From the NCBI RefSeq assembly GCF_000146065.2, contig NC_020449.1:1054001-1118000 (forward strand): DNA of 64,000 nt. Direction: 5' to 3'. How positions within the stretch are numbered: position 1 is the stretch's first letter; each line of letters starts with the position of its first letter. Positions 1 to 64,000 of this stretch are shown one piece after another. The notes beneath the pieces are model-generated. The model did no database searches and was not told the DNA's origin. It worked only from the letters and a program-made list of their open reading frames with translations. The translations under genes were made by a program, and so were the position numbers. The DNA comes from Candidatus Cloacimonas acidaminovorans str. Evry (GTDB lineage Bacteria; Cloacimonadota; Cloacimonadia; Cloacimonadales; Cloacimonadaceae).

Positions 1-2
1 CT

Positions 3-794
3 ACTGCCTTGGGAATTGCCTTTAAGCATAACAAGATAAGCGAAAAACGGCTAACAAGTGTTAAGCAGATAATAAGTAAATTGCTCCAATTGGATTCATA
101 TCTGGAATCGGAAAAGGTTCTTTTGGCAACAGGTGTAATGCGTTTCGCTTTAAATGCCAATCTATTAACTGACTGGATTACTGATAAATATAACATAAAA
201 TGCAGAATAATTTCTTCCCAAGAGGAAATCCGCTATGCTTATTTTTCCGCAAGACAATACAAAAGTGGGGAAGAGGCAACTCTGGCAATTGATATTGGGG
301 GCTTTTCCACAGAGTTTATCAACTTAGATAAAGAAAAAAAACAACAAGGGAATAGTTTACCCTTTGGTTTACTTACCTTGTTAAATGATTTTAACGGAGA
401 TAGTGATACAGCGGATCATTTTATCCGGCAAAAGCTAAATGATTTACCTTATAAAAGTTCCTATCGTCTTGTTGGGATAGGACTTACCTACACTTATCTA
501 GCAGGAGTTATTTTCCGCTGCAGTTATAATGAAAGAGAAAAACTGGAAGGAAAAACAATCACTAAAAAGCAATTGCAGGAACTTTCTCATTCCCTTGAAG
601 TTAGAGACGAACAGAGATATTTACCCTTTCTATTGGAAGAGAGCTATCTGCCTATATTAAAATTAAGTATCGCTTTCAACATTTCTTTACTGGACAGATT
701 TGAGACCTCCGAAATTATTGTTTGCAACTCTGGAATTGCAGTTGGCTATGCCTATTGGTATTCCAGTAAACAAAGAAGCAAGGCACAAAAATGA
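3..794 (+). CDS. Ppx/GppA-type exopolyphosphatase/guanosine pentaphosphatase, 5' end cut off by the window
   Basis: The frame is open from the first bases of the window, so the N-terminal part (the first phosphate-binding loop of the ASKHA fold) lies outside. What remains fits the Ppx/GppA family in order: an LATGVMRFA segment, an SSQEEIRYAY segment with the expected catalytic Glu, a DIGGFSTE phosphate-binding loop and a SLPFGLLTL segment. The loop has Phe where most members have a third Gly. Such enzymes hydrolyse polyphosphate or pppGpp in the cytoplasm; the substrate cannot be told from sequence. It overlaps miaB by 4 bases (ATGA), so the two are probably co-transcribed. Confidence 0.85.
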   Translation, partial: TALGIAFKHNKISEKRLTSVKQIISKLLQLDSYLESEKVLLATGVMRFALNANLLTDWITDKYNIKCRIISSQEEIRYAYFSARQYKSGEEATLAIDIGGFSTEFINLDKEKKQQGNSLPFGLLTLLNDFNGDSDTADHFIRQKLNDLPYKSSYRLVGIGLTYTYLAGVIFRCSYNEREKLEGKTITKKQLQELSHSLEVRDEQRYLPFLLEESYLPILKLSIAFNISLLDRFETSEIIVCNSGIAVGYAYWYSSKQRSKAQK

Positions 795-2074
795 AGTTTT
801 ATATAGAGACCTACGGTTGTCAGATGAATGTGGCAGATAGTGAATTAATTGCCAGTATTTTAACTAAAGCAGGTCATCAGGAAGTTACCCAAATAAGCGA
901 AGCGGATTTACTTCTATTTAATACTTGCAGTGTTCGTGGCCATGCTGAAGAGAGGGTTTTAGGCAGAATTCAAAGTGAAAATCATCGCAAGAAAGAAAAT
1001 CCGAATCTCAAAATTGGTGTAGTTGGCTGTATGGCACAACGATTGGGCGAAGAGATAAACAAGGAAAAACTAACAGTGGATTTTGTAATAGGTGTGGATC
1101 AGTATCAACATCTTCCTGATATACTAAATGAAGAAACAGAAAAGACCATTTTAACGGATTTGGACGAAACTCAATTATATAAAGGTATTCAACCTGCTTA
1201 TCATAATGATTATTGTGCCTATATAACTATTATGCGGGGCTGTAATAATTTTTGTTCCTATTGTATTGTTCCTTATGTTAGAGGAAGAGAACGCAGTCGT
1301 TCCTGGCAGGATATCATAGAGGAAACAATTTCTGCCGGTAATCAGGGGAAAAAGGATATCACTCTTTTAGGTCAAAATGTCAATTCTTACCTAAATGGAG
1401 AGGTAAATTTTCCCCGTTTGTTAATTATACTTAACGAATTGGATGAAATCTACCGGTTGAGATTTATTACTTCTCATCCGAAGGATTTATCAGAGGAATT
1501 AATAGAAGTTCTGGCTAATTCAGCTAAGATATGCGAACATATACACTTACCTGTGCAAAGCGGGAGTGACAATATACTTAAAGCAATGAACCGAAATTAC
1601 ACTGTTCAGCACTATATATCTTTAGTGGAAAAGTTACATAAGTTCATACCAAATATAGCGATAACTACAGATATTATGACCGGTTTTCCGGGAGAAACAG
1701 AAAACGATTTTCAGGACACACTATCCCTAATGAAAACAATTGAGTTTGATGATGCCTTTTGCTATAAATTCAGTCCGCGACCAGGAACTACCGCAGAAAC
1801 ATTATCAAATCAAGTTCCGGAAGCTGAACGACTGGCTCGTTTACAGCAAATGATTGATCTGCAACGAAAAATCTCGCTTAAAAAGAACAGAGAACAAATT
1901 GGACGCAAAGTGGAAGTTTATATTGAGAGCTTTAGCAAAAAAAGTAGAAAAATGGTTTTGGGGAAAACACGCGATTTTAAAACCGCAGTTCTTCCGGGAA
2001 CAGAAGATGACTTTGGAACTTTGAAACAAATTGAGGTAAAGGATGCCACGGCAAGCACTCTTATTTGCTTTTAA
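791..2074 (+). CDS. miaB: MiaB, tRNA-2-methylthio-N6-dimethylallyladenosine synthase
   Basis: A 427-residue radical-SAM methylthiotransferase that puts a methylthio group on i6A37 of tRNAs. The N-terminal UPF0004 domain has its three cluster cysteines at C10, C46 and C80. The radical-SAM triad CxxxCxxC is at about C151, C155 and C158. A TRAM RNA-binding domain occupies the last 70 or so residues. Length is normal for the family. MiaB is preferred over MtaB or RimO because of the YGCQMN start and the overall motif spacing, though MtaB cannot be fully excluded by eye. The start ATG overlaps the stop of the upstream gene. Confidence 0.93.
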   Translation: MKFYIETYGCQMNVADSELIASILTKAGHQEVTQISEADLLLFNTCSVRGHAEERVLGRIQSENHRKKENPNLKIGVVGCMAQRLGEEINKEKLTVDFVIGVDQYQHLPDILNEETEKTILTDLDETQLYKGIQPAYHNDYCAYITIMRGCNNFCSYCIVPYVRGRERSRSWQDIIEETISAGNQGKKDITLLGQNVNSYLNGEVNFPRLLIILNELDEIYRLRFITSHPKDLSEELIEVLANSAKICEHIHLPVQSGSDNILKAMNRNYTVQHYISLVEKLHKFIPNIAITTDIMTGFPGETENDFQDTLSLMKTIEFDDAFCYKFSPRPGTTAETLSNQVPEAERLARLQQMIDLQRKISLKKNREQIGRKVEVYIESFSKKSRKMVLGKTRDFKTAVLPGTEDDFGTLKQIEVKDATASTLICF

Positions 2075-2190
2075 CTGGATACCCAACAGTTGTGATAAGG
2101 CATATTATGTAAACTTGCATACAGGGGGTTTAATCGCTATGCGTTATAATTACTTATCCCCCACATTTGTTGTTGTCATTTTACATTTTC

Positions 2191-2271
2191 TTTTGTCATT
2201 TCGCACTGAGTGCGGAATCCATTTTAAAGCATAATAATAAAATGGATTCGTACTTGCGCAGGGATGACAAA
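2191..2271. repeat. 81-base palindromic intergenic element (family R4)
   Basis: Between miaB and yicC. The two arms start TTTGTCAT and end ATGACAAA, and the centre pairs GGAATCCATTTTA with TAAAATGGATTC, so the whole element can fold into one long hairpin. Related sequences lie at 32689-32757, 40377-40460, and in part near 19986 and 55003. Nothing else is visible in the 241-base gap except the yicC ribosome binding site (AAGGAG). Confidence 0.7.
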
Positions 2272-2315
2272 GAAAACAAGAATGGCAAGACACGAGAATA
2301 TAAAAAGGAGTTATA

Positions 2316-3191
2316 ATGAAAAGTATGACCGGTTTTGGAAACGCTTTAATCAGCAGAGACAATATTAACCTTGAATTAGAGATAAAATCCATAAATGCCC
2401 GCTTTTTGGATTTAAGGATTTTCCTTCCCCGCGAGCTGAGTTTTTACGAAACGGAGATAAGAAGGCAGATAATAAAGAGCATATCGCGTGGAGCAATTGA
2501 AGTAAGAGTTAATTTTAGTGATCACCGAGAACCAAAATTGGTTTTAGATAAGACCAAATTATTAAAATACAATGAATTGGCTATAGAAGCAGCACAACTT
2601 TTAGCCAGCGAGGAGGTTATTTCCATAGAATTTTTACTACAAGAGCCGGGAGTTATTGAAAGTGTAGACCGTCTGGCAGAAGATGAAATCCTGGCAAATG
2701 TGCTAAATGAAGCATTAGCACAAGCTCTGCAAAGAATTAAAGAATCAATGCTGGAAGAAGGAGAACAAATAAAACAGGTATTATGTGACTCTATGCAACA
2801 GATTGAAAAGGCAATAAATGCTGTTTCCGAGCTTTGTGAACCTTTTAAAAAAGAGTTATTTACAACAATGCACAGACATATTGAAGAACTCATTGGTTCT
2901 TATAAAGTTGAAAATTTGGAACAACGCCTCATCCAGGAATTGGCAATTTATGTAGATAAATATGACATTGGTGAGGAATTAAGCCGTTTGAGAGCTCATC
3001 TTAAGACCTTTATTTCTACTCTTCAGGAAGAAGGAGATATTGGCAAAACACTAAACTTTATCATTCAGGAAATGCAACGCGAAGCAAATACTTTAGGTTC
3101 AAAATTCTCTACAACTCAAAGTTTTCCTTGGATTTTAACAATTAAAGAAGAAATAGAAAAGTGTCGGGAGATTATTCAAAATGTTGCCTGA
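2316..3191 (+). CDS. yicC: YicC-family endoribonuclease
   Basis: A 291-residue protein with the family's hallmark N-terminus MKSMTGFG, an N-terminal YicC-like domain and a C-terminal DUF1732 segment that includes EANTLGSKF near residue 255. YicC proteins are Mn-dependent endoribonucleases; the E. coli member affects RyhB small-RNA decay. An AAGGAG ribosome binding site lies 7 bases before the ATG. It overlaps the next gene by 11 bases. Confidence 0.93.
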   Translation: MKSMTGFGNALISRDNINLELEIKSINARFLDLRIFLPRELSFYETEIRRQIIKSISRGAIEVRVNFSDHREPKLVLDKTKLLKYNELAIEAAQLLASEEVISIEFLLQEPGVIESVDRLAEDEILANVLNEALAQALQRIKESMLEEGEQIKQVLCDSMQQIEKAINAVSELCEPFKKELFTTMHRHIEELIGSYKVENLEQRLIQELAIYVDKYDIGEELSRLRAHLKTFISTLQEEGDIGKTLNFIIQEMQREANTLGSKFSTTQSFPWILTIKEEIEKCREIIQNVA

Positions 3192-3618
3192 GCCAATCCT
3201 TAAATGGAAATCCTGGCCCCTCGTAGAACGTCCCTGGACTTCGTTGATATTAATCCTTTTCTTAATTTTGCTTTCTTTTTTATTATATTATATCACTGTA
3301 ACCGGCTGGCAACAACCATTTTACTACATTCTGGGGATGCTTTTAGTTTTAGGTAACCTTCTCCCCTATTTCATAATGACCGAATATGAACTTTATGAGG
3401 ACAAAGTTCAGGTGCGTTATCTTTTTCTTAAAATCAGTCGTCCCTATACCGATTTTGGTTGTTTTTATGAAGACAAAAGAGGTATAATGCTTTCCACTTT
3501 TACAATGCCCAGGCGTTTAGACCCTTTTAGAGGATTATCCTTACGATTTTCTGCCGATAAGCAAGAGAGAGAAAAATTAATTGAAATCCTGATGCAAAAA
3601 ATTGGGAAAAAATACTAA
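3181..3618 (+). CDS. Small two-helix membrane protein of unknown function
   Basis: 145 residues. Two hydrophobic segments at about residues 20-40 and 45-65 are followed by a soluble C-terminal part rich in basic and aromatic residues. The layout resembles small bacterial PH-domain (bPH2-like) membrane proteins, with a strand-rich tail after the helix pair, but no diagnostic motif is visible, so no function is assigned. It starts inside the end of yicC and ends 8 bases before rnr, which puts it in the same transcript. Confidence 0.75.
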   Translation: MLPEPILKWKSWPLVERPWTSLILILFLILLSFLLYYITVTGWQQPFYYILGMLLVLGNLLPYFIMTEYELYEDKVQVRYLFLKISRPYTDFGCFYEDKRGIMLSTFTMPRRLDPFRGLSLRFSADKQEREKLIEILMQKIGKKY

Positions 3619-3626
3619 GGAATATT

Positions 3627-5918
3627 ATGAATTATAATGAATTAAAGCAGGCAATCTTAGAATATTTCCAGAAATATCCGCATACTGGATTGTCCTACAA
3701 TGAAATAGTAAATACTTTTCAACTTAATAAAGCTGAAAAAGCATTACTTAGTGGCATTCTTAGCGGACTGATGGAAGAAGGTATTTTAACCAAAGACCGC
3801 AAGAAATATCACTTACAAAAAATGCCAAAAGCGAAACAGCCCTCCCCCACTCCCAATCCCAAATTGTTACAAGGTATTTTTGATGCTACACCCTTATCCA
3901 GAGGTTTTTCTTATGCTTTTATTAGAACTCCGGAAAAGGATTATTATGTGGATGCGGAAGATATTCTAAATGCTTTTCATAATGATATTGTCGCCTTTGA
4001 ACCAAAATATAGAAAAGGTCATCAGGATAGTGCTATAATCCGTAAAGTAGTAAAAAGAAGCACAGAGCAATTTGTGGGAGAACTTATAAGAAGGAATGGT
4101 TTTAGCACTTTCATTTGCAGTAACCCTAAAGTATTCAGATGGTTCTTTGTTTCCGATCCCGCTCAGGGAGAAAATGGCGATAAAGTTGTTTTAAAAGTAA
4201 CTAATTGGGGAAATCCGCAAATGGGGAAAGTGCCTGTAGGTAAAGTGATAGAGATATTAGGAAAATCCGGTGAGCCAGAAGTTGAGCTTTTAGCTGTTAT
4301 TCGTCAGTATAATTTACCTTTGGAATTTCCTGAAGATGTAATTGCAGAGGCAAATCTGCTTTCTGCAGAAATAAAACCGGAGGATTACAGGAATCGGAGG
4401 GATTTGCGCAATCTTTATTCCTTTACTATAGACCCGATTACTGCTAAAGATTTTGACGATGCCATAGCGGTGGAAAAAACGTCTAAGGGCTGGCGTCTTT
4501 ATGTGCATATCGCTGATGTAGCACATTATTTGTCAGTGGAGGGGGCTATTTTTCAGGAAGCAAGCAAACGCGGGAATAGTTTTTATTTTCCCAAGAGAGT
4601 TATACCTATGTTACCGGAACGCTTATCAAATCTTATTTGCAGTTTACGTCCCGAAGAAGAAAAGCTCTGTTTAACAGTGCAAACGGATTTTGACCGTAAA
4701 GGACAAATTATTGAGCAGCAAATATATGAAAGTGTTATTTGCAGTCAATCCCGGCTTAATTATGATGAAGTGGATGAACTTTTTGCTGGCAAGAAAACGG
4801 ATATACCAATTCCTTTACAGGACATTTTATTGGAAGCAAGAGCTCTTTCGCGTCTTTTAACCGAAAAAAGAATGAATGCTGGCTACATTTTTTTTGATTT
4901 ACCGGAAATTGAGTATGAATATGATGAAAACGGATTTCTTAAGTGTTTAACATTGGCTGAGGAAACAGAAAGCCATAAAATAATAGAAAATTTTATGCTG
5001 GTTGCCAATGAATTTGTAGCTACACGCCTTTCACAGACAGCTCCTGCAACAATTTACCGTATTCATAACGACCCCGATTTTAACAAGCTGGAACGGCTGA
5101 TTGAACTTCTTTCCTATTATGGCGTAAAGTGGGTTATGTATGAGAATTTGAATAAGTCCATCCAGTATTTGCTTAATTCTTTTCCGAATGAGGCATATCA
5201 TAAGGTTTTTGACCGCATTTTGCTAAGAAGTATGAAAAAAGCAAGATACAGCACGGAACATATTCATCATTTCGCTTTAGCAATGGAAAATTACACACAT
5301 TTTACCAGTCCTATCCGACGTCTTTGCGATTTGGTTGTTCATTATCTCTGTAAAACCTGGTTGTGTCATACCTCTAATCAGAAATTTACTCCTTCTCAAC
5401 TGAAACATTTTGCCGAAGTTGCCTCTGAACAAGAAATTCAGGCAGACCAGTCAGAACGCGATATAGAAATGGTTTATAGCTTGGCTTTGATGAGAGAGAA
5501 GGAAGGAGAACTTTATGAGGGAATGGTTATTTCGGTCAATTCCCGGGGTTTAATTGTTCAATTGGAAGAAATTCCGGTTACCGGAGTTATTAAAGAAATC
5601 AGTTTGGGAGAAGGTAATTGGGAATATTTGGAAAGAGAAATGCGCTATATAAACCGCAGAACTCATAAATATTATCAATTGATGGATACTTTAACGGTTA
5701 TTATTGGTTATGTGGAAGATGATATTTATTTGTTTCCCATACCTGAAACACTGCGTCATAATGTATCCAAAACAAAGAGTTCCTTATCCCATAAAAGCGC
5801 ATCACAAAAGCCAAAACCCTCTGGAAGGACGGGGTCCCCATCGTCCAAAAGAACCGGAAGGACGAGGTCCCCATCGTCCAAATCCTCCAAATCTTCAACC
5901 ACAAGAGGCAACAAATGA
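3627..5918 (+). CDS. rnr: Ribonuclease R
   Basis: A 763-residue 3'-to-5' exoribonuclease of the RNB family. In order: an N-terminal winged-helix segment, cold-shock-like domains, the RNB catalytic domain with the metal-binding DPITAKDFDDA motif at about residues 268-279, and an S1 domain near residues 640-715. RNase R degrades structured RNAs. The C-terminal tail from about residue 722 is Ser/Lys/Arg-rich. It is partly encoded by a repeated palindromic element (5818-5885), unlike the ordinary basic tail of the family. An AAGGAATATT ribosome binding region precedes the ATG. Confidence 0.95.
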   Translation: MNYNELKQAILEYFQKYPHTGLSYNEIVNTFQLNKAEKALLSGILSGLMEEGILTKDRKKYHLQKMPKAKQPSPTPNPKLLQGIFDATPLSRGFSYAFIRTPEKDYYVDAEDILNAFHNDIVAFEPKYRKGHQDSAIIRKVVKRSTEQFVGELIRRNGFSTFICSNPKVFRWFFVSDPAQGENGDKVVLKVTNWGNPQMGKVPVGKVIEILGKSGEPEVELLAVIRQYNLPLEFPEDVIAEANLLSAEIKPEDYRNRRDLRNLYSFTIDPITAKDFDDAIAVEKTSKGWRLYVHIADVAHYLSVEGAIFQEASKRGNSFYFPKRVIPMLPERLSNLICSLRPEEEKLCLTVQTDFDRKGQIIEQQIYESVICSQSRLNYDEVDELFAGKKTDIPIPLQDILLEARALSRLLTEKRMNAGYIFFDLPEIEYEYDENGFLKCLTLAEETESHKIIENFMLVANEFVATRLSQTAPATIYRIHNDPDFNKLERLIELLSYYGVKWVMYENLNKSIQYLLNSFPNEAYHKVFDRILLRSMKKARYSTEHIHHFALAMENYTHFTSPIRRLCDLVVHYLCKTWLCHTSNQKFTPSQLKHFAEVASEQEIQADQSERDIEMVYSLALMREKEGELYEGMVISVNSRGLIVQLEEIPVTGVIKEISLGEGNWEYLEREMRYINRRTHKYYQLMDTLTVIIGYVEDDIYLFPIPETLRHNVSKTKSSLSHKSASQKPKPSGRTGSPSSKRTGRTRSPSSKSSKSSTTRGNK
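5818..5885. repeat. Tandem palindromic repeat inside the rnr 3' end
   Basis: Two copies, about 33 bases apart, of GGAAGGACGRGGTCCCCATC followed by GTCC. Each contains GGACG and its complement CGTCC. Being read in frame, they encode GRTGSPSSK and GRTRSPSSK. Short GACGAGGACATCGT-type sequences outside genes (23358-23380, 27938-27958) share the core. This suggests a mobile palindrome that has entered a coding tail. Confidence 0.6.
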
Positions 5919-6718
5919 AAAGAGCAATCGGTATTTTTGATTCCGGAGTTGGTGGCTTAACCGTTTATCAAGCCATCCGTAATACTTTTCCCAATGAGGA
6001 CATTATTTATTTTGGAGATACTGCCAGAGTGCCTTACGGACCAAAATCGCCTAATACCATTATTGACTATTCCCTGCAGAATGCCCGTTTTTTGCTCCAG
6101 CAGGGAATAAAAATCTTAATTGTTGCTTGCAACACATCTTCCGCAGTAGCAATTCCCGCTTTGCAAAATTTAAGCGATATTCCTGTTATAGGTGTTATTG
6201 AACCGGGTGCTGAACAATCGGTTAAAGTTACTAAATGTAAACGCATTGGAGTGATTGGAACGGAAGGAACAATCCGAAGCGGAGCTTATCCTTCCGCTAT
6301 CAGAAAATTGCTTCCTGAGGCATTTGTAGTTTCATCTGCTTGTCCCCTTTTTGTTCCCTTGGTGGAAGAGGGTTGGCAGGAGCATCCTGTAGCGGAAGTT
6401 ATTGCGGAGGAATATCTTAAGGAAATGAAAGAACAAAATATAGATACTCTTGTTTTAGGTTGTACCCATTATCCGCTGCTGTCTAATATCATTCAACAGG
6501 TTATGGGAGAAGAAGTTACACTTGTAGATAGCGCAATGGCTGTGGCTGAATACTTAAGCTGTTATCTGAGTGCTGAAAATGATGGACAAAAAGGCAGAGA
6601 TTCTTTTTATGTGAGCGACAACGAAAATAAATTTGCCGAAATTGCCGAACGCATTTTGCAGCATAATATTGGTAATTTAACCCGGGTGCGTCTTTATGAA
6701 AGCTGGTTTAAGGACTGA
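5915..6718 (+). CDS. murI: Glutamate racemase
   Basis: A 267-residue cofactor-independent racemase that makes D-glutamate for peptidoglycan. The DSGVGGLTV start, the first catalytic Cys in ACNTSSA (about C72) and the second in LGCTHYPLL (about C183) are all present. Length is typical. The ATG overlaps the rnr stop (ATGA), so the two genes are translationally coupled. Confidence 0.96.
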   Translation: MKRAIGIFDSGVGGLTVYQAIRNTFPNEDIIYFGDTARVPYGPKSPNTIIDYSLQNARFLLQQGIKILIVACNTSSAVAIPALQNLSDIPVIGVIEPGAEQSVKVTKCKRIGVIGTEGTIRSGAYPSAIRKLLPEAFVVSSACPLFVPLVEEGWQEHPVAEVIAEEYLKEMKEQNIDTLVLGCTHYPLLSNIIQQVMGEEVTLVDSAMAVAEYLSCYLSAENDGQKGRDSFYVSDNENKFAEIAERILQHNIGNLTRVRLYESWFKD

Positions 6719-6771
6719 TCAAAATTATGATGCGTAAATATATAAAAATGAATAAGAAAAGTTTCTTCCTT

Positions 6772-6848
6772 AATAGCATTGCTTACCCATTGCTTACCCA
6801 TTACTAATGTCATTAGCAATGGGTGAGTATTGCTAAAGTAATGCTATT
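6772..6848. repeat. 77-base imperfect inverted repeat between murI and kce
   Basis: The outer arms AATAGCATT and AATGCTATT pair, and so do the inner arms ACCCATTACTAATG and CATTAGCAATGGGT (one mismatch). CCCATTGCTTA-type units also repeat directly within it. There is no T-run, so it does not look like an intrinsic terminator. It fills much of the 203-base gap before kce; no clear promoter is seen in the rest. Confidence 0.65.
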
Positions 6849-6909
6849 GGGAACGAGCATAATTTCAAAGCATTAGATATTATATTTCAGATAAATAGAT
6901 TAAATATAA

Positions 6910-7752
<843 letters not shown>

Positions 7753-7763
7753 AAGGGGTGGCT

Positions 7764-10019
7764 ATGGAACTAACGGAAAATGCGCTGAAGGTTTTGGAAA
7801 AAAGATATTTCCGTAAAGATGAAAATGGCGTTTTGATAGAGGACTGGGATAAAATGCTCACTCGGGTTGCCTCCAATATTGCAAGCGGTGATGAGGAAAA
7901 AACCCGTCGTTTTTATCAGTTAATGGATGCGGGTTATTTTTTACCCAATTCTCCTACTTTAATGAATGCCGGTGGTGATTTACAACAGCTCTCCGCCTGT
8001 TTTGTTTTGCCTATTGAAGATAGTATGGAAAGCATTTTTGAAACGGTTAAAAATGCGGCTTTAATTCATAAGAGCGGAGGTGGAACCGGTTTTTCTTTCA
8101 GTCACTTACGCGAAGCCAATGCCCGAGTTCGTTCTACTAATGGTGTTTCCAGCGGACCTCTATCCTTTTTAAAGGTTTTTAATGCTGCTACCGATGCTGT
8201 TAAACAAGGTGGAACCAGAAGAGGCGCTAATATGGCAATCTTAAATGTAGATCATCCTCAAATTCTGGATTTTATAACCTGCAAAGAAAATCCCGCAGAA
8301 CTAACCAATTTCAATATCAGTGTTGGTATAACAGAAGATTTTATGCAGGCGGTTACTAATGATGATGAATATAATCTTATTTCTCCTCATACGGGAGCGA
8401 TTTATAAAAAGCTGAAAGCCAGAGATGTATTTGCCCTGATTGTAAAAATGGCACATAAAAATGGCGAACCGGGAATCGTGTTTTTAGACCGGCTAAATAA
8501 TGCCAATCCTACTCCTACACTGGGCAAAATAGAATCTACTAATCCCTGTGGAGAACAACCCTTGCTGCCTTATGAAGCATGCAATTTGGGCTCTATAAAT
8601 CTTGCTTTGTTGATTAAAGACGGTGATGTGGATTGGGATAAACTGAAAGAAGTGGTGCGTGAAAGTATTGATTTTCTGGATGCGGTAATTGATGTTTCCA
8701 AGTTTCCCCTACATCAAATTGAAACAATTTCCCAAGCTAACAGGAAAATCGGATTGGGAGTTATGGGTTGGGCGGACTTATTATTTCAATTAAAAATACC
8801 TTATGCCAGTGAAGAAGCGGTTGCTCTTGCCGCTAAACTTATGGAATTTATAGATTTTTATGCTAAAGAACGCTCTTCAGAACTTGCCCAGGAAAAAGGT
8901 GCTTTCCCCAATTTTCAGGAAAGTATCTACGCTACCGGTTGCCTGAAAAGAGAAAAAATAAACCAACCCTGGGATTCCTTAAAAGAAAAAATAAAAAAAG
9001 AGGGAATTCGCAATGCTACCCTTACTACTATTGCTCCTACGGGAACAATTAGTATGATTGCCGATACTTCCAGCGGAATTGAACCCCAATTTTCCCTTGC
9101 TTATGTGAAAAATGTAATGGATGGAGAGAAATTAATCTATGTGAATAAATATTTGCAGAAGGCATTGGAAGAAAAAGGAATATATAATAATAAGCTTTTA
9201 GATGAAATTTTAACGCGTGGCTCTCTTGCCGGTATTGAGGGTATTCCGGATGACTTGAAAAAGGTGTTTCAAACCGCTCATGACATAAGTCCCGAATGGC
9301 ATATCAGAATGCAGGCAGCTTTTCAAAAATATACTGATAATGCTGTCAGCAAAACCATTAATTTCCCTAATTCCGCTACGGTGGAAGATATCCAAAGTGC
9401 CTATGAGCTTGCCTATCATCTTGGCTGTAAAGGAGTTACTGTCTATCGGGATGGCAGCCGGGAAAGCCAGGTTCTCTATTTAGGAACTCAAACAACCTCA
9501 CCTGAAAAAACGGATAAAAAAGTAGCTCCCAGAACCAGACCGGAAATTACTAAAGGCATAACTCAACGCCTGGAAACGGGTTGCGGTCATATGTATGTAA
9601 CTATTAATACCGATGCTCAAGGTGCCTGTGAGGTCTTTATTCAAATGGGAAAAGTGGGAGGATGTGCTTCTGCACAACTGGAAGCTATTGCTCGTCTTGT
9701 TTCTTTGGCTTTGCGCTCTCAGATCAAGATTGAATCCATTACTCGTCAATTGAAAGGTATTCGTTGTCAATCCCCAATGTGGAATAAAGGAAAAATGATA
9801 ACTTCTTGTGGAGATGCAGTTGGTCAGGCACTGGAACAATTTGTAACTCTTTATACTAAAGGACAAATCCAAGCCGGCGAATTATCGGTGGAAAATGAAA
9901 ATTTAGGTTCTCATCAGTCGGTTGGAAACGGTTTTGCTCTATGCCCTGACTGCGGAAATACTATTGAACACACAGAAGGATGTTTAAAATGTCCTGCCTG
10001 CGGTTGGAGTAAATGTTAA
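7764..10019 (+). CDS. nrdJ: Adenosylcobalamin-dependent (class II) ribonucleoside-diphosphate reductase
   Basis: A 751-residue class II reductase that makes deoxyribonucleotides with B12 radical chemistry and no oxygen. NPCGEQ carries the radical Cys and Glu. LSACF and EACNLGS supply the redox cysteine pair. Near the C-terminus are a TSCPD domain (GCGHMYVTI to IARLVSLALRS) and a terminal zinc-ribbon-like tail with CPDC and CPAC. ATG 7764 is chosen over GTG 7758 because AAGGGG sits just before it. No intein is visible. No cobalamin riboswitch fits in the 11-base gap. Confidence 0.94.
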   Translation: MELTENALKVLEKRYFRKDENGVLIEDWDKMLTRVASNIASGDEEKTRRFYQLMDAGYFLPNSPTLMNAGGDLQQLSACFVLPIEDSMESIFETVKNAALIHKSGGGTGFSFSHLREANARVRSTNGVSSGPLSFLKVFNAATDAVKQGGTRRGANMAILNVDHPQILDFITCKENPAELTNFNISVGITEDFMQAVTNDDEYNLISPHTGAIYKKLKARDVFALIVKMAHKNGEPGIVFLDRLNNANPTPTLGKIESTNPCGEQPLLPYEACNLGSINLALLIKDGDVDWDKLKEVVRESIDFLDAVIDVSKFPLHQIETISQANRKIGLGVMGWADLLFQLKIPYASEEAVALAAKLMEFIDFYAKERSSELAQEKGAFPNFQESIYATGCLKREKINQPWDSLKEKIKKEGIRNATLTTIAPTGTISMIADTSSGIEPQFSLAYVKNVMDGEKLIYVNKYLQKALEEKGIYNNKLLDEILTRGSLAGIEGIPDDLKKVFQTAHDISPEWHIRMQAAFQKYTDNAVSKTINFPNSATVEDIQSAYELAYHLGCKGVTVYRDGSRESQVLYLGTQTTSPEKTDKKVAPRTRPEITKGITQRLETGCGHMYVTINTDAQGACEVFIQMGKVGGCASAQLEAIARLVSLALRSQIKIESITRQLKGIRCQSPMWNKGKMITSCGDAVGQALEQFVTLYTKGQIQAGELSVENENLGSHQSVGNGFALCPDCGNTIEHTEGCLKCPACGWSKC

Positions 10020-10104
10020 CCCGTGCTTGACAAAAGTAGTGTTTTTTATTTTTTGCTTTTTCTGCTAAAGCGAAATTCAGCAGACCCCCAAAAAAGGAGC
10101 ATAA

Positions 10105-10902
10105 ATGCGTTGTAAATATTGTAATGCCCGACTTGCTGTTCACGATATTTGGTGTATGCAATGTGGGAAACAGACACCTGTCATCAAAAATGAACTCTAT
10201 TCAATGAAGTCCTTCTCAGAAACCTGGAAAGCATACAAAAGCAAAATGTCCTCTTCCCTACCCGGAGCTGGTTTTGCCATTATTTTAGGTTTGATTCCAA
10301 TTGCGGTTTTAATTTGGCTTTTCAGCGGTATAATTCAGCTGGAATGTAATACGGCAACGCAGATGTTACTAAACCTGTTTATCAAGTCCCTTGCCTTTTC
10401 TCTTTTTATTCCTTTTATTTTAATTGCTTTTAATCCTATTTGCAAACATAATGATTATCATCTTAAGCTCTCGGAAATGTTTTCCGCACTGCGTAGTTAT
10501 CCGCGTTATTTTCTTTGGACTCTTATCAATGCCTTATATTTTTGCCTTATCTATATAATTTGTTTTGGTTTGCCCAATTTTGCGTCTGCTCCGATTTTGC
10601 GTTTGGTTTGGTTGGTTTTAGTTAATTATTGGGTAGCCATTGCGTTGCCTTCTTTGGTTTTGATGGAAGAGATGTCTTATAATCCCTGGAAGGCAATCAA
10701 AAAATCCTATCAGCATTTTCAGGATGTTCGCTGGAACATCTATCTTCTGGTTTTAGTTTTAGCTATCTTAAATGCTTTGGGATGTCTGTTTTTTTGGCTG
10801 CTTTTAATTCCCGAAGCATTGATTTTGCCTCTTTCCCTATATGCTCTGAGGGACTATACTAGACGGTTAATTGACTTTGAATTGCTGAATTATCGTTTAT
10901 AA
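10105..10902 (+). CDS. Zinc-ribbon membrane protein, unknown function
   Basis: 265 residues. The N-terminus carries one zinc ribbon (CKYC at residues 3-6 and CMQC near 17-20). After a short linker come several hydrophobic segments, at about residues 52-75, 90-110, 133-155, 160-185 and 210-240. The architecture resembles DUF4013- or glycerophosphoryl-diesterase-membrane-like proteins, but no motif settles it. The start is preceded by AAAAGGAGC. It lies between nrdJ and apbE on the same strand. Confidence 0.75.
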   Translation: MRCKYCNARLAVHDIWCMQCGKQTPVIKNELYSMKSFSETWKAYKSKMSSSLPGAGFAIILGLIPIAVLIWLFSGIIQLECNTATQMLLNLFIKSLAFSLFIPFILIAFNPICKHNDYHLKLSEMFSALRSYPRYFLWTLINALYFCLIYIICFGLPNFASAPILRLVWLVLVNYWVAIALPSLVLMEEMSYNPWKAIKKSYQHFQDVRWNIYLLVLVLAILNALGCLFFWLLLIPEALILPLSLYALRDYTRRLIDFELLNYRL

Positions 10903-10915
10903 GGTATTATATTTT

Positions 10916-11920
10916 ATGAATCGCAGAGAAATTATTTCCCTCATCATATTGATTTTAGTGATTGGTTTCGGAACCTACAAATATCTGACGCGTTCTTTTA
11001 CTGAACTTAAAAGTCAATACTTAATGGATACCATTGTAGAAATATCTGCCACTTCGCAAAGTAAAAATGTTGGCAAACAAATAGATGCTGTTTTCAATTA
11101 TATCCGCAATCTGGAAGATAAATTAAACGAATTCAATCCCCAAAGCTATCTGGCTAAAATCAATGCCGATACTTTAAATACGGTCTTTGAAATGGACCCC
11201 GATGTATATAATTTGCTCACGATAGCGGATAGTTTATATAAAATGACTGAAGGCGCTTTTGACCCAACTATCAAGCCGGTATGGGATTTATGGGGTTTTA
11301 ATGCTGAAAAACCTGTGCCTCCAGATTCGCTTGAAATAAAGAAAATGTTAGAGAAAGTGAATTTCAGTAAGATAAAATATACTCCTCAACAACTGTTTAA
11401 GCCGGTAGGTATGCAACTCACTTTTGGCGCTATTGCCAAAGGTTACATTTTGGATAAAGCAAGAGAGTATATGCAGACCTTAAATTTGGATAGCGGATTT
11501 ATAAATTGTCGCAGTTCTATGGCTTTTATGGGTTTTAAAAACCCCCAAATTGTTTATATTCAGCATCCTCGCCGCTTAGATGATTACATTGCCAATTTCA
11601 AAGTGCTGAATCAAAGTGTTTCTACTTCCGGTGATTATCAACAGTTTTATGAATATCAGGGTGTTCGTTATCATCATATCATCAATCCTTTTACAGGTTA
11701 TCCGGTTCCCGATGTGCATTCAGTAACTGTTCTTTGTCCTTCTGCCGCTTGGTCTGACGGTCTTTCAACCGCACTTTTTTTGTTGCCTCCGGAAACTGCA
11801 ATTTCGGTAATTAAACCGATTCCCGATTGTGAAGCAATCATTTATTATACTAAAGATGATTCTCTCGTTTCCCTAAAAACGGAGGGGATGAAGAAAAGGG
11901 ACTTGAACGAAAAGTTATGA
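10916..11920 (+). CDS. apbE: ApbE-type FAD:protein FMN transferase, membrane anchored
   Basis: 334 residues. A hydrophobic N-terminal helix (about residues 5-24) without a lipobox suggests an uncleaved anchor that exports the enzyme. Family signatures are present: FDPTIKPVWDLWGF, GAIAKGYILDKA, HHIINPFTGYP and WSDGLSTALF. ApbE attaches FMN covalently to Rnf/Nqr-type subunits; no rnf genes are in the window. The gene overlaps folE2 by 4 bases. Confidence 0.92.
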   Translation: MNRREIISLIILILVIGFGTYKYLTRSFTELKSQYLMDTIVEISATSQSKNVGKQIDAVFNYIRNLEDKLNEFNPQSYLAKINADTLNTVFEMDPDVYNLLTIADSLYKMTEGAFDPTIKPVWDLWGFNAEKPVPPDSLEIKKMLEKVNFSKIKYTPQQLFKPVGMQLTFGAIAKGYILDKAREYMQTLNLDSGFINCRSSMAFMGFKNPQIVYIQHPRRLDDYIANFKVLNQSVSTSGDYQQFYEYQGVRYHHIINPFTGYPVPDVHSVTVLCPSAAWSDGLSTALFLLPPETAISVIKPIPDCEAIIYYTKDDSLVSLKTEGMKKRDLNEKL

Positions 11921-12690
11921 GTATACCTGATATCCAATCCCAAACCGATAACCGCAAAATAACCATAGATAAAGTTGGTGTAAAAGGTATTCGTTATCCT
12001 ATTGTAGTTCAGGATAGAGAAAAAGGCATTCAGCATAGTGTTGCCGATTTAAATATCTATGTAGAACTTCCTCATCACCGTCGGGGAACACATATGAGCC
12101 GTTTTCTGGAGGTTTTGAATCGTTATCATACTGAGGTCTTTATAGATAAGCTGGATGCTTTTTTAAGTGAGCTGAAAACAACCTTGAAAGCTGATTCTGC
12201 CTATATAGACATTATGTTTCCCTTTTTTATGAAAAAACAGGCGCCAGTTTCCCGCGTTTCTTCTCTTTTGGGTTATGATTGCAGTTTCAATGCCTCTTTT
12301 AAAGATTGTTTTGAACTCTGGATTGGAGTAAAAGTTCCGGTAACTACACTTTGTCCCTGTTCTAAAGCAATCAGCGTTTATGGAGCTCATAATCAGCGTT
12401 CGGATATATTTATAAAAGTCCGTTACCGGGAATTTGTGTGGCTGGAAGAACTGATTCAGCTTGCCGAAAAACATTCCAGCTGTGAGATTTATCCGATTTT
12501 AAAGCGCTCGGATGAGAAATATGTAACCGAAAAAGCATACAATAATCCCAAATTTGTGGAAGATGTTGTGCGGGAAATCACTCTGGAATTAAATAAAGAT
12601 AAGCGAATAACCGGATTTTATGTAGAAGCCGAAAATTTTGAATCCGTCCATAATCACAATGCTTATGCCCTGATAAGCAGAAACTTATAA
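11917..12690 (+). CDS. folE2: GTP cyclohydrolase FolE2 (type IB)
   Basis: A 257-residue GTP cyclohydrolase IB, which makes 7,8-dihydroneopterin triphosphate for folate and/or queuosine. Diagnostic are DVQS-like N-terminal residues, HRRGTHMSRFLE, and the active-site Cys in TLCPCSKAIS (about residue 147), followed by a HNQRSD segment. It starts on the apbE stop (ATGA). QueC, a later queuosine enzyme, is at 19274; the product may feed either pathway. Confidence 0.93.
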   Translation: MSIPDIQSQTDNRKITIDKVGVKGIRYPIVVQDREKGIQHSVADLNIYVELPHHRRGTHMSRFLEVLNRYHTEVFIDKLDAFLSELKTTLKADSAYIDIMFPFFMKKQAPVSRVSSLLGYDCSFNASFKDCFELWIGVKVPVTTLCPCSKAISVYGAHNQRSDIFIKVRYREFVWLEELIQLAEKHSSCEIYPILKRSDEKYVTEKAYNNPKFVEDVVREITLELNKDKRITGFYVEAENFESVHNHNAYALISRNL

Positions 12691-12694
12691 CATT

Positions 12695-15358
12695 ATGAAT
12701 AACAGGATGAATTCAGGGTTAAACAATTTTCCCAAACCCGTTAGCAGAATTTTAGCTAATGGACTGGAAGTTATTTCCGTGCAGGATACTTCCAATTCTG
12801 TCCTTTGTTTGCAATTATACATTAGAACAGGTTCGGTTCAGGAAAATAAAAATCAGCGAGGTTATTCGCATTTTATTGAGCATTTGAGCTTTAAATCTAC
12901 CAAGGACTTTCCTTTTAACGGAATTTCTCTTTTTGCCTCAGGTCTGGGTGGAATGCTAAATGCTTTCACCGATTACGATTGCACTTGTTACTATGTAAAT
13001 CTTCCTGCCGAAAAATTGAAAGAGGGTTTGCACATCCTATCTCAGCTTGCTTTTCAGAGCACTTTCAGCCGGGAAGATGTGAAAACGGAAAAGGAAATCA
13101 TTTTAGAGGAAATAAAACAGTATAAAAACGACCCCGAAACTGATTTTTTGGAGTATATCCAAAGCAGTTATTATCAAAAAAGTCCTCTTAAATATCCTAT
13201 TTTGGGTAGTCCTGAAAGCATTATGCAGGCGGATTGGGAAGCACTTCATCGGTTCTATAAAAACCGCTATATCCCGGAAAATGCTTTTCTGATTATCTGT
13301 GGTGACTTTTGCCAAAAGGAATTGGATTATTATTTGGATTATTATTTTACTCCTTGGAAAAGCCAGGGCAAACCTGTAAAACACCTAACAAATATTGAAC
13401 CGGAAATAAATGGATTTCGCTATTTCTTTCGGCAAAAAGAGTTAAATGAAAATACTATTGCCATCGCTTTACCGGAATTAAGCGAAAAACATCCTTACGC
13501 TAATGCTCTTTTAATAGCTATACGCTATTTGGCAATAGGGAAATCATCCCGTCTATTTAAACGCCTGGTGGAAGAAGAAAAAATTTGTTCCAGCGTGAAA
13601 GTAAGTTCCCTTTGCGGAATTCTTTCCGGTGCCTCAGTCATTTCTATTACCCCTCTTTCCGATAAATATATCTCTGAGGTTATAAAGTTATTCAGGACTG
13701 AATATTCTGCCTTGCTCAACTACGGAATACCTGAATCCGAAATGGAACTGATTAAAAAGGATATTATTAATAGCTGGTTATTCAGTTTTGAAGGGATGGA
13801 AAACCTTGCCAGTTTGGTAGCTACGGAAAAATTTGTGGGAGACCTGAACCGTCTTCAGAGCTATGGTGCAGAAATTAATGCCACCACTTTAAACGATGTA
13901 AAGCAAGCTATGTATAAATATTGGCTTCCCGAAGGGCTTGCTGTTTATTATCAAGGAGCTGTTGAAAATGCTGATTTTGCTGAAAAAGCTTATGCCCTTA
14001 AAAGTGTTTCACTGCAGCAAAATTTAAATTCCAGCCCGGCAATTCTATCCCTAAAACCCTCTCTCAATCTTGAAATTAAGCCCTTAAATCAAGATGTGAA
14101 AATAAATACGGAAAAAATCACTTCCATAGCTGAGGGCTTCTATCAGATAATTCTTTCCAACGGGATGCAAGTTCTCTTTAAACAACTGAAAAACAAAAGC
14201 ATCAGCGGTTTTTCTCTTTCCACTCCTATCAGCCAGATTTGTGAAACAACTTCCACTATAGGACACAACTTTTTTTGCTCTTCCCTATTGCTGTATAAAA
14301 CTCAAAAACATAGTCATCAGGAGTTACAACAATTTTCCCGGGAAAATGGATTTAATATCCGTTTAATTCATCATTTGGATACTACTACTTTCAGGGGAAA
14401 ATGTTTAAGCGTTAATCTGAAAAAGGCATTGTCTATGCTGGCGGAAATAATCTATCTTCCAAATTTTGACCGCAACTATCTTTCTCTTTTAACTTCTGCC
14501 GCTTTAGATGAAATTCGGAGGGATAATGATATTCCGGTTAGCTATGCCTATTTAAACTGGTATAAAATGTTGGTGGGAAACAATAGCAACCTTTTTCGCA
14601 GTTCCGGAAATCCTTCTCACATTCGCTCCCTTCATCTTAAGGACATACAGGAATGGTATGAAAAATGGGATATCGGAAAGGATTTTTATTTAGGAATTGT
14701 AGGCAACCATAAGCCGGAAGAGGTCTTAGAACTTTGTGAACAGACCTTCGGTTTAGCTAAAAAAGCATCTCAATCATTGTATCCAAAACCCTTGTATTCA
14801 CCCTCAACTATCCATTTTAAAAGGAAATACAAAAAAACCGACCAGGCAATTATTTTTAACGGCGGATTTGCCTGTCCTGCTGTTAGTCGTGATGAAAATA
14901 CTGCCTTCTATGTTCTATCTCAAATCCTGGGAGGAGATATATCTTCGCGGTTTTATTATATCTTAAGGGAAAAATACGGCTATGCATATCAAACAGGTTT
15001 TGAATTTCACTCCTTAAATGAACTTGGTTTTTGGGGTGCTTATGCCTTTTGTGACCGGGATGATTATCGTAATTGTCTTACTTTAATGCAGGATATTCTT
15101 TATTCTCTTACAGAAAAAGAAGTTGCTGAAGATGAATTGGAAAATGCCAAACAATATTTAATCGGAATGAACCGTTTTGAAGATGAAAGTGTTTCCTATA
15201 CCGCATCTATGATGTCTAACCTGTCAGCTTTGGGCTATGAACCCGAATATTATCTGTCCAGAGAAGAACGGATTAGAAAAGTTAACCGGGAAATAATTCA
15301 GCAAATTGCCCGCAAGTGGCTGCTACCTGAAAATCAATATATCTATCTATTGTTGTAA
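12695..15358 (+). CDS. M16 family zinc metallopeptidase, two-domain
   Basis: An 887-residue insulinase/pitrilysin-like protein. The inverted zinc motif HxxEH is intact at H59, E62 and H63, with the third-ligand region EKEIILEEI near residues 131-139. A second M16-type half begins near residue 480 and lacks the HxxEH motif, as is usual for the inactive half. No signal peptide is evident, so it is probably cytoplasmic. No strong ribosome binding site precedes the ATG, and folE2 ends 4 bases upstream, suggesting coupled translation. Confidence 0.9.
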   Translation: MNNRMNSGLNNFPKPVSRILANGLEVISVQDTSNSVLCLQLYIRTGSVQENKNQRGYSHFIEHLSFKSTKDFPFNGISLFASGLGGMLNAFTDYDCTCYYVNLPAEKLKEGLHILSQLAFQSTFSREDVKTEKEIILEEIKQYKNDPETDFLEYIQSSYYQKSPLKYPILGSPESIMQADWEALHRFYKNRYIPENAFLIICGDFCQKELDYYLDYYFTPWKSQGKPVKHLTNIEPEINGFRYFFRQKELNENTIAIALPELSEKHPYANALLIAIRYLAIGKSSRLFKRLVEEEKICSSVKVSSLCGILSGASVISITPLSDKYISEVIKLFRTEYSALLNYGIPESEMELIKKDIINSWLFSFEGMENLASLVATEKFVGDLNRLQSYGAEINATTLNDVKQAMYKYWLPEGLAVYYQGAVENADFAEKAYALKSVSLQQNLNSSPAILSLKPSLNLEIKPLNQDVKINTEKITSIAEGFYQIILSNGMQVLFKQLKNKSISGFSLSTPISQICETTSTIGHNFFCSSLLLYKTQKHSHQELQQFSRENGFNIRLIHHLDTTTFRGKCLSVNLKKALSMLAEIIYLPNFDRNYLSLLTSAALDEIRRDNDIPVSYAYLNWYKMLVGNNSNLFRSSGNPSHIRSLHLKDIQEWYEKWDIGKDFYLGIVGNHKPEEVLELCEQTFGLAKKASQSLYPKPLYSPSTIHFKRKYKKTDQAIIFNGGFACPAVSRDENTAFYVLSQILGGDISSRFYYILREKYGYAYQTGFEFHSLNELGFWGAYAFCDRDDYRNCLTLMQDILYSLTEKEVAEDELENAKQYLIGMNRFEDESVSYTASMMSNLSALGYEPEYYLSREERIRKVNREIIQQIARKWLLPENQYIYLLL

Positions 15359-15360
15359 TT

Positions 15361-16125
15361 ATGTTGAAAATTGGTATTGATATCGGCTCCAGAAACACAA
15401 AAATCGTTATCTACGATGCCCAAACAAAACGCATAGAATTTAGTGCTTTTCAAACCACTGAAGTTTCCGTTATAGATGGAGTTAACAACCTTTTAAAAGA
15501 AGGTTATACGGCTTTAGGTATTACCCGAAAAATAAACACTATCGGAGTTACCGGCTATGGGCGCAAACTTTACCAGGAAGCAAGCTCCATTTTATCGGAA
15601 ATTAGCTGTCATACTGCCGGTTGTCTGTATTATTTTCCTCATATTAGAACTATCATTGATATCGGAGGTCAGGATTCTAAAATCATCACTCTGAACGAAA
15701 AAGGTAAAGTAACGGATTTTGTGATGAACGATAAATGTGCGGCAGGAACCGGAAGATTTCTGGAAATGACAGCTATGCGTTTGGGTTGTGATGTTTCCGA
15801 ACTTTCTCTTTTAGCCTCCAAATCCACTCGGAATCTTACGCTTAATTCCACCTGTGTTGTTTTTGCCGAATCGGAAATAATCGGGATGCTTTCTTCTTCT
15901 ATTCCTCCAGAAGATATAGTTCGTTCTGTTCATCGTAGCATAGCAAAACGCATTTTAGCCCAAATGTCTGTTATGATTTGGGAGCAACCGCTTGTTTTTA
16001 CGGGTGGAGTTGCCCTGAATAAAGATATGGGAAAATGTTTAAGTGAAGCATTAAATTCTCAATTACTTACCCCTCCTGAACCGGAAATTACCGCTGCCTT
16101 GGGCGCTGCTATTTTAGCCAAATGA
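15361..16125 (+). CDS. BcrAD/BadF/HgdC-type 2-hydroxyacyl-CoA dehydratase activase-like ATPase
   Basis: 254 residues with the ASKHA fold. The first phosphate loop is GIDIGSRNTKIVIYD and the second is DIGGQDSKII. The cysteines that bridge a [4Fe-4S] cluster between two subunits are in NDKCAAGTGRF and NSTCVVFAESEI. In the family the protein uses ATP to drive an electron into a dehydratase or reductase partner. No dehydratase gene (HgdA/B-like) is nearby, so its partner is unknown. It starts 2 bases after the M16 peptidase stop and overlaps the PHP gene by 4 bases. Confidence 0.9.
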   Translation: MLKIGIDIGSRNTKIVIYDAQTKRIEFSAFQTTEVSVIDGVNNLLKEGYTALGITRKINTIGVTGYGRKLYQEASSILSEISCHTAGCLYYFPHIRTIIDIGGQDSKIITLNEKGKVTDFVMNDKCAAGTGRFLEMTAMRLGCDVSELSLLASKSTRNLTLNSTCVVFAESEIIGMLSSSIPPEDIVRSVHRSIAKRILAQMSVMIWEQPLVFTGGVALNKDMGKCLSEALNSQLLTPPEPEITAALGAAILAK

Positions 16126-16862
16126 AATTTGATTATCACATTCATACTGAAGATAGTTACGATAGCTCAATTAAAGCAATTGATTTAATTAAAAGAGCTA
16201 TTGAACTAAATTACGATGAAATAGCTATTACAGAACACCTGGATTTACTCCCTCAGGAAATAAAGAAATACGGTGCACCTTCATTAGACCGTTATTATAA
16301 GCGAATAAAAGAATTACAGAACAATACCTCAGAACTTAATGTGCTTTGTGGAATTGAAATTGGTGACTATCATAGGGTTAAAGAATATGCCCTCTCTTTG
16401 GTTGAAGATATTAACTTTGACCTTATCCTGGGTTCCGTTCATTTTTTAAGTGACGCTACAAATGTTGCTGTTCCGCTTAAAAAACCTCTTTCCGAGGAAC
16501 AGGTTAGGGATTATTACCAGCAAAATTTATTGCTGGTTTTCCATTGTAATATTGATGTTCTTGCTCATTTAGGTGTTTATAAAAGGGGTTATAATTACAT
16601 TCCTGATGAAAGTGCCTTTTATCCTTTGCTGAAAGATATTTTTAACACTATGATAGACCGCAAAATAGCTCTGGAAATTAATTACAGTTCCTTATGCCGG
16701 GGATACCCCTCTTTTCTTCCAGAACTTCCGCTTTTAGAAATGTTCCTTGATTTGGGAGGAAGATATTTTTCTTTGGGAAGCGATGCGCATAAAATAGAGC
16801 ATTTTGACCTTTATCGTGAGTTAATTCCTACTCAATTCTGCACTTCTTTTCGCTACTTATAG
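16122..16862 (+). CDS. PHP-domain phosphoesterase, histidinol-phosphatase (HisJ) family
   Basis: A 246-residue PHP fold protein with the metal-binding motifs in order: DYHIHTEDS, ITEHLDL, GIEIGDY, GSVHF, DVLAHLGV and LGSDAHK. HisJ-type members dephosphorylate L-histidinol phosphate. No other his genes are nearby, so the substrate is uncertain. The start overlaps the activase stop. The last gene of the run that begins at kce. Confidence 0.85.
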   Translation: MKFDYHIHTEDSYDSSIKAIDLIKRAIELNYDEIAITEHLDLLPQEIKKYGAPSLDRYYKRIKELQNNTSELNVLCGIEIGDYHRVKEYALSLVEDINFDLILGSVHFLSDATNVAVPLKKPLSEEQVRDYYQQNLLLVFHCNIDVLAHLGVYKRGYNYIPDESAFYPLLKDIFNTMIDRKIALEINYSSLCRGYPSFLPELPLLEMFLDLGGRYFSLGSDAHKIEHFDLYRELIPTQFCTSFRYL

Positions 16863-17017
16863 ACATTTTTTCAAGTTTTTGCTTATCGCTTCAATTTTTA
16901 AGCGGATACAAAAGAAACCTGGAAGAACCATATCCTCGTAGTTCTTTTCCCATCTCACTTTATTGTTCCAAGGCATAAATTTACCCCTATCTTGCCTTCT
17001 TGACCATTTAATAACCA

Positions 17018-17115
17018 AGTAACAACCAAGTAACAATCCCGTAACGGAACTACGGAAGTGTTACGGAAGTGTTACGGACTCGTTACTTAATCGTCTATAG
17101 AATAAGCAATTAGCT
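17018..17115. repeat. Intergenic repeat R1, copy a
   Basis: A roughly 100-base element built from GTTACGGAAGT units and their complements, with CCCGTAACGGAACTACGGAA in the middle. It matches 43559-43657 almost base for base over its length, including the flanking CTATA and ATAACAAGCAA-type ends, and is related to 60141-60222. The rest of the 638-base gap from 16863 to 17500 holds repeat R2, a promoter and a structured leader. Confidence 0.75.
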
Positions 17116-17204
17116 GATTTGGATTAGAAAGAACAATATATTTAGGTAACCTACTATAATTTAATGATTTAAACCCAAATAATGCAGTTGAAGAAATCGT
17201 GTTT

Positions 17205-17273
17205 GTAGCCGGAGCTTGCTGAAACTCTGCATTTTTATTCTTGCGGAGGAGGGGAGTCGTCCGTCTACACAAA
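17205..17273. repeat. Intergenic repeat R2, copy a
   Basis: A nested inverted repeat with an inner pair around CTCTGCA and TTGCGGAG and an outer pair formed by GTAGCCGGAG and the CGTCTAC end. Similar elements lie at 23387-23441 and 60352-60419, with fragments near 27806 and 53940. It carries no convincing coding frame. Confidence 0.6.
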
Positions 17274-17360
17274 ATAAATTATTTTTTTACGATGTTCAAT
17301 CCTTGTTTCATCTTTCTACTTTTCCCCCTTTTACTTTTATTATCCAACATCATTTTTTCC

Positions 17361-17388
17361 TTGCCAAAAATCCTATCTTCATTATAAT
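17361..17388 (+). promoter_or_regulatory. Promoter for the TM1266-hydG operon
   Basis: TTGCCA (17361-17366), a 16-base spacer, then a perfect TATAAT (17383-17388). Transcription would begin near 17395, about 105 bases before the first ATG, so the structured segment at 17406-17485 would be the 5' leader. Confidence 0.7.
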
Positions 17389-17405
17389 GTATGTAAAATA
17401 GACCT

Positions 17406-17485
17406 GCGATGAGAGATAAGTTCTGGCATCAAGGGTGGAAAGACCTCTTTTCCTCTTTTGTCTGCCAGCTTAAATTTCTCCTCGC
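17406..17485 (+). promoter_or_regulatory. Structured 5' leader RNA, candidate cis-regulatory element
   Basis: The 80 bases fold into one long interrupted hairpin. GCGA pairs with TCGC, GAGAGA with TTTCTC, TAAG with CTTA and CTGGCA with TGCCAG. A further GGAAAG/CTTTTCC pairing forms in the apical part, and a two-base bulge separates the last two lower stems. It sits between a good promoter and the ribosome binding site (GGAAGGA) of the first gene. I do not recognise it as SAM, TPP, THF, cobalamin, fluoride or Moco class. It has no T-run directly after the hairpin, so it is not a plain terminator. Confidence 0.55.
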
Positions 17486-17500
17486 TGAAGGAAGGAAAAA

Positions 17501-17773
17501 ATGAATGCCAAATATCATATTCTAAGCATTATTATGGAAGACCGTGAAAGTGCTTTTCATCCCGTAAACGAATTATTACATAGTTATGCACAAAATATTC
17601 TTTTACGGGTGGGCTATCCTATGCGCGATTTAGGAGTTGCTGTAATTTTTTTAATTGTAGAGCTCTCTGTTTCCGAAATGGGTGCTTTTTCTGGAAAACT
17701 GGGTCAGATAAAATCCGTGAAAGTAAAGGTTACAACTTTGAAACTGGAGGAAGGAGAACAAAATGAAAATTAA
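17501..17773 (+). CDS. TM1266-type putative [FeFe]-hydrogenase system regulator
   Basis: 90 residues with the ACT/NikR-C-like fold pattern expected for the TM1266 family: a strand (YHILSIIME), a helix over residues 20-35, then GVAVIFLIVELS and VKSVKVKV-type strands. Family members typically sit beside hyd maturation genes, as here: the gene overlaps hydG by 11 bases. Its ligand and mode of action are not known. It carries no DNA-binding domain of its own. Confidence 0.8.
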   Translation: MNAKYHILSIIMEDRESAFHPVNELLHSYAQNILLRVGYPMRDLGVAVIFLIVELSVSEMGAFSGKLGQIKSVKVKVTTLKLEEGEQNEN

Positions 17774-19172
17774 TACTGAAGGTCTTAAGTCCTTTATTCC
17801 TACTGCCGAAATTGAAGAACATTTAAACAAAAACCGTTTTGCCGATGCTATTAGGATTAGAGATATTGTAGATAAATCACTGGATAAACAGCGTCTTAAT
17901 CCTGATGAAACAGCCGCTTTAATTAATGTTACCGATCCCGAATTAAAAAATCTTATTCTGGAAGGTGCGCATACTCTCAAAGAACGAATTTATGGAAATC
18001 GGATAGTTCTTTTTGCTCCTCTTTATGTTGGAAACGAATGTATAAACGATTGTGTTTATTGCGGATTCCGTATTTCCAATAAAGAATGTCAGCGGGCAAC
18101 TTTAAGTAAAGAAGAATTGATTGCCGAAACAGAAGCTCTTGAAGATAAAGGGCATAAACGATTAATTATGGTTTACGGTGAACACCCTAAATATTCTCCC
18201 GAGTTCATTGCCGAAACGGTGCAAACCGTTTATAATGTAAAACACAATAAAGGAGAAATTCGCAGAGTAAATATAAATGCCGCTCCTTTGGATATTGAAG
18301 GTTTTCGCACTGTAAAATCCGTTGGTATTGGCACCTATCAAATTTTTCAGGAAACCTATCAGGAAGAGACCTACCAAAATTTGCATCCCAGAGGACCTAA
18401 AAGTAATTTCCTTTGGCGTTTATATGGTTTGGATAGAGCTATGCAAGCAGGAATAGATGACTTGGGCATTGGTGCTTTAATGGGATTATATAATTGGCGT
18501 TTTGAAGTTATGGGTCTTCTATATCATACCATTCATCTGGAAGAACGCTTTGGAGTAGGACCTCACACTATTTCCTTTCCCCGTATTGAACCTGCCATTG
18601 GAACGGACTTTACAAAAAACCCTCCCTACAAGGTTTCCGATGAGGACTTTAAACTTTTAATAGCCAGCATCCGCTTAAGTGTTCCCTACACCGGAATGAT
18701 CCTTACTGCCAGAGAACCAATTGCAGTAAGAGATGAGGTCTTACGCTATGGCATTTCACAAATTGATGCCGGAAGCAGTATCGGAGTTGGTGACTATGCT
18801 CATAAAGATGAAGAATCCAAACGAAAAAGTCAATTCGTTTTAGGTGACACCCGCACTTTGGATGATGTTATTTATGAACTTGCCCATAGCGGTTATATAC
18901 CTTCTTTTTGCACTTCCTGTTACCGTGCAGGAAGAACTGGAGAACATTTTATGGAATTTGCCATTCCAGGTTTTGTAAAAAGATTTTGCACTCCCAATGC
19001 CTTACTCACTTTTGCGGAATATCTTTATGATTATGCCAGCGAACGCACTAAAAAAATCGGCTTGGAACTGATTGACAAAGAAGTAGCTAAAATAGATGAT
19101 CCCAATATGCAGAGTTCAGTGCAAGAAAATCTGGCAAAAATGAAAGAAGGAATAAGAGATTTGCACTATTAA
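17763..19172 (+). CDS. hydG: HydG, [FeFe]-hydrogenase H-cluster radical-SAM maturase
   Basis: 469 residues. HydG cleaves tyrosine to deliver the CO and CN ligands of the H-cluster. The radical-SAM triad is C93, C97 and C100 (CINDCVYC). The second, C-terminal cluster motif is CTSC followed by exactly 22 residues and a Cys; this CX2CX22C pattern separates HydG from the thiamine enzyme ThiH. HydE, HydF and the hydrogenase itself are not in the window. Co-transcribed with the TM1266-type gene. Confidence 0.95.
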   Translation: MKINTEGLKSFIPTAEIEEHLNKNRFADAIRIRDIVDKSLDKQRLNPDETAALINVTDPELKNLILEGAHTLKERIYGNRIVLFAPLYVGNECINDCVYCGFRISNKECQRATLSKEELIAETEALEDKGHKRLIMVYGEHPKYSPEFIAETVQTVYNVKHNKGEIRRVNINAAPLDIEGFRTVKSVGIGTYQIFQETYQEETYQNLHPRGPKSNFLWRLYGLDRAMQAGIDDLGIGALMGLYNWRFEVMGLLYHTIHLEERFGVGPHTISFPRIEPAIGTDFTKNPPYKVSDEDFKLLIASIRLSVPYTGMILTAREPIAVRDEVLRYGISQIDAGSSIGVGDYAHKDEESKRKSQFVLGDTRTLDDVIYELAHSGYIPSFCTSCYRAGRTGEHFMEFAIPGFVKRFCTPNALLTFAEYLYDYASERTKKIGLELIDKEVAKIDDPNMQSSVQENLAKMKEGIRDLHY

Positions 19173-19216
19173 GGTTAACAAGTTAACAGATGACCGGGTG
19201 ATAGTTCATTCTTAAC

Positions 19217-19244
19217 TTGACATAAAGCATTATTAACATAAAAT
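19217..19244 (+). promoter_or_regulatory. Probable promoter for queC
   Basis: A perfect TTGACA (19217-19222), a 16-base spacer and TAAAAT (19239-19244), 30 bases before the queC ATG. The 101-base gap after hydG holds nothing else recognisable; no preQ1 riboswitch is seen. Confidence 0.6.
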
Positions 19245-19273
19245 TGTAAAAATTACTAATCAGGATAAAGTTT

Positions 19274-19942
19274 ATGACCCGGGCAATCGTTTTATTAAGC
19301 GGAGGAATGGATTCTTTGGTCACAGCTGCTTGTGCTGTATCTGAATGTGACGAGGTCTGTTTTCTGCATTTTAATTATGGTCAGTTAACGGAAAAAAAGG
19401 AATTATCCTCTTTTGAAGCACTGGTAAATTATTATCAGCCAATTCAAGCCAAAGTGATTAATTATTCCTGGCTTTCTGAAATTGGCGGCTCTGCTTTAAC
19501 CGATAGAAACATTCCCGTTCAGAAAGGAATCCTTTCCAGCTCTAAAATTCCTGTTACTTATGTTCCTTTCCGGAATGCCATATTTCTTTGTTCTGCAGTT
19601 GCTTGGGCAGAAGTTATTCAAGCAACAAGAATTTATATTGGAGCTGTGGAAGAAGACAGTTCCGGTTATCCAGATTGCCGTGAGGTTTTTTTTCAGGCAT
19701 TTAATAAAGTGATTGCTACAGGGACAAAAGGTGAAATTCCGATAGAAATTAGCACCCCTGTTTTACATAAAAGCAAGGCAGAAATAGTGCAACTGGGAAT
19801 TGAACTTAAAGCTCCTTTTGAATTATCCTGGAGCTGTTATACCGAAAATGATGTTGCCTGTGGCGTTTGTGAAAGCTGTCTCTTACGTAAAAAGGCATTT
19901 AAAACAGCAGGCGTGGAAGACCCTCTTCCCTATCGTAATTAA
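19274..19942 (+). CDS. queC: 7-cyano-7-deazaguanine (preQ0) synthase
   Basis: 222 residues. QueC converts 7-carboxy-7-deazaguanine to preQ0 using ATP and ammonia, for queuosine. The PP-loop LLSGGMDSLV is at residues 7-16. The four zinc cysteines lie in SCYTE and CGVCESC near the C-terminus. QueD, QueE and QueF are not in the window. Confidence 0.95.
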   Translation: MTRAIVLLSGGMDSLVTAACAVSECDEVCFLHFNYGQLTEKKELSSFEALVNYYQPIQAKVINYSWLSEIGGSALTDRNIPVQKGILSSSKIPVTYVPFRNAIFLCSAVAWAEVIQATRIYIGAVEEDSSGYPDCREVFFQAFNKVIATGTKGEIPIEISTPVLHKSKAEIVQLGIELKAPFELSWSCYTENDVACGVCESCLLRKKAFKTAGVEDPLPYRN

Positions 19943-20059
19943 CATTAATTTCGGGTTGAAAATGTATAATATTCTTTTCTCTTCGGTGGATTCCTGCTTT
20001 CTCAGGAATGACAAAGGACTTTTCCTTCAAGAAATGATATAAACGGAAAATTAGGTATT

Positions 20060-21037
20060 ATGAAAAAAAACATCCTCATTATCTTAACCGGTGGAACGAT
20101 TGCTATGAAAGCATCTGATCCTGCCGGAGTAATTCCCAGCCCCGAATTTGCTGAATTTTTAAGGCAATTTCCCCAATTAAATAGTGTTGCCAATGTAGAA
20201 GTGATGGACTATCTGAATATTCCCAGTCCTTATATGACTCCCGCAATGATGTTTGAACTGGCTGAATTAATAGACCTGAAAATAATTGACTATGATGGTG
20301 TAGTTATCACTCACGGAACCGATACTTTGGAAGAAACAGCTTTTTTATGCGACTTAGTTTTAACTACCCGCAAACCTGTTATTTTTACTGCAGCAATGCG
20401 TTCCGGTGATGAAATCGGTTTGGATGGTCCTCGTAACATAATTGGCAGTGTTCGCGTAGCCAGTCATCCGGAATCAATTGATAAAGGTGTTTTGGTAGTA
20501 ATGAATGATGAAATTCACACAGCTCGCGATGTCGTGAAAGCAGATACTGGTAAAATTGATGCCTTCGTTTCTCCTGGTTATGGACCTATCGGCAATGTAG
20601 ACCCCGATAAAATTGTATATCATCGTGCTTCTCTCTATCGGGAAAATGTTTGGACGGAACAATTGGATACAAGAGTTGAACTTATCAAAGCAGTAGCCGG
20701 AATGGATGGAAAATTTATTCGCTGCTGTCTGGAAAACGATATAAAAGCAATTGTGATTGAAGCATTGGGAAGAGGAAATTTACCTAAAACACTGGTTCCC
20801 GATATTGAAGAAGCTATAGCCAGAAATGTTTTAGTGATAATAACTTCCAGAACTTATACAGGAAGGGTTCTGCCTGAATATGGTTATGAGGGTGGAGGAA
20901 AACATTTGGAATCAATAGGTTGCATTCTTGCAGGGGATATGAAAGGGGTTAAAGCACGCTTGAAATTGATGGCACTTTTCGGTAAATATCAGGATGCTGA
21001 TATTGTAAGGCGCTTTTTCAAACAGAGTTTGCTATGA
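20060..21037 (+). CDS. ansA: Asparaginase, type I (cytoplasmic)
   Basis: 325 residues with both catalytic threonine regions, LTGGTIAMK near residues 9-17 and VITHGTDTLEETAF near 87-100, and no signal peptide. It hydrolyses L-asparagine to aspartate and ammonia. It overlaps the next gene by 4 bases. The same signatures occur in the related GatD subunit, but no gatE is adjacent, so asparaginase is preferred. Confidence 0.9.
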   Translation: MKKNILIILTGGTIAMKASDPAGVIPSPEFAEFLRQFPQLNSVANVEVMDYLNIPSPYMTPAMMFELAELIDLKIIDYDGVVITHGTDTLEETAFLCDLVLTTRKPVIFTAAMRSGDEIGLDGPRNIIGSVRVASHPESIDKGVLVVMNDEIHTARDVVKADTGKIDAFVSPGYGPIGNVDPDKIVYHRASLYRENVWTEQLDTRVELIKAVAGMDGKFIRCCLENDIKAIVIEALGRGNLPKTLVPDIEEAIARNVLVIITSRTYTGRVLPEYGYEGGGKHLESIGCILAGDMKGVKARLKLMALFGKYQDADIVRRFFKQSLL

Positions 21038-22119
21038 AAATTGCCATTTTGGGTCCTGCACCTCCTTTCCGTGGCGGAATTTCCCGTTTCGCTTTATCCC
21101 TTGCCAGAGCTTTTAAAGATACAGGACATAATGTTCAATTTTTCAATTTTAGAGAGCAATATCCCAAGTTGCTCTTCCCTGGAAAGGGACAATATGATTC
21201 AGAACTTCCTGCCAATGAATTTGTTAATCATCAAATCCTTACCCCCTGGTTACCTAAAACCTGGAAAGCAACCATTCACGAGCTCAAAATATATAGACCC
21301 GAGGCAATTATTGTCTCCTGGTTTTTACCCTATTTTGCTCCTGCTTATGGCTATATTTTAAGACAAATAACCTGTTCCCGTAAAGTAATTCTGGCACATA
21401 ATATTGCCTCTCACGAGAAATGGTTGGGTGAAAAATATTTTCTGCAATATGCTTTTAAGCCGGCAACTAAAATTGTTACCTTAAGTAAAGCGACTCTGGA
21501 TGAACTGCATCGTAAATTACCGCTGTATATATCTAAAAAAGGTGTTTCAGGTTTTCATCCCTGCTATGATATGTATAACGACAATATATCGGCTAACCGG
21601 AAAGATAATACCCTGTTTTTTTTCGGTCTGATTAAGCCCTATAAAGGTCTTGATATTTTACTGCAAGCAATGCCCAAAGTGATTGAAGCGTTTCCTGAGG
21701 TGAAATTAATAATTGCTGGAGAGGTCTATGGAAATAAAAATATCTACACTGAACAGATTCAGGTATTAGGTATTGAAAATAATGTGGAATGCTATTTTCG
21801 TTACCTTAGCGATCCAGAAATATCATATTTTTTCAATCAGTCCTGTCTCTGTATTCTACCCTATAAAAGTGCTTCACAAAGTGGTGTTATAGCCACTTCC
21901 TACAGTTTTGGAGTTCCTGTTCTGGCAACTAAGGTTGGTGGATTGGGTGAATATGTTATTGAAGGTAAAACCGGTTATCTTGTCCCTCCTGATAATCCTT
22001 CGGCTTTGGCTGAGGCAATAATTAACCATCTGCAACAAAAACCGGATATGAGCCAGGCAATTAATGAATACACAAAGCGTTATTCCTGGAAAGGTTTGGC
22101 GGAATTACTGATCAAATGA
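21034..22119 (+). CDS. Glycosyltransferase, GT4-like family
   Basis: 361 residues with a GT-B fold pattern. A glycine-rich N-terminus (PPFRGGISRFALSLA) is followed by a C-terminal domain with FFGLIKPYKGLDILLQA, IIAGE and the sugar-nucleotide-binding KSASQSGVIATSYSFGVPVLATKVGG stretch, here broken as KSASQSGV ... GVPVLATKVGG, then GYLVPPDNP. It transfers a sugar to an envelope or surface glycan; donor and acceptor are unknown. Coupled by ATGA overlaps to the genes on both sides. Confidence 0.88.
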   Translation: MKIAILGPAPPFRGGISRFALSLARAFKDTGHNVQFFNFREQYPKLLFPGKGQYDSELPANEFVNHQILTPWLPKTWKATIHELKIYRPEAIIVSWFLPYFAPAYGYILRQITCSRKVILAHNIASHEKWLGEKYFLQYAFKPATKIVTLSKATLDELHRKLPLYISKKGVSGFHPCYDMYNDNISANRKDNTLFFFGLIKPYKGLDILLQAMPKVIEAFPEVKLIIAGEVYGNKNIYTEQIQVLGIENNVECYFRYLSDPEISYFFNQSCLCILPYKSASQSGVIATSYSFGVPVLATKVGGLGEYVIEGKTGYLVPPDNPSALAEAIINHLQQKPDMSQAINEYTKRYSWKGLAELLIK

Positions 22120-23324
22120 AGATTTTACTTATCACTTATTACTTTCCTCCTTGCGGAGGTGCCTCTGTTCAAAGATGGTTGCGTTTTATTCGGGCTTTAA
22201 CTAAAAAAGGGGTAGATATTTATGTAGTAACTACTCTAAATGGTGATTATCCTTACCTGGATGAAAGCTTAGTGGCTAAAATTCCTTCTTCGGTAAAGGT
22301 TTATCGCAGTAAACCATTAAGATTCGGAAAGTTGTGGAATATATTAGGACAAAAAGAACTGCCTTACGGTTCACTCCAAAACAAAGCAAGCGACAGTCCC
22401 TTAAAAAAGATTTTATATTGGCTGCGCTTGAATTTTATTGTTCCAGATATGCGCATCGGCTGGAATCCTTCTGCTTATAAAAATGCACTGCAGGTTTTAC
22501 GTCAGGATAAAATTGACTATGTTATTACTACAGGTCCTCCCCACTCTACACATTTAGTAGGTATGAAACTGAAAAAACATTTTGGTATTCAGTGGAGAAC
22601 GGATTTTCGGGACCCTATGTCGGAAATATACTATCTGAAAATAAATCCTCCCTGCCGTATAACTTTGGCTTTGCATAAATATCTGGAACGGAAAATTATC
22701 CGGACAGCTGACCTAAATTATATATTCAGTAAAGTAATTGCAGATGCTTTACCCGATGGCAAAAAGAAGGTCTTATATAATGGCTTTGACCCTGATGATT
22801 TTAAGGGTTTGCATTACTCAAGAACAGATAAATTTCGCATCAAATATGTAGGTCAACTTACAACCGGACGGGATGCCAGCCCTTTAATGAAAGCACTTTC
22901 TTCGTTGCAACTACCTTTGCTGGAATTCTCTCTTATCGGCACCAGGGATTTTCCAGAAACCGATTTCCCGGTAATAAAAATTCCTTTTTTACCACATAGC
23001 AGAGCATTAGAGGAATTGGTGAATGCTGAATTGCTAATACTGATTATTGATACCTGTAAAAGAAACGAAGGTTTACTACCTTCCAAACTTTTTGAATATA
23101 TGGCTTCCCGAACTCCGATTCTTTGTATTTCCGAACCGGCTGGTGAAGTATATACATTAATCTGTAAAACAGAAAGCGGGTTCGTTAGCAAAGATAGTGA
23201 AGAAATAGCTAATTATATTTTGGGGTTATATAACAAATTTTTAGAAGGAGATAACTTACGCACAAAAGGAGATATCTCTTTCGTAGATGTAAACAATCAA
23301 GTAAACATTTTTCTGGAAAGTTGA
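22116..23324 (+). CDS. Glycosyltransferase, GT4-like family
   Basis: 402 residues. The N-terminus YYFPPCGGASVQRWLRF is typical of GT4-like enzymes that act in surface polysaccharide synthesis. A TDFRDPMSE segment and a C-terminal LLPSKLFEYMASRTPIL donor-binding stretch follow. Substrate unknown. It forms a pair with the upstream glycosyltransferase, overlapping it by 4 bases. Confidence 0.87.
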   Translation: MKILLITYYFPPCGGASVQRWLRFIRALTKKGVDIYVVTTLNGDYPYLDESLVAKIPSSVKVYRSKPLRFGKLWNILGQKELPYGSLQNKASDSPLKKILYWLRLNFIVPDMRIGWNPSAYKNALQVLRQDKIDYVITTGPPHSTHLVGMKLKKHFGIQWRTDFRDPMSEIYYLKINPPCRITLALHKYLERKIIRTADLNYIFSKVIADALPDGKKKVLYNGFDPDDFKGLHYSRTDKFRIKYVGQLTTGRDASPLMKALSSLQLPLLEFSLIGTRDFPETDFPVIKIPFLPHSRALEELVNAELLILIIDTCKRNEGLLPSKLFEYMASRTPILCISEPAGEVYTLICKTESGFVSKDSEEIANYILGLYNKFLEGDNLRTKGDISFVDVNNQVNIFLES

Positions 23325-23357
23325 TGTCCCCATCAACTACAAATTACGACTTTATAT

Positions 23358-23380
23358 AAAACGACGAGGACATCGTTTTT
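23358..23380. terminator. Hairpin with T-run between convergent genes
   Basis: AAAACGA and TCGTTTTT flank a CGAGGACA loop region, and a second small hairpin (GTTGATG/CATCAAC) lies just before it at 23321-23338. The pair sits between the + glycosyltransferase operon and the - strand operon end, so it may stop both. The core is shared with the R5-type repeat seen in rnr. Confidence 0.4.
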
Positions 23381-23386
23381 CCGGAA

Positions 23387-23441
23387 TCGTGTAGCTCCGC
23401 ATCTTTTTCTTGCAGAGAAACAGTTGCCTCCGGCTAAACAA
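23387..23441. repeat. Intergenic repeat R2, copy b (degenerate)
   Basis: GTGTAGCTCCGCA, a T-rich stretch, then TTGCAGAG and GCCTCCGGCTAAAC. It shares the inner and outer arms of the copies at 17205 and 60352, with several changes. Confidence 0.5.
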
Positions 23442-23451
23442 TTTGTCGGAA

Positions 23452-23907
23452 TTAGGAAAATAACGCTTTAACCAGAATTTCCGGTTCTAAGCGAAACGGC
23501 GAATCTTTCCCTTCAAAGAAATGATGAGCTTCAATTAGATGGATATCAATAGCATTCCATCTAACAGTAATGTTATTTTTGCGATTAGTTAATGTTGTTA
23601 CATACTTCCTGTAAAGTCCCCCATGTCCATAAGGGCAGGTCATTGTTCCTTTGGTTGATTCAGTATGCACTTCATAGGTGTCATCAATAACGACTGTGTT
23701 GTTGTATGCATCAAAAGTTGCATTGGAGAAATATTTCATCCTTTCTGCAATTTCTTCCACACTGCGATTAAGTTTTTTTAGTTCTTGTTCATCTGCAGCA
23801 ATAATTTCTGCAAGAGGGCGTTGATCTGTTCCCAGAAAACCTGTTATAGTAAGTGCTCCTGGCATCATACGCGAGCGAATTTTGGCTTCTTTGAGTGTTT
23901 CTTTCAT
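23452..23907 (-). CDS. Conserved-looking 151-residue protein, function unknown
   Basis: A soluble protein with no signal peptide or membrane segment. It has a long helical N-terminal half (residues 1-65) and a strand-rich C-terminal half. A CPYGHGGLYRKYVTTLTN stretch carries its only Cys and a His, and a DIHLIEAHHFFEG segment is also His-rich; metal binding is possible but not shown. I do not recognise the family. It is the last gene of the yebC-ruvC-ruvA-rsmB-PASTA run, 25 bases after the PASTA gene. Confidence 0.75.
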   Translation of the reverse strand: MKETLKEAKIRSRMMPGALTITGFLGTDQRPLAEIIAADEQELKKLNRSVEEIAERMKYFSNATFDAYNNTVVIDDTYEVHTESTKGTMTCPYGHGGLYRKYVTTLTNRKNNITVRWNAIDIHLIEAHHFFEGKDSPFRLEPEILVKALFS

Positions 23908-23932
23908 TGTGCTTTTCCCATCCTAAGTTTTT

Positions 23933-24574
23933 TTAATAATAATATATTGGTATCTCATAATTAAGTGTATCTGCTGTATCTGCTACCGGTTCCGGTCCTC
24001 TGCTTAAAATTAGCTTAACAGTAGATTTTTTCAAAGCTTTTTCCCCAGCAGCAGGAATACTTCTGATAACAGTGTTAACCGGATAAATATCGGAATAAGT
24101 GGAATCCACCACACTGCTATACAAATCCAAATTTCTTAAAATTATAAATGCCTCTTGAAAGGGTTTTCCAATCAATGAAGGCAAAGTTACTGTAGAAGAA
24201 CCTTTACTGATAACCAGATAAACTGTTCCATCCTGGCGTATTTTTTCTCCTGCAACAGGATTCTGTTCCAGAACAACTTCCGCAGCTGCAACATCGCTAA
24301 AAAAAGAGTCCTTAACTATTACATGCAATTTTTCTTCCTGAAGTACTCTTTTTGCCTGAACAAGTGTCATTCCTACTACGGAAGGAACTTCCACTTTGGG
24401 AGTTCTTCCTAAAATAACAGGAAAGAGAATCTGGCTGAAAACAAAAGCTGTTACGATTATAATTCCAATTCCGATTCCAACTATATAACCGGCTTTTTTA
24501 GTGCCCGTTGGGGATTTTGTCCGAACAATAATATTTTTATTTCCGGCGTTGTAATTTGGCTGCAAAAGCACCAT
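23933..24574 (-). CDS. Membrane-anchored PASTA-domain protein
   Basis: 213 residues: a short cytoplasmic N-terminus, one transmembrane helix (about 28-50) and two PASTA domains (VPSVVGMTLVQAK near residue 63 and LPSLIGKPFQEAF near residue 135), then a Tyr-rich tail. PASTA domains bind peptidoglycan fragments. No kinase or penicillin-binding domain is attached. The reading frame starts inside the end of rsmB, overlapping it by 38 bases. Confidence 0.88.
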   Translation of the reverse strand: MVLLQPNYNAGNKNIIVRTKSPTGTKKAGYIVGIGIGIIIVTAFVFSQILFPVILGRTPKVEVPSVVGMTLVQAKRVLQEEKLHVIVKDSFFSDVAAAEVVLEQNPVAGEKIRQDGTVYLVISKGSSTVTLPSLIGKPFQEAFIILRNLDLYSSVVDSTYSDIYPVNTVIRSIPAAGEKALKKSTVKLILSRGPEPVADTADTLNYEIPIYYY

Positions 24575-25853
24575 CCATATTATGTTTGAAAGGTATCGTT
24601 TTCAAGTATCCGGCGCTGGTATATCTTTCCGGAATAAATGCATCTGCCGGAATCAGTTCAAAATTCCTGTTCTTTTTTAAAAAGGCAGAAATTTGGTCTT
24701 CGTTTTCTTTGGGATTCATTGTGCAGGTAGAATAAACCAAAAAACCACCCGGAGTCACAAAATTGGCTGCATAATCCAATGCTTTTTCCTGAAGTTTTAT
24801 AAGCTCGGGGATATTTTGATGTGCCTGCCAGCGGAGGTCTGATTTTCTTCCAAAAACACCCCATCCGGAACAAGGCACATCTACTAAAACCCTGTGAAAA
24901 GCAGGAGCCACGGGACCGTATTTAAAAGCATCTGTTACAACCATTTTGATATTAGTTAGCTGTAAACGGTTTGCTGCCTGTTTCAACAGTTTCATCTTAC
25001 TTGGAATTTTATCCACAGCAATAACTTCACCTGTATTATCCATTCTTTCGGCAATATAGCTGCATTTTCCACCCGGAGCAGCAAAAAGGTCTAAAACACT
25101 TTCCTCTTTTTGGGGATCAAGCAATTCTACAATTAGTGCGGCAGAAGTATCCTGCACGGAAAAATATCCTTCGGAGAATGCTACATCTTCCAAAACTTCG
25201 GCTGTTTGAGCTGTATGAAACATCATTGGACTCGCTTGAGAAGGAGTGATTACAATATTGCGTTTGGCAAAATATGCTTTCAGCTTTTCAGGAGTTGTAG
25301 CAGTGCTGTTTACTCTAATATGCAGTTCCGGATTTTCATTAAAAAACATAGCCAAGTATTCCGTATTTTCCTCACCCCATAAATCCAACCACTGTTTAAT
25401 CAATTCCGGTGGAAAAGAATGTTCATAAGCAATACGCAATGCAGGTTCATTAGGATAAGAAACTTCCGGATTGCGCAAATAATTTCTGAGCACAGCGTTA
25501 ACAAAATCTGCCACTTGAGGATTGAATAAGGTTTTAGCGAGTTCCACGGTCTCATTTACTGCAGCATAATCTGGAATGGAATTGAGATACAAAAGCTGAT
25601 AAAGCCCCATATAGAGCAGGACTTTAATCTTAATATCGGTATCGGTGTATTTCTTCTTATCTACATATTGCTGAAGGATATAATCCAGTTTCAGATAGAG
25701 TTTGATCACTCCTTTCACAAGGTTGTAAAAGAGAGCAGGGTCTTCTCCTGCATTTTTTAATTTCTTGGCTCTCTGATGTAATAAAGTATCAGAATATTCT
25801 TTATCTTTAAGCACTTTCAGAATAGTTGTATATGCTTCGGAGCGGAAGTTCAT
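24537..25853 (-). CDS. rsmB: 16S rRNA (cytosine-967-C5)-methyltransferase RsmB/Sun
   Basis: 438 residues. An N-terminal NusB-like RNA-binding domain (residues 1-140) is followed by a Rossmann methyltransferase with the SAM loop DLFAAPGGKCSYIAE. The two cysteines of the m5C mechanism are in VPCSGWG and YSTCTMNPKENE. It overlaps ruvA and the PASTA gene. Confidence 0.94.
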   Translation of the reverse strand: MNFRSEAYTTILKVLKDKEYSDTLLHQRAKKLKNAGEDPALFYNLVKGVIKLYLKLDYILQQYVDKKKYTDTDIKIKVLLYMGLYQLLYLNSIPDYAAVNETVELAKTLFNPQVADFVNAVLRNYLRNPEVSYPNEPALRIAYEHSFPPELIKQWLDLWGEENTEYLAMFFNENPELHIRVNSTATTPEKLKAYFAKRNIVITPSQASPMMFHTAQTAEVLEDVAFSEGYFSVQDTSAALIVELLDPQKEESVLDLFAAPGGKCSYIAERMDNTGEVIAVDKIPSKMKLLKQAANRLQLTNIKMVVTDAFKYGPVAPAFHRVLVDVPCSGWGVFGRKSDLRWQAHQNIPELIKLQEKALDYAANFVTPGGFLVYSTCTMNPKENEDQISAFLKKNRNFELIPADAFIPERYTSAGYLKTIPFKHNMDGAFAAKLQRRK

Positions 25854-26449
25854 TTATTTCTCTGATAGATGCGTTTAATAATTTCTTTAATTAATTCTTC
25901 GGTATTTAGTTTTTGCATTGACTCATCCATTAAAGCCAGTTCTTTACGGATTTGATGCAAATTAAATCCCAAAGACAAAAGTGCCGATTCCACTTCACTG
26001 CTAACATCCCCTATTTGCAATTCCTTCTGGTCTATATGGTTAAGTAATTTATGGACATCATCTTTCAGTTCTACAATCAAACGCTGAGCAGATTTTTTCC
26101 CGATGCCCGGAACTCTGGTCAATAGACCTTCTTCTCCAGAATTGACAGCTTTTATAAAAGTAGGAATGCTTAGCGTGGAAAGTATTGATAGGGCAATTTT
26201 AGGACCAATTCCGCCGACTTTGTTCAACATAACAAAAAGTTCTCTTTCTGCTTCCGTAGCAAAGCCAAAAATGCGTATATCATCCTGACTGATATGCAAA
26301 TAAGTAAGCAATTTACAGGGTTTACCAGCAGTTGGCAATTTTTCATAAGTGCTAATCGGTATTTTCAGTTCCCAGCCGATGCCCATTGTTTCTATAATAG
26401 CCAAAACAGGTGTTTTAAAGGTAAGAGTTCCGGAAATATACTGAATCAT
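25850..26449 (-). CDS. ruvA: Holliday junction helicase subunit RuvA
   Basis: About 199 residues. It binds four-way junctions and holds the RuvB motor. An N-terminal OB-fold is followed by helix-hairpin-helix motifs (VGGIGPKIALSIL and VPGIGKKSAQRLIVEL) and a C-terminal RuvB-contact helix. ATG 26449 is chosen because it overlaps the ruvC stop as ATGA; a GTG 9 bases upstream is also possible. RuvB is not in the window. Confidence 0.95.
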   Translation of the reverse strand: MIQYISGTLTFKTPVLAIIETMGIGWELKIPISTYEKLPTAGKPCKLLTYLHISQDDIRIFGFATEAERELFVMLNKVGGIGPKIALSILSTLSIPTFIKAVNSGEEGLLTRVPGIGKKSAQRLIVELKDDVHKLLNHIDQKELQIGDVSSEVESALLSLGFNLHQIRKELALMDESMQKLNTEELIKEIIKRIYQRNK

Positions 26450-26925
26450 TGTAACCACTTCATCCGGTTATAATGACAGGTTGCTACGGCTAAGGCATCA
26501 AAAGCATCATCTCTTTTAGGGCTTTCTTTTAAGGGATAAAGCTGATTTATCATATAGCGAACTTGTTGTTTACTGGCATTGCCGTTGCCGCAAACAGATT
26601 TTTTTATTTCCCGGGGACTGTATTCCACAACAGGGATTTCTTGCATTGCTAAAGCAAGTAAAATAACACCGCGTGAATGACCTAAAGTAAATATGCTTCT
26701 CACCTGACGATGGAAGAAAATGCTTTCCACAGCTGCAATTTCAGGATGGTATTCCTCCAGAATTTGCATAATGTTTTCATAGAGTGATTTTAACCTTAAT
26801 GCCAATGTTTTTCCCCGCGTAACATCAATAACATCACAACCGGCAGCAAGCACTTTTCTGCTTTCTATTTGAAGTAAACCATAACCGCAATAACGGCTGC
26901 CGGGATCAAAACCAATAATAATCAC
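26446..26925 (-). CDS. ruvC: Crossover junction endodeoxyribonuclease RuvC
   Basis: 159 residues. The Holliday junction resolvase with its acidic catalytic residues in IIGFDPGSR (near residue 6), AAVESIF (near 66) and KRDDAFDALAVA (near 140). Normal length. Eight bases after yebC and overlapping ruvA. Confidence 0.95.
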   Translation of the reverse strand: MIIIGFDPGSRYCGYGLLQIESRKVLAAGCDVIDVTRGKTLALRLKSLYENIMQILEEYHPEIAAVESIFFHRQVRSIFTLGHSRGVILLALAMQEIPVVEYSPREIKKSVCGNGNASKQQVRYMINQLYPLKESPKRDDAFDALAVATCHYNRMKWLQ

Positions 26926-26933
26926 TTAGTTAT

Positions 26934-27686
26934 TTATGCCTGAGAAAGTTTCTCCATAACTTCGTCTGAAACCTCAAAATTGGCATAGACCTTTTGCACA
27001 TCATCAAGCTCTTCCAGGGACTCAATCAAGCGCATTAGTTTTTCTGCAGTATCATCATCAACGGCAATTGTATTTTTGGGCACTCTGGTAAGTTCTGCAT
27101 TATGGATAGGATAGCCCTCTTTTTCCAGATTACCGATAACAATATGAAAATCAGTAGGAGAAGTATAAACATCAAAATTATCCTCATTAAGTTCAACATC
27201 GTCAGCTCCCGCTTCCAGTGCTTTAAGCATAAATTCATCTTCATCCAAACCTGCAGAAGGAACATTGAAAAATCCCTTCTGTTCAAAATTCCAGGCAACC
27301 GAACCCGTTTCTGCAAGGTTGCCTCCATATTTAGAAAATGTATGCCTAAGTTCAGAAACACTGCGTTTTTTATTATCTGTCATCACTTCTACTACAATTC
27401 CTACTCCATTATGACCATAGCCCTCATAAATAACTTCTTCATAAGCGGCACCCTCAATTTCACCTGTTCCCCTTTTAATTGCACGTTCAATATTTTCTTT
27501 GGGCATATTGTTTTCTTTGGCAGTATTAATAGCGGTTCGTAAGCGGGGATTCATATCAGGATCTCCACCTCCGGTTTTAGCCGCTAAAATAATTTCTTTA
27601 ACCAAGCGGGTAAAGACCTTCCCTCTTTTAGCATCAGCAGCACCTTTTTTGTGCTTTATTGAACTCCATTTATTGTGTCCAGACAT
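26934..27686 (-). CDS. yebC: YebC/PmpR-family protein
   Basis: 250 residues with the family start MSGHNKWSSIKHKK and the acidic VELNEDNFDVYTSP and YVNF-type C-terminal segments. Long described as a transcriptional regulator, and more recently as a translation factor that helps ribosomes through difficult sequences (TACO1 group). The order yebC-ruvC-ruvA is common in bacteria. A promoter lies just upstream (27723-27751). Confidence 0.95.
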   Translation of the reverse strand: MSGHNKWSSIKHKKGAADAKRGKVFTRLVKEIILAAKTGGGDPDMNPRLRTAINTAKENNMPKENIERAIKRGTGEIEGAAYEEVIYEGYGHNGVGIVVEVMTDNKKRSVSELRHTFSKYGGNLAETGSVAWNFEQKGFFNVPSAGLDEDEFMLKALEAGADDVELNEDNFDVYTSPTDFHIVIGNLEKEGYPIHNAELTRVPKNTIAVDDDTAEKLMRLIESLEELDDVQKVYANFEVSDEVMEKLSQA

Positions 27687-27722
27687 ATAAACCTCAATTT
27701 GTTCTTTATCATCTTACAAAAT

Positions 27723-27751
27723 CATTATGAAAAGCAGTCCTTTATTGTCAA
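27723..27751 (-). promoter_or_regulatory. Promoter for the yebC-ruvC-ruvA-rsmB operon
   Basis: On the - strand, a perfect TTGACA (27751-27746), a 17-base spacer and ATAATG (27728-27723). It is about 37 bases before the yebC start codon. Confidence 0.65.
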
Positions 27752-27999
27752 GAAAAAAAGGAAAAGTGGAAACGGAGTTTGCCATTTCTCTGAATATTTT
27801 TTACGGATGAACGGCTCGCTCTGTATACACAATCATTCGTGGTTCACAAATTCTGGAAGGTTGTTATCCTCATCAACCACGAGTAAGAAACATTGGGCTT
27901 TCTTAGTTTGCAATAAAGCGAGAGATTAGTTATAAATGAACGATGAGAACATCATTCTTCCCTTATTCAATCTCTGGTTTCCCCTTTTTACGGTTCACT
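27752..27999. other. Gap between yebC and the EF-G-like gene: repeat debris only
   Basis: Contains a degenerate R2-like piece (around 27806-27835), a GGTTGTTATCCTCATCAACC hairpin region near 27860-27885, and an R5-type CGATGAGAACATCATT palindrome at 27941-27956. No coding frame with a ribosome binding site is seen. Confidence 0.5.
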
Positions 28000-30057
28000 C
28001 TACTCGTTGGTTTGTTCCTGCCAGGCAGAAATCACTTTCTGAGTAATATCATCCGGCACTTTTTCATAATGTGAGAATTTTTGGATAAAACGTCCTCTAC
28101 CTTGAGTGAATGATTTCAGGGCTGGATAGTAAGAATACATTTCCGCTAAAGGCATTTGAGCTGTTAAATACTGTTTTTTACTGTGTTGTTCCATACCCAG
28201 AATTTTACCTCTCCGGGTAGAAATATCACCCATAACATCACCCATATATTCACTCGGAACGATTATAATCAATTCATGAATGGGTTCCAAAAGAATAGGT
28301 TTGGCTTTTTTGAAAGCATCCTTCAAAGCCATTGAGGAAGCTATTTTAAAAGCAATTTCGGAGCTATCAACTTCGTGATAACTGCCATAATAAACTTCCA
28401 CGGAAATATCAACAACAGGGTAGCCGGCAATGATACCCTTTTCCATTGTTTCCCAAAGTCCCTTCTCAATTGCAGGAATATAATTGGAGGGAATTACTCC
28501 GCCTACAATGGAATTGATAAATTTGAATCCTTCTCCCCTTTCTGTTGGTTTAATACGGAAATAGACCTCAGCATATTGACCGCGGCCACCTGACTGTTTT
28601 TTATGTTTATAGTTGGATTCTGCGCTTGCCATTATCGTTTCTTTATAGGGAATCCGCGGTTCTTTGAGGATGGCATCTACTTTATAACGGTTTTTCAGTT
28701 TTTTCAGCACCAGTTGCAATTGCTGTTCTCCCATTCCGGATAGAACATTTTCATGGGTTTCCACATTTAATTCATAGCGAATGGTTGGGTCTTCAGCAAT
28801 CACTCTTTGCAGGACAGTGCCTATTTTATCTTCATCGGCTTGATTAACAGCTTTGATGGTTTGCCAGGTAGTTGGGGTAGGTAATTCTACCGGGATTACA
28901 GATATTTTAGAACCAAGAGAAACAATGCTGTTCATAACTTTGGCGTTTTTTAGTTTCAGTAAAGCGCCAATATCTCCAGCTTTAATTTCGTTGCAGTCAT
29001 TACGATTTTTCCCCAACATAAAATACATTGTTCCAGCTTTATCTTTGGCATCTTTTTCGGGAATGTAAAATTCCATACCTGTCTTTAGTGTTCCGGAAAA
29101 AAGACGAAAATAAACAAAATCCCCCATTCCCGGATCGGCATAGAGTTTGAATATATAACCCAAAAGTTCACCATCGGGCTGACAGATAAAAGTGGTTTTT
29201 TCATTTCCCTTAAGAACTTCTATTTCATTGGCTTCGGCAGGAGAAGGAAGATAGTTTATAATACCGTTCAGAAGAGCCAAAACTCCTTCTCCGGTTCCGG
29301 CGGAACAAAGAAAGGCAGGAGATATTTCACCGCTTAAGATTCCTTTCTTAAGTCCTTCAATAAGTTTATCTTCTGGCAGTTCCATATTTTCCAGATATTC
29401 GTTCAGCAAATCCTCATCGGTTTCGGCAACAGCTTCCATTAAATGAATTCTTGCTTCTTCCATTGCTTCCACCAAATTGGTTGGAACTTCACTTTCCTTT
29501 CCGGCTTTAATTGCTTTTCGTTTAATAATATCTACAACACCTTCAAAAGCACCTTCTTTGCCAATGGGAAGATAAATTTTAACCGGCTTAATATCGGTAT
29601 TTTCAGCAATTGCTTCCAAAGTTTTATCGTAATCGGCATTATCATTATCCATTCGGTTAACTACAAACACCTTACCCATTTTGCGTTCTTCAATTTGTTC
29701 CAAGGCAAGTTCCAAACCAACTTCATAACCACCTGTTGCATTAGCTACGATTATAGCATTTTCCACAGCAGGTATAGCTACAATTGCATCTCCAACGAAA
29801 TCTGGACAACCAGGTGTATCCAGAATGTTTATCTTATGATCAAGATATTTAACATAACCAATAGAAAGGCCTAAGGACATTTTTTTAGCGATCTCTTCCG
29901 GATCAAAATCCATTATAGTATTGCCTTCTTCAATTCTGCCCAAGCGGTTTGTTGTTTTCGTTAAGTAAAATATCTGTTCTGCCAGGGTTGTTTTTCCTGC
30001 ACCACTGGCTCCAATGAACAATAGATTACGAATCTTCTTCATTTCATTGTCTTTCAT
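28000..30057 (-). CDS. Elongation factor G-like GTPase (paralog, not canonical EF-G)
   Basis: 685 residues with the EF-G domain order. The G1 loop is GASGAGKT (16-23), G3 is DTPG near residue 76 and G4 is NRMD. Domains II to V follow. The switch I region reads KKMSLGLSI where true EF-G has the conserved RGITI, a mark of the EF-G-like paralog group. Such paralogs are widespread and their exact role is unclear. The start codon follows GAGGAAAAG. It stands alone between yebC and rpsT, far from any rpsL/rpsG/tuf cluster. Confidence 0.88.
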   Translation of the reverse strand: MKDNEMKKIRNLLFIGASGAGKTTLAEQIFYLTKTTNRLGRIEEGNTIMDFDPEEIAKKMSLGLSIGYVKYLDHKINILDTPGCPDFVGDAIVAIPAVENAIIVANATGGYEVGLELALEQIEERKMGKVFVVNRMDNDNADYDKTLEAIAENTDIKPVKIYLPIGKEGAFEGVVDIIKRKAIKAGKESEVPTNLVEAMEEARIHLMEAVAETDEDLLNEYLENMELPEDKLIEGLKKGILSGEISPAFLCSAGTGEGVLALLNGIINYLPSPAEANEIEVLKGNEKTTFICQPDGELLGYIFKLYADPGMGDFVYFRLFSGTLKTGMEFYIPEKDAKDKAGTMYFMLGKNRNDCNEIKAGDIGALLKLKNAKVMNSIVSLGSKISVIPVELPTPTTWQTIKAVNQADEDKIGTVLQRVIAEDPTIRYELNVETHENVLSGMGEQQLQLVLKKLKNRYKVDAILKEPRIPYKETIMASAESNYKHKKQSGGRGQYAEVYFRIKPTERGEGFKFINSIVGGVIPSNYIPAIEKGLWETMEKGIIAGYPVVDISVEVYYGSYHEVDSSEIAFKIASSMALKDAFKKAKPILLEPIHELIIIVPSEYMGDVMGDISTRRGKILGMEQHSKKQYLTAQMPLAEMYSYYPALKSFTQGRGRFIQKFSHYEKVPDDITQKVISAWQEQTNE

Positions 30058-30280
30058 CTTTTCCTCAGTTCGTTTATCATATATTTTTTGTATGTTGTTT
30101 TATGTTGGTAAGTCACAATTTTTTATAAGCTGTTTCCGTCAATCCCTTTTTTCTCTAAGATGACAATTAAACCTGAAAAATTTGTAATAGCAGTAAAAAG
30201 GGAAAATAGGAGATATTCTATAGAGAGTAAAATCCATATCGCTATTTCGCTTTTTTACGCTATTGCCAATCACAATTTTC

Positions 30281-30309
30281 TTGACAGAAATGAAGGGCAT
30301 TTTTATGCG
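30281..30309 (+). promoter_or_regulatory. Promoter for rpsT
   Basis: A perfect TTGACA (30281-30286), a 17-base spacer and TATGCG (30304-30309), placing the start of transcription about 33 bases before the rpsT ATG. Confidence 0.55.
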
Positions 30310-30348
30310 TTCCAAACAAATACTTATATTAAAAAAAGAGAGGATATT

Positions 30349-30618
30349 ATGCCACAACACAAGTCCCCGCTGAAAAGAATGAAAACAGACAAAAAGAGGG
30401 CTGCTCGCAATAATTATGTAAGAAGCACTATTAGAACTCTTTCCAAAAAAATTCATAGCGATACCACTCCTGAAGAAAAGGAAAAACTGCTTTCCGAACT
30501 CTATTCCAAACTTGATAAAGCTGCCAAGAAAGGTGTTATTCACAAAAGAACGGCTTCTCGTAGAAAATCTCGTTTAGCTGATTATGTTAATAAAGCTAAG
30601 GTAGAAAAGACATCTTGA
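30349..30618 (+). CDS. rpsT: 30S ribosomal protein S20
   Basis: 89 residues, a normal S20 length, with the basic helical pattern KSPLKRMKTDKKRAARN at the start, RSTIRTLSKKI, and KGVIHKRTASRRKSRL at the end. S20 binds 16S rRNA early in 30S assembly. ATG 30349 is chosen because GAGAGGA lies 6 bases upstream; the frame stays open further upstream, but that stretch contains the promoter and does not look coding. Confidence 0.95.
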   Translation: MPQHKSPLKRMKTDKKRAARNNYVRSTIRTLSKKIHSDTTPEEKEKLLSELYSKLDKAAKKGVIHKRTASRRKSRLADYVNKAKVEKTS

Positions 30619-30674
30619 ATTAGTGTTCAGGCATTATAAACAAGCAAAATAGTTTTAGGCAATAAGGATCATTC

Positions 30675-31346
30675 TTGAAACGCAGGCGTTCCATCTGGCT
30701 GCGTATTATAAGGTTTATTGTTATTATCCATCTTTGCTATTGGGTGATAATAGCATTTTTTTCGCTTTTGTATAATTTTGTTAATCCTCCTGTCACACCT
30801 TTAATGTTGCAGAGATATCTGGTGCGTGGTTACCCTGTTCATAAAAGGTATTATGTTCCCCTGGAAAAAATTCCTAAAAGAACCCAAAATATGCTTATTG
30901 CTATTGAGGATGCCAATTTTTACAAGCATTTCGGCTTTGAATGGAAAATGGTGAAAGAAGCATATCAGCGTAATAAAAAAGCCGGAAAAATTCGTTTTGG
31001 AGCCAGCACTATTAGTAATCAGCTTGCCCGCACTATTTTCTTAACCACAAATAGGAGTTATCTGCGTAAATACTTGGAAATTCAGGCAACGGTGATTATG
31101 GAAATTTGTATGAGTAAAAAGAGAATGCTGGAGCTTTATTTCAATTATGTTGAATGGGGTAAGGGAATTTATGGCATTGAAACTGCATCGCGTTATTACT
31201 ATGGCAAAAGCTGCACGAATTTAACCCGGACGCAAACAATGAAATTGATCAGCATTTTAACCAATCCTCTTCGCTATACTCCTGAAACATATTATAAATC
31301 AGCTTCCGCAAGGCAAAGATATAACTTACTGCAGAGGTATTTCTAA
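30675..31346 (+). CDS. mtgA: Monofunctional peptidoglycan glycosyltransferase (GT51)
   Basis: 223 residues: one N-terminal transmembrane helix (about 10-35) and a GT51 domain with the catalytic Glu in AIEDANFYKHFGFE (about E78), GASTISNQLARTIFL, KRMLELYFN and GKGIYGIETASRYYYGKS. It polymerises lipid II into glycan strands; no transpeptidase domain is attached. The start is TTG, preceded by AAGGAT at good spacing; no closer ATG fits the family N-terminus. Confidence 0.93.
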   Translation: MKRRRSIWLRIIRFIVIIHLCYWVIIAFFSLLYNFVNPPVTPLMLQRYLVRGYPVHKRYYVPLEKIPKRTQNMLIAIEDANFYKHFGFEWKMVKEAYQRNKKAGKIRFGASTISNQLARTIFLTTNRSYLRKYLEIQATVIMEICMSKKRMLELYFNYVEWGKGIYGIETASRYYYGKSCTNLTRTQTMKLISILTNPLRYTPETYYKSASARQRYNLLQRYF

Positions 31347-32638
31347 TGGATGAAAAATTTCTTTATCATATCTGGGATGAAGGTCACTTGGCTCCAAACC
31401 TGAAAACGGTTAGCGGTAAAGACCTGAAAGTAAATTACCAGGGTCAATTCAATACTTTTCGGGGTCCCGATTTTATTAATGCCATAATATCTATTGATGG
31501 AGAGGATTTACAGGGAGCGGTGGAAATTCATAAAAACACTCAGGATTGGATTAAACACTCTCATCAGGAAGATGTATTTTACAATCAGGTTATTTTACAT
31601 ATTGTCTTGCATAATGATAGCCCTTTACCTTTTACTATGAAAGAAAATGGTGAACTGGTAGAAATTCTGGAATTGAAAAATCAGCTTTCCGATGAAATTC
31701 AAAAACTGCTGGCTGATATTGGCGATAAAAATTTAGCCAGTGGCAGTGATTATTGCGATCTTCTTTCTGCCATTGATAATGACAGATTACTAAGCATTTT
31801 AACCATTTCCGGAAAACAGCGGTTTATGAGTAAAGTGCGCCGATTTAATGCCTCTTTGGCTTTAAGCGATTTTGACCAAATCCTCTATGAAGGAATGATG
31901 GAAGCTGCAGGATACGACAAGAATAAATTCAATCTCTTTCAACTGGCACAAAGCATTCCCTTTGCCAAATTGAAAGAGTGGCACAAAGAAGGGCTGAAAA
32001 GTGATGAAATGAGCAGTATTTTTCTTGGTTCTTCAGGTTTATTACTGAAAAGTCGGAATCGTTTAAACGGTGAACTTTATGAAACACTTTCCCGCTCTTT
32101 TGAAAGCCAGAGATTTTATGCGCGTAAAATTAATGTGGACTGGCAACTTTTTCGTATCCGTCCGGGAAATCATCCTGTTTTTCGTCTTATTCTATTAAGT
32201 GAATTCCTTTATAACTGTTTACAGGAAGGGGTTTTGCATTTCTTTCTCAAGACAGTAGAATTAGACAAACCCAATCCCCAAAAAAGATATCAGACCTTTT
32301 GTAAACAATTTAAACCAGGGCAGGAAGGACTGTTGCAAAATAATACTGGCTTAGGTATTACGGTTATCAACAATATTTACATTAATATTTACCTACCTAT
32401 TCTCTATCTTTACTATCAAAAACTGGCAAATACGGAAATGACTGAATCCGTTTTAGAATCCTATCTTTCTTTTAAGGCATTACCAGAAAATTATATTACC
32501 CGCTTTATGTGTAATCATATAAATTCCAGCCAAGTTAGCATTGTTAATAAGAAGACCCTTTACCAGCAAGGTCTGATAGATATTTATTACCGCTTTTGCC
32601 GTTATCATCTCTGTGAAGAATGTGTAAAACAGACCTAA
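31346..32638 (+). CDS. DUF2851 family protein
   Basis: 430 residues. The N-terminal pattern (LYHIWDEGHL, GQFNTFRGPDFINAII, GAVEIHKNTQDWIKH and VILHIVLHND) is the DUF2851 signature. Function is not established. The ordered acidic residues and the EIHK motif look like a PD-(D/E)xK nuclease core (PDF ... VEIHK), which is an inference only. The start codon shares a base with the mtgA stop (TAATG). Confidence 0.85.
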   Translation: MDEKFLYHIWDEGHLAPNLKTVSGKDLKVNYQGQFNTFRGPDFINAIISIDGEDLQGAVEIHKNTQDWIKHSHQEDVFYNQVILHIVLHNDSPLPFTMKENGELVEILELKNQLSDEIQKLLADIGDKNLASGSDYCDLLSAIDNDRLLSILTISGKQRFMSKVRRFNASLALSDFDQILYEGMMEAAGYDKNKFNLFQLAQSIPFAKLKEWHKEGLKSDEMSSIFLGSSGLLLKSRNRLNGELYETLSRSFESQRFYARKINVDWQLFRIRPGNHPVFRLILLSEFLYNCLQEGVLHFFLKTVELDKPNPQKRYQTFCKQFKPGQEGLLQNNTGLGITVINNIYINIYLPILYLYYQKLANTEMTESVLESYLSFKALPENYITRFMCNHINSSQVSIVNKKTLYQQGLIDIYYRFCRYHLCEECVKQT

Positions 32639-32688
32639 ACACAAACAATGATTTTTTATCAAGAGAATTTTATGTTATGATGTGTGTG

Positions 32689-32757
32689 ATTGTCATTCCG
32701 CACTTGAAGCGGAATCCATTTTAAAAGTATGGATACTTGCTTGGGCAGGAAGGTCAA
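32689..32757. repeat. Palindromic element R4, second copy
   Basis: ATTGTCATTCCGCACTTG, then GCGGAATCCATTTTA and TATGGATACTTGC. It matches the element at 2191-2271 in both arms. It lies in the 246-base gap between the DUF2851 gene and the defence pair. A TTGACA at 32805-32810 follows, but without a convincing -10 box. Confidence 0.6.
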
Positions 32758-32884
32758 TAACTAAGAAATAACAAAAGGGTAGGAATAACAAGAAACTCAT
32801 TTTCTTGACAAAAATCAATAAACAAGTTCCCTTGATTTGTGAAAGAAAATAGTAAATAAAATTTATCTGTGAGGCAGGAACCGT

Positions 32885-35800
32885 ATGAATAAACCCATAC
32901 AAAGTGCAATAAGGGATAATCATCAACGCGGAACAGTTGGCAATTTTATCAGTGAGCATCTAAGTGAAGGATGCTCTTTATCTTTTGTATCAGCATTTTT
33001 TACTATTTATGCCTATAATCAATTGAAGAACAAGCTGGATAACATTCAGGACTTAAGATTTCTCTTCGGAGAGCCGCGTTTCATTTCTCAGATAGACCCT
33101 AAAACCGATAAGAAACAATTTCAGATTGAAGATGACAAACTAATTATCCCCCTTCAGAATCGTCTTACTCAAAGTAGAATTGCTTTTGATTGTGCCAATT
33201 GGATTAAAGAAAAATGTGAAATCAAATCTATGGTCAAGCCGAATTTCCTACATGGCAAAATGTATCATATAAAGTCCGCCAATGGTAACGAGAAAGCTAT
33301 TTTAGGCAGTTCCAATTTTACAGTTAACGGTCTCGGTTTTGGTAACAGTCCCAATATTGAGCTTAATATTGAAGTGGATAGCGATAGAGATAGAGCAGAT
33401 TTGTTAAATTGGTTTAATGAATTGTGGAATGATGATACCGGCTTGGTAGAAGATGTAAAGGATGAGGTCTTAAAATATCTTTCCAAACTCTATGCGGAAA
33501 ATTCACCTCTATTTATCTATTATAAGACCCTGTATCATATTTTTGCCAAATTTCTGGAAGAGCAGGAAGATAAGGGTTTGCTGAAGGAAAAAACCGGTTT
33601 TTACGATTCCGAAATTTGGAATACGCTTTACAGTTTTCAAAAAGATGCTGTTAAAGGAGCCATCAATAAACTGGAAAAACATCAGGGTTGTATAATAGCT
33701 GATAGTGTTGGCTTGGGAAAGACCTACGAAGCATTGGCGATAATTAAATATTATGAAATTTTGGGCTACCGGGTTTTATTACTCTGTCCCAAGAAACTAC
33801 AGAATAATTGGACAGTTTATCAGGCACAAAAAGGAGATATATTAAATCCTTTTAAGAATGACAGATTTAGTTATACAGTTGCTTATCATACCGATTTAGC
33901 AAGAACAAGCGGAATTTCTAAAGCTGATAATTTGCATCTTAGTACTTTTAACTGGGGTGCCTGGGATTTGGTAGTTATTGACGAATCTCATAATTTAAGA
34001 GGAAATCCCCAAGAAAAGAAAGAAAATGGAGAGGTTATTTTCAATCGGGCTAAATTTCTTTTGGAAAAAGTAATAAAAGAAGGAGTGAAAACCAAAGTTC
34101 TAATGCTTTCGGCAACCCCGGTAAATACCAATTTGAAAGACCTCCGTAATCAAATTTATTATATTACGGAAGGCGAAGATGATGCTCTCAAAGATAGTTT
34201 AGGAATTGAAAATATTTCCAATACCTTAAGATATGCGCAACTGCAATTTACTGATTGGGCAAAACGCTCCAGAACGGCAAAACGGGATACAAAGGATTTG
34301 TTTTTAGCTTTGGATAGTTCCTTTTTTAAACTTTTGGATGGATTGACTATTGCTCGCAGCCGCAAACACATACTAACTTATTATTCCGATATAGATAAAA
34401 AAAGCTTTCCTTTGCGTCTTAAACCCCTTTCCGAATATACGGATATTGATACAATGCAAAATTTCTGTTCTTATGATAAAGTAAATGATCAAATCAAGCT
34501 GTATAAGCTATCTTTATTCAAGCCCTCCAATTTTGTATTACCTGATTTTAAACACATTTATGAAGTTCCAGGAAAAGTAAAAGTATTCTCACAGGAACAA
34601 AGAGAAGATTTTTTGGTGGAAATGATGAAAATCAATTTCCTCAAGCGTTTGGAAAGCAGTATTTATTCCTATCGTTTAACCCTTCAAAGGGCTTTAGCTA
34701 AAATTGCTTCCTTGGAAGAAAAAATAGAAGCATTTGAAACGAGCAATAATGAAGAACAACTTGATCCCTTTGAACTTGAAACTATCATTCCTGAAGATGA
34801 ATTAGAAGGCGAAGAGGAAGAGGAATTTACGGTTGGGAAAAAACTAAAATATAAGCTGGAACATTTAGACCTGGAAAATTGGAAAAAAGCCCTGAAAAAA
34901 GATAAACAACAATTAACTGCTTTATATGAAACTGCTGCAAAAGTTATACCGGGAAATGATGCCAAACTAAAGCGCCTGAAAGAAATTATAGAATATAAGC
35001 TAAACCATCCTATCAATCCTGATAATAAGAAAATAATTATCTTTACCGCTTTTGCCGATACCGCTGTTTACCTCTATGAAAATCTTTCTGAATATCTTTA
35101 TGATCAATTCGGGCTTTATTCTGCCTTAATAACAGGTAGCACAACCTGTAAAACCAATTTTCCGATGCCAACCCATTATAAAAATGATTTTAATTCCATT
35201 TTAACCTGCTTTGCTCCCATTGCCAAAGAACGGAATAAACAAACTTTCCTGCCTCAAGATAAACAAATTGATATTATTATAGGCACCGATTGTATCTCTG
35301 AAGGACAGAATTTACAGGACTGTGACTATGTTATAAATTATGATATTCACTGGAACCCTGTGCGTATAATTCAACGCTTTGGAAGAATAGACAGAATAAA
35401 TGGTCCCAATGCCCAAATCCAAATGCATAATTTCTGGCCCACCAAAGACCTGGATAAGTATATAGACCTTAAATATAGAGTAGAAACAAGAATGGCTTTA
35501 GTTGATCTGACTGCAACGGGTGCTGATAATATCCTCAGCGAAGAAGATATAGACAATCTGGTTGCCAACGAAAAGAAGTTCCGAACCAAACAACTAAAGC
35601 GTTTACAGGAAGAAGTTATTGACCTGGAGGATTTGGAAGATAGCATTAGCTTAACCGATTTTACTTTGGATGACTTTAGAATAGACCTGTTGAACTATTT
35701 AAAAGCTAACGAAGTTGAATTAAGCAATGCCCCTTTGGGTTTATATGCTATTACTCCTTCCCCTCACAATAAGTTGTGGCTTAAAACCAATAATTTATCA

Positions 35801-36217
35801 GAAGAACAAAAAGAAATTATCCGACCCGGTATTATTTTTTGTTTCCAGCATTTTGCCGATGGCTCGGAATATAATAAATTAAATCCTTTGCAACCATATT
35901 TTCTTGTTTACATCAGAGACGATGGAACTGTCCGTTATCATTTTACCAATGTGAAACAAATTCTGGAGATTTACAGATTGCTGACCATAGGAAGAAAAGA
36001 AGCTATAAAAAAGCTTTGCGATCTCTTTGATGATGAAACAAACAATGGTCAAAATATGGATAAATACAATAATCTTCTTATAAAAGCAATTGATGACATC
36101 AAGGATACATTGAACAAAAGATCATATAAACAATTGCAAGGAGATAGAAATGCCATCATTCCTAAAAAACCCCAAGAACAGAGTTTTGAACTAATCACTT
36201 GGCTGATTATCAAATAA
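32885..36217 (+). CDS. PLD-nuclease/SNF2-helicase fusion, putative restriction or defence protein
   Basis: 1110 residues. Residues 1-190 form a phospholipase D-like domain with one HKD-type motif, H123-x-K125 and G141-SSN144; a dimer would complete the active site. A SNF2-type helicase follows: Walker A GLGKT (about 276-280), DESH box at about 366, LMLSATPVNTN, and motif VI QRFGRIDRI near 830. An acidic coiled stretch (ELEGEEEEEF) lies near residue 640. It probably translocates on DNA and cuts through the PLD domain. The methylase gene starts 10 bases downstream. DISARM genes drmA and drmB are absent. Confidence 0.88.
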   Translation: MNKPIQSAIRDNHQRGTVGNFISEHLSEGCSLSFVSAFFTIYAYNQLKNKLDNIQDLRFLFGEPRFISQIDPKTDKKQFQIEDDKLIIPLQNRLTQSRIAFDCANWIKEKCEIKSMVKPNFLHGKMYHIKSANGNEKAILGSSNFTVNGLGFGNSPNIELNIEVDSDRDRADLLNWFNELWNDDTGLVEDVKDEVLKYLSKLYAENSPLFIYYKTLYHIFAKFLEEQEDKGLLKEKTGFYDSEIWNTLYSFQKDAVKGAINKLEKHQGCIIADSVGLGKTYEALAIIKYYEILGYRVLLLCPKKLQNNWTVYQAQKGDILNPFKNDRFSYTVAYHTDLARTSGISKADNLHLSTFNWGAWDLVVIDESHNLRGNPQEKKENGEVIFNRAKFLLEKVIKEGVKTKVLMLSATPVNTNLKDLRNQIYYITEGEDDALKDSLGIENISNTLRYAQLQFTDWAKRSRTAKRDTKDLFLALDSSFFKLLDGLTIARSRKHILTYYSDIDKKSFPLRLKPLSEYTDIDTMQNFCSYDKVNDQIKLYKLSLFKPSNFVLPDFKHIYEVPGKVKVFSQEQREDFLVEMMKINFLKRLESSIYSYRLTLQRALAKIASLEEKIEAFETSNNEEQLDPFELETIIPEDELEGEEEEEFTVGKKLKYKLEHLDLENWKKALKKDKQQLTALYETAAKVIPGNDAKLKRLKEIIEYKLNHPINPDNKKIIIFTAFADTAVYLYENLSEYLYDQFGLYSALITGSTTCKTNFPMPTHYKNDFNSILTCFAPIAKERNKQTFLPQDKQIDIIIGTDCISEGQNLQDCDYVINYDIHWNPVRIIQRFGRIDRINGPNAQIQMHNFWPTKDLDKYIDLKYRVETRMALVDLTATGADNILSEEDIDNLVANEKKFRTKQLKRLQEEVIDLEDLEDSISLTDFTLDDFRIDLLNYLKANEVELSNAPLGLYAITPSPHNKLWLKTNNLSEEQKEIIRPGIIFCFQHFADGSEYNKLNPLQPYFLVYIRDDGTVRYHFTNVKQILEIYRLLTIGRKEAIKKLCDLFDDETNNGQNMDKYNNLLIKAIDDIKDTLNKRSYKQLQGDRNAIIPKKPQEQSFELITWLIIK

Positions 36218-36227
36218 AGGAATATAA

Positions 36228-39200
36228 ATGGATAAAGAAAGTATTAAAGAAGCCCTGTCCCTTTTTCAAAAGCAGGATACTTATTCCGCTGCTCTGAAGT
36301 TCTGGAATACTTTAGGTTATCTTAGTGACCGTCAACCGGAGCAACATAGTTTCAGTTACAATGATTTTGCTCAATTTTGTGGAAATAATATCAATGCCTT
36401 TAAAGCTAAAAAAGAGGATTGGGATCAATTTCATTTGCTGTTTCAAATTACCGATGAAGAAATGATGCACTACTTCAATAATAATTATCAAGAGTTTATT
36501 CCCGGGAATATAAAACAGGAATTTCAAGCATCCAATATCAAATCATATCTTTTTGCTGCTCTTAAACTTAAAGGTAATACTTATAACCGCACTCAGCTTG
36601 CCGATATAGCCAGGCAAATTAATAAACAATATGCTATTCCTTTAATTATTCTCTTTCATTACAATAAGTTCATCACTATCGCGGTTGTTTCCAGAAGGCA
36701 AAACTTGAAAGACACGCAAAGAGATGTTCTGGAAAAAGTTACTATGATAAAGGATATCAAATTAACTGAACCCCATAGAGCACATATTGATATTTTAGAT
36801 GACCTGAGTATAGAAAAACTCTCCGAAAAGTATACCCTCAATAGTTTTGATGCCTTGCATAATGCCTGGTCCGCTACTTTGGATATTGAAGAATTAAATA
36901 AAAGATTTTATAAGGAACTCTCCAATTGGTATTTTTGGGCAATTAAGAAAGTTGTTTTTCCTGCAGGGGAAGAATCAAATGAGGAAGTAAGAAATTCCAT
37001 TGGTCTAATCAGATTGCTAACTCGTCTTATTTTTGTTTGGTTTATGAAAGAAAAAGGGCTAATACCCGATGCTCTTTTTGATCCCCAAAAAATAAAAACC
37101 ATTATCAAGTTTGAGGATTTTAACGATTCTTCCTATTATAAAGCTATTCTGCAAAACCTCTTTTTCGCTACCCTGAATACGGAAATGAATAAAGATAAGG
37201 AAAATTCCCGTAAATTTCGCAGAGAGATTAAAAGTAAAATGAATCCCGATTTCAATGTGCATACTCTGTTTCGTTATGAGTCCTTGTTTCATCATCCAGA
37301 ACAAGTTATAGATGAATATTTTGCCAATATTCCCTTTCTAAATGGAGGTCTGTTTGAATGTCTGGATACTGAAATTACCCAAAACAATAATAATAATTAC
37401 ATTCGCATTGATGGTTTTAGTGACCGACCGGATAATGTATTAAAAGTTCCGGATGAATTGTTTTTTAGTGATAAGGAGCAAGATATTGACCTAAACGAAT
37501 TTTATGGAACTACAAATAAAAGATATCAAGTGTGCGGTTTACTTAATATTTTAAACAGTTATAAATTCACCGTAACAGAGAATACTCCCATAGAAGAAGA
37601 AGTTGCTCTTGATCCGGAATTACTGGGTAGGGTTTTTGAAAATCTGCTTGCCTCATATAATCCGGAAACAAAAACAACCGCCAGACACGAAACCGGTTCA
37701 TTTTATACGCCTCGTGAAATTGTAGATTATATGGTGGATGAATCATTAATAGCTTATTTGCTGAATGAATTGCCTCATAGCACTAAAGCAGAAGCAGAAG
37801 ATAGTGAACTAAAGCTAAGGTTGCTTCTCTATTATACAGATGAAGATCATCTCTTTAATCCTGAGGAAGTGGATAAGCTGATTTATGCCATTGATAACCT
37901 TAAAATTATTGATCCTGCTTGTGGCTCAGGAGCTTTTTTAATGGGTCTGCTGTTAAAAATTGTCTATATGCTGCATAAATTAGACCCCCAAAATACAAAG
38001 TGGAAACAGCAACAAATTGATAATATCAATAATCTTATAGCTGATACTAAAAGAACCATTAACGATCCTAAAATCAGAGAAGAAAGCATCCAAAAACTAA
38101 GAAACAGTATTCAGGATATTGAAGAGACCTTTGATCAATTTGATTTTGATTATAGCCGTAAACTCTTTTTGATTGAGCATTGTATCTATGGCAGTGACAT
38201 TCAACCCATAGCTATTCAAATTGCTAAGCTTCGGTTATTTATTTCTTTGCTGGTAGATCAATACCCTAAACAGGGAAAACCCAATTTAGGAATTAGAGCT
38301 TTACCCAATCTGGAAACAAACCTGGTAGCAGCAAATTCTTTGATACCATTAGAATTACCCGATCAAATGGAATTATTTGATAACTCCATAGAGAAATTCA
38401 TAACTGACATCAAAGCGATACATAACGAATATTTCAGCACTCGCGAACGTAAAGAAAAACTGGAGCTTAAACATAAGGAACATAATTTGCGGTTAGAATT
38501 TTCTAACAAACTGAAAGATTTGAACTTTCCTCATCAGCAAGCTGATTACATTGCCAATTGGGACCCTTATTCTCTAAATTCCATTGCTCCTTTTTTTAAT
38601 CCAACCATTATGTTCGGAGTGCCATATTTTAATATTGTGATTGCCAATCCACCCTATATCAGACAGGAAAATTTACTTTACAAAGATTTACTTAGGGAAT
38701 CGGGCTATCAAATTTTTAATTCCACTTCCGATATCTATACCTATTTTTATGAACTGGCATATAAGCTTTTATCTGAAAAAGGAATTGCTACTTACATTAC
38801 TTCCAATAAATGGCTCCGTTCTAAATATGGCACTAAGTTAAGACAATTCCTGAAACAAAATACTAAACTCCAAATTCTCATTGACTTCGGGGGTTATCAG
38901 GTTTTTAAATCCTCTACTGTGGATACTAATATCATTTTATTCAGCAAAGAAAAACCTGAACCTAATCACTCTTTTTCCTTCGTTAATATGCCTGTTAATT
39001 TGGAACCGGAATCCCTAACCACTTACATCTTAGATAATAAACAAACTTTACAACAAAATATTCTCCAAGATAACTGCTGGACTTTAACCGATAATACCAT
39101 TTTAAACCTGAAAAATAAAATAGAAAAAGCAGGAAAACCACTTAAGTTCTGGGATGTAAATATATTTTATGGGGTTAAAACTGGCTTTAATGAAGCATTT

Positions 39201-39983
39201 ATCATAGATACTCCCACCAAAGAAAAAATCTGTAAAGCAGACCCGAAATCCGCAGAAATTATTAAACCCGTATTACGGGGAAGGGATATTCATAAATATT
39301 ACTATGAATGGGCTGGACTTTGGCTAATAGTTATTCCATGTGGATGGACAAACGCTAATAAACCGAATAATATGGATGCTGAACAATATGTTAAACAATG
39401 CTATCCAGCTGTATATAATCATCTAAAAATGATAGGTGATGCAATGGATAATAACAAGATTAAAATGAAAGGGAAAGGTTTGTATAGTAGAGATGATCAA
39501 GGTGACTACTGGTGGGAATTAAGACAATGTTCATATTATGAAGAATTTAAGAAACCCAAAATAATATATCCCAATATGACAAAATATCTGCCTTTTGCTT
39601 TTGACGCTAAAGGTTTTTATCCTAATCCAAAATGCTATATTATAACTGGTGAAGATTTATTACTTATTGTATTAAACTCTTTGTTTAATTCAAAAATTAT
39701 TACTTATTATATTAAAACTACCTTCCCAGAATTACAAGGTGGTACAAGAGAGTTACATAAAAATAAATTTGAAAATATACCTATACCGGATGGTTTATTA
39801 AGTAATACTGAATTTGTTACTATATGTATACAGTTAAACAAAAATATTCAATCGTTTCAAGGAAATTTTTCTAACGAAGATTGGTATCATAAAATGATAA
39901 CTATGATTGATTCAATAGCTTATAAGCTATATGGTCTTAATGAAGACGACATCAAATTAATAGACAAAGCATTAGAGCAATGA
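36228..39983 (+). CDS. Large Eco57I-type N6-adenine DNA methyltransferase with target-recognition tail
   Basis: 1251 residues. A long N-terminal region (1-500) has an IAVVSRRQNLKD and HRAHIDIL pattern. Then come TGSFYTPREIVDYMV, the SAM motif DPACGSG at about 562, the catalytic NPPY near 807, and a C-terminal region (from about 970) that begins FYGVKTGFNEAF and resembles type II/ISP target-recognition domains. No clear PD-(D/E)xK nuclease is seen in this protein; the nuclease is more likely the PLD domain upstream. From about 39290 the DNA looks visibly more AT-rich than the rest. An AAAGGAATATAA ribosome binding region precedes the ATG. Confidence 0.9.
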   Translation: MDKESIKEALSLFQKQDTYSAALKFWNTLGYLSDRQPEQHSFSYNDFAQFCGNNINAFKAKKEDWDQFHLLFQITDEEMMHYFNNNYQEFIPGNIKQEFQASNIKSYLFAALKLKGNTYNRTQLADIARQINKQYAIPLIILFHYNKFITIAVVSRRQNLKDTQRDVLEKVTMIKDIKLTEPHRAHIDILDDLSIEKLSEKYTLNSFDALHNAWSATLDIEELNKRFYKELSNWYFWAIKKVVFPAGEESNEEVRNSIGLIRLLTRLIFVWFMKEKGLIPDALFDPQKIKTIIKFEDFNDSSYYKAILQNLFFATLNTEMNKDKENSRKFRREIKSKMNPDFNVHTLFRYESLFHHPEQVIDEYFANIPFLNGGLFECLDTEITQNNNNNYIRIDGFSDRPDNVLKVPDELFFSDKEQDIDLNEFYGTTNKRYQVCGLLNILNSYKFTVTENTPIEEEVALDPELLGRVFENLLASYNPETKTTARHETGSFYTPREIVDYMVDESLIAYLLNELPHSTKAEAEDSELKLRLLLYYTDEDHLFNPEEVDKLIYAIDNLKIIDPACGSGAFLMGLLLKIVYMLHKLDPQNTKWKQQQIDNINNLIADTKRTINDPKIREESIQKLRNSIQDIEETFDQFDFDYSRKLFLIEHCIYGSDIQPIAIQIAKLRLFISLLVDQYPKQGKPNLGIRALPNLETNLVAANSLIPLELPDQMELFDNSIEKFITDIKAIHNEYFSTRERKEKLELKHKEHNLRLEFSNKLKDLNFPHQQADYIANWDPYSLNSIAPFFNPTIMFGVPYFNIVIANPPYIRQENLLYKDLLRESGYQIFNSTSDIYTYFYELAYKLLSEKGIATYITSNKWLRSKYGTKLRQFLKQNTKLQILIDFGGYQVFKSSTVDTNIILFSKEKPEPNHSFSFVNMPVNLEPESLTTYILDNKQTLQQNILQDNCWTLTDNTILNLKNKIEKAGKPLKFWDVNIFYGVKTGFNEAFIIDTPTKEKICKADPKSAEIIKPVLRGRDIHKYYYEWAGLWLIVIPCGWTNANKPNNMDAEQYVKQCYPAVYNHLKMIGDAMDNNKIKMKGKGLYSRDDQGDYWWELRQCSYYEEFKKPKIIYPNMTKYLPFAFDAKGFYPNPKCYIITGEDLLLIVLNSLFNSKIITYYIKTTFPELQGGTRELHKNKFENIPIPDGLLSNTEFVTICIQLNKNIQSFQGNFSNEDWYHKMITMIDSIAYKLYGLNEDDIKLIDKALEQ

Positions 39984-40071
39984 TGTTCTATGTTTTTAAC
40001 TCTGATAATAAAAATTGAATATATTACCAATGTGTTGAAGTAGAATTATTATTTGAGAGGAGGAAAATACA

Positions 40072-40371
40072 ATGTTATTTTCAGAAAGATATGGTTATGA
40101 ACCCCAAAAGCCATTACAAGTAGAAAGTATGGATGTTGATCTGAAAACGGCCATCCACAATATTATAGTAGAATTTCAGAGATCAAATAGAATATAATAA
40201 TCTTTTATATTTAAGAATTTGGCGTGATTTTTACATACAAGATGCAAATGATTATTATAATGGACATTATCTGAAGCAAAACTTGAAAACAATGACTGGA
40301 AATTTAAACCAATAAAAATAGAATTAGACAAGCAACAAATGGAATTTTTTTCAAGTGATGATCTTAATTAA
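40072..40371 (+). pseudogene. Broken AbiJ-NTD4-like gene remnant
   Basis: After a strong GAGGAGG site, a 41-codon frame begins MLFSERYGYEP and continues QVESMDVDL, the start typical of AbiJ N-terminal domain 4 proteins. A stop follows at 40195. The next homologous-looking stretch (LLYLRIWRDFYIQDANDYYN) is in a different frame, and the last (NDWKFKPIKIELDKQQ to a stop at 40371) is back in the first. Two indels and internal stops therefore break it. Intact family members are abortive-infection proteins. The family call is by eye. Confidence 0.5.
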
Positions 40372-40376
40372 TCATT

Positions 40377-40460
40377 ATTCTGTTGATTCGGAATCCATAC
40401 AAAGTAATAAATGAAGCATTTTTTGTTTCCTGGATTCCTGCTTGAGAGGGAGTGAAAATG
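40377..40460. repeat. Degenerate R4-type element
   Basis: GATTCGGAATCCATA, then TCCTGGATTCCTGCTTGAGAG. It shares the paired GGAATCC and GGATTCC arms of the elements at 2191 and 32689 but has lost the outer ends. Confidence 0.4.
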
Positions 40461-40500
40461 GAACTATTGTTTTTAAACATTATATAATTCGGATACAAAA

Positions 40501-40861
40501 GTTCCGTAGGAACGACAGATATTAACAACGGGTTTTGAACCCGGTGATGAGAATAAAAAAAATACATATCTCTTTTTTTAAGAATGAGTTCCGTAGGAAC
40601 GACAGATACTAACGACGGGTTTTAACCCGGCGCTTTTCTCTCTGGAAATAAAATAAGTCCCAGCGGGAAGACAGATAAGATATACAATAAATACAGATAG
40701 CATAAACGCAAAGTATAATAATAAACTAAATAGATAGTATATTGTGAGAATATAGTATAAAGCAAATCTGTCATTCCTACGGAACTTTTTTCTCCTTTAT
40801 CTGATATTTTTTCACCGGATTAAAAATCCGTTGTTAAAACCTGTCATTCCTAAAGGAATTG
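40501..40861. repeat. R3 repeat cluster upstream of the AAA-ATPase/RloB module
   Basis: GTTCCGTAGGAACGACAGAT occurs at 40501 and 40588, each followed by TTAACRACGGGTTTT and AACCCGG. A weaker copy (TCCCAGCGGGAAGACAGAT) is at 40658. Two inverted copies (ATCTGTCATTCCTACGGAAC at 40766 and CTGTCATTCCTAAAGGAATT at 40841) follow. An inverted partner lies at 43729-43773 on the other side of the module. No gene is seen from 40372 to 41031. Confidence 0.65.
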
Positions 40862-40975
40862 ATCTTTTTTTAGAAACCTTCAGTTTTTTTGGCAAAGAAA
40901 GAATTTGCCAATCCATTTTTCCCTAACTGCATTAGTGGTTTAAACTGGATTTTTGTAGTTTTATCACAAAATTGC

Positions 40976-41003
40976 TTGACAAATTAAAGGGATGAATTAT
41001 TAT
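40976..41003 (+). promoter_or_regulatory. Promoter for the AAA-ATPase gene
   Basis: A perfect TTGACA (40976-40981), a 16-base spacer and TATTAT (40998-41003). A strong AAAAGGAG site follows before ATG 41032. Confidence 0.6.
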
Positions 41004-41031
41004 GTTACTCTAAACCTAAAAGGAGTTTTTT

Positions 41032-42351
41032 ATGTTAGTAGAATTCAGCGTAGAAAATTACCGGTCTATTTATAACAAAGTTACTTTAAGTATGGAAGCG
41101 GTTACCAAAAACGAGCTGGATGACCATATTAGAGAAGTTTCCCATCAGCGTTTACTTAAAACCGGTGTAATTTATGGAGCCAATGCCAGTGGCAAAAGTA
41201 ACATCTTTAAAGCATTTTCTTTTATGAAAAATATGGTTCTCAATTCCTTCAAAGAATCGCAAATTGGAGAGCTGATTTTAGTGGAGCCCTTTTTACTGAA
41301 TTCTACGGGTAAAGATGAACCCAGTTCTTTTGAAGTGATATTTTTAATTGATGATGTTCTCTATCGCTATGGATTTTCTGCCTTTAGAGATCATATTGCC
41401 AAAGAATGGTTATTTAGCCGAAAAACAATTCCCAGAGCACGAGAAATAGTTCTTTTTGAAAGATCGGGTCAGGATATTAAGGTCCACATTCAATTCAAAG
41501 AAGGCAAAGGGGAGGTGAAAGACAAACTGAGAGAGAATTCTCTTTTCATCAGTTTATTAGCCCAGTTTAATGGTCTTATAGCAATTAAAATAGTTAAATG
41601 CTTTTTAGATTCCAATTTATGGGCAATGGATGCGTATAATCCTATTCATACAACTGCTTTATTGGATAACAATGTTGTTCCCCTAAAATGGGTAAATGAA
41701 TTTATGCAAAAAGCTGATACTGATATAAAAGAAATCCGGATAAATGAGCAAGAAATTGAAAAGGATATGAGAATAAATATTCCCGTTTCTTCACTTATTT
41801 TAAAGGGGAAAGAAAATCAAGTGGTTACTCTTTCTATTAAGACCATACACCAGTTCTATGATCCTAAAGAAGATGTCCTGAAAGAAGTAGAATTTGATAT
41901 GGAGAAGCAGGAATCTGAAGGAACCAAAAAATTCTACTGTCTTGCAGGTTTATTATATGCCACTTTACAAAATGGTGGAAGATTATTTATAGATGAAATA
42001 GAAAACAGTTTGCATCCTTTCTTAACCAGAATCATTATCCGGTTATTTCAGGATAAAGAAACCAATCCCAAGGGTGCACAATTATTTTTTACAACCCAAA
42101 ATACACTCTTTCTGAATAAAGATAATTTTAGACGGGATGAGATCTGGTTTGTGGAAAAAGCACCGGATCATTCTTCCGATCTTTATTCCTTAGTAGAATA
42201 TAAATTACCGAAAGGTTCTGCCCGTAAAGATGCATCTTATGCAAAGGATTATATTCGTGGAAAATATGGAGCTGTTCCTTATGTAGAATATGCGGATTTT
42301 GCAGAGTTATTCAAAAAAAGCAGAGAGCGGACTAAAAATGAGCAGAACTAA
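41032..42351 (+). CDS. AAA15/21-type ATPase, AbiL (RloA)-like
   Basis: 439 residues. It starts MLVEFSVENYRSI, as AAA15 ATPases do, with Walker A GANASGKSN near residues 48-56. The Walker B/D-loop region LFIDEIENSLHP is near 320-331 and a FFTTQNT segment follows. Members paired with RloB form the AbiL-type abortive-infection module. Its partner gene overlaps by 14 bases but is truncated, so the system may no longer work, or the ATPase may act with another protein. Confidence 0.87.
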   Translation: MLVEFSVENYRSIYNKVTLSMEAVTKNELDDHIREVSHQRLLKTGVIYGANASGKSNIFKAFSFMKNMVLNSFKESQIGELILVEPFLLNSTGKDEPSSFEVIFLIDDVLYRYGFSAFRDHIAKEWLFSRKTIPRAREIVLFERSGQDIKVHIQFKEGKGEVKDKLRENSLFISLLAQFNGLIAIKIVKCFLDSNLWAMDAYNPIHTTALLDNNVVPLKWVNEFMQKADTDIKEIRINEQEIEKDMRINIPVSSLILKGKENQVVTLSIKTIHQFYDPKEDVLKEVEFDMEKQESEGTKKFYCLAGLLYATLQNGGRLFIDEIENSLHPFLTRIIIRLFQDKETNPKGAQLFFTTQNTLFLNKDNFRRDEIWFVEKAPDHSSDLYSLVEYKLPKGSARKDASYAKDYIRGKYGAVPYVEYADFAELFKKSRERTKNEQN

Positions 42352-42589
42352 GAGACCTTATAACATCAGAAAAATTGCTCCGGATTTAATAATTATTGTT
42401 ACTGAGGGTGAAAAGACCGAACCGAATTACTTTAGGAAATTTCCTGTGCAGAAGAAGAAGGTAATTATAATTGAAACAGGTATGAATACAATATCATTAA
42501 TTTCGGCAAATCCTGTTAATTTTGTTACAAAGTGGAATTTATCCATCCATTTTTTCTCAATTGCTTTATTTTGGGTTAAATTAGTATAA
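42338..42589 (+). pseudogene. Truncated RloB-like gene (AbiLii partner remnant)
   Basis: 83 codons starting MSRTKRPYNIRK, then the RloB hallmark IIIVTEGEKTEPNYF and, at about residue 50, TGMNTISLI. Intact RloB proteins are about 200 residues. Here the match stops near residue 57 and the rest (FVTKWNLSIHFFS and so on) is unrelated. The C-terminal two thirds have been deleted and the junction runs straight into the leader of the next gene. It overlaps the ATPase gene end. Confidence 0.65.
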
Positions 42590-42604
42590 AATAGGAGATA
42601 AAAA

Positions 42605-43270
42605 ATGGAATACACCTTTGAAGCAATTAAATTTTTTCAGGCGCGGATTGAGGCATATTTAAATATTTGGGAAAATGCTACTTTGGAAGATATGAAAAGT
42701 GATCAAAGGGAAAAACAGCATTCACCTTTAAATGTGAGGAAAGCATTATTTCGTCAAGCTATAGGAGGTCATTTAACTGAAGGGCAGGAATATCGGATAG
42801 TCAATCAAGACCTAAAGTGGTATCTGCATCCGGAGTTTGAGACCTTTAACCGAGAATTGAGGAATCTGATAAAAGAAAAATTAGAGGAAAAGAATCTGCT
42901 TTATTACTGGGAGCCGAGAGAATATGAAGAAATTGCCCCGGAAAAACTTCAAGGTCCCTTTGAGCGTGAATTAAATTGTTGGAAATATGTAAATCTGGAT
43001 TATGATGATGGTGATTTGGGCAAAGATGAAGCGGAAATATCCCTAAAAGCAAGATGGGTTTTGCATTGTGCTTATAAAGCTAATAAACTTTCTGAAGCAG
43101 AAATTACCCAATTAATCAAATTGGATTTGGATGCACTGTTGTGTGAAAATGCTGTTTATTTCAATATTTTTGAACTGAAGTTGATAACGGATTTTTTACT
43201 GGAACAGGGAGTTTGGGATCATTTACCTGATCCGCTTTTTGTGAACAGGTTATCTTCCCAACCGGAATAA
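42605..43270 (+). CDS. Unrecognised 221-residue acidic protein in the defence locus
   Basis: A soluble protein, mainly helical by composition, rich in Glu, Leu and Trp, with a central acidic stretch (NLDYDDGDLGKDEAE). No signal peptide, membrane segment or catalytic motif is seen. A TAGGAGATAAAAA ribosome binding region precedes the ATG. Its position straight after the RloB deletion suggests either an unrelated neighbour joined by the deletion or a third component. I do not assign a function. Confidence 0.7.
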   Translation: MEYTFEAIKFFQARIEAYLNIWENATLEDMKSDQREKQHSPLNVRKALFRQAIGGHLTEGQEYRIVNQDLKWYLHPEFETFNRELRNLIKEKLEEKNLLYYWEPREYEEIAPEKLQGPFERELNCWKYVNLDYDDGDLGKDEAEISLKARWVLHCAYKANKLSEAEITQLIKLDLDALLCENAVYFNIFELKLITDFLLEQGVWDHLPDPLFVNRLSSQPE

Positions 43271-43558
43271 TGGTTATCTATTTGTTTTTGTAAGTTGTGC
43301 ATTTTTGATGTGGCAGTGGTTATTTTGCAAAATAGGATAGGGTCTTCCGGAATTCTTCTCTGTTAATCTCAATAATGCGGTAGGGGGGAAAAAAAGGAGT
43401 GGATAATTCCGAAATGAAAAGAAACCAGAAATATTTTGAAGATATTTATGCCTGGGGTTCATCCCGAATCGTAATTCCTCACCCTAAATACCAAATACAC
43501 CCACTATTGTGTTCAGATGCATTATACTGATTTTACCGACTGCAACTTTTAACGACAA

Positions 43559-43657
43559 AGTAACACTCAAGTAACAACCCCGTAACGGAACTACGGAAGT
43601 GTTACGGAAGTGTTACGGAGTCGTTACTTAATTGACTATATAACAAGCAACTATCTG
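43559..43657. repeat. Intergenic repeat R1, copy b
   Basis: Nearly identical to 17018-17115, including CCCGTAACGGAACTACGGAA and two GTGTTACGGA units. The 542-base gap from 43271 to 43812 otherwise holds an R4-like piece (TTGTCATCCTTACGAAGG at 43666) and the R3 copy at 43729. No gene is seen. Confidence 0.75.
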
Positions 43658-43728
43658 CTCTAAAGTTGTCATCCTTACGAAGGCAGGAATCTACACAGGA
43701 CAAAATAAGAACCTATAGTTTTCTTTTG

Positions 43729-43773
43729 CTGGGTTAAAACCTATCGTTAGAATCTGTCGTTCCTACAGAACTC
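43729..43773. repeat. R3 repeat, inverted copy downstream of the AAA-ATPase/RloB module
   Basis: GGGTTAAAACCTATCGTTAG followed by AATCTGTCGTTCCTACAGAA, the reverse complement of the R3 unit at 40588. With the 40501-40861 cluster it brackets 41032-43270. Confidence 0.55.
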
Positions 43774-43812
43774 AAAAAAAAGACATAAACCTGAATAATG
43801 CACTCGGAAATG

Positions 43813-44280
43813 CTAAGTACTGGAAATTTTGGTGTAAGCAAGATGTAAGGCAATACCTCCAATATAACCTGCAACTGCCTGAATAATATTGACCGGCAAA
43901 TCGGCTATGGCTACTGCCAATCCCAGATTAGGAAAAAGCCAGCAACCCAAAAAATAACCGGCAATCATAATTATAACTGCTATTGCCGGGAAAAAATAAA
44001 TCTGCCATTTTATAGCGGGTTTTGCCAATCCGGCAATTAATCCTTCCAGCCCTTTAACAATAAGCGTTATAGGAGCAAAAACAGGAAAACCGATTAAATC
44101 TGCAAGAGCCGAACCAATTCCTCCGGCAATTAAACCTGCTTTCCAGCCACCAAAAAGTCCACTAAAGATAATAACTACATCTCCTAAATTAAAATAGCCA
44201 CCTCCCGGAACAGGAATTCTTACCAGAACCGTAGCGATCATAACCATAACGGTAAGTCCAACTATAAGATACCATTTCAT
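43813..44280 (-). CDS. ECF transporter S component (substrate-binding membrane subunit)
   Basis: 155 residues with about five hydrophobic helices. The PVPGGGYFNLGDVVI segment after helix 1, GGIGSALADLIGFPVF, and APITLIVKGLEGLIAG are typical of energy-coupling-factor S subunits. The substrate (a vitamin or similar small molecule) cannot be told; no riboswitch is present to help. It is the last gene of a four-gene set with EcfT and two reduced ATPase proteins, 34 bases after the T component. Confidence 0.85.
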   Translation of the reverse strand: MKWYLIVGLTVMVMIATVLVRIPVPGGGYFNLGDVVIIFSGLFGGWKAGLIAGGIGSALADLIGFPVFAPITLIVKGLEGLIAGLAKPAIKWQIYFFPAIAVIIMIAGYFLGCWLFPNLGLAVAIADLPVNIIQAVAGYIGGIALHLAYTKISST

Positions 44281-44314
44281 TTTATCTCCTTTTTATTCAT
44301 CTATTTAGGCAAAA

Positions 44315-44926
44315 TTACTTCGGAACTTGGTGACAATGCCAGATGCGTTCATCAATCATTTCTCCTTTCAGTGTTGCCTCGTTAATTACATAAGTAATAA
44401 GTGCTAAAAGAACAATGAGGCGTTTACGAAACTTTTTTTTCAGAGTAATTTTACCCGCTTGCTCGGCAGGAATGGAATCTACAAAAAGGCATAACTCGGA
44501 ATAAGATGAAAAGGCAATTTTATAAAGCATTTTACCCAAAATAATATACTTCAATTTTTCTATTCCCAAAGGAAAATCCAGAAAGGTGTCTATTTTCAGC
44601 CAAGTGATTAATACCTGGATAAACATTAAACTGCTGATAAGTAATGTAGTTCGCGTAATACCGTAATGAATCCAGTAATCCTTGTTTTGTCCAATCTGAA
44701 AAAGGGCAAAAATAAAATAAACCCCGAAAAGCAGTAAAATAAAAGGCAAGAAGTGATAAAGTTTCTTTAAAAGTCCCTTAAGCTTAAAAGTCCAAGCACT
44801 AAGCAATAATACAACTCCCAAGACAACTAATTGCACAGGGATATTCTCCAGATAAATAAGGCAGAAGAAAACAAAAAACACAATTAGAGCTAAAGAGACC
44901 AACAGTAATCTATATTGTGGTTTCAT
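44315..44926 (-). CDS. Putative ECF transporter T component (EcfT-like)
   Basis: About 203 residues with four to five hydrophobic segments in the first 120 residues and a basic amphipathic stretch later (KKKFRKRL), as in EcfT scaffold proteins. Sequence match to the family is weak by eye; position between the ATPase-like genes and the S component is the main support. ATG 44926 is preferred to an upstream TTG (44950). It overlaps the upstream ATPase-like gene by 17 bases. Confidence 0.65.
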   Translation of the reverse strand: MKPQYRLLLVSLALIVFFVFFCLIYLENIPVQLVVLGVVLLLSAWTFKLKGLLKKLYHFLPFILLLFGVYFIFALFQIGQNKDYWIHYGITRTTLLISSLMFIQVLITWLKIDTFLDFPLGIEKLKYIILGKMLYKIAFSSYSELCLFVDSIPAEQAGKITLKKKFRKRLIVLLALITYVINEATLKGEMIDERIWHCHQVPK

Positions 44927-45434
44927 AAACACGACTCTGATTTGGTGCAATCAACTGAAAATTGATGATGTTAACTTCTTCGGTAACAGAAAAAGAAGAA
45001 TGTTCACAAAAAATGAGACAAAAAGGGATACTACTTTCTTTTAAATAGTGATAAATTTCTGCTAAATGCAGGTTTTCATCTACAAGGCAATAAACCGGTT
45101 TGGGTTCAATAGCATATATTTCGGAGAGATTATGCAGCAGATATTGAATGCAATCCCATTCGCTTTTCAGTTTCAATTCTGGCTTATAAAATGCGGAATG
45201 GGACTTAATAGCATAACCCTGCAAATGAAAAAGTTGCTGTAAATAGAGAAAATAGAACAAATTCCTTTTGGTTTCCAAAACGGGAAGCAAGGAATGTTTT
45301 ATAAAAGAACTTTTACCACTGCCGTTTTCACCTTGCAGATAATAGATATTTTCAGGCAGAAAAAAAAGCTCCTGTTCAATCAGCAAACTAAAATCCTGCC
45401 AGCAAGAAACTATCCCCGGTGCAATTTTAATCAT
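44910..45434 (-). CDS. Half ABC ATPase: Walker A, Walker B and H-loop, no signature motif
   Basis: 174 residues. Walker A GENGSGKSS is at 35-43, a possible Q-loop Gln at 66/67, Walker B LVDE at D119-E120 and a switch His at H145 (CEHSS). The helical subdomain with LSGGQ is missing, and the protein is 60-100 residues shorter than a normal ECF ATPase. The gene upstream carries exactly the missing motif. Together they could form one composite ATP site. The start codon shares a base with the upstream stop (TGATG). Confidence 0.75.
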   Translation of the reverse strand: MIKIAPGIVSCWQDFSLLIEQELFFLPENIYYLQGENGSGKSSFIKHSLLPVLETKRNLFYFLYLQQLFHLQGYAIKSHSAFYKPELKLKSEWDCIQYLLHNLSEIYAIEPKPVYCLVDENLHLAEIYHYLKESSIPFCLIFCEHSSFSVTEEVNIINFQLIAPNQSRVYETTI

Positions 45435-45775
45435 CAGCTTTCGTCCAGAATAATATCCTTTCCGCTATTCCGAATCAAGCTTTGAATTGCATCGCGGCGT
45501 TTTGGATCAAGCGCATTCAGCAAATTCACAAAACGGATTTTAGGTGCAGGAGAATATATTGCCAAAAGTGCCATCAAAATAACTTTCTGCCCTCCGGAAA
45601 GTTCCTCTATTTTGTAAAATTTATCTATTGTCTTACCAGTCAATTTTTCAAACTGGTCAATCAGCTTAGCTGTGGCTGATTCATCCAAATTGTAAATAAG
45701 AAGTTCATCTCTTAAGCGGTCACAGGAAATAAGCGGAATATTAGCATCAGCCAATAAATAATCCTTATGTATCAT
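45434..45775 (-). CDS. Half ABC ATPase: signature LSGGQ and D-loop, no Walker A
   Basis: 113 residues. The signature LSGGQK is at 59-64 and the D-loop ALDP at 88-91. The Walker B Asp-Glu is replaced by V83-N84. There is no Walker A, and none can lie upstream in the gene because tRNA-Ser ends 20 bases before the ATG; a good AAAGGA ribosome binding site occupies that gap. The N-terminal 50 residues correspond to the region between Q-loop and signature. Intact, well-spaced reading frames argue against simple decay. Confidence 0.75.
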   Translation of the reverse strand: MIHKDYLLADANIPLISCDRLRDELLIYNLDESATAKLIDQFEKLTGKTIDKFYKIEELSGGQKVILMALLAIYSPAPKIRFVNLLNALDPKRRDAIQSLIRNSGKDIILDES

Positions 45776-45795
45776 TTTTCATTTCCTTTATCAAC

Positions 45796-45888
45796 TGGCG
45801 GAGAGTCAGGGATTCGAACCCTGGGTACCTGTAAAAAAGGTACAACGGTTTTCGAGACCGTCCCGTTCAACCACTCCGGCAACTCTCC
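45796..45888 (-). tRNA. tRNA-Ser (anticodon CGA)
   Basis: 93 bases including an encoded CCA. The acceptor arms GGAGAGT and ACTCTCC pair around discriminator G. The anticodon arm ACGGT/ACCGT encloses CTCGAAA, giving CGA, which reads UCG. A long variable arm (TGTACC ... GGTACC) and the T arm with GGTTCGAATCC confirm a class II serine tRNA. It lies 8 bases after tadA and 20 bases before the half-ATPase gene, all on the - strand. Confidence 0.97.
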
Positions 45889-45896
45889 TCTTTATT

Positions 45897-46364
45897 TTAT
45901 AATGTTCTTTTTTTGTGGAAAAATTCTTCCAGCAGGAAGGCACATTCTTGTTCCAGAATTCCGCCAATAACAACAGGATGATGATTGAAACTTTTATCAT
46001 TCAGCACATTATACAACGAGCCAACAACTCCGGCTTTCGGATCTTTGGCTCCATATACAACGGTTCCTATTTTACTTAAAATAATCATTCCTGCGCACAT
46101 CAAACAGGGTTCTAAGGTTACATACAGCGTATAATCGTATAAAAACCCGGGCTCTGAAGTTAAAATTTTGTCAATAAGGAGTTTTTCACAATGCGCTAAA
46201 GGATTGGCTAACTGCCGGCTACGATTATGTTCCTTTAATATTATAGTGTTATTTTTAACCAGCAGTGCACCTACAGGTATTTCATCTTCGGTAAAAGCTT
46301 TTTTCGCTTCCGCTATTGCTTCCTGCATAAAAAGATAATGATTTTGGGAAGAAAAGCAAATCAT
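45897..46364 (-). CDS. tadA: tRNA-specific adenosine deaminase TadA-like
   Basis: 155 residues. It deaminates A34 of tRNA-Arg to inosine. The zinc site is H58 with C87 and C90 (EPCLMCAG), and the proton-shuttle Glu is E60. The motif reads H-C-E rather than the usual H-A-E. A KDPKAGVVGSLYN segment matches TadA rather than cytosine or guanine deaminases. The start overlaps the stop of the upstream lipoprotein gene, and tRNA-Ser follows directly. Confidence 0.88.
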   Translation of the reverse strand: MICFSSQNHYLFMQEAIAEAKKAFTEDEIPVGALLVKNNTIILKEHNRSRQLANPLAHCEKLLIDKILTSEPGFLYDYTLYVTLEPCLMCAGMIILSKIGTVVYGAKDPKAGVVGSLYNVLNDKSFNHHPVVIGGILEQECAFLLEEFFHKKRTL

Positions 46365-48058
46365 GGTTTAGTATTGATAACTACCTTTGCTTTTTTAACT
46401 TGCTCCTCCATCCAGGAATTAAACCAATCCTCCGGTAAGTTTTGCGTATAAATGGTTTTAATGCGTTCCGGACTGATTTTTGTTTTTTGCGGACGAAAAG
46501 CTGTTACTTTGGGAACTATAATAACTTCACCCTCCGTTATTTGCGGAGGATTTGCCTTTTCCAGATATGCTTTAACTGCCTGATAATATATCGTGGTAAG
46601 TGGTTTTCCCTGCCAAAGGGAATCTATGGTAACTTGTTCCAGTTTTTCCCATTGATAATTTGCAGGTATATTCTGATTGATAAGCCACCGCTCTACAATC
46701 TGCTTATTTTGGTCTTTTCTGCGTTCCTTACTTAATATTTGCACGATTTGTGGTTTAACCTCTTCTAAGGGAAGATACTCTTTACTTTGTTTTTCCACTA
46801 CTTCAAAGATAAGCCAGGCAGATAACTCTGCTGAATATAAGGGCTCTATAATATCTCCGCTATTAGCAATTTCCAGATATTTCATCAATTTTCCTTTAAT
46901 ATCATTGGCAGGAACAATTAAGGAATCCGGGCTCATAGCGGGAGTTAAAGTATAACTAATGCCAAATTCATCTGCTGCTTGCTGAAGGCCTATATTTAAT
47001 GCCAGTTTCATAATTTGTTGCGCTTGTGTTTCCGGAGCTAATAAACTTGCTGTTTTAGGCAATGCCTGCACAAAAATGGTATTATACAGAGTAAGGGTCT
47101 TGGTGCTCTGTATTTTTTGATACATAATCCAGCCCTTTTCATAAGGAAGGGGTTCACTGCACAATCCATTTTCCAGTCCTAACAGAGCATTTTGAATTTC
47201 CCAAGGCAATTCTTCCGTTTTTTGATAGCCGTTATCAATAAAACTTACCAGAGAATTTTTGTTTTCCAGATTAGCAATAATATCCTTTATATCAATTCCC
47301 CGGACAAGTTCGTTCCGAATAAATTCAGCAGTATTTTTGGCATCAGAGAGTTCTGTGCTGTCCGGAATAACAGGAATGGAACAATAGCCCAAACGATAAA
47401 ACTGCCATAAACGAAATTGCTCTAAATTTGTTTGATACCAGGCACTGATTTCTGCATCAGATAAAGAAATTTCTAATTGGGAGGGAGCAAAAATATAGAG
47501 CTCCAAATCTGCATTACTGGCAATAATCTGTTCTACCTGTTTGCGGATTTTGGAACTGAGCATTTCCTCTTCTATCAACACTTTTTGCAGTTTTAGAATA
47601 GGAATAACATTTTCCTGATAGTGTTTTCTTAAGGCAGCTAAATTTTCCGGTTGATCGGTCATCAGCGATTGCAGATACAACTTTTTGTCAAATTTACCAT
47701 TAACCTGAAAGCGAGGGGATTTGATTATATGCTCGGGAATGGAATTAGAAAGTGTATCCAGAACTTCTGCAACACTGGCAGAAATGTTATACTTTTTATA
47801 ATAATCCTGCAGAATTATTGCTTTGGTGATATCACGCCAGGTCTCATTATGTAATTTTTCCTTTTCTTCCTTTGTGGGAGTGCGTCCTGTCTGATAACCA
47901 AAAATAGCATAATGACCACGGTAGGAATTAAAAAAATCCTCCAGAGAAATCTCTGTTCCATTCACGCTTCCTGCCACGGAAGAGGAATTTGTAGCGCAGG
48001 AAACAAGGAAAAATAAACCCAGCAGGGTAATAACAATAAATGTAGGAAGCTTGTTCAT
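46361..48058 (-). CDS. SurA/PpiD-like periplasmic peptidyl-prolyl isomerase lipoprotein
   Basis: 565 residues. A lipoprotein signal peptide ends LVSC (lipid Cys at 21). The N-terminal SurA-N/PpiD-like helices (NGTEISLEDFFNSYRG, then the DILxxxY-like region) are followed by parvulin-like segments around residues 215-330 and 360-450. Sequence conservation in the catalytic parvulin core is weak, so it may be a chaperone without isomerase activity. It overlaps mutS and tadA by 4 bases each. Confidence 0.8.
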   Translation of the reverse strand: MNKLPTFIVITLLGLFFLVSCATNSSSVAGSVNGTEISLEDFFNSYRGHYAIFGYQTGRTPTKEEKEKLHNETWRDITKAIILQDYYKKYNISASVAEVLDTLSNSIPEHIIKSPRFQVNGKFDKKLYLQSLMTDQPENLAALRKHYQENVIPILKLQKVLIEEEMLSSKIRKQVEQIIASNADLELYIFAPSQLEISLSDAEISAWYQTNLEQFRLWQFYRLGYCSIPVIPDSTELSDAKNTAEFIRNELVRGIDIKDIIANLENKNSLVSFIDNGYQKTEELPWEIQNALLGLENGLCSEPLPYEKGWIMYQKIQSTKTLTLYNTIFVQALPKTASLLAPETQAQQIMKLALNIGLQQAADEFGISYTLTPAMSPDSLIVPANDIKGKLMKYLEIANSGDIIEPLYSAELSAWLIFEVVEKQSKEYLPLEEVKPQIVQILSKERRKDQNKQIVERWLINQNIPANYQWEKLEQVTIDSLWQGKPLTTIYYQAVKAYLEKANPPQITEGEVIIVPKVTAFRPQKTKISPERIKTIYTQNLPEDWFNSWMEEQVKKAKVVINTKP

Positions 48059-50685
48059 TTTTCTCCTAAAAGTTGATTTTGAATCTTTTGCAGATATTGA
48101 AATGCCTCTATAGGAGAAAGTTTATTCAAATCAATCTCCTTGATTTCATTTATTATAGGATCGTTTTCACTGGCTTTATCGGCTAAAATCTCAAAAATAT
48201 CAATCTGAGGAACATCCCGCACTAATTTCTTACGGATGGTTGCAGTTAAACCCTGAGGACTGATTTCATGCTCTTCCAGGTTTTTTAAGATTTCTTTGGC
48301 ACGGCGGATAACCTTTTCGGGAATTCCTGCCAAACGGGCAACCTGTATTCCGTAACTCTGGTCTGCCCCACCGCGTTCAATTTTACGAATAAAAATCATT
48401 TCCTCATTCCATTGCTTTACGGCTACATTGTAATTTTTTATATCCGGATAAAGATTTTCCAGTTCTGTTAGCTCATGATAATGAGTAGCAAAAAGGGTTA
48501 AAGAATGTTTGTATTTTTGAATATATTCAATAATAGCCCAAGCTAAGGATAAGCCATCAAAAGTAGAAGTTCCTCTGCCAATTTCATCCAGTAAAATAAG
48601 GGAATTAGAAGTGGCAGAATGCAGGATATTAGCGGTTTCTATCATTTCCACTAAAAAAGTGCTTTGACCTTGAGCCAAATTATCGGAAGCTCCAACTCTG
48701 GTAAAAACACGATCAAAAACAGGCAGGGTCATTTTACTTGCCGGCACAAAACTTCCCATTTGAGCTAAAATAACCAGCAAACCAACTTGTCTTAAATAGG
48801 TTGATTTTCCTGCCATATTGGGTCCTGTAATAATAGCAATACTGGTTTCAGGATAATCCAGATGGGTGTCATTCGGAATGAATTTATCGCTTTCCATCAG
48901 TTTCTCAATAACGGGATGCCTGCCATCTATAATATGCAATTCCCGGCTTTCAGTAAAAACGGGACGGGAATATTGATTCTGCCAGGCAAGAAATGCCAAA
49001 GAAGAAAGAACATCCAATTCAGCAATAACTTCGCTCAATTGTTGAAAACGAGGCAATGATTCAGCTAAGTTTTGACGCAGTTCTTTAAATAGTTCATATT
49101 CCAAATTCTTAATCTTCTCTTCCGAAGAAAGCACTTTTGCCTCAAATTCCTTTAAGCGTGGTGAAATAAAGCGTTCACTATTGGTCAATGTCTGTTTGGG
49201 AATATAATAATCCGGCACTTTATTTTTGTTGGCAGAACTCACCTCTATATAATAGCCAAAAACACGATTATAACCAACTTTCAAATTATTAATACCCGTT
49301 TTCCGGCGTTCATCTTCTTCCAAACGAGCTATCCAGCTTTTACCGTCATAAATAATATCCATTAGCTCATCCAGTTCAGGATTATAGCCCTTGGCAAAAA
49401 TTCCGCCTTCGGTTATAGAAATAGGTGGATTATCGTTAATAGCTTTTTCAATGAGTGCTATAATATCCTCAAAACTACCCATATTCTGTTGCCAGACAGC
49501 AAATTGGGGATGTTCAAAAGTGCTTAGTTTGGTTTGCAGATTTCTGGCTGAATACAAATAGGACTTTAGCGCAATAAGTTCTCTGGGGTTTATTCTTAAA
49601 GAGCCCAAACGGGTAACCAAACGGGTAATATCTCCAATTTCCTTTAAGATTAAACGCAGTTCTTTTAAATGGCTGCTTTTATCAATAAAGGACTGAATGA
49701 TATCCTGCCTAAAAGTGATTTCCTTGATGTCTAAAAGAGGATGCAACAGCCATTGCTGTAAAAGCCGCGAACCCATTGGAGTCATTGTTTGGTCTATAAC
49801 CGAAAGTAAACTGCCATATTTTGTGCCATAGCGTATTGAACGAACCAGTTCCAGATTTCTTCTGCTGATTTCATCCAGCTGCATATATTGGGAAAGTGAA
49901 TAATATCTTAACGAAGAAATATGATTAAAAGGAGTATTGTAAAGTCCTTGCACATAAGCTAATGCTGCACCTGCTGCTGTAGCCCCCAAAAGTTTATTAT
50001 GAGCTCCGTAGGGTTCTAAAGTGGTAACTCCAAAATGTTTTTTTAAAGTTGCAATTGCTTCTTGGGGTTGAAACTGCCAGCTGTCAAAAACAGTAATCGT
50101 AGGCAAGGTCTCTAAAGGCAGGGTTTTAACATATTCCTCCGCTTGTGTGCTGTCTACAATTAATTCGGCAGCCCTAAATCTTTGTAATTCATTTACCAGT
50201 TCTTCATTATCCAGTTCCGTAAAAAGAAAATCACCGGTAGAAATATCCAAATGTGCTAAGCCAATTTTCTTCTGAGGGTCATTATAATATAAGGAAGCTA
50301 AAAAAACATTGGCATTACCTTCCAGAAAGGATTGATCCAATACAGCACCGGGAGTTATAATTTCAGTTACTTCACGCTTTACCAGTCCAATTGCCTTTTT
50401 GGGGTCTTCCGTTTGTTCACAAATGGCAATTTTCAGCCCGGCTTTAATCAGCTTATCTAAATATGTATTTAATGCGTGATAGGGAAAACCGGCTAAAGGA
50501 ACAGGATTTTCGTCATTCTTATTCCGCGTAGTGAGAGTTATATTCAAAATTCTGGATGCTGTGTGCGCATCCTCAAAAAATGTTTCATAAAAATCGCCCA
50601 TCCGAAAAAGAATGAGCTTATCCGGATGCTTTTCTTTCACAGCATAATACTGTTTCAGCATTGGAGTAAGCTTGTTATCGTCCAC
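48055..50685 (-). CDS. mutS: DNA mismatch repair protein MutS
   Basis: 876 residues. The mismatch-wedge motif GDFYE is at 30-34. The ATPase has Walker A GPNMAGKST, Walker B ILLDEIGRGTSTFDG, and the conserved FATHYHEL. Domains for clamp and lever lie between. The length and FYE motif identify MutS1 rather than MutS2. It begins 2 bases after the SPOR gene ends. Confidence 0.97.
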   Translation of the reverse strand: MDDNKLTPMLKQYYAVKEKHPDKLILFRMGDFYETFFEDAHTASRILNITLTTRNKNDENPVPLAGFPYHALNTYLDKLIKAGLKIAICEQTEDPKKAIGLVKREVTEIITPGAVLDQSFLEGNANVFLASLYYNDPQKKIGLAHLDISTGDFLFTELDNEELVNELQRFRAAELIVDSTQAEEYVKTLPLETLPTITVFDSWQFQPQEAIATLKKHFGVTTLEPYGAHNKLLGATAAGAALAYVQGLYNTPFNHISSLRYYSLSQYMQLDEISRRNLELVRSIRYGTKYGSLLSVIDQTMTPMGSRLLQQWLLHPLLDIKEITFRQDIIQSFIDKSSHLKELRLILKEIGDITRLVTRLGSLRINPRELIALKSYLYSARNLQTKLSTFEHPQFAVWQQNMGSFEDIIALIEKAINDNPPISITEGGIFAKGYNPELDELMDIIYDGKSWIARLEEDERRKTGINNLKVGYNRVFGYYIEVSSANKNKVPDYYIPKQTLTNSERFISPRLKEFEAKVLSSEEKIKNLEYELFKELRQNLAESLPRFQQLSEVIAELDVLSSLAFLAWQNQYSRPVFTESRELHIIDGRHPVIEKLMESDKFIPNDTHLDYPETSIAIITGPNMAGKSTYLRQVGLLVILAQMGSFVPASKMTLPVFDRVFTRVGASDNLAQGQSTFLVEMIETANILHSATSNSLILLDEIGRGTSTFDGLSLAWAIIEYIQKYKHSLTLFATHYHELTELENLYPDIKNYNVAVKQWNEEMIFIRKIERGGADQSYGIQVARLAGIPEKVIRRAKEILKNLEEHEISPQGLTATIRKKLVRDVPQIDIFEILADKASENDPIINEIKEIDLNKLSPIEAFQYLQKIQNQLLGEK

Positions 50686-50687
50686 TT

Positions 50688-51860
50688 TTAGTATGCCGTA
50701 ATAAAGGAATTGATATTATTTGTTGCCAGAAGTTCTTTTGCTTCTTCTGCTTTAGCTCTATCTGGAAAAGAACCGCAGACAACAACCCAGCTTTTTTTCT
50801 CCCCGCTGACATCTTCATAATAGGCAGCCGGTATATTGAGCAGACAGATATTTATTACTAAACGATTAGCATTGCTTTCTACAGAAAACCTTCCTGCCTG
50901 CAACCAGTAACCTTCTTTGGGCTTTTCTTTTAATTTAACCGGAGTATCCTGTTTTACCTCTATCTGTTTTGTAGAAGATGAAGAGGAGGACTTGGAATCA
51001 ATAGTAACACTTGGCTTTAATGTATCCGGCTGTTCTTCTTGCACAATAGTAACTTGCAAAGGTGAATAAGGGTAAAGGAAACTAATATCTATACTCGGTT
51101 TACTGCTTTTTAGCTCTAAAATACGGTCTTCTATTTGATAGGCAACCTGTGAATAGGGGTCTTGTTCATAGCCCTTACGATAGGCAGCTATGGCATCAAT
51201 TGGTTTATCGGAAAGTTCATAGGCATATCCCAAACGGTAATAGAAATATTGTTCATCCATTTCGGGAAGCTTGGCATTTTGCAATTTTAGTAAAGTAGCA
51301 ACTGCGCTGTATGCTTTTTTTTGTTCCAGATAACAATCTGCAATCAGATAATATGATTTCTCGGCAAATTCGCCGCGAGGTGCTAAACGCAAATAATTTT
51401 CACAATTACTGATGGCAGTAGCATAATCATCATTCCACCAGGCACATAAACCAAGCCAATAAAAGCGTTCTATGATTTCGGGGGAAGTTATGCGCCTTAA
51501 ATATAAGGTTGCTTCTTCAATTTTGCGGTCAAGGATAAATATTTTTCCCAGTTCCAAGAGAGATTTCTGAGCATAAGGACTTTTGGGGAATTTTTCTATT
51601 AACCACTGATGTGCCGATATGGCATCTTCAATTTTCACTTTTAGCAAAGCATTATAAAAGCCCAAACAGGCACGCTCTTCATCATTAACAGGTTTCAGGG
51701 TGCTAATGTTGGCGGATAGCTCATCTAATTTTCCACTGTTATAAAGTTTGTCTAAATCTTGAAATTCCTTTCTAACTGCGGCAAAAACAAAACAGCATAA
51801 TCCCGTCAGCAAAAAGGAAAGGAAAACTTGCTTAACAGCTGGAAAGGGACTTTTAAGCAT
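50688..51860 (-). CDS. Exported TPR-repeat protein with C-terminal SPOR domain
   Basis: 390 residues. A signal peptide or N-terminal anchor (about residues 10-28) precedes TPR-like helix pairs over residues 55-260 (AYELSDKPIDAIAAYRKGYEQ and others). A Ser/Lys linker leads to a SPOR domain (GYWLQAGRFS to the end), which binds denuded peptidoglycan. Likely a cell-envelope protein active at the septum or wall. ATG 51860 shares a base with the rho stop (TGATG); the TTG one codon earlier is less likely. Confidence 0.87.
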   Translation of the reverse strand: MLKSPFPAVKQVFLSFLLTGLCCFVFAAVRKEFQDLDKLYNSGKLDELSANISTLKPVNDEERACLGFYNALLKVKIEDAISAHQWLIEKFPKSPYAQKSLLELGKIFILDRKIEEATLYLRRITSPEIIERFYWLGLCAWWNDDYATAISNCENYLRLAPRGEFAEKSYYLIADCYLEQKKAYSAVATLLKLQNAKLPEMDEQYFYYRLGYAYELSDKPIDAIAAYRKGYEQDPYSQVAYQIEDRILELKSSKPSIDISFLYPYSPLQVTIVQEEQPDTLKPSVTIDSKSSSSSSTKQIEVKQDTPVKLKEKPKEGYWLQAGRFSVESNANRLVINICLLNIPAAYYEDVSGEKKSWVVVCGSFPDRAKAEEAKELLATNNINSFITAY

Positions 51861-53119
51861 CAATTGCTCATTGAATTTAGTAATTCTTCGTTGGTTTGGG
51901 TTGCTTGCATCTTTTTCCGCAATGTCTCTATACCTTGAATCGGAGAAATGGTCTTTAAATATTTACGCAACACATACATCCGGTTAAGCTCATTTTGTGT
52001 TAAAAGTAATTCTTCGCGTCGGGTTCCACTTTTCACTAAGTCAATTGCTGGATACAATCTCATATCACTAATAGTGCGGTCTAAAACCAGTTCCATATTA
52101 CCTGTACCCTTAAATTCTTCAAAGATAACCTGGTCCATCTTACTGCCAGTATCAATTAAAGCTGTGGCAATAATAGTTAAGCTACCTGCTTCTTCAGTTT
52201 TACGAGCAGAACCGAAGAACTTTTTGGGCTTAATTAATCCGTTGGCATCAATTCCACCACTTAAAACCTTTCCGCTGGAAGGGGTTATATTATTGTATGC
52301 TCTTGCCAGACGAGTGATACTATCCAAAACAATAACTACATCCTGATGCAGTTCTACCATTCTTTTCGCTTTTTCCAAAACCATTTCGCTAACTGCGGAA
52401 TGATTTTTGGGGGACTCATCAAAGGTGGAACTAATAACTTCCCTGCTTCCAGGTTTAAGGATTTTTTTCATTTCGGTAACTTCTTCAGGGCGTTCATCAA
52501 CCAGCAAAACAATGAGATAAACTTCAGGATGATTACTTAAAATAGCATTTGCCGTATCTTGCAGTAAAGTTGTTTTCCCTGTTCGGGGAGCTGCCACAAT
52601 TAAACCACGCTGTCCTTTTCCAATGGGCGTAAAAAGGTTTATTATTCTGGTGCTGTAATTATCAGGATCAAATTCCAGATTTAATCGTTCTGTAGGATAA
52701 TAAGGGGTAAGTTCATCAAAAGGACGCAAATTCTGCATACAGTCAGGAGCCATATTATTAACTGATTCCACCCTTAAAAGAGCATAATATTTTTCTCCTT
52801 CTTTGGGGCTGCGGACAGGACCACTGACCATATTTCCGGTTTTAAGTCCGAAGCGTTTTATCTGCGTTAGCGATACATATACATCATCGCGACCTGCAGT
52901 ATAGTTATTTTGGGGAAAGCGTAAGAAGCCGAAACCATCTTCCATAATTTCCAGACAACCAGTTACAAAAGCGAGCCCTTCTTGAGCTGCCTGAAATTCC
53001 AGCATCTTGAAGATTAGTTCCGTTCCTTTATATTGTGTATAGCCAGGCAAGCCAATTTTTTTTGCCAGGCGACTTAGTTGAAGTTGATTCAAGCTAAACA
53101 GATCTTCTTCAAACAGCAT
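51860..53119 (-). CDS. rho: Transcription termination factor Rho
   Basis: 419 residues, normal length. An N-terminal Rho-N helical domain leads to a cold-shock-like RNA-binding domain ([22 protein letters not shown]). The RecA-like ATPase has P-loop [10 protein letters not shown], Walker [17 protein letters not shown] and the LVDERPEEV segment. It encodes the hexameric RNA helicase for factor-dependent termination. Confidence 0.97.
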
Positions 53120-53159
53120 TCGTTATCTCCTTTATCAGCTATTCGTTATAGCATTATAA

Positions 53160-53873
53160 TTACTTTTTTTTGTAACCGGTAATAGCCAAACGACAAGCAC
53201 TGGCATAACCGATATCTTTAATGCGTTGCATCAATTCCTGTCCTTCTTTAATTAATACTTCCGTGTTTTCCATTGTCTGCAGACGTTTAATAATTTCCTG
53301 ACAGTTACGCAACAAAGTAGGACAATTCTTGCTGGGATCATCTACAGGGACATAAAAATCCGTTATCTGAACTTTTTTCAGGGGCATTTTTTTAATTATA
53401 TCCTGCAGTTCTTTCCGGGTAAATGTCTTTTGATGGTAAGTTCCTAAAAGGCGGTCTACCGAGGCAACCCAATGATGCATTATAATATGTGTTTCCTGAG
53501 CAGGGGTCTGTTCGCCGTCACAATACATTTCCGTAATTAACATCAAACCCTCAGGTTTTAAAACTCTTATCATTTCATTTAGAACTTTTTCCCTATTTTT
53601 AATATGGTGTAAGGCATCAGACATACAGACCATATCAAAGTAGTTATCTTCAAACTGCATATCTTCCAAATTCATACGAAAAATTTCTATATTGTTTTCC
53701 GGGAATATTTTCTGGGCATAATCCACACAGCGTTGCGAGGAATCAACTCCAATAATTTGGGTGTAGGATTTCAGATGTTGTTTGAGGGTTGTAATAAAGT
53801 CGCCTTTTCCGGTTGCTGCGTCCAAAACATTACCACCATCTACCTTGGAAAGAATTTTGATGATTTCATTCAT
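53160..53873 (-). CDS. Class I SAM-dependent methyltransferase, substrate unknown
   Basis: 237 residues. Motif I is VLDAATGKGDF near residue 16-26, followed by GVDSSQRC, and by DMVCMSDALHHI and VLKPEGLMLITE. The layout is that of Methyltransf_11/25 enzymes such as UbiE/MenG-like or small-molecule methylases. The C-terminal third does not reveal the substrate. It lies 40 bases upstream of rho on the same strand. Confidence 0.83.
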   Translation of the reverse strand: MNEIIKILSKVDGGNVLDAATGKGDFITTLKQHLKSYTQIIGVDSSQRCVDYAQKIFPENNIEIFRMNLEDMQFEDNYFDMVCMSDALHHIKNREKVLNEMIRVLKPEGLMLITEMYCDGEQTPAQETHIIMHHWVASVDRLLGTYHQKTFTRKELQDIIKKMPLKKVQITDFYVPVDDPSKNCPTLLRNCQEIIKRLQTMENTEVLIKEGQELMQRIKDIGYASACRLAITGYKKK

Positions 53874-54005
53874 AACAGAACTCCTCGCTTGTATTTTGAT
53901 ATGGGATTTTTGCCTCTATTTTTTCTTCTCTGATTGTGCAGTTCTGAGGACTGCGTTTTTATTCTTAATCTACTATTACTATAATTTTATGCCTGCCATT
54001 TTCCG

Positions 54006-54902
54006 TCAAGTATTATCTTTAACAGGGATGTTTAAATTGGGTAGATAGCGGATTAAATTACGGTATTGCTTCCGGATTGCAGTTATAAACCCTGGTTCGT
54101 TGTAATTGGCAAGGGTTTCTATTGTTTGTTTGCGACCATAATTATAAAAGTCCCTTGCCTTATGAAATGCAAAAGGATGACCATCTGCCATTCCTGCTTC
54201 AATTACAATATCAGGACTAAAAGTTGCTATATCACGAATTGCCAGATATGCCTGATTTTGTAAAACTGCATGAAAGATTACTTCAGTTCTGCCTAAACGC
54301 TTGGATTTGGTTATTTCATCACTTTCCAGATTAATAAAGCAGGCACTTTTTTGGGCTTCCGGCAAAACATTAACCGCAATAACTTTATCTTGGGAAAGCA
54401 CAGAAGAAAAAGCTAATGGTAGAGGATGTTCAATTCCCCCGTCAATAAAAAGATACTGCTTAAATTTGTAAGGAGCAAAAAGAACAGGCAAGGAAGTAGA
54501 AGCTCTCATTGCATCAGCATAAAGTCCTTTATTAAAAAGAACGGTGCTTTTACTGATTAAATCGTAAGCACAAGCAATAAAAGGTATTCTGCCCTCTTCT
54601 ATTTTTTTGCCTTCTGTCCATTTCCAAAACGCTTTCAGTAATGACTTACCATCAAAAATGCCTTGTATGGTTCGGTCTAAATTTAGCGGAGAAAATATCC
54701 TTGTGTTTTTGAAACTTTTGGCAATCTTATATATCTCCTCAGAATTAAGTCCCGAGGAATATAAACCGCCTATTATACTTCCCATACTGGAACCTATTAT
54801 ACTGGTTATTTCATATTGTTCTTCTAAAACACTTAAAACGCCAATATGAGCTAAACCTAATGCGGAACCACCACCTAAAATGAGAGTTGCCTTTTCTTTC
54901 AT
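54006..54902 (-). CDS. Patatin-like phospholipase (RssA-type)
   Basis: 298 residues with the Ser-Asp dyad architecture. The oxyanion loop is GGGSALGLAHIG, the nucleophile Ser is in GSSMGS (near residue 40), and the Asp is in IDGGIEHP. No signal peptide, so cytoplasmic. Family members are lipases or hydrolases; the substrate is unknown. A TTGACT box at 54956-54951 with a weak TTTAAG may be its promoter. Confidence 0.9.
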   Translation of the reverse strand: MKEKATLILGGGSALGLAHIGVLSVLEEQYEITSIIGSSMGSIIGGLYSSGLNSEEIYKIAKSFKNTRIFSPLNLDRTIQGIFDGKSLLKAFWKWTEGKKIEEGRIPFIACAYDLISKSTVLFNKGLYADAMRASTSLPVLFAPYKFKQYLFIDGGIEHPLPLAFSSVLSQDKVIAVNVLPEAQKSACFINLESDEITKSKRLGRTEVIFHAVLQNQAYLAIRDIATFSPDIVIEAGMADGHPFAFHKARDFYNYGRKQTIETLANYNEPGFITAIRKQYRNLIRYLPNLNIPVKDNT

Positions 54903-55002
54903 ATTTCATCTATCCCCAATTTTTTCCCTTAAAGCTAAATAAAGCTAAACAGTCAAGTTTTATTTGGTTTTTTATATCATTCCCTTTTTTGCAAAATTCT
55001 TT

Positions 55003-55034
55003 TGTCATTCCGGCAAAAGTAGGAATCCGGATAT
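55003..55034. repeat. Short R4-type fragment
   Basis: TGTCATTCCGGCAAAAGTAG followed by GAATCCGG: one arm of the R4 palindrome, in the 272-base gap between divergent genes. Confidence 0.4.
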
Positions 55035-55174
55035 TTTTTTACCTATATAACTGAATTTTCAATGTGGAACTTAAATTGGTTAGCGATATTTCTTTACCGA
55101 AAGGGGAATAAAAACCTCGACAGAAATTTAACCTTTTAAAATTGTGCTTTGCTAATCTGATAAGGAGGAACTGT

Positions 55175-55942
55175 ATGATCAAAGTAGAAAACTTAAGCAA
55201 GGTCTTTACCAAAAAAGACGGAACAAACTTTTATGCTGTAGATAAAATAAATTTTACAGCCGGTGACGGTGAAATTGTTTGTCTTTTAGGTGTTAACGGA
55301 GCCGGAAAAACAACCACAATGCGTGTTCTTTCCACTATTTTTCAGCCCTCGGAAGGAACAGCCGAAATTCAGGGTTGGGATATTAAAAAACATCCTAATA
55401 AAGTGAGAGAAAATATTGGTTTTCTTTCTGGTGATACAGGACTTTATGATCGGTTAAGCGGAAGGGAGTTTATTACTTATTTCGGTCGTCTTTACAGTAT
55501 TGCAGACAATATTATCAAACAGCGAATCAGCGAAATGGCTACTTTACTGGATATGAATGAATTTCTGGATAAAAAGATAGAATTTTTATCTTCCGGGATG
55601 AAACAAAAGGTATCTATTGTGCGTTCCATTATTCATTATCCTCCGGTAATGATTTTTGACGAGCCAACAGCCGGCTTGGATATTTTAACCTCCAGAAATA
55701 TTATCTCTTTTATGCGGGATTGTAAAAAGCGTGGGAAATGTGTTTTATTTTCAACACATATTATGAGAGAAGCGGAACGGTTGGCTGATAGAATCGTGAT
55801 AATTCATAAAGGGAAAATTTTAGCGGACGGCACTCTGGAGAATTTACGCCATATATCTTCTCAAACTGATCTGGATGATATTTTTGTTTATTACATCAAT
55901 CAATACACCGATGAAACGGAGTTGAGAGCAAATGAATTTTAA
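55175..55942 (+). CDS. ABC transporter ATP-binding protein, NatA-like
   Basis: 255 residues. Walker A GVNGAGKTTT, signature FLSSGMKQKVS, Walker B MIFDEPTAGLD and switch STHIM are present. It powers the ABC-2 permease encoded next. ATG 55175 is chosen because TAAGGAGG lies 6 bases upstream; an in-frame ATG at 55142 lies within the leader. It overlaps the permease gene by 11 bases. Confidence 0.93.
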   Translation: MIKVENLSKVFTKKDGTNFYAVDKINFTAGDGEIVCLLGVNGAGKTTTMRVLSTIFQPSEGTAEIQGWDIKKHPNKVRENIGFLSGDTGLYDRLSGREFITYFGRLYSIADNIIKQRISEMATLLDMNEFLDKKIEFLSSGMKQKVSIVRSIIHYPPVMIFDEPTAGLDILTSRNIISFMRDCKKRGKCVLFSTHIMREAERLADRIVIIHKGKILADGTLENLRHISSQTDLDDIFVYYINQYTDETELRANEF

Positions 55943-57944
55943 ACACTCATTGGTAATTTACAGAAAAGAGCTGATGGAAGTTCTGCGTGATAAAAGAACC
56001 ATTTTTACTACTTTCATCCTTCCTATTATTTTATATCCTTTAATCATTGTCGGTTTTAATTCAATAATGATCCGTCAAACCAAATCACTGGAAGAAAGAG
56101 GAGCTACTGTTGCCGTTCAAGATAGCGTAAATAATAATATATCCCGTCAATTGATTCAGGATTTAACGAAGATTAAAAATTATACCATTATACCATACAG
56201 CGAAACTACTTCCTGGCTTTATGAAAATAAGGATATTCAGAGTATCGTTACCATTCGTGATTCTCTGGGCAGTGACGGAACGCAATTTTTCAAGGTTTAT
56301 ATTCAATATGACAAATCCAAAGAGCAAAGCAGAATGGTCTTTAACAAGCTTTCCGAACAACTTTCCAAAACGGAAAAGGAATTGCAGAAAGAACTATTAC
56401 AGAGTTCAGGTATCAGTCCGGATTTTTTGAACCTGATTGATATTAGGGAACGCGATACTTCCAGTGCGCAAAAGAAAATGGGAATGCTCTTGGGTATGTT
56501 TTTACCCTATATTGTTATTATGATGTTATTTGCGGGTGCATCTATTGTAGCTGCGGATTTGGTAGCGGGGGAAAAAGAAAGAAGAACATTGGAGACCTTG
56601 CTTGTGTCTTCAGTAGGGCGTTTAGAAATTGTTTGTGGTAAATATTTAACGATCATTACCCTGGCAATGTTGAATATGATAGTAAACCTTTTCAGTATCA
56701 GTTTTTCCCTAAAATTTATGCTGGCTAATCAAAGCACAGAAATGGCAGGGGTTGCCTTACCCCTTAATGCCATATTGATTTTGCTGATAGCTATGATTCC
56801 TTTGGCAACTTTATTTGCCGCTATTCTATTATCCATTTCCACTTTCAGCAGGAATATCAAAGAGGCAAGAAGTTATGAGCAGCCCTTGTTGATAATAGCT
56901 ATGCTTTTGGGAATGGTAAGTTTCTTTCCGGCAATTGAAATAAACAATCTGATGGCTTTAATCCCTATTGTTAATATTGCTCTGCTGTTTAAAGGTGTTT
57001 TGATCAACGAATTTACCATTTCTCAAATACTTTTAACTATTTTCAGCACTGTTGTATTGGATGTTATTGCTATTATTATTACGATAAAGCTGTTTAACAC
57101 GGAATCAGTTCTCTTTAGGACAGAAGAAGAAAGCGGTGGTTTGAAAGTTCTTAAGAGAAAGCCCAAAACCTTTTTCAATCCCTACAATGGAATTCTCTAT
57201 TTTTCTATTGCTCTAATTGTGTTATATTATCTTGGCAGTTACTGGCAGGCAAAAGACCTTTTCAGCGGGCTGATTCAAACAGAAATTATTATCATTGCAT
57301 TACCGGTTTTGTTAATTTTAAGGTTATTACGCCTAAAGCCCAAAGAGGTTTTACGATTAAAAAACCCGAATTGGAATAGCTTTCTCTTAATTCCTTTTAT
57401 AGCCGTTTCTGCCCAAATAATTGTGTCTATAATTTCGCAGTTGATCAATATTGTTTTTCCCTTTCCGGAAAAATATCTGGAAGCACTTTCCCAATTATAT
57501 AAAATGAATGAAACCCCTTGGAAGGTTTTTATGGCAATAGCTTTATTGCCTGGAATCTGTGAAGAACTGCTATTTCGGGGATTTATAATCCGCTTTTTTG
57601 AAAAGTATTCAGTGCGCTGGGCTGTTGTAATCAGCGCAATTCTTTTTGCTGCCTATCATCTTGATCCTTTTCGTTTTGTGCCTGTTTTGCTTTTGGGATT
57701 GTTATTAGGTTATTTGGCTATCCGTTCCTGCTCAATTTATGCCAGTATGTTTTCGCATATTATCATTAACGGAATAGCTTTTGTTCTAGTAACTTACAGC
57801 AATACCGGATGGGTAAAATTTATAGCCAAAGATGGAGAAAATCTAAATTATTGGCTAATTGTTCCGGCTTTGATTATATTTTGTATATCTCTTTATGCAT
57901 TTCATAAAGTTACTGCCAAAGGAGAAGAAAAATGTGTGGAATAG
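55932..57944 (+). CDS. ABC-2 permease fused to a CPBP (CAAX-type) intramembrane protease
   Basis: 670 residues. The N-terminal half is a NatB-like ABC-2 permease (transmembrane segments near 20-45 and 200-390, with VAGEKERRTLETLL in the cytoplasmic loop). The C-terminal half, from about 430, is a CPBP protease with the glutamate motif CEELLFRG, AAYHLDPFR and a FSHIIING histidine motif. Such fusions occur in other bacteria. It may export peptides that it also processes. It overlaps both neighbours, by 11 and 13 bases. Confidence 0.9.
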   Translation: MNFKHSLVIYRKELMEVLRDKRTIFTTFILPIILYPLIIVGFNSIMIRQTKSLEERGATVAVQDSVNNNISRQLIQDLTKIKNYTIIPYSETTSWLYENKDIQSIVTIRDSLGSDGTQFFKVYIQYDKSKEQSRMVFNKLSEQLSKTEKELQKELLQSSGISPDFLNLIDIRERDTSSAQKKMGMLLGMFLPYIVIMMLFAGASIVAADLVAGEKERRTLETLLVSSVGRLEIVCGKYLTIITLAMLNMIVNLFSISFSLKFMLANQSTEMAGVALPLNAILILLIAMIPLATLFAAILLSISTFSRNIKEARSYEQPLLIIAMLLGMVSFFPAIEINNLMALIPIVNIALLFKGVLINEFTISQILLTIFSTVVLDVIAIIITIKLFNTESVLFRTEEESGGLKVLKRKPKTFFNPYNGILYFSIALIVLYYLGSYWQAKDLFSGLIQTEIIIIALPVLLILRLLRLKPKEVLRLKNPNWNSFLLIPFIAVSAQIIVSIISQLINIVFPFPEKYLEALSQLYKMNETPWKVFMAIALLPGICEELLFRGFIIRFFEKYSVRWAVVISAILFAAYHLDPFRFVPVLLLGLLLGYLAIRSCSIYASMFSHIIINGIAFVLVTYSNTGWVKFIAKDGENLNYWLIVPALIIFCISLYAFHKVTAKGEEKCVE

Positions 57945-59767
57945 TTGGTTACATAGGTCATCGTAATGCACTGCCTATTGTTGTTGAAGCACTAAAAAGA
58001 TTAGAGTATAGAGGATATGATAGTTCCGGTTGTGCTCTTATTCACGATGGCGAATTACAGGTTTATAAACGAGCAGGCAAAATTATTGAACTGGAACGCT
58101 GTTTGCCAGAACCCAATAAATGCACCGGCAATATAGCCATTGCGCATACCAGATGGGCAACGCATGGAGAACCAAATGAAGTGAATGCTCATCCACATTT
58201 GGATTGTAAAGGTGAAATTGCTATTGTCCATAATGGTATTATTGAGAATTATAAACTCTTGAGAGATAAATTAATAGAACTGGGTCATACTTTTGTAAGC
58301 GAAACTGATACTGAAGTAATTGTCCATCTTATTGAACAGTTTCTTTTAAGTGAAACAACTTTGGAAGATGCTGTTCGCTCTGCTATGACAAAAGTTGAAG
58401 GCACTTACGGGCTGGTAGTTATGTCTTTAAAAGAGCCGGATAAGCTGATTGCCGTGCGCAAAGGTAGTCCTCTTATCATTGGCATTGGTGAAAATGAACA
58501 TTTTATAACCAGCGATGTGAATGCTATAATTATTCATACAAAGCGAGTTATTTACTTACAGGATGATGAATTATGCGTTGTTAAAGCTGACGGTTTTGAA
58601 ATTACGACCTTGGATAAACGCAGTGTAAAACCCGAAATTTCAGTGGTGGACTGGGATATTTCCGCTATTGAAAAAGGTGATTTTAAGCACTTTATGCTGA
58701 AAGAAATTTTTGAACAACCGCTAACTATTGAAAATGCTTTTCGCGGCAGAATAAATCAACATTTGGGAACAGCACGTTTAGGGGGCTTGGGAATTCCCAA
58801 TTTTGAATTGAGAAAAATAAAACAAATTCATTTAGTTGCTTGTGGGACTTCATTTCACGCTGCTTTAATAGGTAAATATATTATTGAAGATATAGCTCGC
58901 ATACCTGTTTTTGCAGAATATGCCTCAGAATATCGCTATCGGAATCCTATCATTCCGGAAGACACTTTGGTCTTTGTAATCAGCCAGTCAGGAGAAACAG
59001 CAGATACCCTTGGAGCTTTAAGAGAAGCCAAAGCAAAGGGTGCCAGGGTGTTAGCCATAACCAATGTAGTCGGTAGTACTATAGCCAGAGAAAGCGATGG
59101 CGGAACTTATATCCATGCAGGAAGTGAAATTGGAGTAGCCAGTACCAAAGCATTTACTTCGCAAGTTACGATTATGACCTTGCTGGCAATTTTATTGGGA
59201 AGAATGAATTATCTCTCTACCGTTAAAGGAATGGAATATATTTCGGAACTGGAAAAAATCCCTTCCAAAGTTGAAAAAATATTGGCACTTAATGAATATA
59301 TTCGGAATATCGCCGCTACTATTAAGGACTGCAAAAATGCACTGTATCTGGGAAGGGGTATAAATTATCCTGTGGCAATGGAAGGAGCACTGAAATTGAA
59401 AGAAATATCTTATATCCATTCTGAGGGCTATCCCGCCGCAGAAATGAAACATGGTCCTATTGCCTTAATAGATAAAAATATGCCTGTGATCGCTATTGCT
59501 ACAAAAGACCCCCTCTACGATAAAATTTATTCCAATTTACAGGAAGTTCGGGCTCGGAAAGCACGGTTGATAACTATCGCTACCGAAGGCGATACAGAGC
59601 TATCTAAAATATCCGAAAATGTAATTTATATTCCCGATACTTTAACTAATCTGCAACCGCTTTTAACCGTTATTCCTTTACAGTTGCTGGCATATAATGT
59701 GGCTGATTTAAAGGGTTTGAATGTTGATCAACCCCGAAACTTAGCCAAAAGCGTTACTGTAGAATAA
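57932..59767 (+). CDS. glmS: Glutamine-fructose-6-phosphate aminotransferase (isomerizing)
   Basis: 611 residues. The N-terminal class II amidotransferase domain has Cys2 as nucleophile (MCGIVGYIG). Two SIS domains follow (HLVACGTSFHAAL and SQSGETADT; AMEGALKLKEISYIHSEGY). The C-terminus LAKSVTVE is canonical. It makes glucosamine-6-phosphate for the cell wall. No glmS ribozyme is possible because it begins inside the preceding gene. Confidence 0.97.
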   Translation: MCGIVGYIGHRNALPIVVEALKRLEYRGYDSSGCALIHDGELQVYKRAGKIIELERCLPEPNKCTGNIAIAHTRWATHGEPNEVNAHPHLDCKGEIAIVHNGIIENYKLLRDKLIELGHTFVSETDTEVIVHLIEQFLLSETTLEDAVRSAMTKVEGTYGLVVMSLKEPDKLIAVRKGSPLIIGIGENEHFITSDVNAIIIHTKRVIYLQDDELCVVKADGFEITTLDKRSVKPEISVVDWDISAIEKGDFKHFMLKEIFEQPLTIENAFRGRINQHLGTARLGGLGIPNFELRKIKQIHLVACGTSFHAALIGKYIIEDIARIPVFAEYASEYRYRNPIIPEDTLVFVISQSGETADTLGALREAKAKGARVLAITNVVGSTIARESDGGTYIHAGSEIGVASTKAFTSQVTIMTLLAILLGRMNYLSTVKGMEYISELEKIPSKVEKILALNEYIRNIAATIKDCKNALYLGRGINYPVAMEGALKLKEISYIHSEGYPAAEMKHGPIALIDKNMPVIAIATKDPLYDKIYSNLQEVRARKARLITIATEGDTELSKISENVIYIPDTLTNLQPLLTVIPLQLLAYNVADLKGLNVDQPRNLAKSVTVE

Positions 59768-60417
59768 TCCTCACAGATTTCACAGATAACAAAGATAAAA
59801 GAAAAGAACACGGATTTTACCGATTATAACGGATTTACAATTATTTAAAACGCAGGTTGGAAAAAGGGATTACAAAGTTTAGAAAGTTGAAAGGGTTTAG
59901 AAGGATAAGATTCCTTAAAAATAGGGAAAGTAACATTGGAAGATTGGTGTCCTCATCTACCTCTTTTTAAAAATGACCAAAAAACCCTTTGTTCTTCGCT
60001 CTTTGCCCTTTGCTAAAAGTCCGAAGGGCAACACCATAATAGCGATGAAGGCGTAATCCCCTCGTAAAATGAAGGAATAATTTTCTCCCCCAATTTCCCC
60101 CAAATTGTATATTCGCAATTTATTGATTATCAATTCGTTCCAAGTCAACCCCGTAACACTGCCGTAACACTTCCGTAACACTTCCCTTATCTCGTTACGG
60201 AGTCGTTACAGAAATGTTATATAATTATTAGAGGATGTAGGGAGCAATAATAATTTCTTGGATGGTTACTAACTTAAAACGAAACTTTTAGGATTTCCTA
60301 ATTGGATAACTCTCAAAAAAACATCAATAAATTACAGACCTTTTACCGGGTAGTCGGAGTTCGCTGAAGCTCCGCAATTTTTTTCTTTGCGGAGGAATGG
60401 TATCCTCCAGCTACACA
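59768..60417. other. Intergenic stretch after glmS, with repeats only
   Basis: Holds R1 copy c (60141-60222), R2 copy d (60352-60419) and CACAGATTTCACAGATAACA-like simple repetition near 59770-59830. An R5-like GTGTCCTCATCTACC is at 59948. No reading frame here has a ribosome binding site or recognisable protein. Confidence 0.6.
60141..60222. repeat. Intergenic repeat R1, copy c
   Basis: CCCCGTAACACTGCCGTAAC, ACTTCCGTAACA units and CTCGTTACGGAGTCGTTAC. It is in the opposite orientation to, and more diverged than, the copies at 17018 and 43559. Confidence 0.65.
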
Positions 60418-60419
60418 AA
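60352..60419. repeat. Intergenic repeat R2, copy d
   Basis: Nested inverted repeat: outer arms GTAGTCGGAG and CTCCAGCTAC, inner arms CTCCGCAA and TTGCGGAG around a T-rich loop. The best preserved copy of the family in the window. Confidence 0.65.
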
Positions 60420-60448
60420 AACCCGGTTTTGGTTAGAAACCGGGTTTT
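60418..60448 (-). terminator. Intrinsic terminator, probably bidirectional
   Basis: A perfect 12-base-pair stem, AAAACCCGGTTT and AAACCGGGTTTT, with a 7-base loop. On the - strand it follows the 60475-60843 gene, and the T-rich arm serves as the run. On the + strand it may also end transcripts coming from glmS. Confidence 0.7.
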
Positions 60449-60474
60449 GGGAATAATCAGGGATAAATAAGGGC

Positions 60475-60843
60475 TTATTCTTTTTCTTCAGTTTCTTCTT
60501 CAACAGGAATATCTTCTGTTTCTTCAGTAGCGGGCATAATGCTGATATCTACAGAGGTCTTGGCAATTTCAGGATAAAAATCATCAATATATTCACGAAT
60601 CGTAGTTTCTATATCGGTGTGCTTATCCAGAATTTCCTGGCTGAAGAAGACCTTAATGCGAGTAGAATTTAGGGTGTGATTTACATTTACCTGTGGCATT
60701 TCGCCATAAACATTATTCAAAAATTCAGGCAATGACTTGGAAAGTTTAGCAGTTCCGCTAATTTTTTTATATGCCTTAAAGCCAAAATGAGCAGCGGCAA
60801 GTGTGCCACCAAGAATCAGGATTTTTTTGAAAAACTTTTTCAT
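60475..60843 (-). CDS. Small membrane-anchored acidic protein, function unknown
   Basis: 122 residues. A basic start (MKKFFKK) and one hydrophobic helix (8-25) precede a soluble domain and a very acidic tail (EETEDIPVEEETEEKE). No family is recognised. It follows the OB-fold gene by 25 bases on the same strand and ends before a terminator, so the two form a small operon. Confidence 0.75.
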   Translation of the reverse strand: MKKFFKKILILGGTLAAAHFGFKAYKKISGTAKLSKSLPEFLNNVYGEMPQVNVNHTLNSTRIKVFFSQEILDKHTDIETTIREYIDDFYPEIAKTSVDISIMPATEETEDIPVEEETEEKE

Positions 60844-60868
60844 TGTTATTACCTCATTAGTTTATTTT

Positions 60869-61585
60869 TTATCTGTAGATGGATTTAATTCTACCCCAGG
60901 AACGGTTCTGAACAGACATTGGCTGCTGGATAACATAGTCCGATGTAGAAATAGGACAAAGGGCAAATTCGCTATAGCCGTAAATTACAATTCCTGTGAG
61001 AGACGAATATTGAGCATTTAAGGCAATTTTATTATTGCGCTCTATGCCAAATTGATTATTCAAAACAAGACAAGTGCCACTACCATCAGTTACTGTGAAA
61101 CGATTTTTAAGAGATTTGTTGCCTGCAGATGTAACATTCAAAAAACGGACATAAACACTTTCGTATGCCTCTGCTTCTCCCGCATTAGATAGCTGACCTG
61201 TAGTTAAAAGAACCGGTTGCGGAAGAGGATTATTACTGCTGATGACCTTAGTTTGAGAAATATCTTGTAAACAAGTCATTCCGTAAAATTCGGAAACGAT
61301 GCCGGAAACTCTTATAAAATCGCCCTTTTTAACTTTTGGATTTCTATCCAGTATAAGAATTCCCCGCCAGGGACCATTTAACTTTTCGCCGATAAAATAA
61401 CCGCCTTCCTTGAAATCCATAGCTGTAACAATTCCTTCTGTGGATACGGTTTTACCTAAATATGGAGAGGGAAAAGTTCCGTCACTGCCTGCTGAAGCAG
61501 TAAACTGAATTTCATATATAGAAATGGCTTCAGCCCCAAAACTGAGGCAAACCAGAGTGCATAGAATAATGATTATCTTTTGCAT
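60869..61585 (-). CDS. Exported OB-fold protein
   Basis: 238 residues. A signal peptide of about 20 residues (MQKIIIILCTLVCLSFGAEA) is followed by SIYEIQFTASAGSDGTFPSP and the TVSTEGIVTAMD and GDFIRVSGIVSEFYGMT strands of an OB-fold. This module is seen in secreted nucleases of the YhcR/ExeM type and in cell-surface proteins. Here no nuclease domain follows, so it is a lone binding domain of unknown ligand. Confidence 0.8.
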   Translation of the reverse strand: MQKIIIILCTLVCLSFGAEAISIYEIQFTASAGSDGTFPSPYLGKTVSTEGIVTAMDFKEGGYFIGEKLNGPWRGILILDRNPKVKKGDFIRVSGIVSEFYGMTCLQDISQTKVISSNNPLPQPVLLTTGQLSNAGEAEAYESVYVRFLNVTSAGNKSLKNRFTVTDGSGTCLVLNNQFGIERNNKIALNAQYSSLTGIVIYGYSEFALCPISTSDYVIQQPMSVQNRSWGRIKSIYR

Positions 61586-61603
61586 TATTACCTCTATAAA
61601 TAC

Positions 61604-61631
61604 ATAATACTTAAATGCAATATCCTGTCAA
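61604..61631 (-). promoter_or_regulatory. Promoter for the OB-fold gene operon
   Basis: On the - strand, TTGACA (61631-61626), a 16-base spacer and TATTAT (61609-61604). The spacing and boxes match the promoter at 40976-41003. An AGAGGT ribosome binding site precedes the start codon. Confidence 0.7.
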
Positions 61632-61724
61632 GTAAAATCATTTAAGTTAGAAAGTGAAATGGTGAGATAGTGTGAGGGTGAGTTGGGAAAGAAAAATAAA
61701 TTCCATTGACGAAATAAAAGAACT

Positions 61725-61730
61725 TATAAT
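61725..61730 (+). promoter_or_regulatory. -10 box (TATAAT) upstream of kbl
   Basis: A perfect TATAAT 43 bases before the kbl ATG. The -35 region is poor (TTCCAT at 61701-61706 is the nearest candidate), so this is a weaker assignment. Confidence 0.4.
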
Positions 61731-61773
61731 TTGGGTTAAACAAAGAAAAACTTATTATAAAGTGAGGAATCAA

Positions 61774-62964
61774 ATGGCTTACGGAAAAATCAAATCCGAT
61801 TTACAAGAACTCTTTAAAGAGCTCAAAGAACAAGGACTTTACAAAGAAGAACGCATTTTAACCACTCCCCAAGGCGCAAAAATTGGTGTTCAAGGCGGTA
61901 AAGAAGCTTTAAACTTTTGTGCTAATAATTATCTCGGGTTAGGTAATAATCCTGAAGTAATCAAAGCTGCACAAGATATTATGAATGATTGGGGTTATGG
62001 ATGTAATTCCGTGCGTTTTATTTGCGGGACACAGGCAATTCATAAACAATTGGAAGAAGCAATGTCCAAGTTTTTAGGAATGGAAGATACCATTCTTTAT
62101 GCTGCCTGTTTTGATGCCAATGGTGGTTTGTTTGAACCTCTTTTGGGTGAAGATAGCGCAATTATTTCCGACGAATTAAATCATGCTTCAATTATTGATG
62201 GCGTTCGTCTTTGCAAGGCAAAACGCTTGCGCTACAAACATAGCAATATGGAAGAGCTGGAAAATGCCTTAAAGGAAAGCCAGGATTGCACTTATCGTAT
62301 TATTTGTACTGACGGTGTTTTCAGTATGGATGGAGATATGGCAAAGTTGGATGAAATTTGCAATCTTGCCGATAAATACGATTCTTTGGTAATGGTAGAT
62401 GATTCTCATGCCACGGGTTATATTGGTAAAAACGGAAGAGGAACTCCAGAATATTTTAACGTTACAGATAGAATTGATATTATAACTACCACATTCGGTA
62501 AAGCATTAGGTGGAGCAAATGGTGGTTGCACTTCCGGACGCAAAGAAATAATTGAACTTTTGCGCCAAAGAAGCCGACCTTATTTGTTTTCCAATACTTT
62601 AGCTCCTTCTATAGTAGGTGCCACCTTAAAGGTTCTTGAAATGCTTTCTCAATCTAATGAACTGAGAGATAAGGTTTGGGAAAATGCAAGTTATTTTCGG
62701 AAAGAAATGGTTTCTGCTGGTTTTGATATAGTTCCAGGAAATACGGCAATCGTTCCTATTATGCTTTATGAAGCACCTTTAGCTATAAAGATGGCGGATA
62801 TGCTTTTAGAAGAAGGAGTTTATGTAATTGGCTTTGTTTATCCTGTTGTCCCCAAAGGCAAAGCGCGTATCCGGGTTCAGCTTTCTGCTGCTCACACTAA
62901 AGAAGATTTGGATTTCACGATTTCTGCCTTTAAGAAAATTGGCAGAGAACTCGGTTTAATTTAA
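61774..62964 (+). CDS. kbl: Glycine C-acetyltransferase / 2-amino-3-ketobutyrate CoA ligase
   Basis: 396 residues. A PLP-dependent alpha-oxoamine synthase that cleaves 2-amino-3-ketobutyrate with CoA to glycine and acetyl-CoA in threonine breakdown. [25 protein letters not shown] and the PLP lysine in [13 protein letters not shown] are present. ATG 61774 is chosen (GAGG upstream) since the family begins at this point; an upstream in-frame extension covers the promoter. Threonine dehydrogenase (tdh) is not in the window. Confidence 0.94.
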
Positions 62965-62976
62965 CAGCTAATTTAT

Positions 62977-63016
62977 AAGTGCCGGATTTCTACTTACCGG
63001 CACTTAGCTTTTTTTT
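62977..63016 (+). terminator. Intrinsic terminator after kbl
   Basis: AAGTGCCGG pairs with CCGGCACTT around an 11-base loop, followed after AGC by eight T residues. It lies 12 bases after the kbl stop and ends 8 bases before the rsmI start codon. Confidence 0.85.
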
Positions 63017-63023
63017 ATTTATT

Positions 63024-63887
63024 ATGCCCTCCGGAAATATTTACCTTATTCCTGTGCCTATAGGAAATTTAGGAGATATAACCTTACGAGCTTTGGAATT
63101 GCTGAAAAAAGCGGAACTTATTGCCTGTGAAGATACCAGAGTTACAGCTTTCCTCTTGCAACAATACAAAATTCCCGTTCCGAAACTGATAAGCTTTCAT
63201 AAATTCAATGAAAAACAGAGGGAGGAATACCTTTTTAAATACCTGCAAACTGGAAAGGATTTAATGATTGTTTCTGATGCAGGAAGTCCTGCCATTAGTG
63301 ACCCCGCGGAACATATTGTAAAGGAAGCAATTGCTAAAGGAATAAAGGTTTTTGCTTTGCCTGGAGCCAGTGCAATTTTACCTGCTTTAAGTGTATCCGG
63401 TTTTTCTACCAGACAGTTTCAATTTGTAGGTTTTTTACCTCAGCAACCTAAAAGCAGACGGGAAACTCTGGAACAAATAGCGGAATACCCTTATACTACA
63501 GTTATCTATGAAGCACCTCATCGTATTTGGAAATTGTTAAATGAACTTTATGCGGTTTGCGGTAACCGGAAAATATGTATTTGCAGAGAAATAAGCAAAC
63601 TTCACGAAGAACATATCTATACTACTTTAGAAGAAATTAATAAAAACCCGTCCCTCACTATAAAAGGTGAATTTTGCCTCGTTTTAGATGGTCAAAAACT
63701 TAAAGGTGAAGAGGAAAAAGAACAAGAAGAATTGGATGAAGACGATCTTATTGATTATATAAATAGCGCCCTGGATTTGGGACTAAAAACAAAAGAAATA
63801 AGAGATATGGTTTGTTTAAAATCTTTCCTTTCTTTAAACGATGCATACCAACTGGTAATAAGAGTTAAGAAAGAAAGGGAAAAATGA
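63024..63887 (+). CDS. rsmI: 16S rRNA (cytidine-1402-2'-O)-methyltransferase RsmI
   Basis: 287 residues. A SAM-dependent TP-methylase fold with IYLIPVPIGNLGDITLRA at the N-terminus, ACEDTR, SDAGSPAISDPA and YEAPHRI, the classic RsmI motifs. It methylates 16S rRNA together with RsmH. ATG 63024 fits the family start. No ribosome binding site is visible, and the kbl terminator ends just before it, so translation initiation may be unusual. Confidence 0.93.
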   Translation: MPSGNIYLIPVPIGNLGDITLRALELLKKAELIACEDTRVTAFLLQQYKIPVPKLISFHKFNEKQREEYLFKYLQTGKDLMIVSDAGSPAISDPAEHIVKEAIAKGIKVFALPGASAILPALSVSGFSTRQFQFVGFLPQQPKSRRETLEQIAEYPYTTVIYEAPHRIWKLLNELYAVCGNRKICICREISKLHEEHIYTTLEEINKNPSLTIKGEFCLVLDGQKLKGEEEKEQEELDEDDLIDYINSALDLGLKTKEIRDMVCLKSFLSLNDAYQLVIRVKKEREK

Positions 63888-64000
63888 AACCCTTTTTACT
63901 CTTTGATTTTGATGGCACAATAGCAGATTCTCTTCAGCTGGGGTTAAAAATCGCTAATAATCTTGCTCCTCAATTTGGTTACCGATCCTTTACTGAAGAA
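63884..64000 (+). CDS. HAD-superfamily phosphatase, 3' end beyond the window
   Basis: The first 39 codons are present. They begin MKPFLLFDFDGTIADS, the DxDGT motif I of HAD phosphatases with the nucleophile Asp, and look most like the phosphoglycolate phosphatase (Gph) group. The start overlaps the rsmI stop (ATGA). The substrate cannot be judged from this fragment. Confidence 0.85.
   Translation, partial: MKPFLLFDFDGTIADSLQLGLKIANNLAPQFGYRSFTEE

Follow-up and report, generated by a model that had tools for sequence, protein, structure and literature searches.

Four adjacent genes of Candidatus Cloacimonas acidaminovorans str. Evry quite probably encode a four-subunit, ECF-like importer of micronutrients, composed of half1, half2, T and S, in which two half-size ABC proteins form an ATPase heterodimer with one ATP site. 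Two points are inferences: that the LSGGQ signature of one half faces the Walker A of the other, and that transport is powered by a single ATP. On balance we also favor the view that the two halves represent a reciprocal pruning, which leaves exactly one ATP site per ABC machine, the whole of the second site being gone and the membrane coupler being trimmed to match. The genes are located within the window, the whole stretch of 64,000 nucleotides that was analysed, which is part of a single-contig genome of 2,246,820 bp.

Organization of the half-ATPase operon

The four genes are all on the minus strand and are aligned in the order half1-half2-T-S, either overlapping or closely spaced. The genes for half1 (45434..45775; 113 aa), the signature half of an ABC ATPase, and for half2 (44910..45434; 174 aa), the catalytic half, share the overlapping stop/start sequence TGATG at 45434. 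The gene for the EcfT-like membrane protein T (44315..44950) overlaps that of half2, and its probable start is the conserved ATG at 44926, not the TTG at 44950. The gene for the S component (43813..44280) follows. For the two half-ATPases, the lengths, the strand, the gene order and every motif position given in the original prediction proved to be correct.

The gene for tRNA-Ser(CGA) (45796..45888, minus strand) is located directly upstream of half1 with a gap of 20 bp, and is a neighbour of the operon in 18 of the 35 loci scanned. Upstream of the operon lies also a tadA-type deaminase gene (45897..46364, minus strand), which is a neighbour in several relatives too. The half-ATPase operon may be read from this tadA/tRNA unit.

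Complementary motifs of half1 and half2

Half1 contains the strand of the Q-loop region, a helical subdomain with the LSGGQ signature, a degenerate Walker-B strand and the D-loop, and ends at the switch strand; it carries neither Walker A, nor the catalytic Glu, nor the switch His. The signature (residues 59-63; 45587..45601, minus strand) is kept as LSGG in 37/37 genomes, the fifth residue being Q in 34 and E in the other 3. For the D-loop ALDP (residues 88-91; 45503..45514, minus strand), L89 is present in all 37 genomes and D90 in 33. The position of the Walker B Asp-Glu is occupied by V83-N84, and among the 37 genomes the residue at the Glu position is N (18 genomes), D (14), H (4) or A (1), never E, with no Asp seen one residue before it. 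An acidic residue, E24 (45704..45706, minus strand), is invariant in 37/37 genomes and aligns with the groove acidic residue of EcfA (ELAF); as we read the published structures of ECF complexes (PMC6828968), this EcfA residue holds in place an Arg of one of the coupling helices of EcfT. The residues of half1 that never vary among the 37 genomes are E24, L59, S60, G61, G62 and L89. No family of Pfam or NCBIfam matched half1 above the cut-off, PF00005 giving no match at all, while the half1 profile matched the signature-to-D-loop regions of ABC chains of solved structure and, weakly, the C-lobe of SMC_N.

Half2 keeps Walker A (GENGSGKSS, residues 35-43; 45306..45332), the Q-loop Gln (Q67; 45234..45236), the Walker B Asp-Glu (D119-E120; 45075..45080) and the switch His (H145; 45000..45002), all on the minus strand, and its helical subdomain is shortened. 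The last three of these elements were found in 37/37 genomes, and the invariant residues as a whole are G35, N37, G38, G40, K41, Q67, Q72, D119, E120 and H145. No LSGGQ-like motif exists in half2, and inspection by eye revealed no ALDP-type D-loop between Walker B and the switch His. Half2 matched no Pfam or NCBIfam family above the cut-off (PF00005, 13.9 bits against the gathering cut-off of 25), and its predicted model has the nucleotide-binding-domain fold, matching 4zir_B of an EcfAA' heterodimer with Z 10.3 over 162 residues at 3.9 A.

The motif complementarity claimed by the original prediction was confirmed in 37/37 genomes, and it is even stricter than first described because half2 also lacks the D-loop, an absence that had been missed. 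Thus, the ECF requirement of two ABC ATPases, each with all six motifs, is not met, the set being divided between half1 and half2 in every one of the 37 genomes. Since the catalytic and signature residues remain invariant although half1 and half2 drop to 18-25% identity, the complementarity is more than chance. The halves had been described as one ATPase split in two. Their complementary nature stands, but they are better regarded as a pair of EcfA subunits that were pruned to opposite halves than as one ATPase cut into pieces, because both keep the pre-Q-loop, Walker-B and switch strands. The original prediction had argued against the breakage of a single ATPase gene by a frameshift, as the signature half is encoded first. 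A programmed frameshift was rejected: the frame step from half1 to half2 is 0, 1 or 2 depending on the locus, and the signature half comes first. As far as can be read from the sequence, no second ATP site is left, unless the proteins assemble as 2:2.

Distribution and selection

Each of the four profiles (half1, half2, T, S) matched the same 34 of the 50 genomes of the family, and the remaining 16 lack all four genes, apart from ordinary ATPases that the half1 profile matched weakly. The order half1-half2-T-S was found in all of the 30 loci first examined and in four later ones. The same four-gene order is present in three genomes of another family (f10) of the same taxonomic order, for which half1, half2 and T show 18-25% identity to the window proteins. 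No further relatives were detected among 387 related genomes, and a scan of public genome contigs with single proteins gave no match. The profile scan of public genomes picked up only Cloacimonadota and an ABC-F Walker A match (L052), which was rejected.

Full-length homologues in related genomes, the finding that would have refuted the prediction, were never encountered, the ATPase being split in all of the 34 family genomes (of 50) and the three genomes of the other family; within these 37 genomes no full-length or fused half1/half2 exists. The tree built from half1+half2+T contained five genera with more than one representative, of which four were monophyletic with support of at least 0.996; the f10 sequences formed a long separate branch. 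The co-occurrence of the genes, the f10 copy and the genus-wise tree all fit an old arrangement that was inherited vertically.

The four genes are under purifying selection. Pairwise dN/dS was 0.05-0.33 for half1 and 0.07-0.24 for half2, values like those of T and S or a little higher; dS was saturated for some pairs. A ratio near 1, which likewise would have spoken against the prediction, was not seen, the values being far below 1.

Conventional ECF module and inferred origin of the halves

The same genome carries a conventional ECF module (1583456-1585371) consisting of a fused EcfAA' (458 aa) and EcfT. In the conventional module at L032 and L034-L037, EcfA1 and EcfA2 are likewise joined into a single chain. 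Conventional modules have the gene order A1-A2-T, as for half1-half2-T. The best match of the half2 profile was EcfA2 of the same family (P 97.8, E 9e-13), and that of the half1 profile was EcfA1 (P 94, E 1e-7), over a stretch that begins in the Q-loop region and ends with the strand following the D-loop. Based on the shared gene order and the best match of each half to the corresponding subunit, it is a reasonable inference from these comparisons that half1 may have descended from EcfA1 and half2 from EcfA2, even though the score differences are small. The conventional EcfA2 often carries LSAGx (LSAGQ, SSAGQ or similar), not LSGGQ, and asymmetry may thus have existed already in the ancestor. 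In eight genomes with the half-ATPase operon, one of them 99% complete, no conventional EcfT was detectable, indicating that the operon probably works by itself.

Membrane proteins T and S

An EcfT-like gene and an S-component gene had been predicted to follow the half-ATPases. The latter was identified by PF07155 (86.9 bits against the cut-off of 26.7), and the S-component feature of ECF systems is met; the former is only weakly tied to EcfT. The fold of S is closest to that of HmpT (4hzu_S; Z 19.6, 2.0 A, 152 residues), which the S profile also matched with E 2.9e-11. The solved structure of HmpT includes the usual type of ECF module, with full-length ATPases.

T is predicted to have four TM helices and two long coupling-type helices, without a C-terminal TM helix, and ends soon after the last long helix, unlike conventional EcfT, whose frames in these genomes are 241-275 aa in length. 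By hhalign, T matched EcfT of the same family weakly (P 57-68, E 1e-4 to 5e-5). None of the 29 members of T matched PF02361 (CbiQ), and T had no match in Pfam or among the sequences of the PDB. When the coupling helices were placed by eye, the second long helix was found to keep K/R-G in 32/36 sequences and the first to read IPxxQ, without Arg. The ECF feature of two X-Arg-X coupling-helix anchors is not met by T.

In ten loci of one genus (L006-L008, L010, L012, L015, L017, L019, L021 and L022), T and S form one fused protein of about 366 aa, and to our knowledge such a fusion is not known from other ECF systems. The natural T-S fusion was predicted with pLDDT 91.4 and pTM 0.85. In the fold search with this fusion, no EcfT was present among the matches listed, which were taken up by the S part.

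Structure prediction of the tethered halves

Half1 and half2 are in frame only in L025 and L009, where a single stop codon lies between them, and a tethered protein was made by reading through half1+half2 with the stop as Gly. The tethered L025 protein was modelled by AlphaFold2 with an alignment of 42 rows (A14); the mixed alignments A7 and A13, in which half1 was misaligned onto half2, were left out. The model gave a mean pLDDT of 89.2 and a pTM of 0.64, and both halves fold confidently (pLDDT 89). Half1 is modelled with strands at 22-25, 93-97 and 122-126 and helices at 35-41, 46-60, 75-88 (after LSGGQ) and 105-116, and half2 with its own strands at 177-182, 206-210, 260-265 and 284-289; half2 also retains two helices of a helical subdomain. 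Chains with two domains (ABCE1, for example) could be aligned over the full length of the tether, but at no better than 15-19 A rmsd. As predicted with this artificial tether, the placement of the halves is unlike the known dimer, and the head-to-tail sandwich is neither shown nor excluded.

Discussion

In the mechanism that we propose, half1 and half2 would pair head-to-tail, and half1 would close over the ATP on half2 with its LSGGQ and D-loop. As this single site closes and opens, the coupling helices of T would bend, upon which S may topple or re-dock and so take in a small substrate of the vitamin type, as the resemblance of S to HmpT suggests. The second ATP site would have been physically removed, not merely inactivated. 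For group II ECF transporters, it has been described that ATP closes EcfA-EcfA', with the coupling helices turning convex and S being expelled, and that the closed form has both of its ATP sites filled (PMC10368641). In the ECF transporter of L. delbrueckii, each catalytic Glu is needed for ATPase and transport, single Glu mutants being inactive (PMC10368641). Since both Glu are essential there, a one-site motor is unexpected and would break the experimental rule of the family. The Cloacimonadota system is not a canonical ECF transporter, as it lacks the features of two full ATPases and two Arg, and yet it probably works like one.

Half1 might instead give half2 its missing helical subdomain in cis, with assembly as 2:2 and two ordinary sites. 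The halves together do hold all motifs of one NBD, the helical subdomain of half2 is shortened, and the non-sandwich placement in the tethered model is compatible with such fragment complementation. However, both proteins keep their own pre-Q-loop and Walker-B strands, the following helix and the switch strand, so that half1 comprises more than the piece that half2 lacks, and its degenerate Walker-B strand would be redundant. Moreover, half2 keeps two subdomain helices of its own, and it would be unusual for a single T to be served by a 2:2 motor. On this evidence we consider the complementation unlikely. It also seems quite doubtful that the pair serves as an ATP-binding switch or sensor, for instance gating S without true import: half2 never varies at its catalytic Glu and switch His, which is what one expects of a protein that hydrolyses ATP, even if the divergence of T and the loss of one coupling-helix Arg could be taken in its favor.

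The conventional EcfAA' (458 aa) and EcfT present in the genome leave room for half1 and half2 to be regulators or adaptors of that module and not a motor of their own. Against this, the halves always stand beside their own T and S and never occur without them, a conventional EcfT could not be detected in eight of the genomes that encode them, and half2 keeps the full catalytic set, making a regulatory role very improbable. Hardly any weight can be given to recent decay, by which two EcfA genes would have been truncated by deletion into pseudogenes. Both halves are short and without family-library matches above the cut-off, but the same short forms exist in 37 genomes of two families with the overlapping frames intact, dN/dS is well below 1 and the catalytic residues are invariant. 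The deletion and pseudogene readings are excluded.

For the one-site importer that we prefer, no split or half ABC ATPase of the same sort as half1/half2 was found in the literature searched (open-licence papers only). The heads of SMC/Rad50 are made of two lobes of one chain, with Walker A and signature separate, which rebuild one full head. The Cloacimonadota halves resemble these in having Walker A and signature on separate pieces, but differ in that they carry overlapping core elements and are encoded by separate genes in a transporter operon. In degenerate-site ABC transporters, both NBDs keep the full fold. Unlike in the BSEP/ABCB11 type, the Walker A of half1 and the signature and D-loop of half2 are deleted; that type has one consensus and one non-consensus site (PMC7544095).

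The system resembles the group II ECF transporters (EcfA-EcfA'-EcfT-S) in its PF07155-type S with an HmpT-like fold, in the coupling-type helices of T, in the presence of two ABC-type proteins in the order A-A-T and in the groove acid kept in half1. In contrast to group II, both ATPases are reduced to halves, one of the ATP sites is missing, and T is without the C-terminal TM helix and without the Arg of one coupling helix. In canonical systems, EcfA and EcfA' are full ABC ATPases that form two ATP sites, and both catalytic Glu are required (PMC10368641, PMC4820897).

The need for two ATP sites in ABC machines is a long-standing question, for which the usual probes are point mutants or degenerate sites still keeping the fold. 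If the proposed one-site mechanism is true, a conserved motor with the second site deleted would represent a very small ABC engine, and would make it possible to test directly how the ECF cycle can be driven by a single ATP.

Other genes near the operon

On the plus strand of the window, an AbiL/RloAB-like defence pair was noticed (41032-42589), including an AAA_21/AbiLi protein (PADLOC, E 7.5e-96). The AbiLii/RloB gene after AbiLi is cut to 99 aa, and the defence pair therefore looks broken. A 221-aa ORF with a weak match to trehalase (E 0.0018; 42605-43270, plus strand) adjoins the broken RloB-like gene and is perhaps a fragment.
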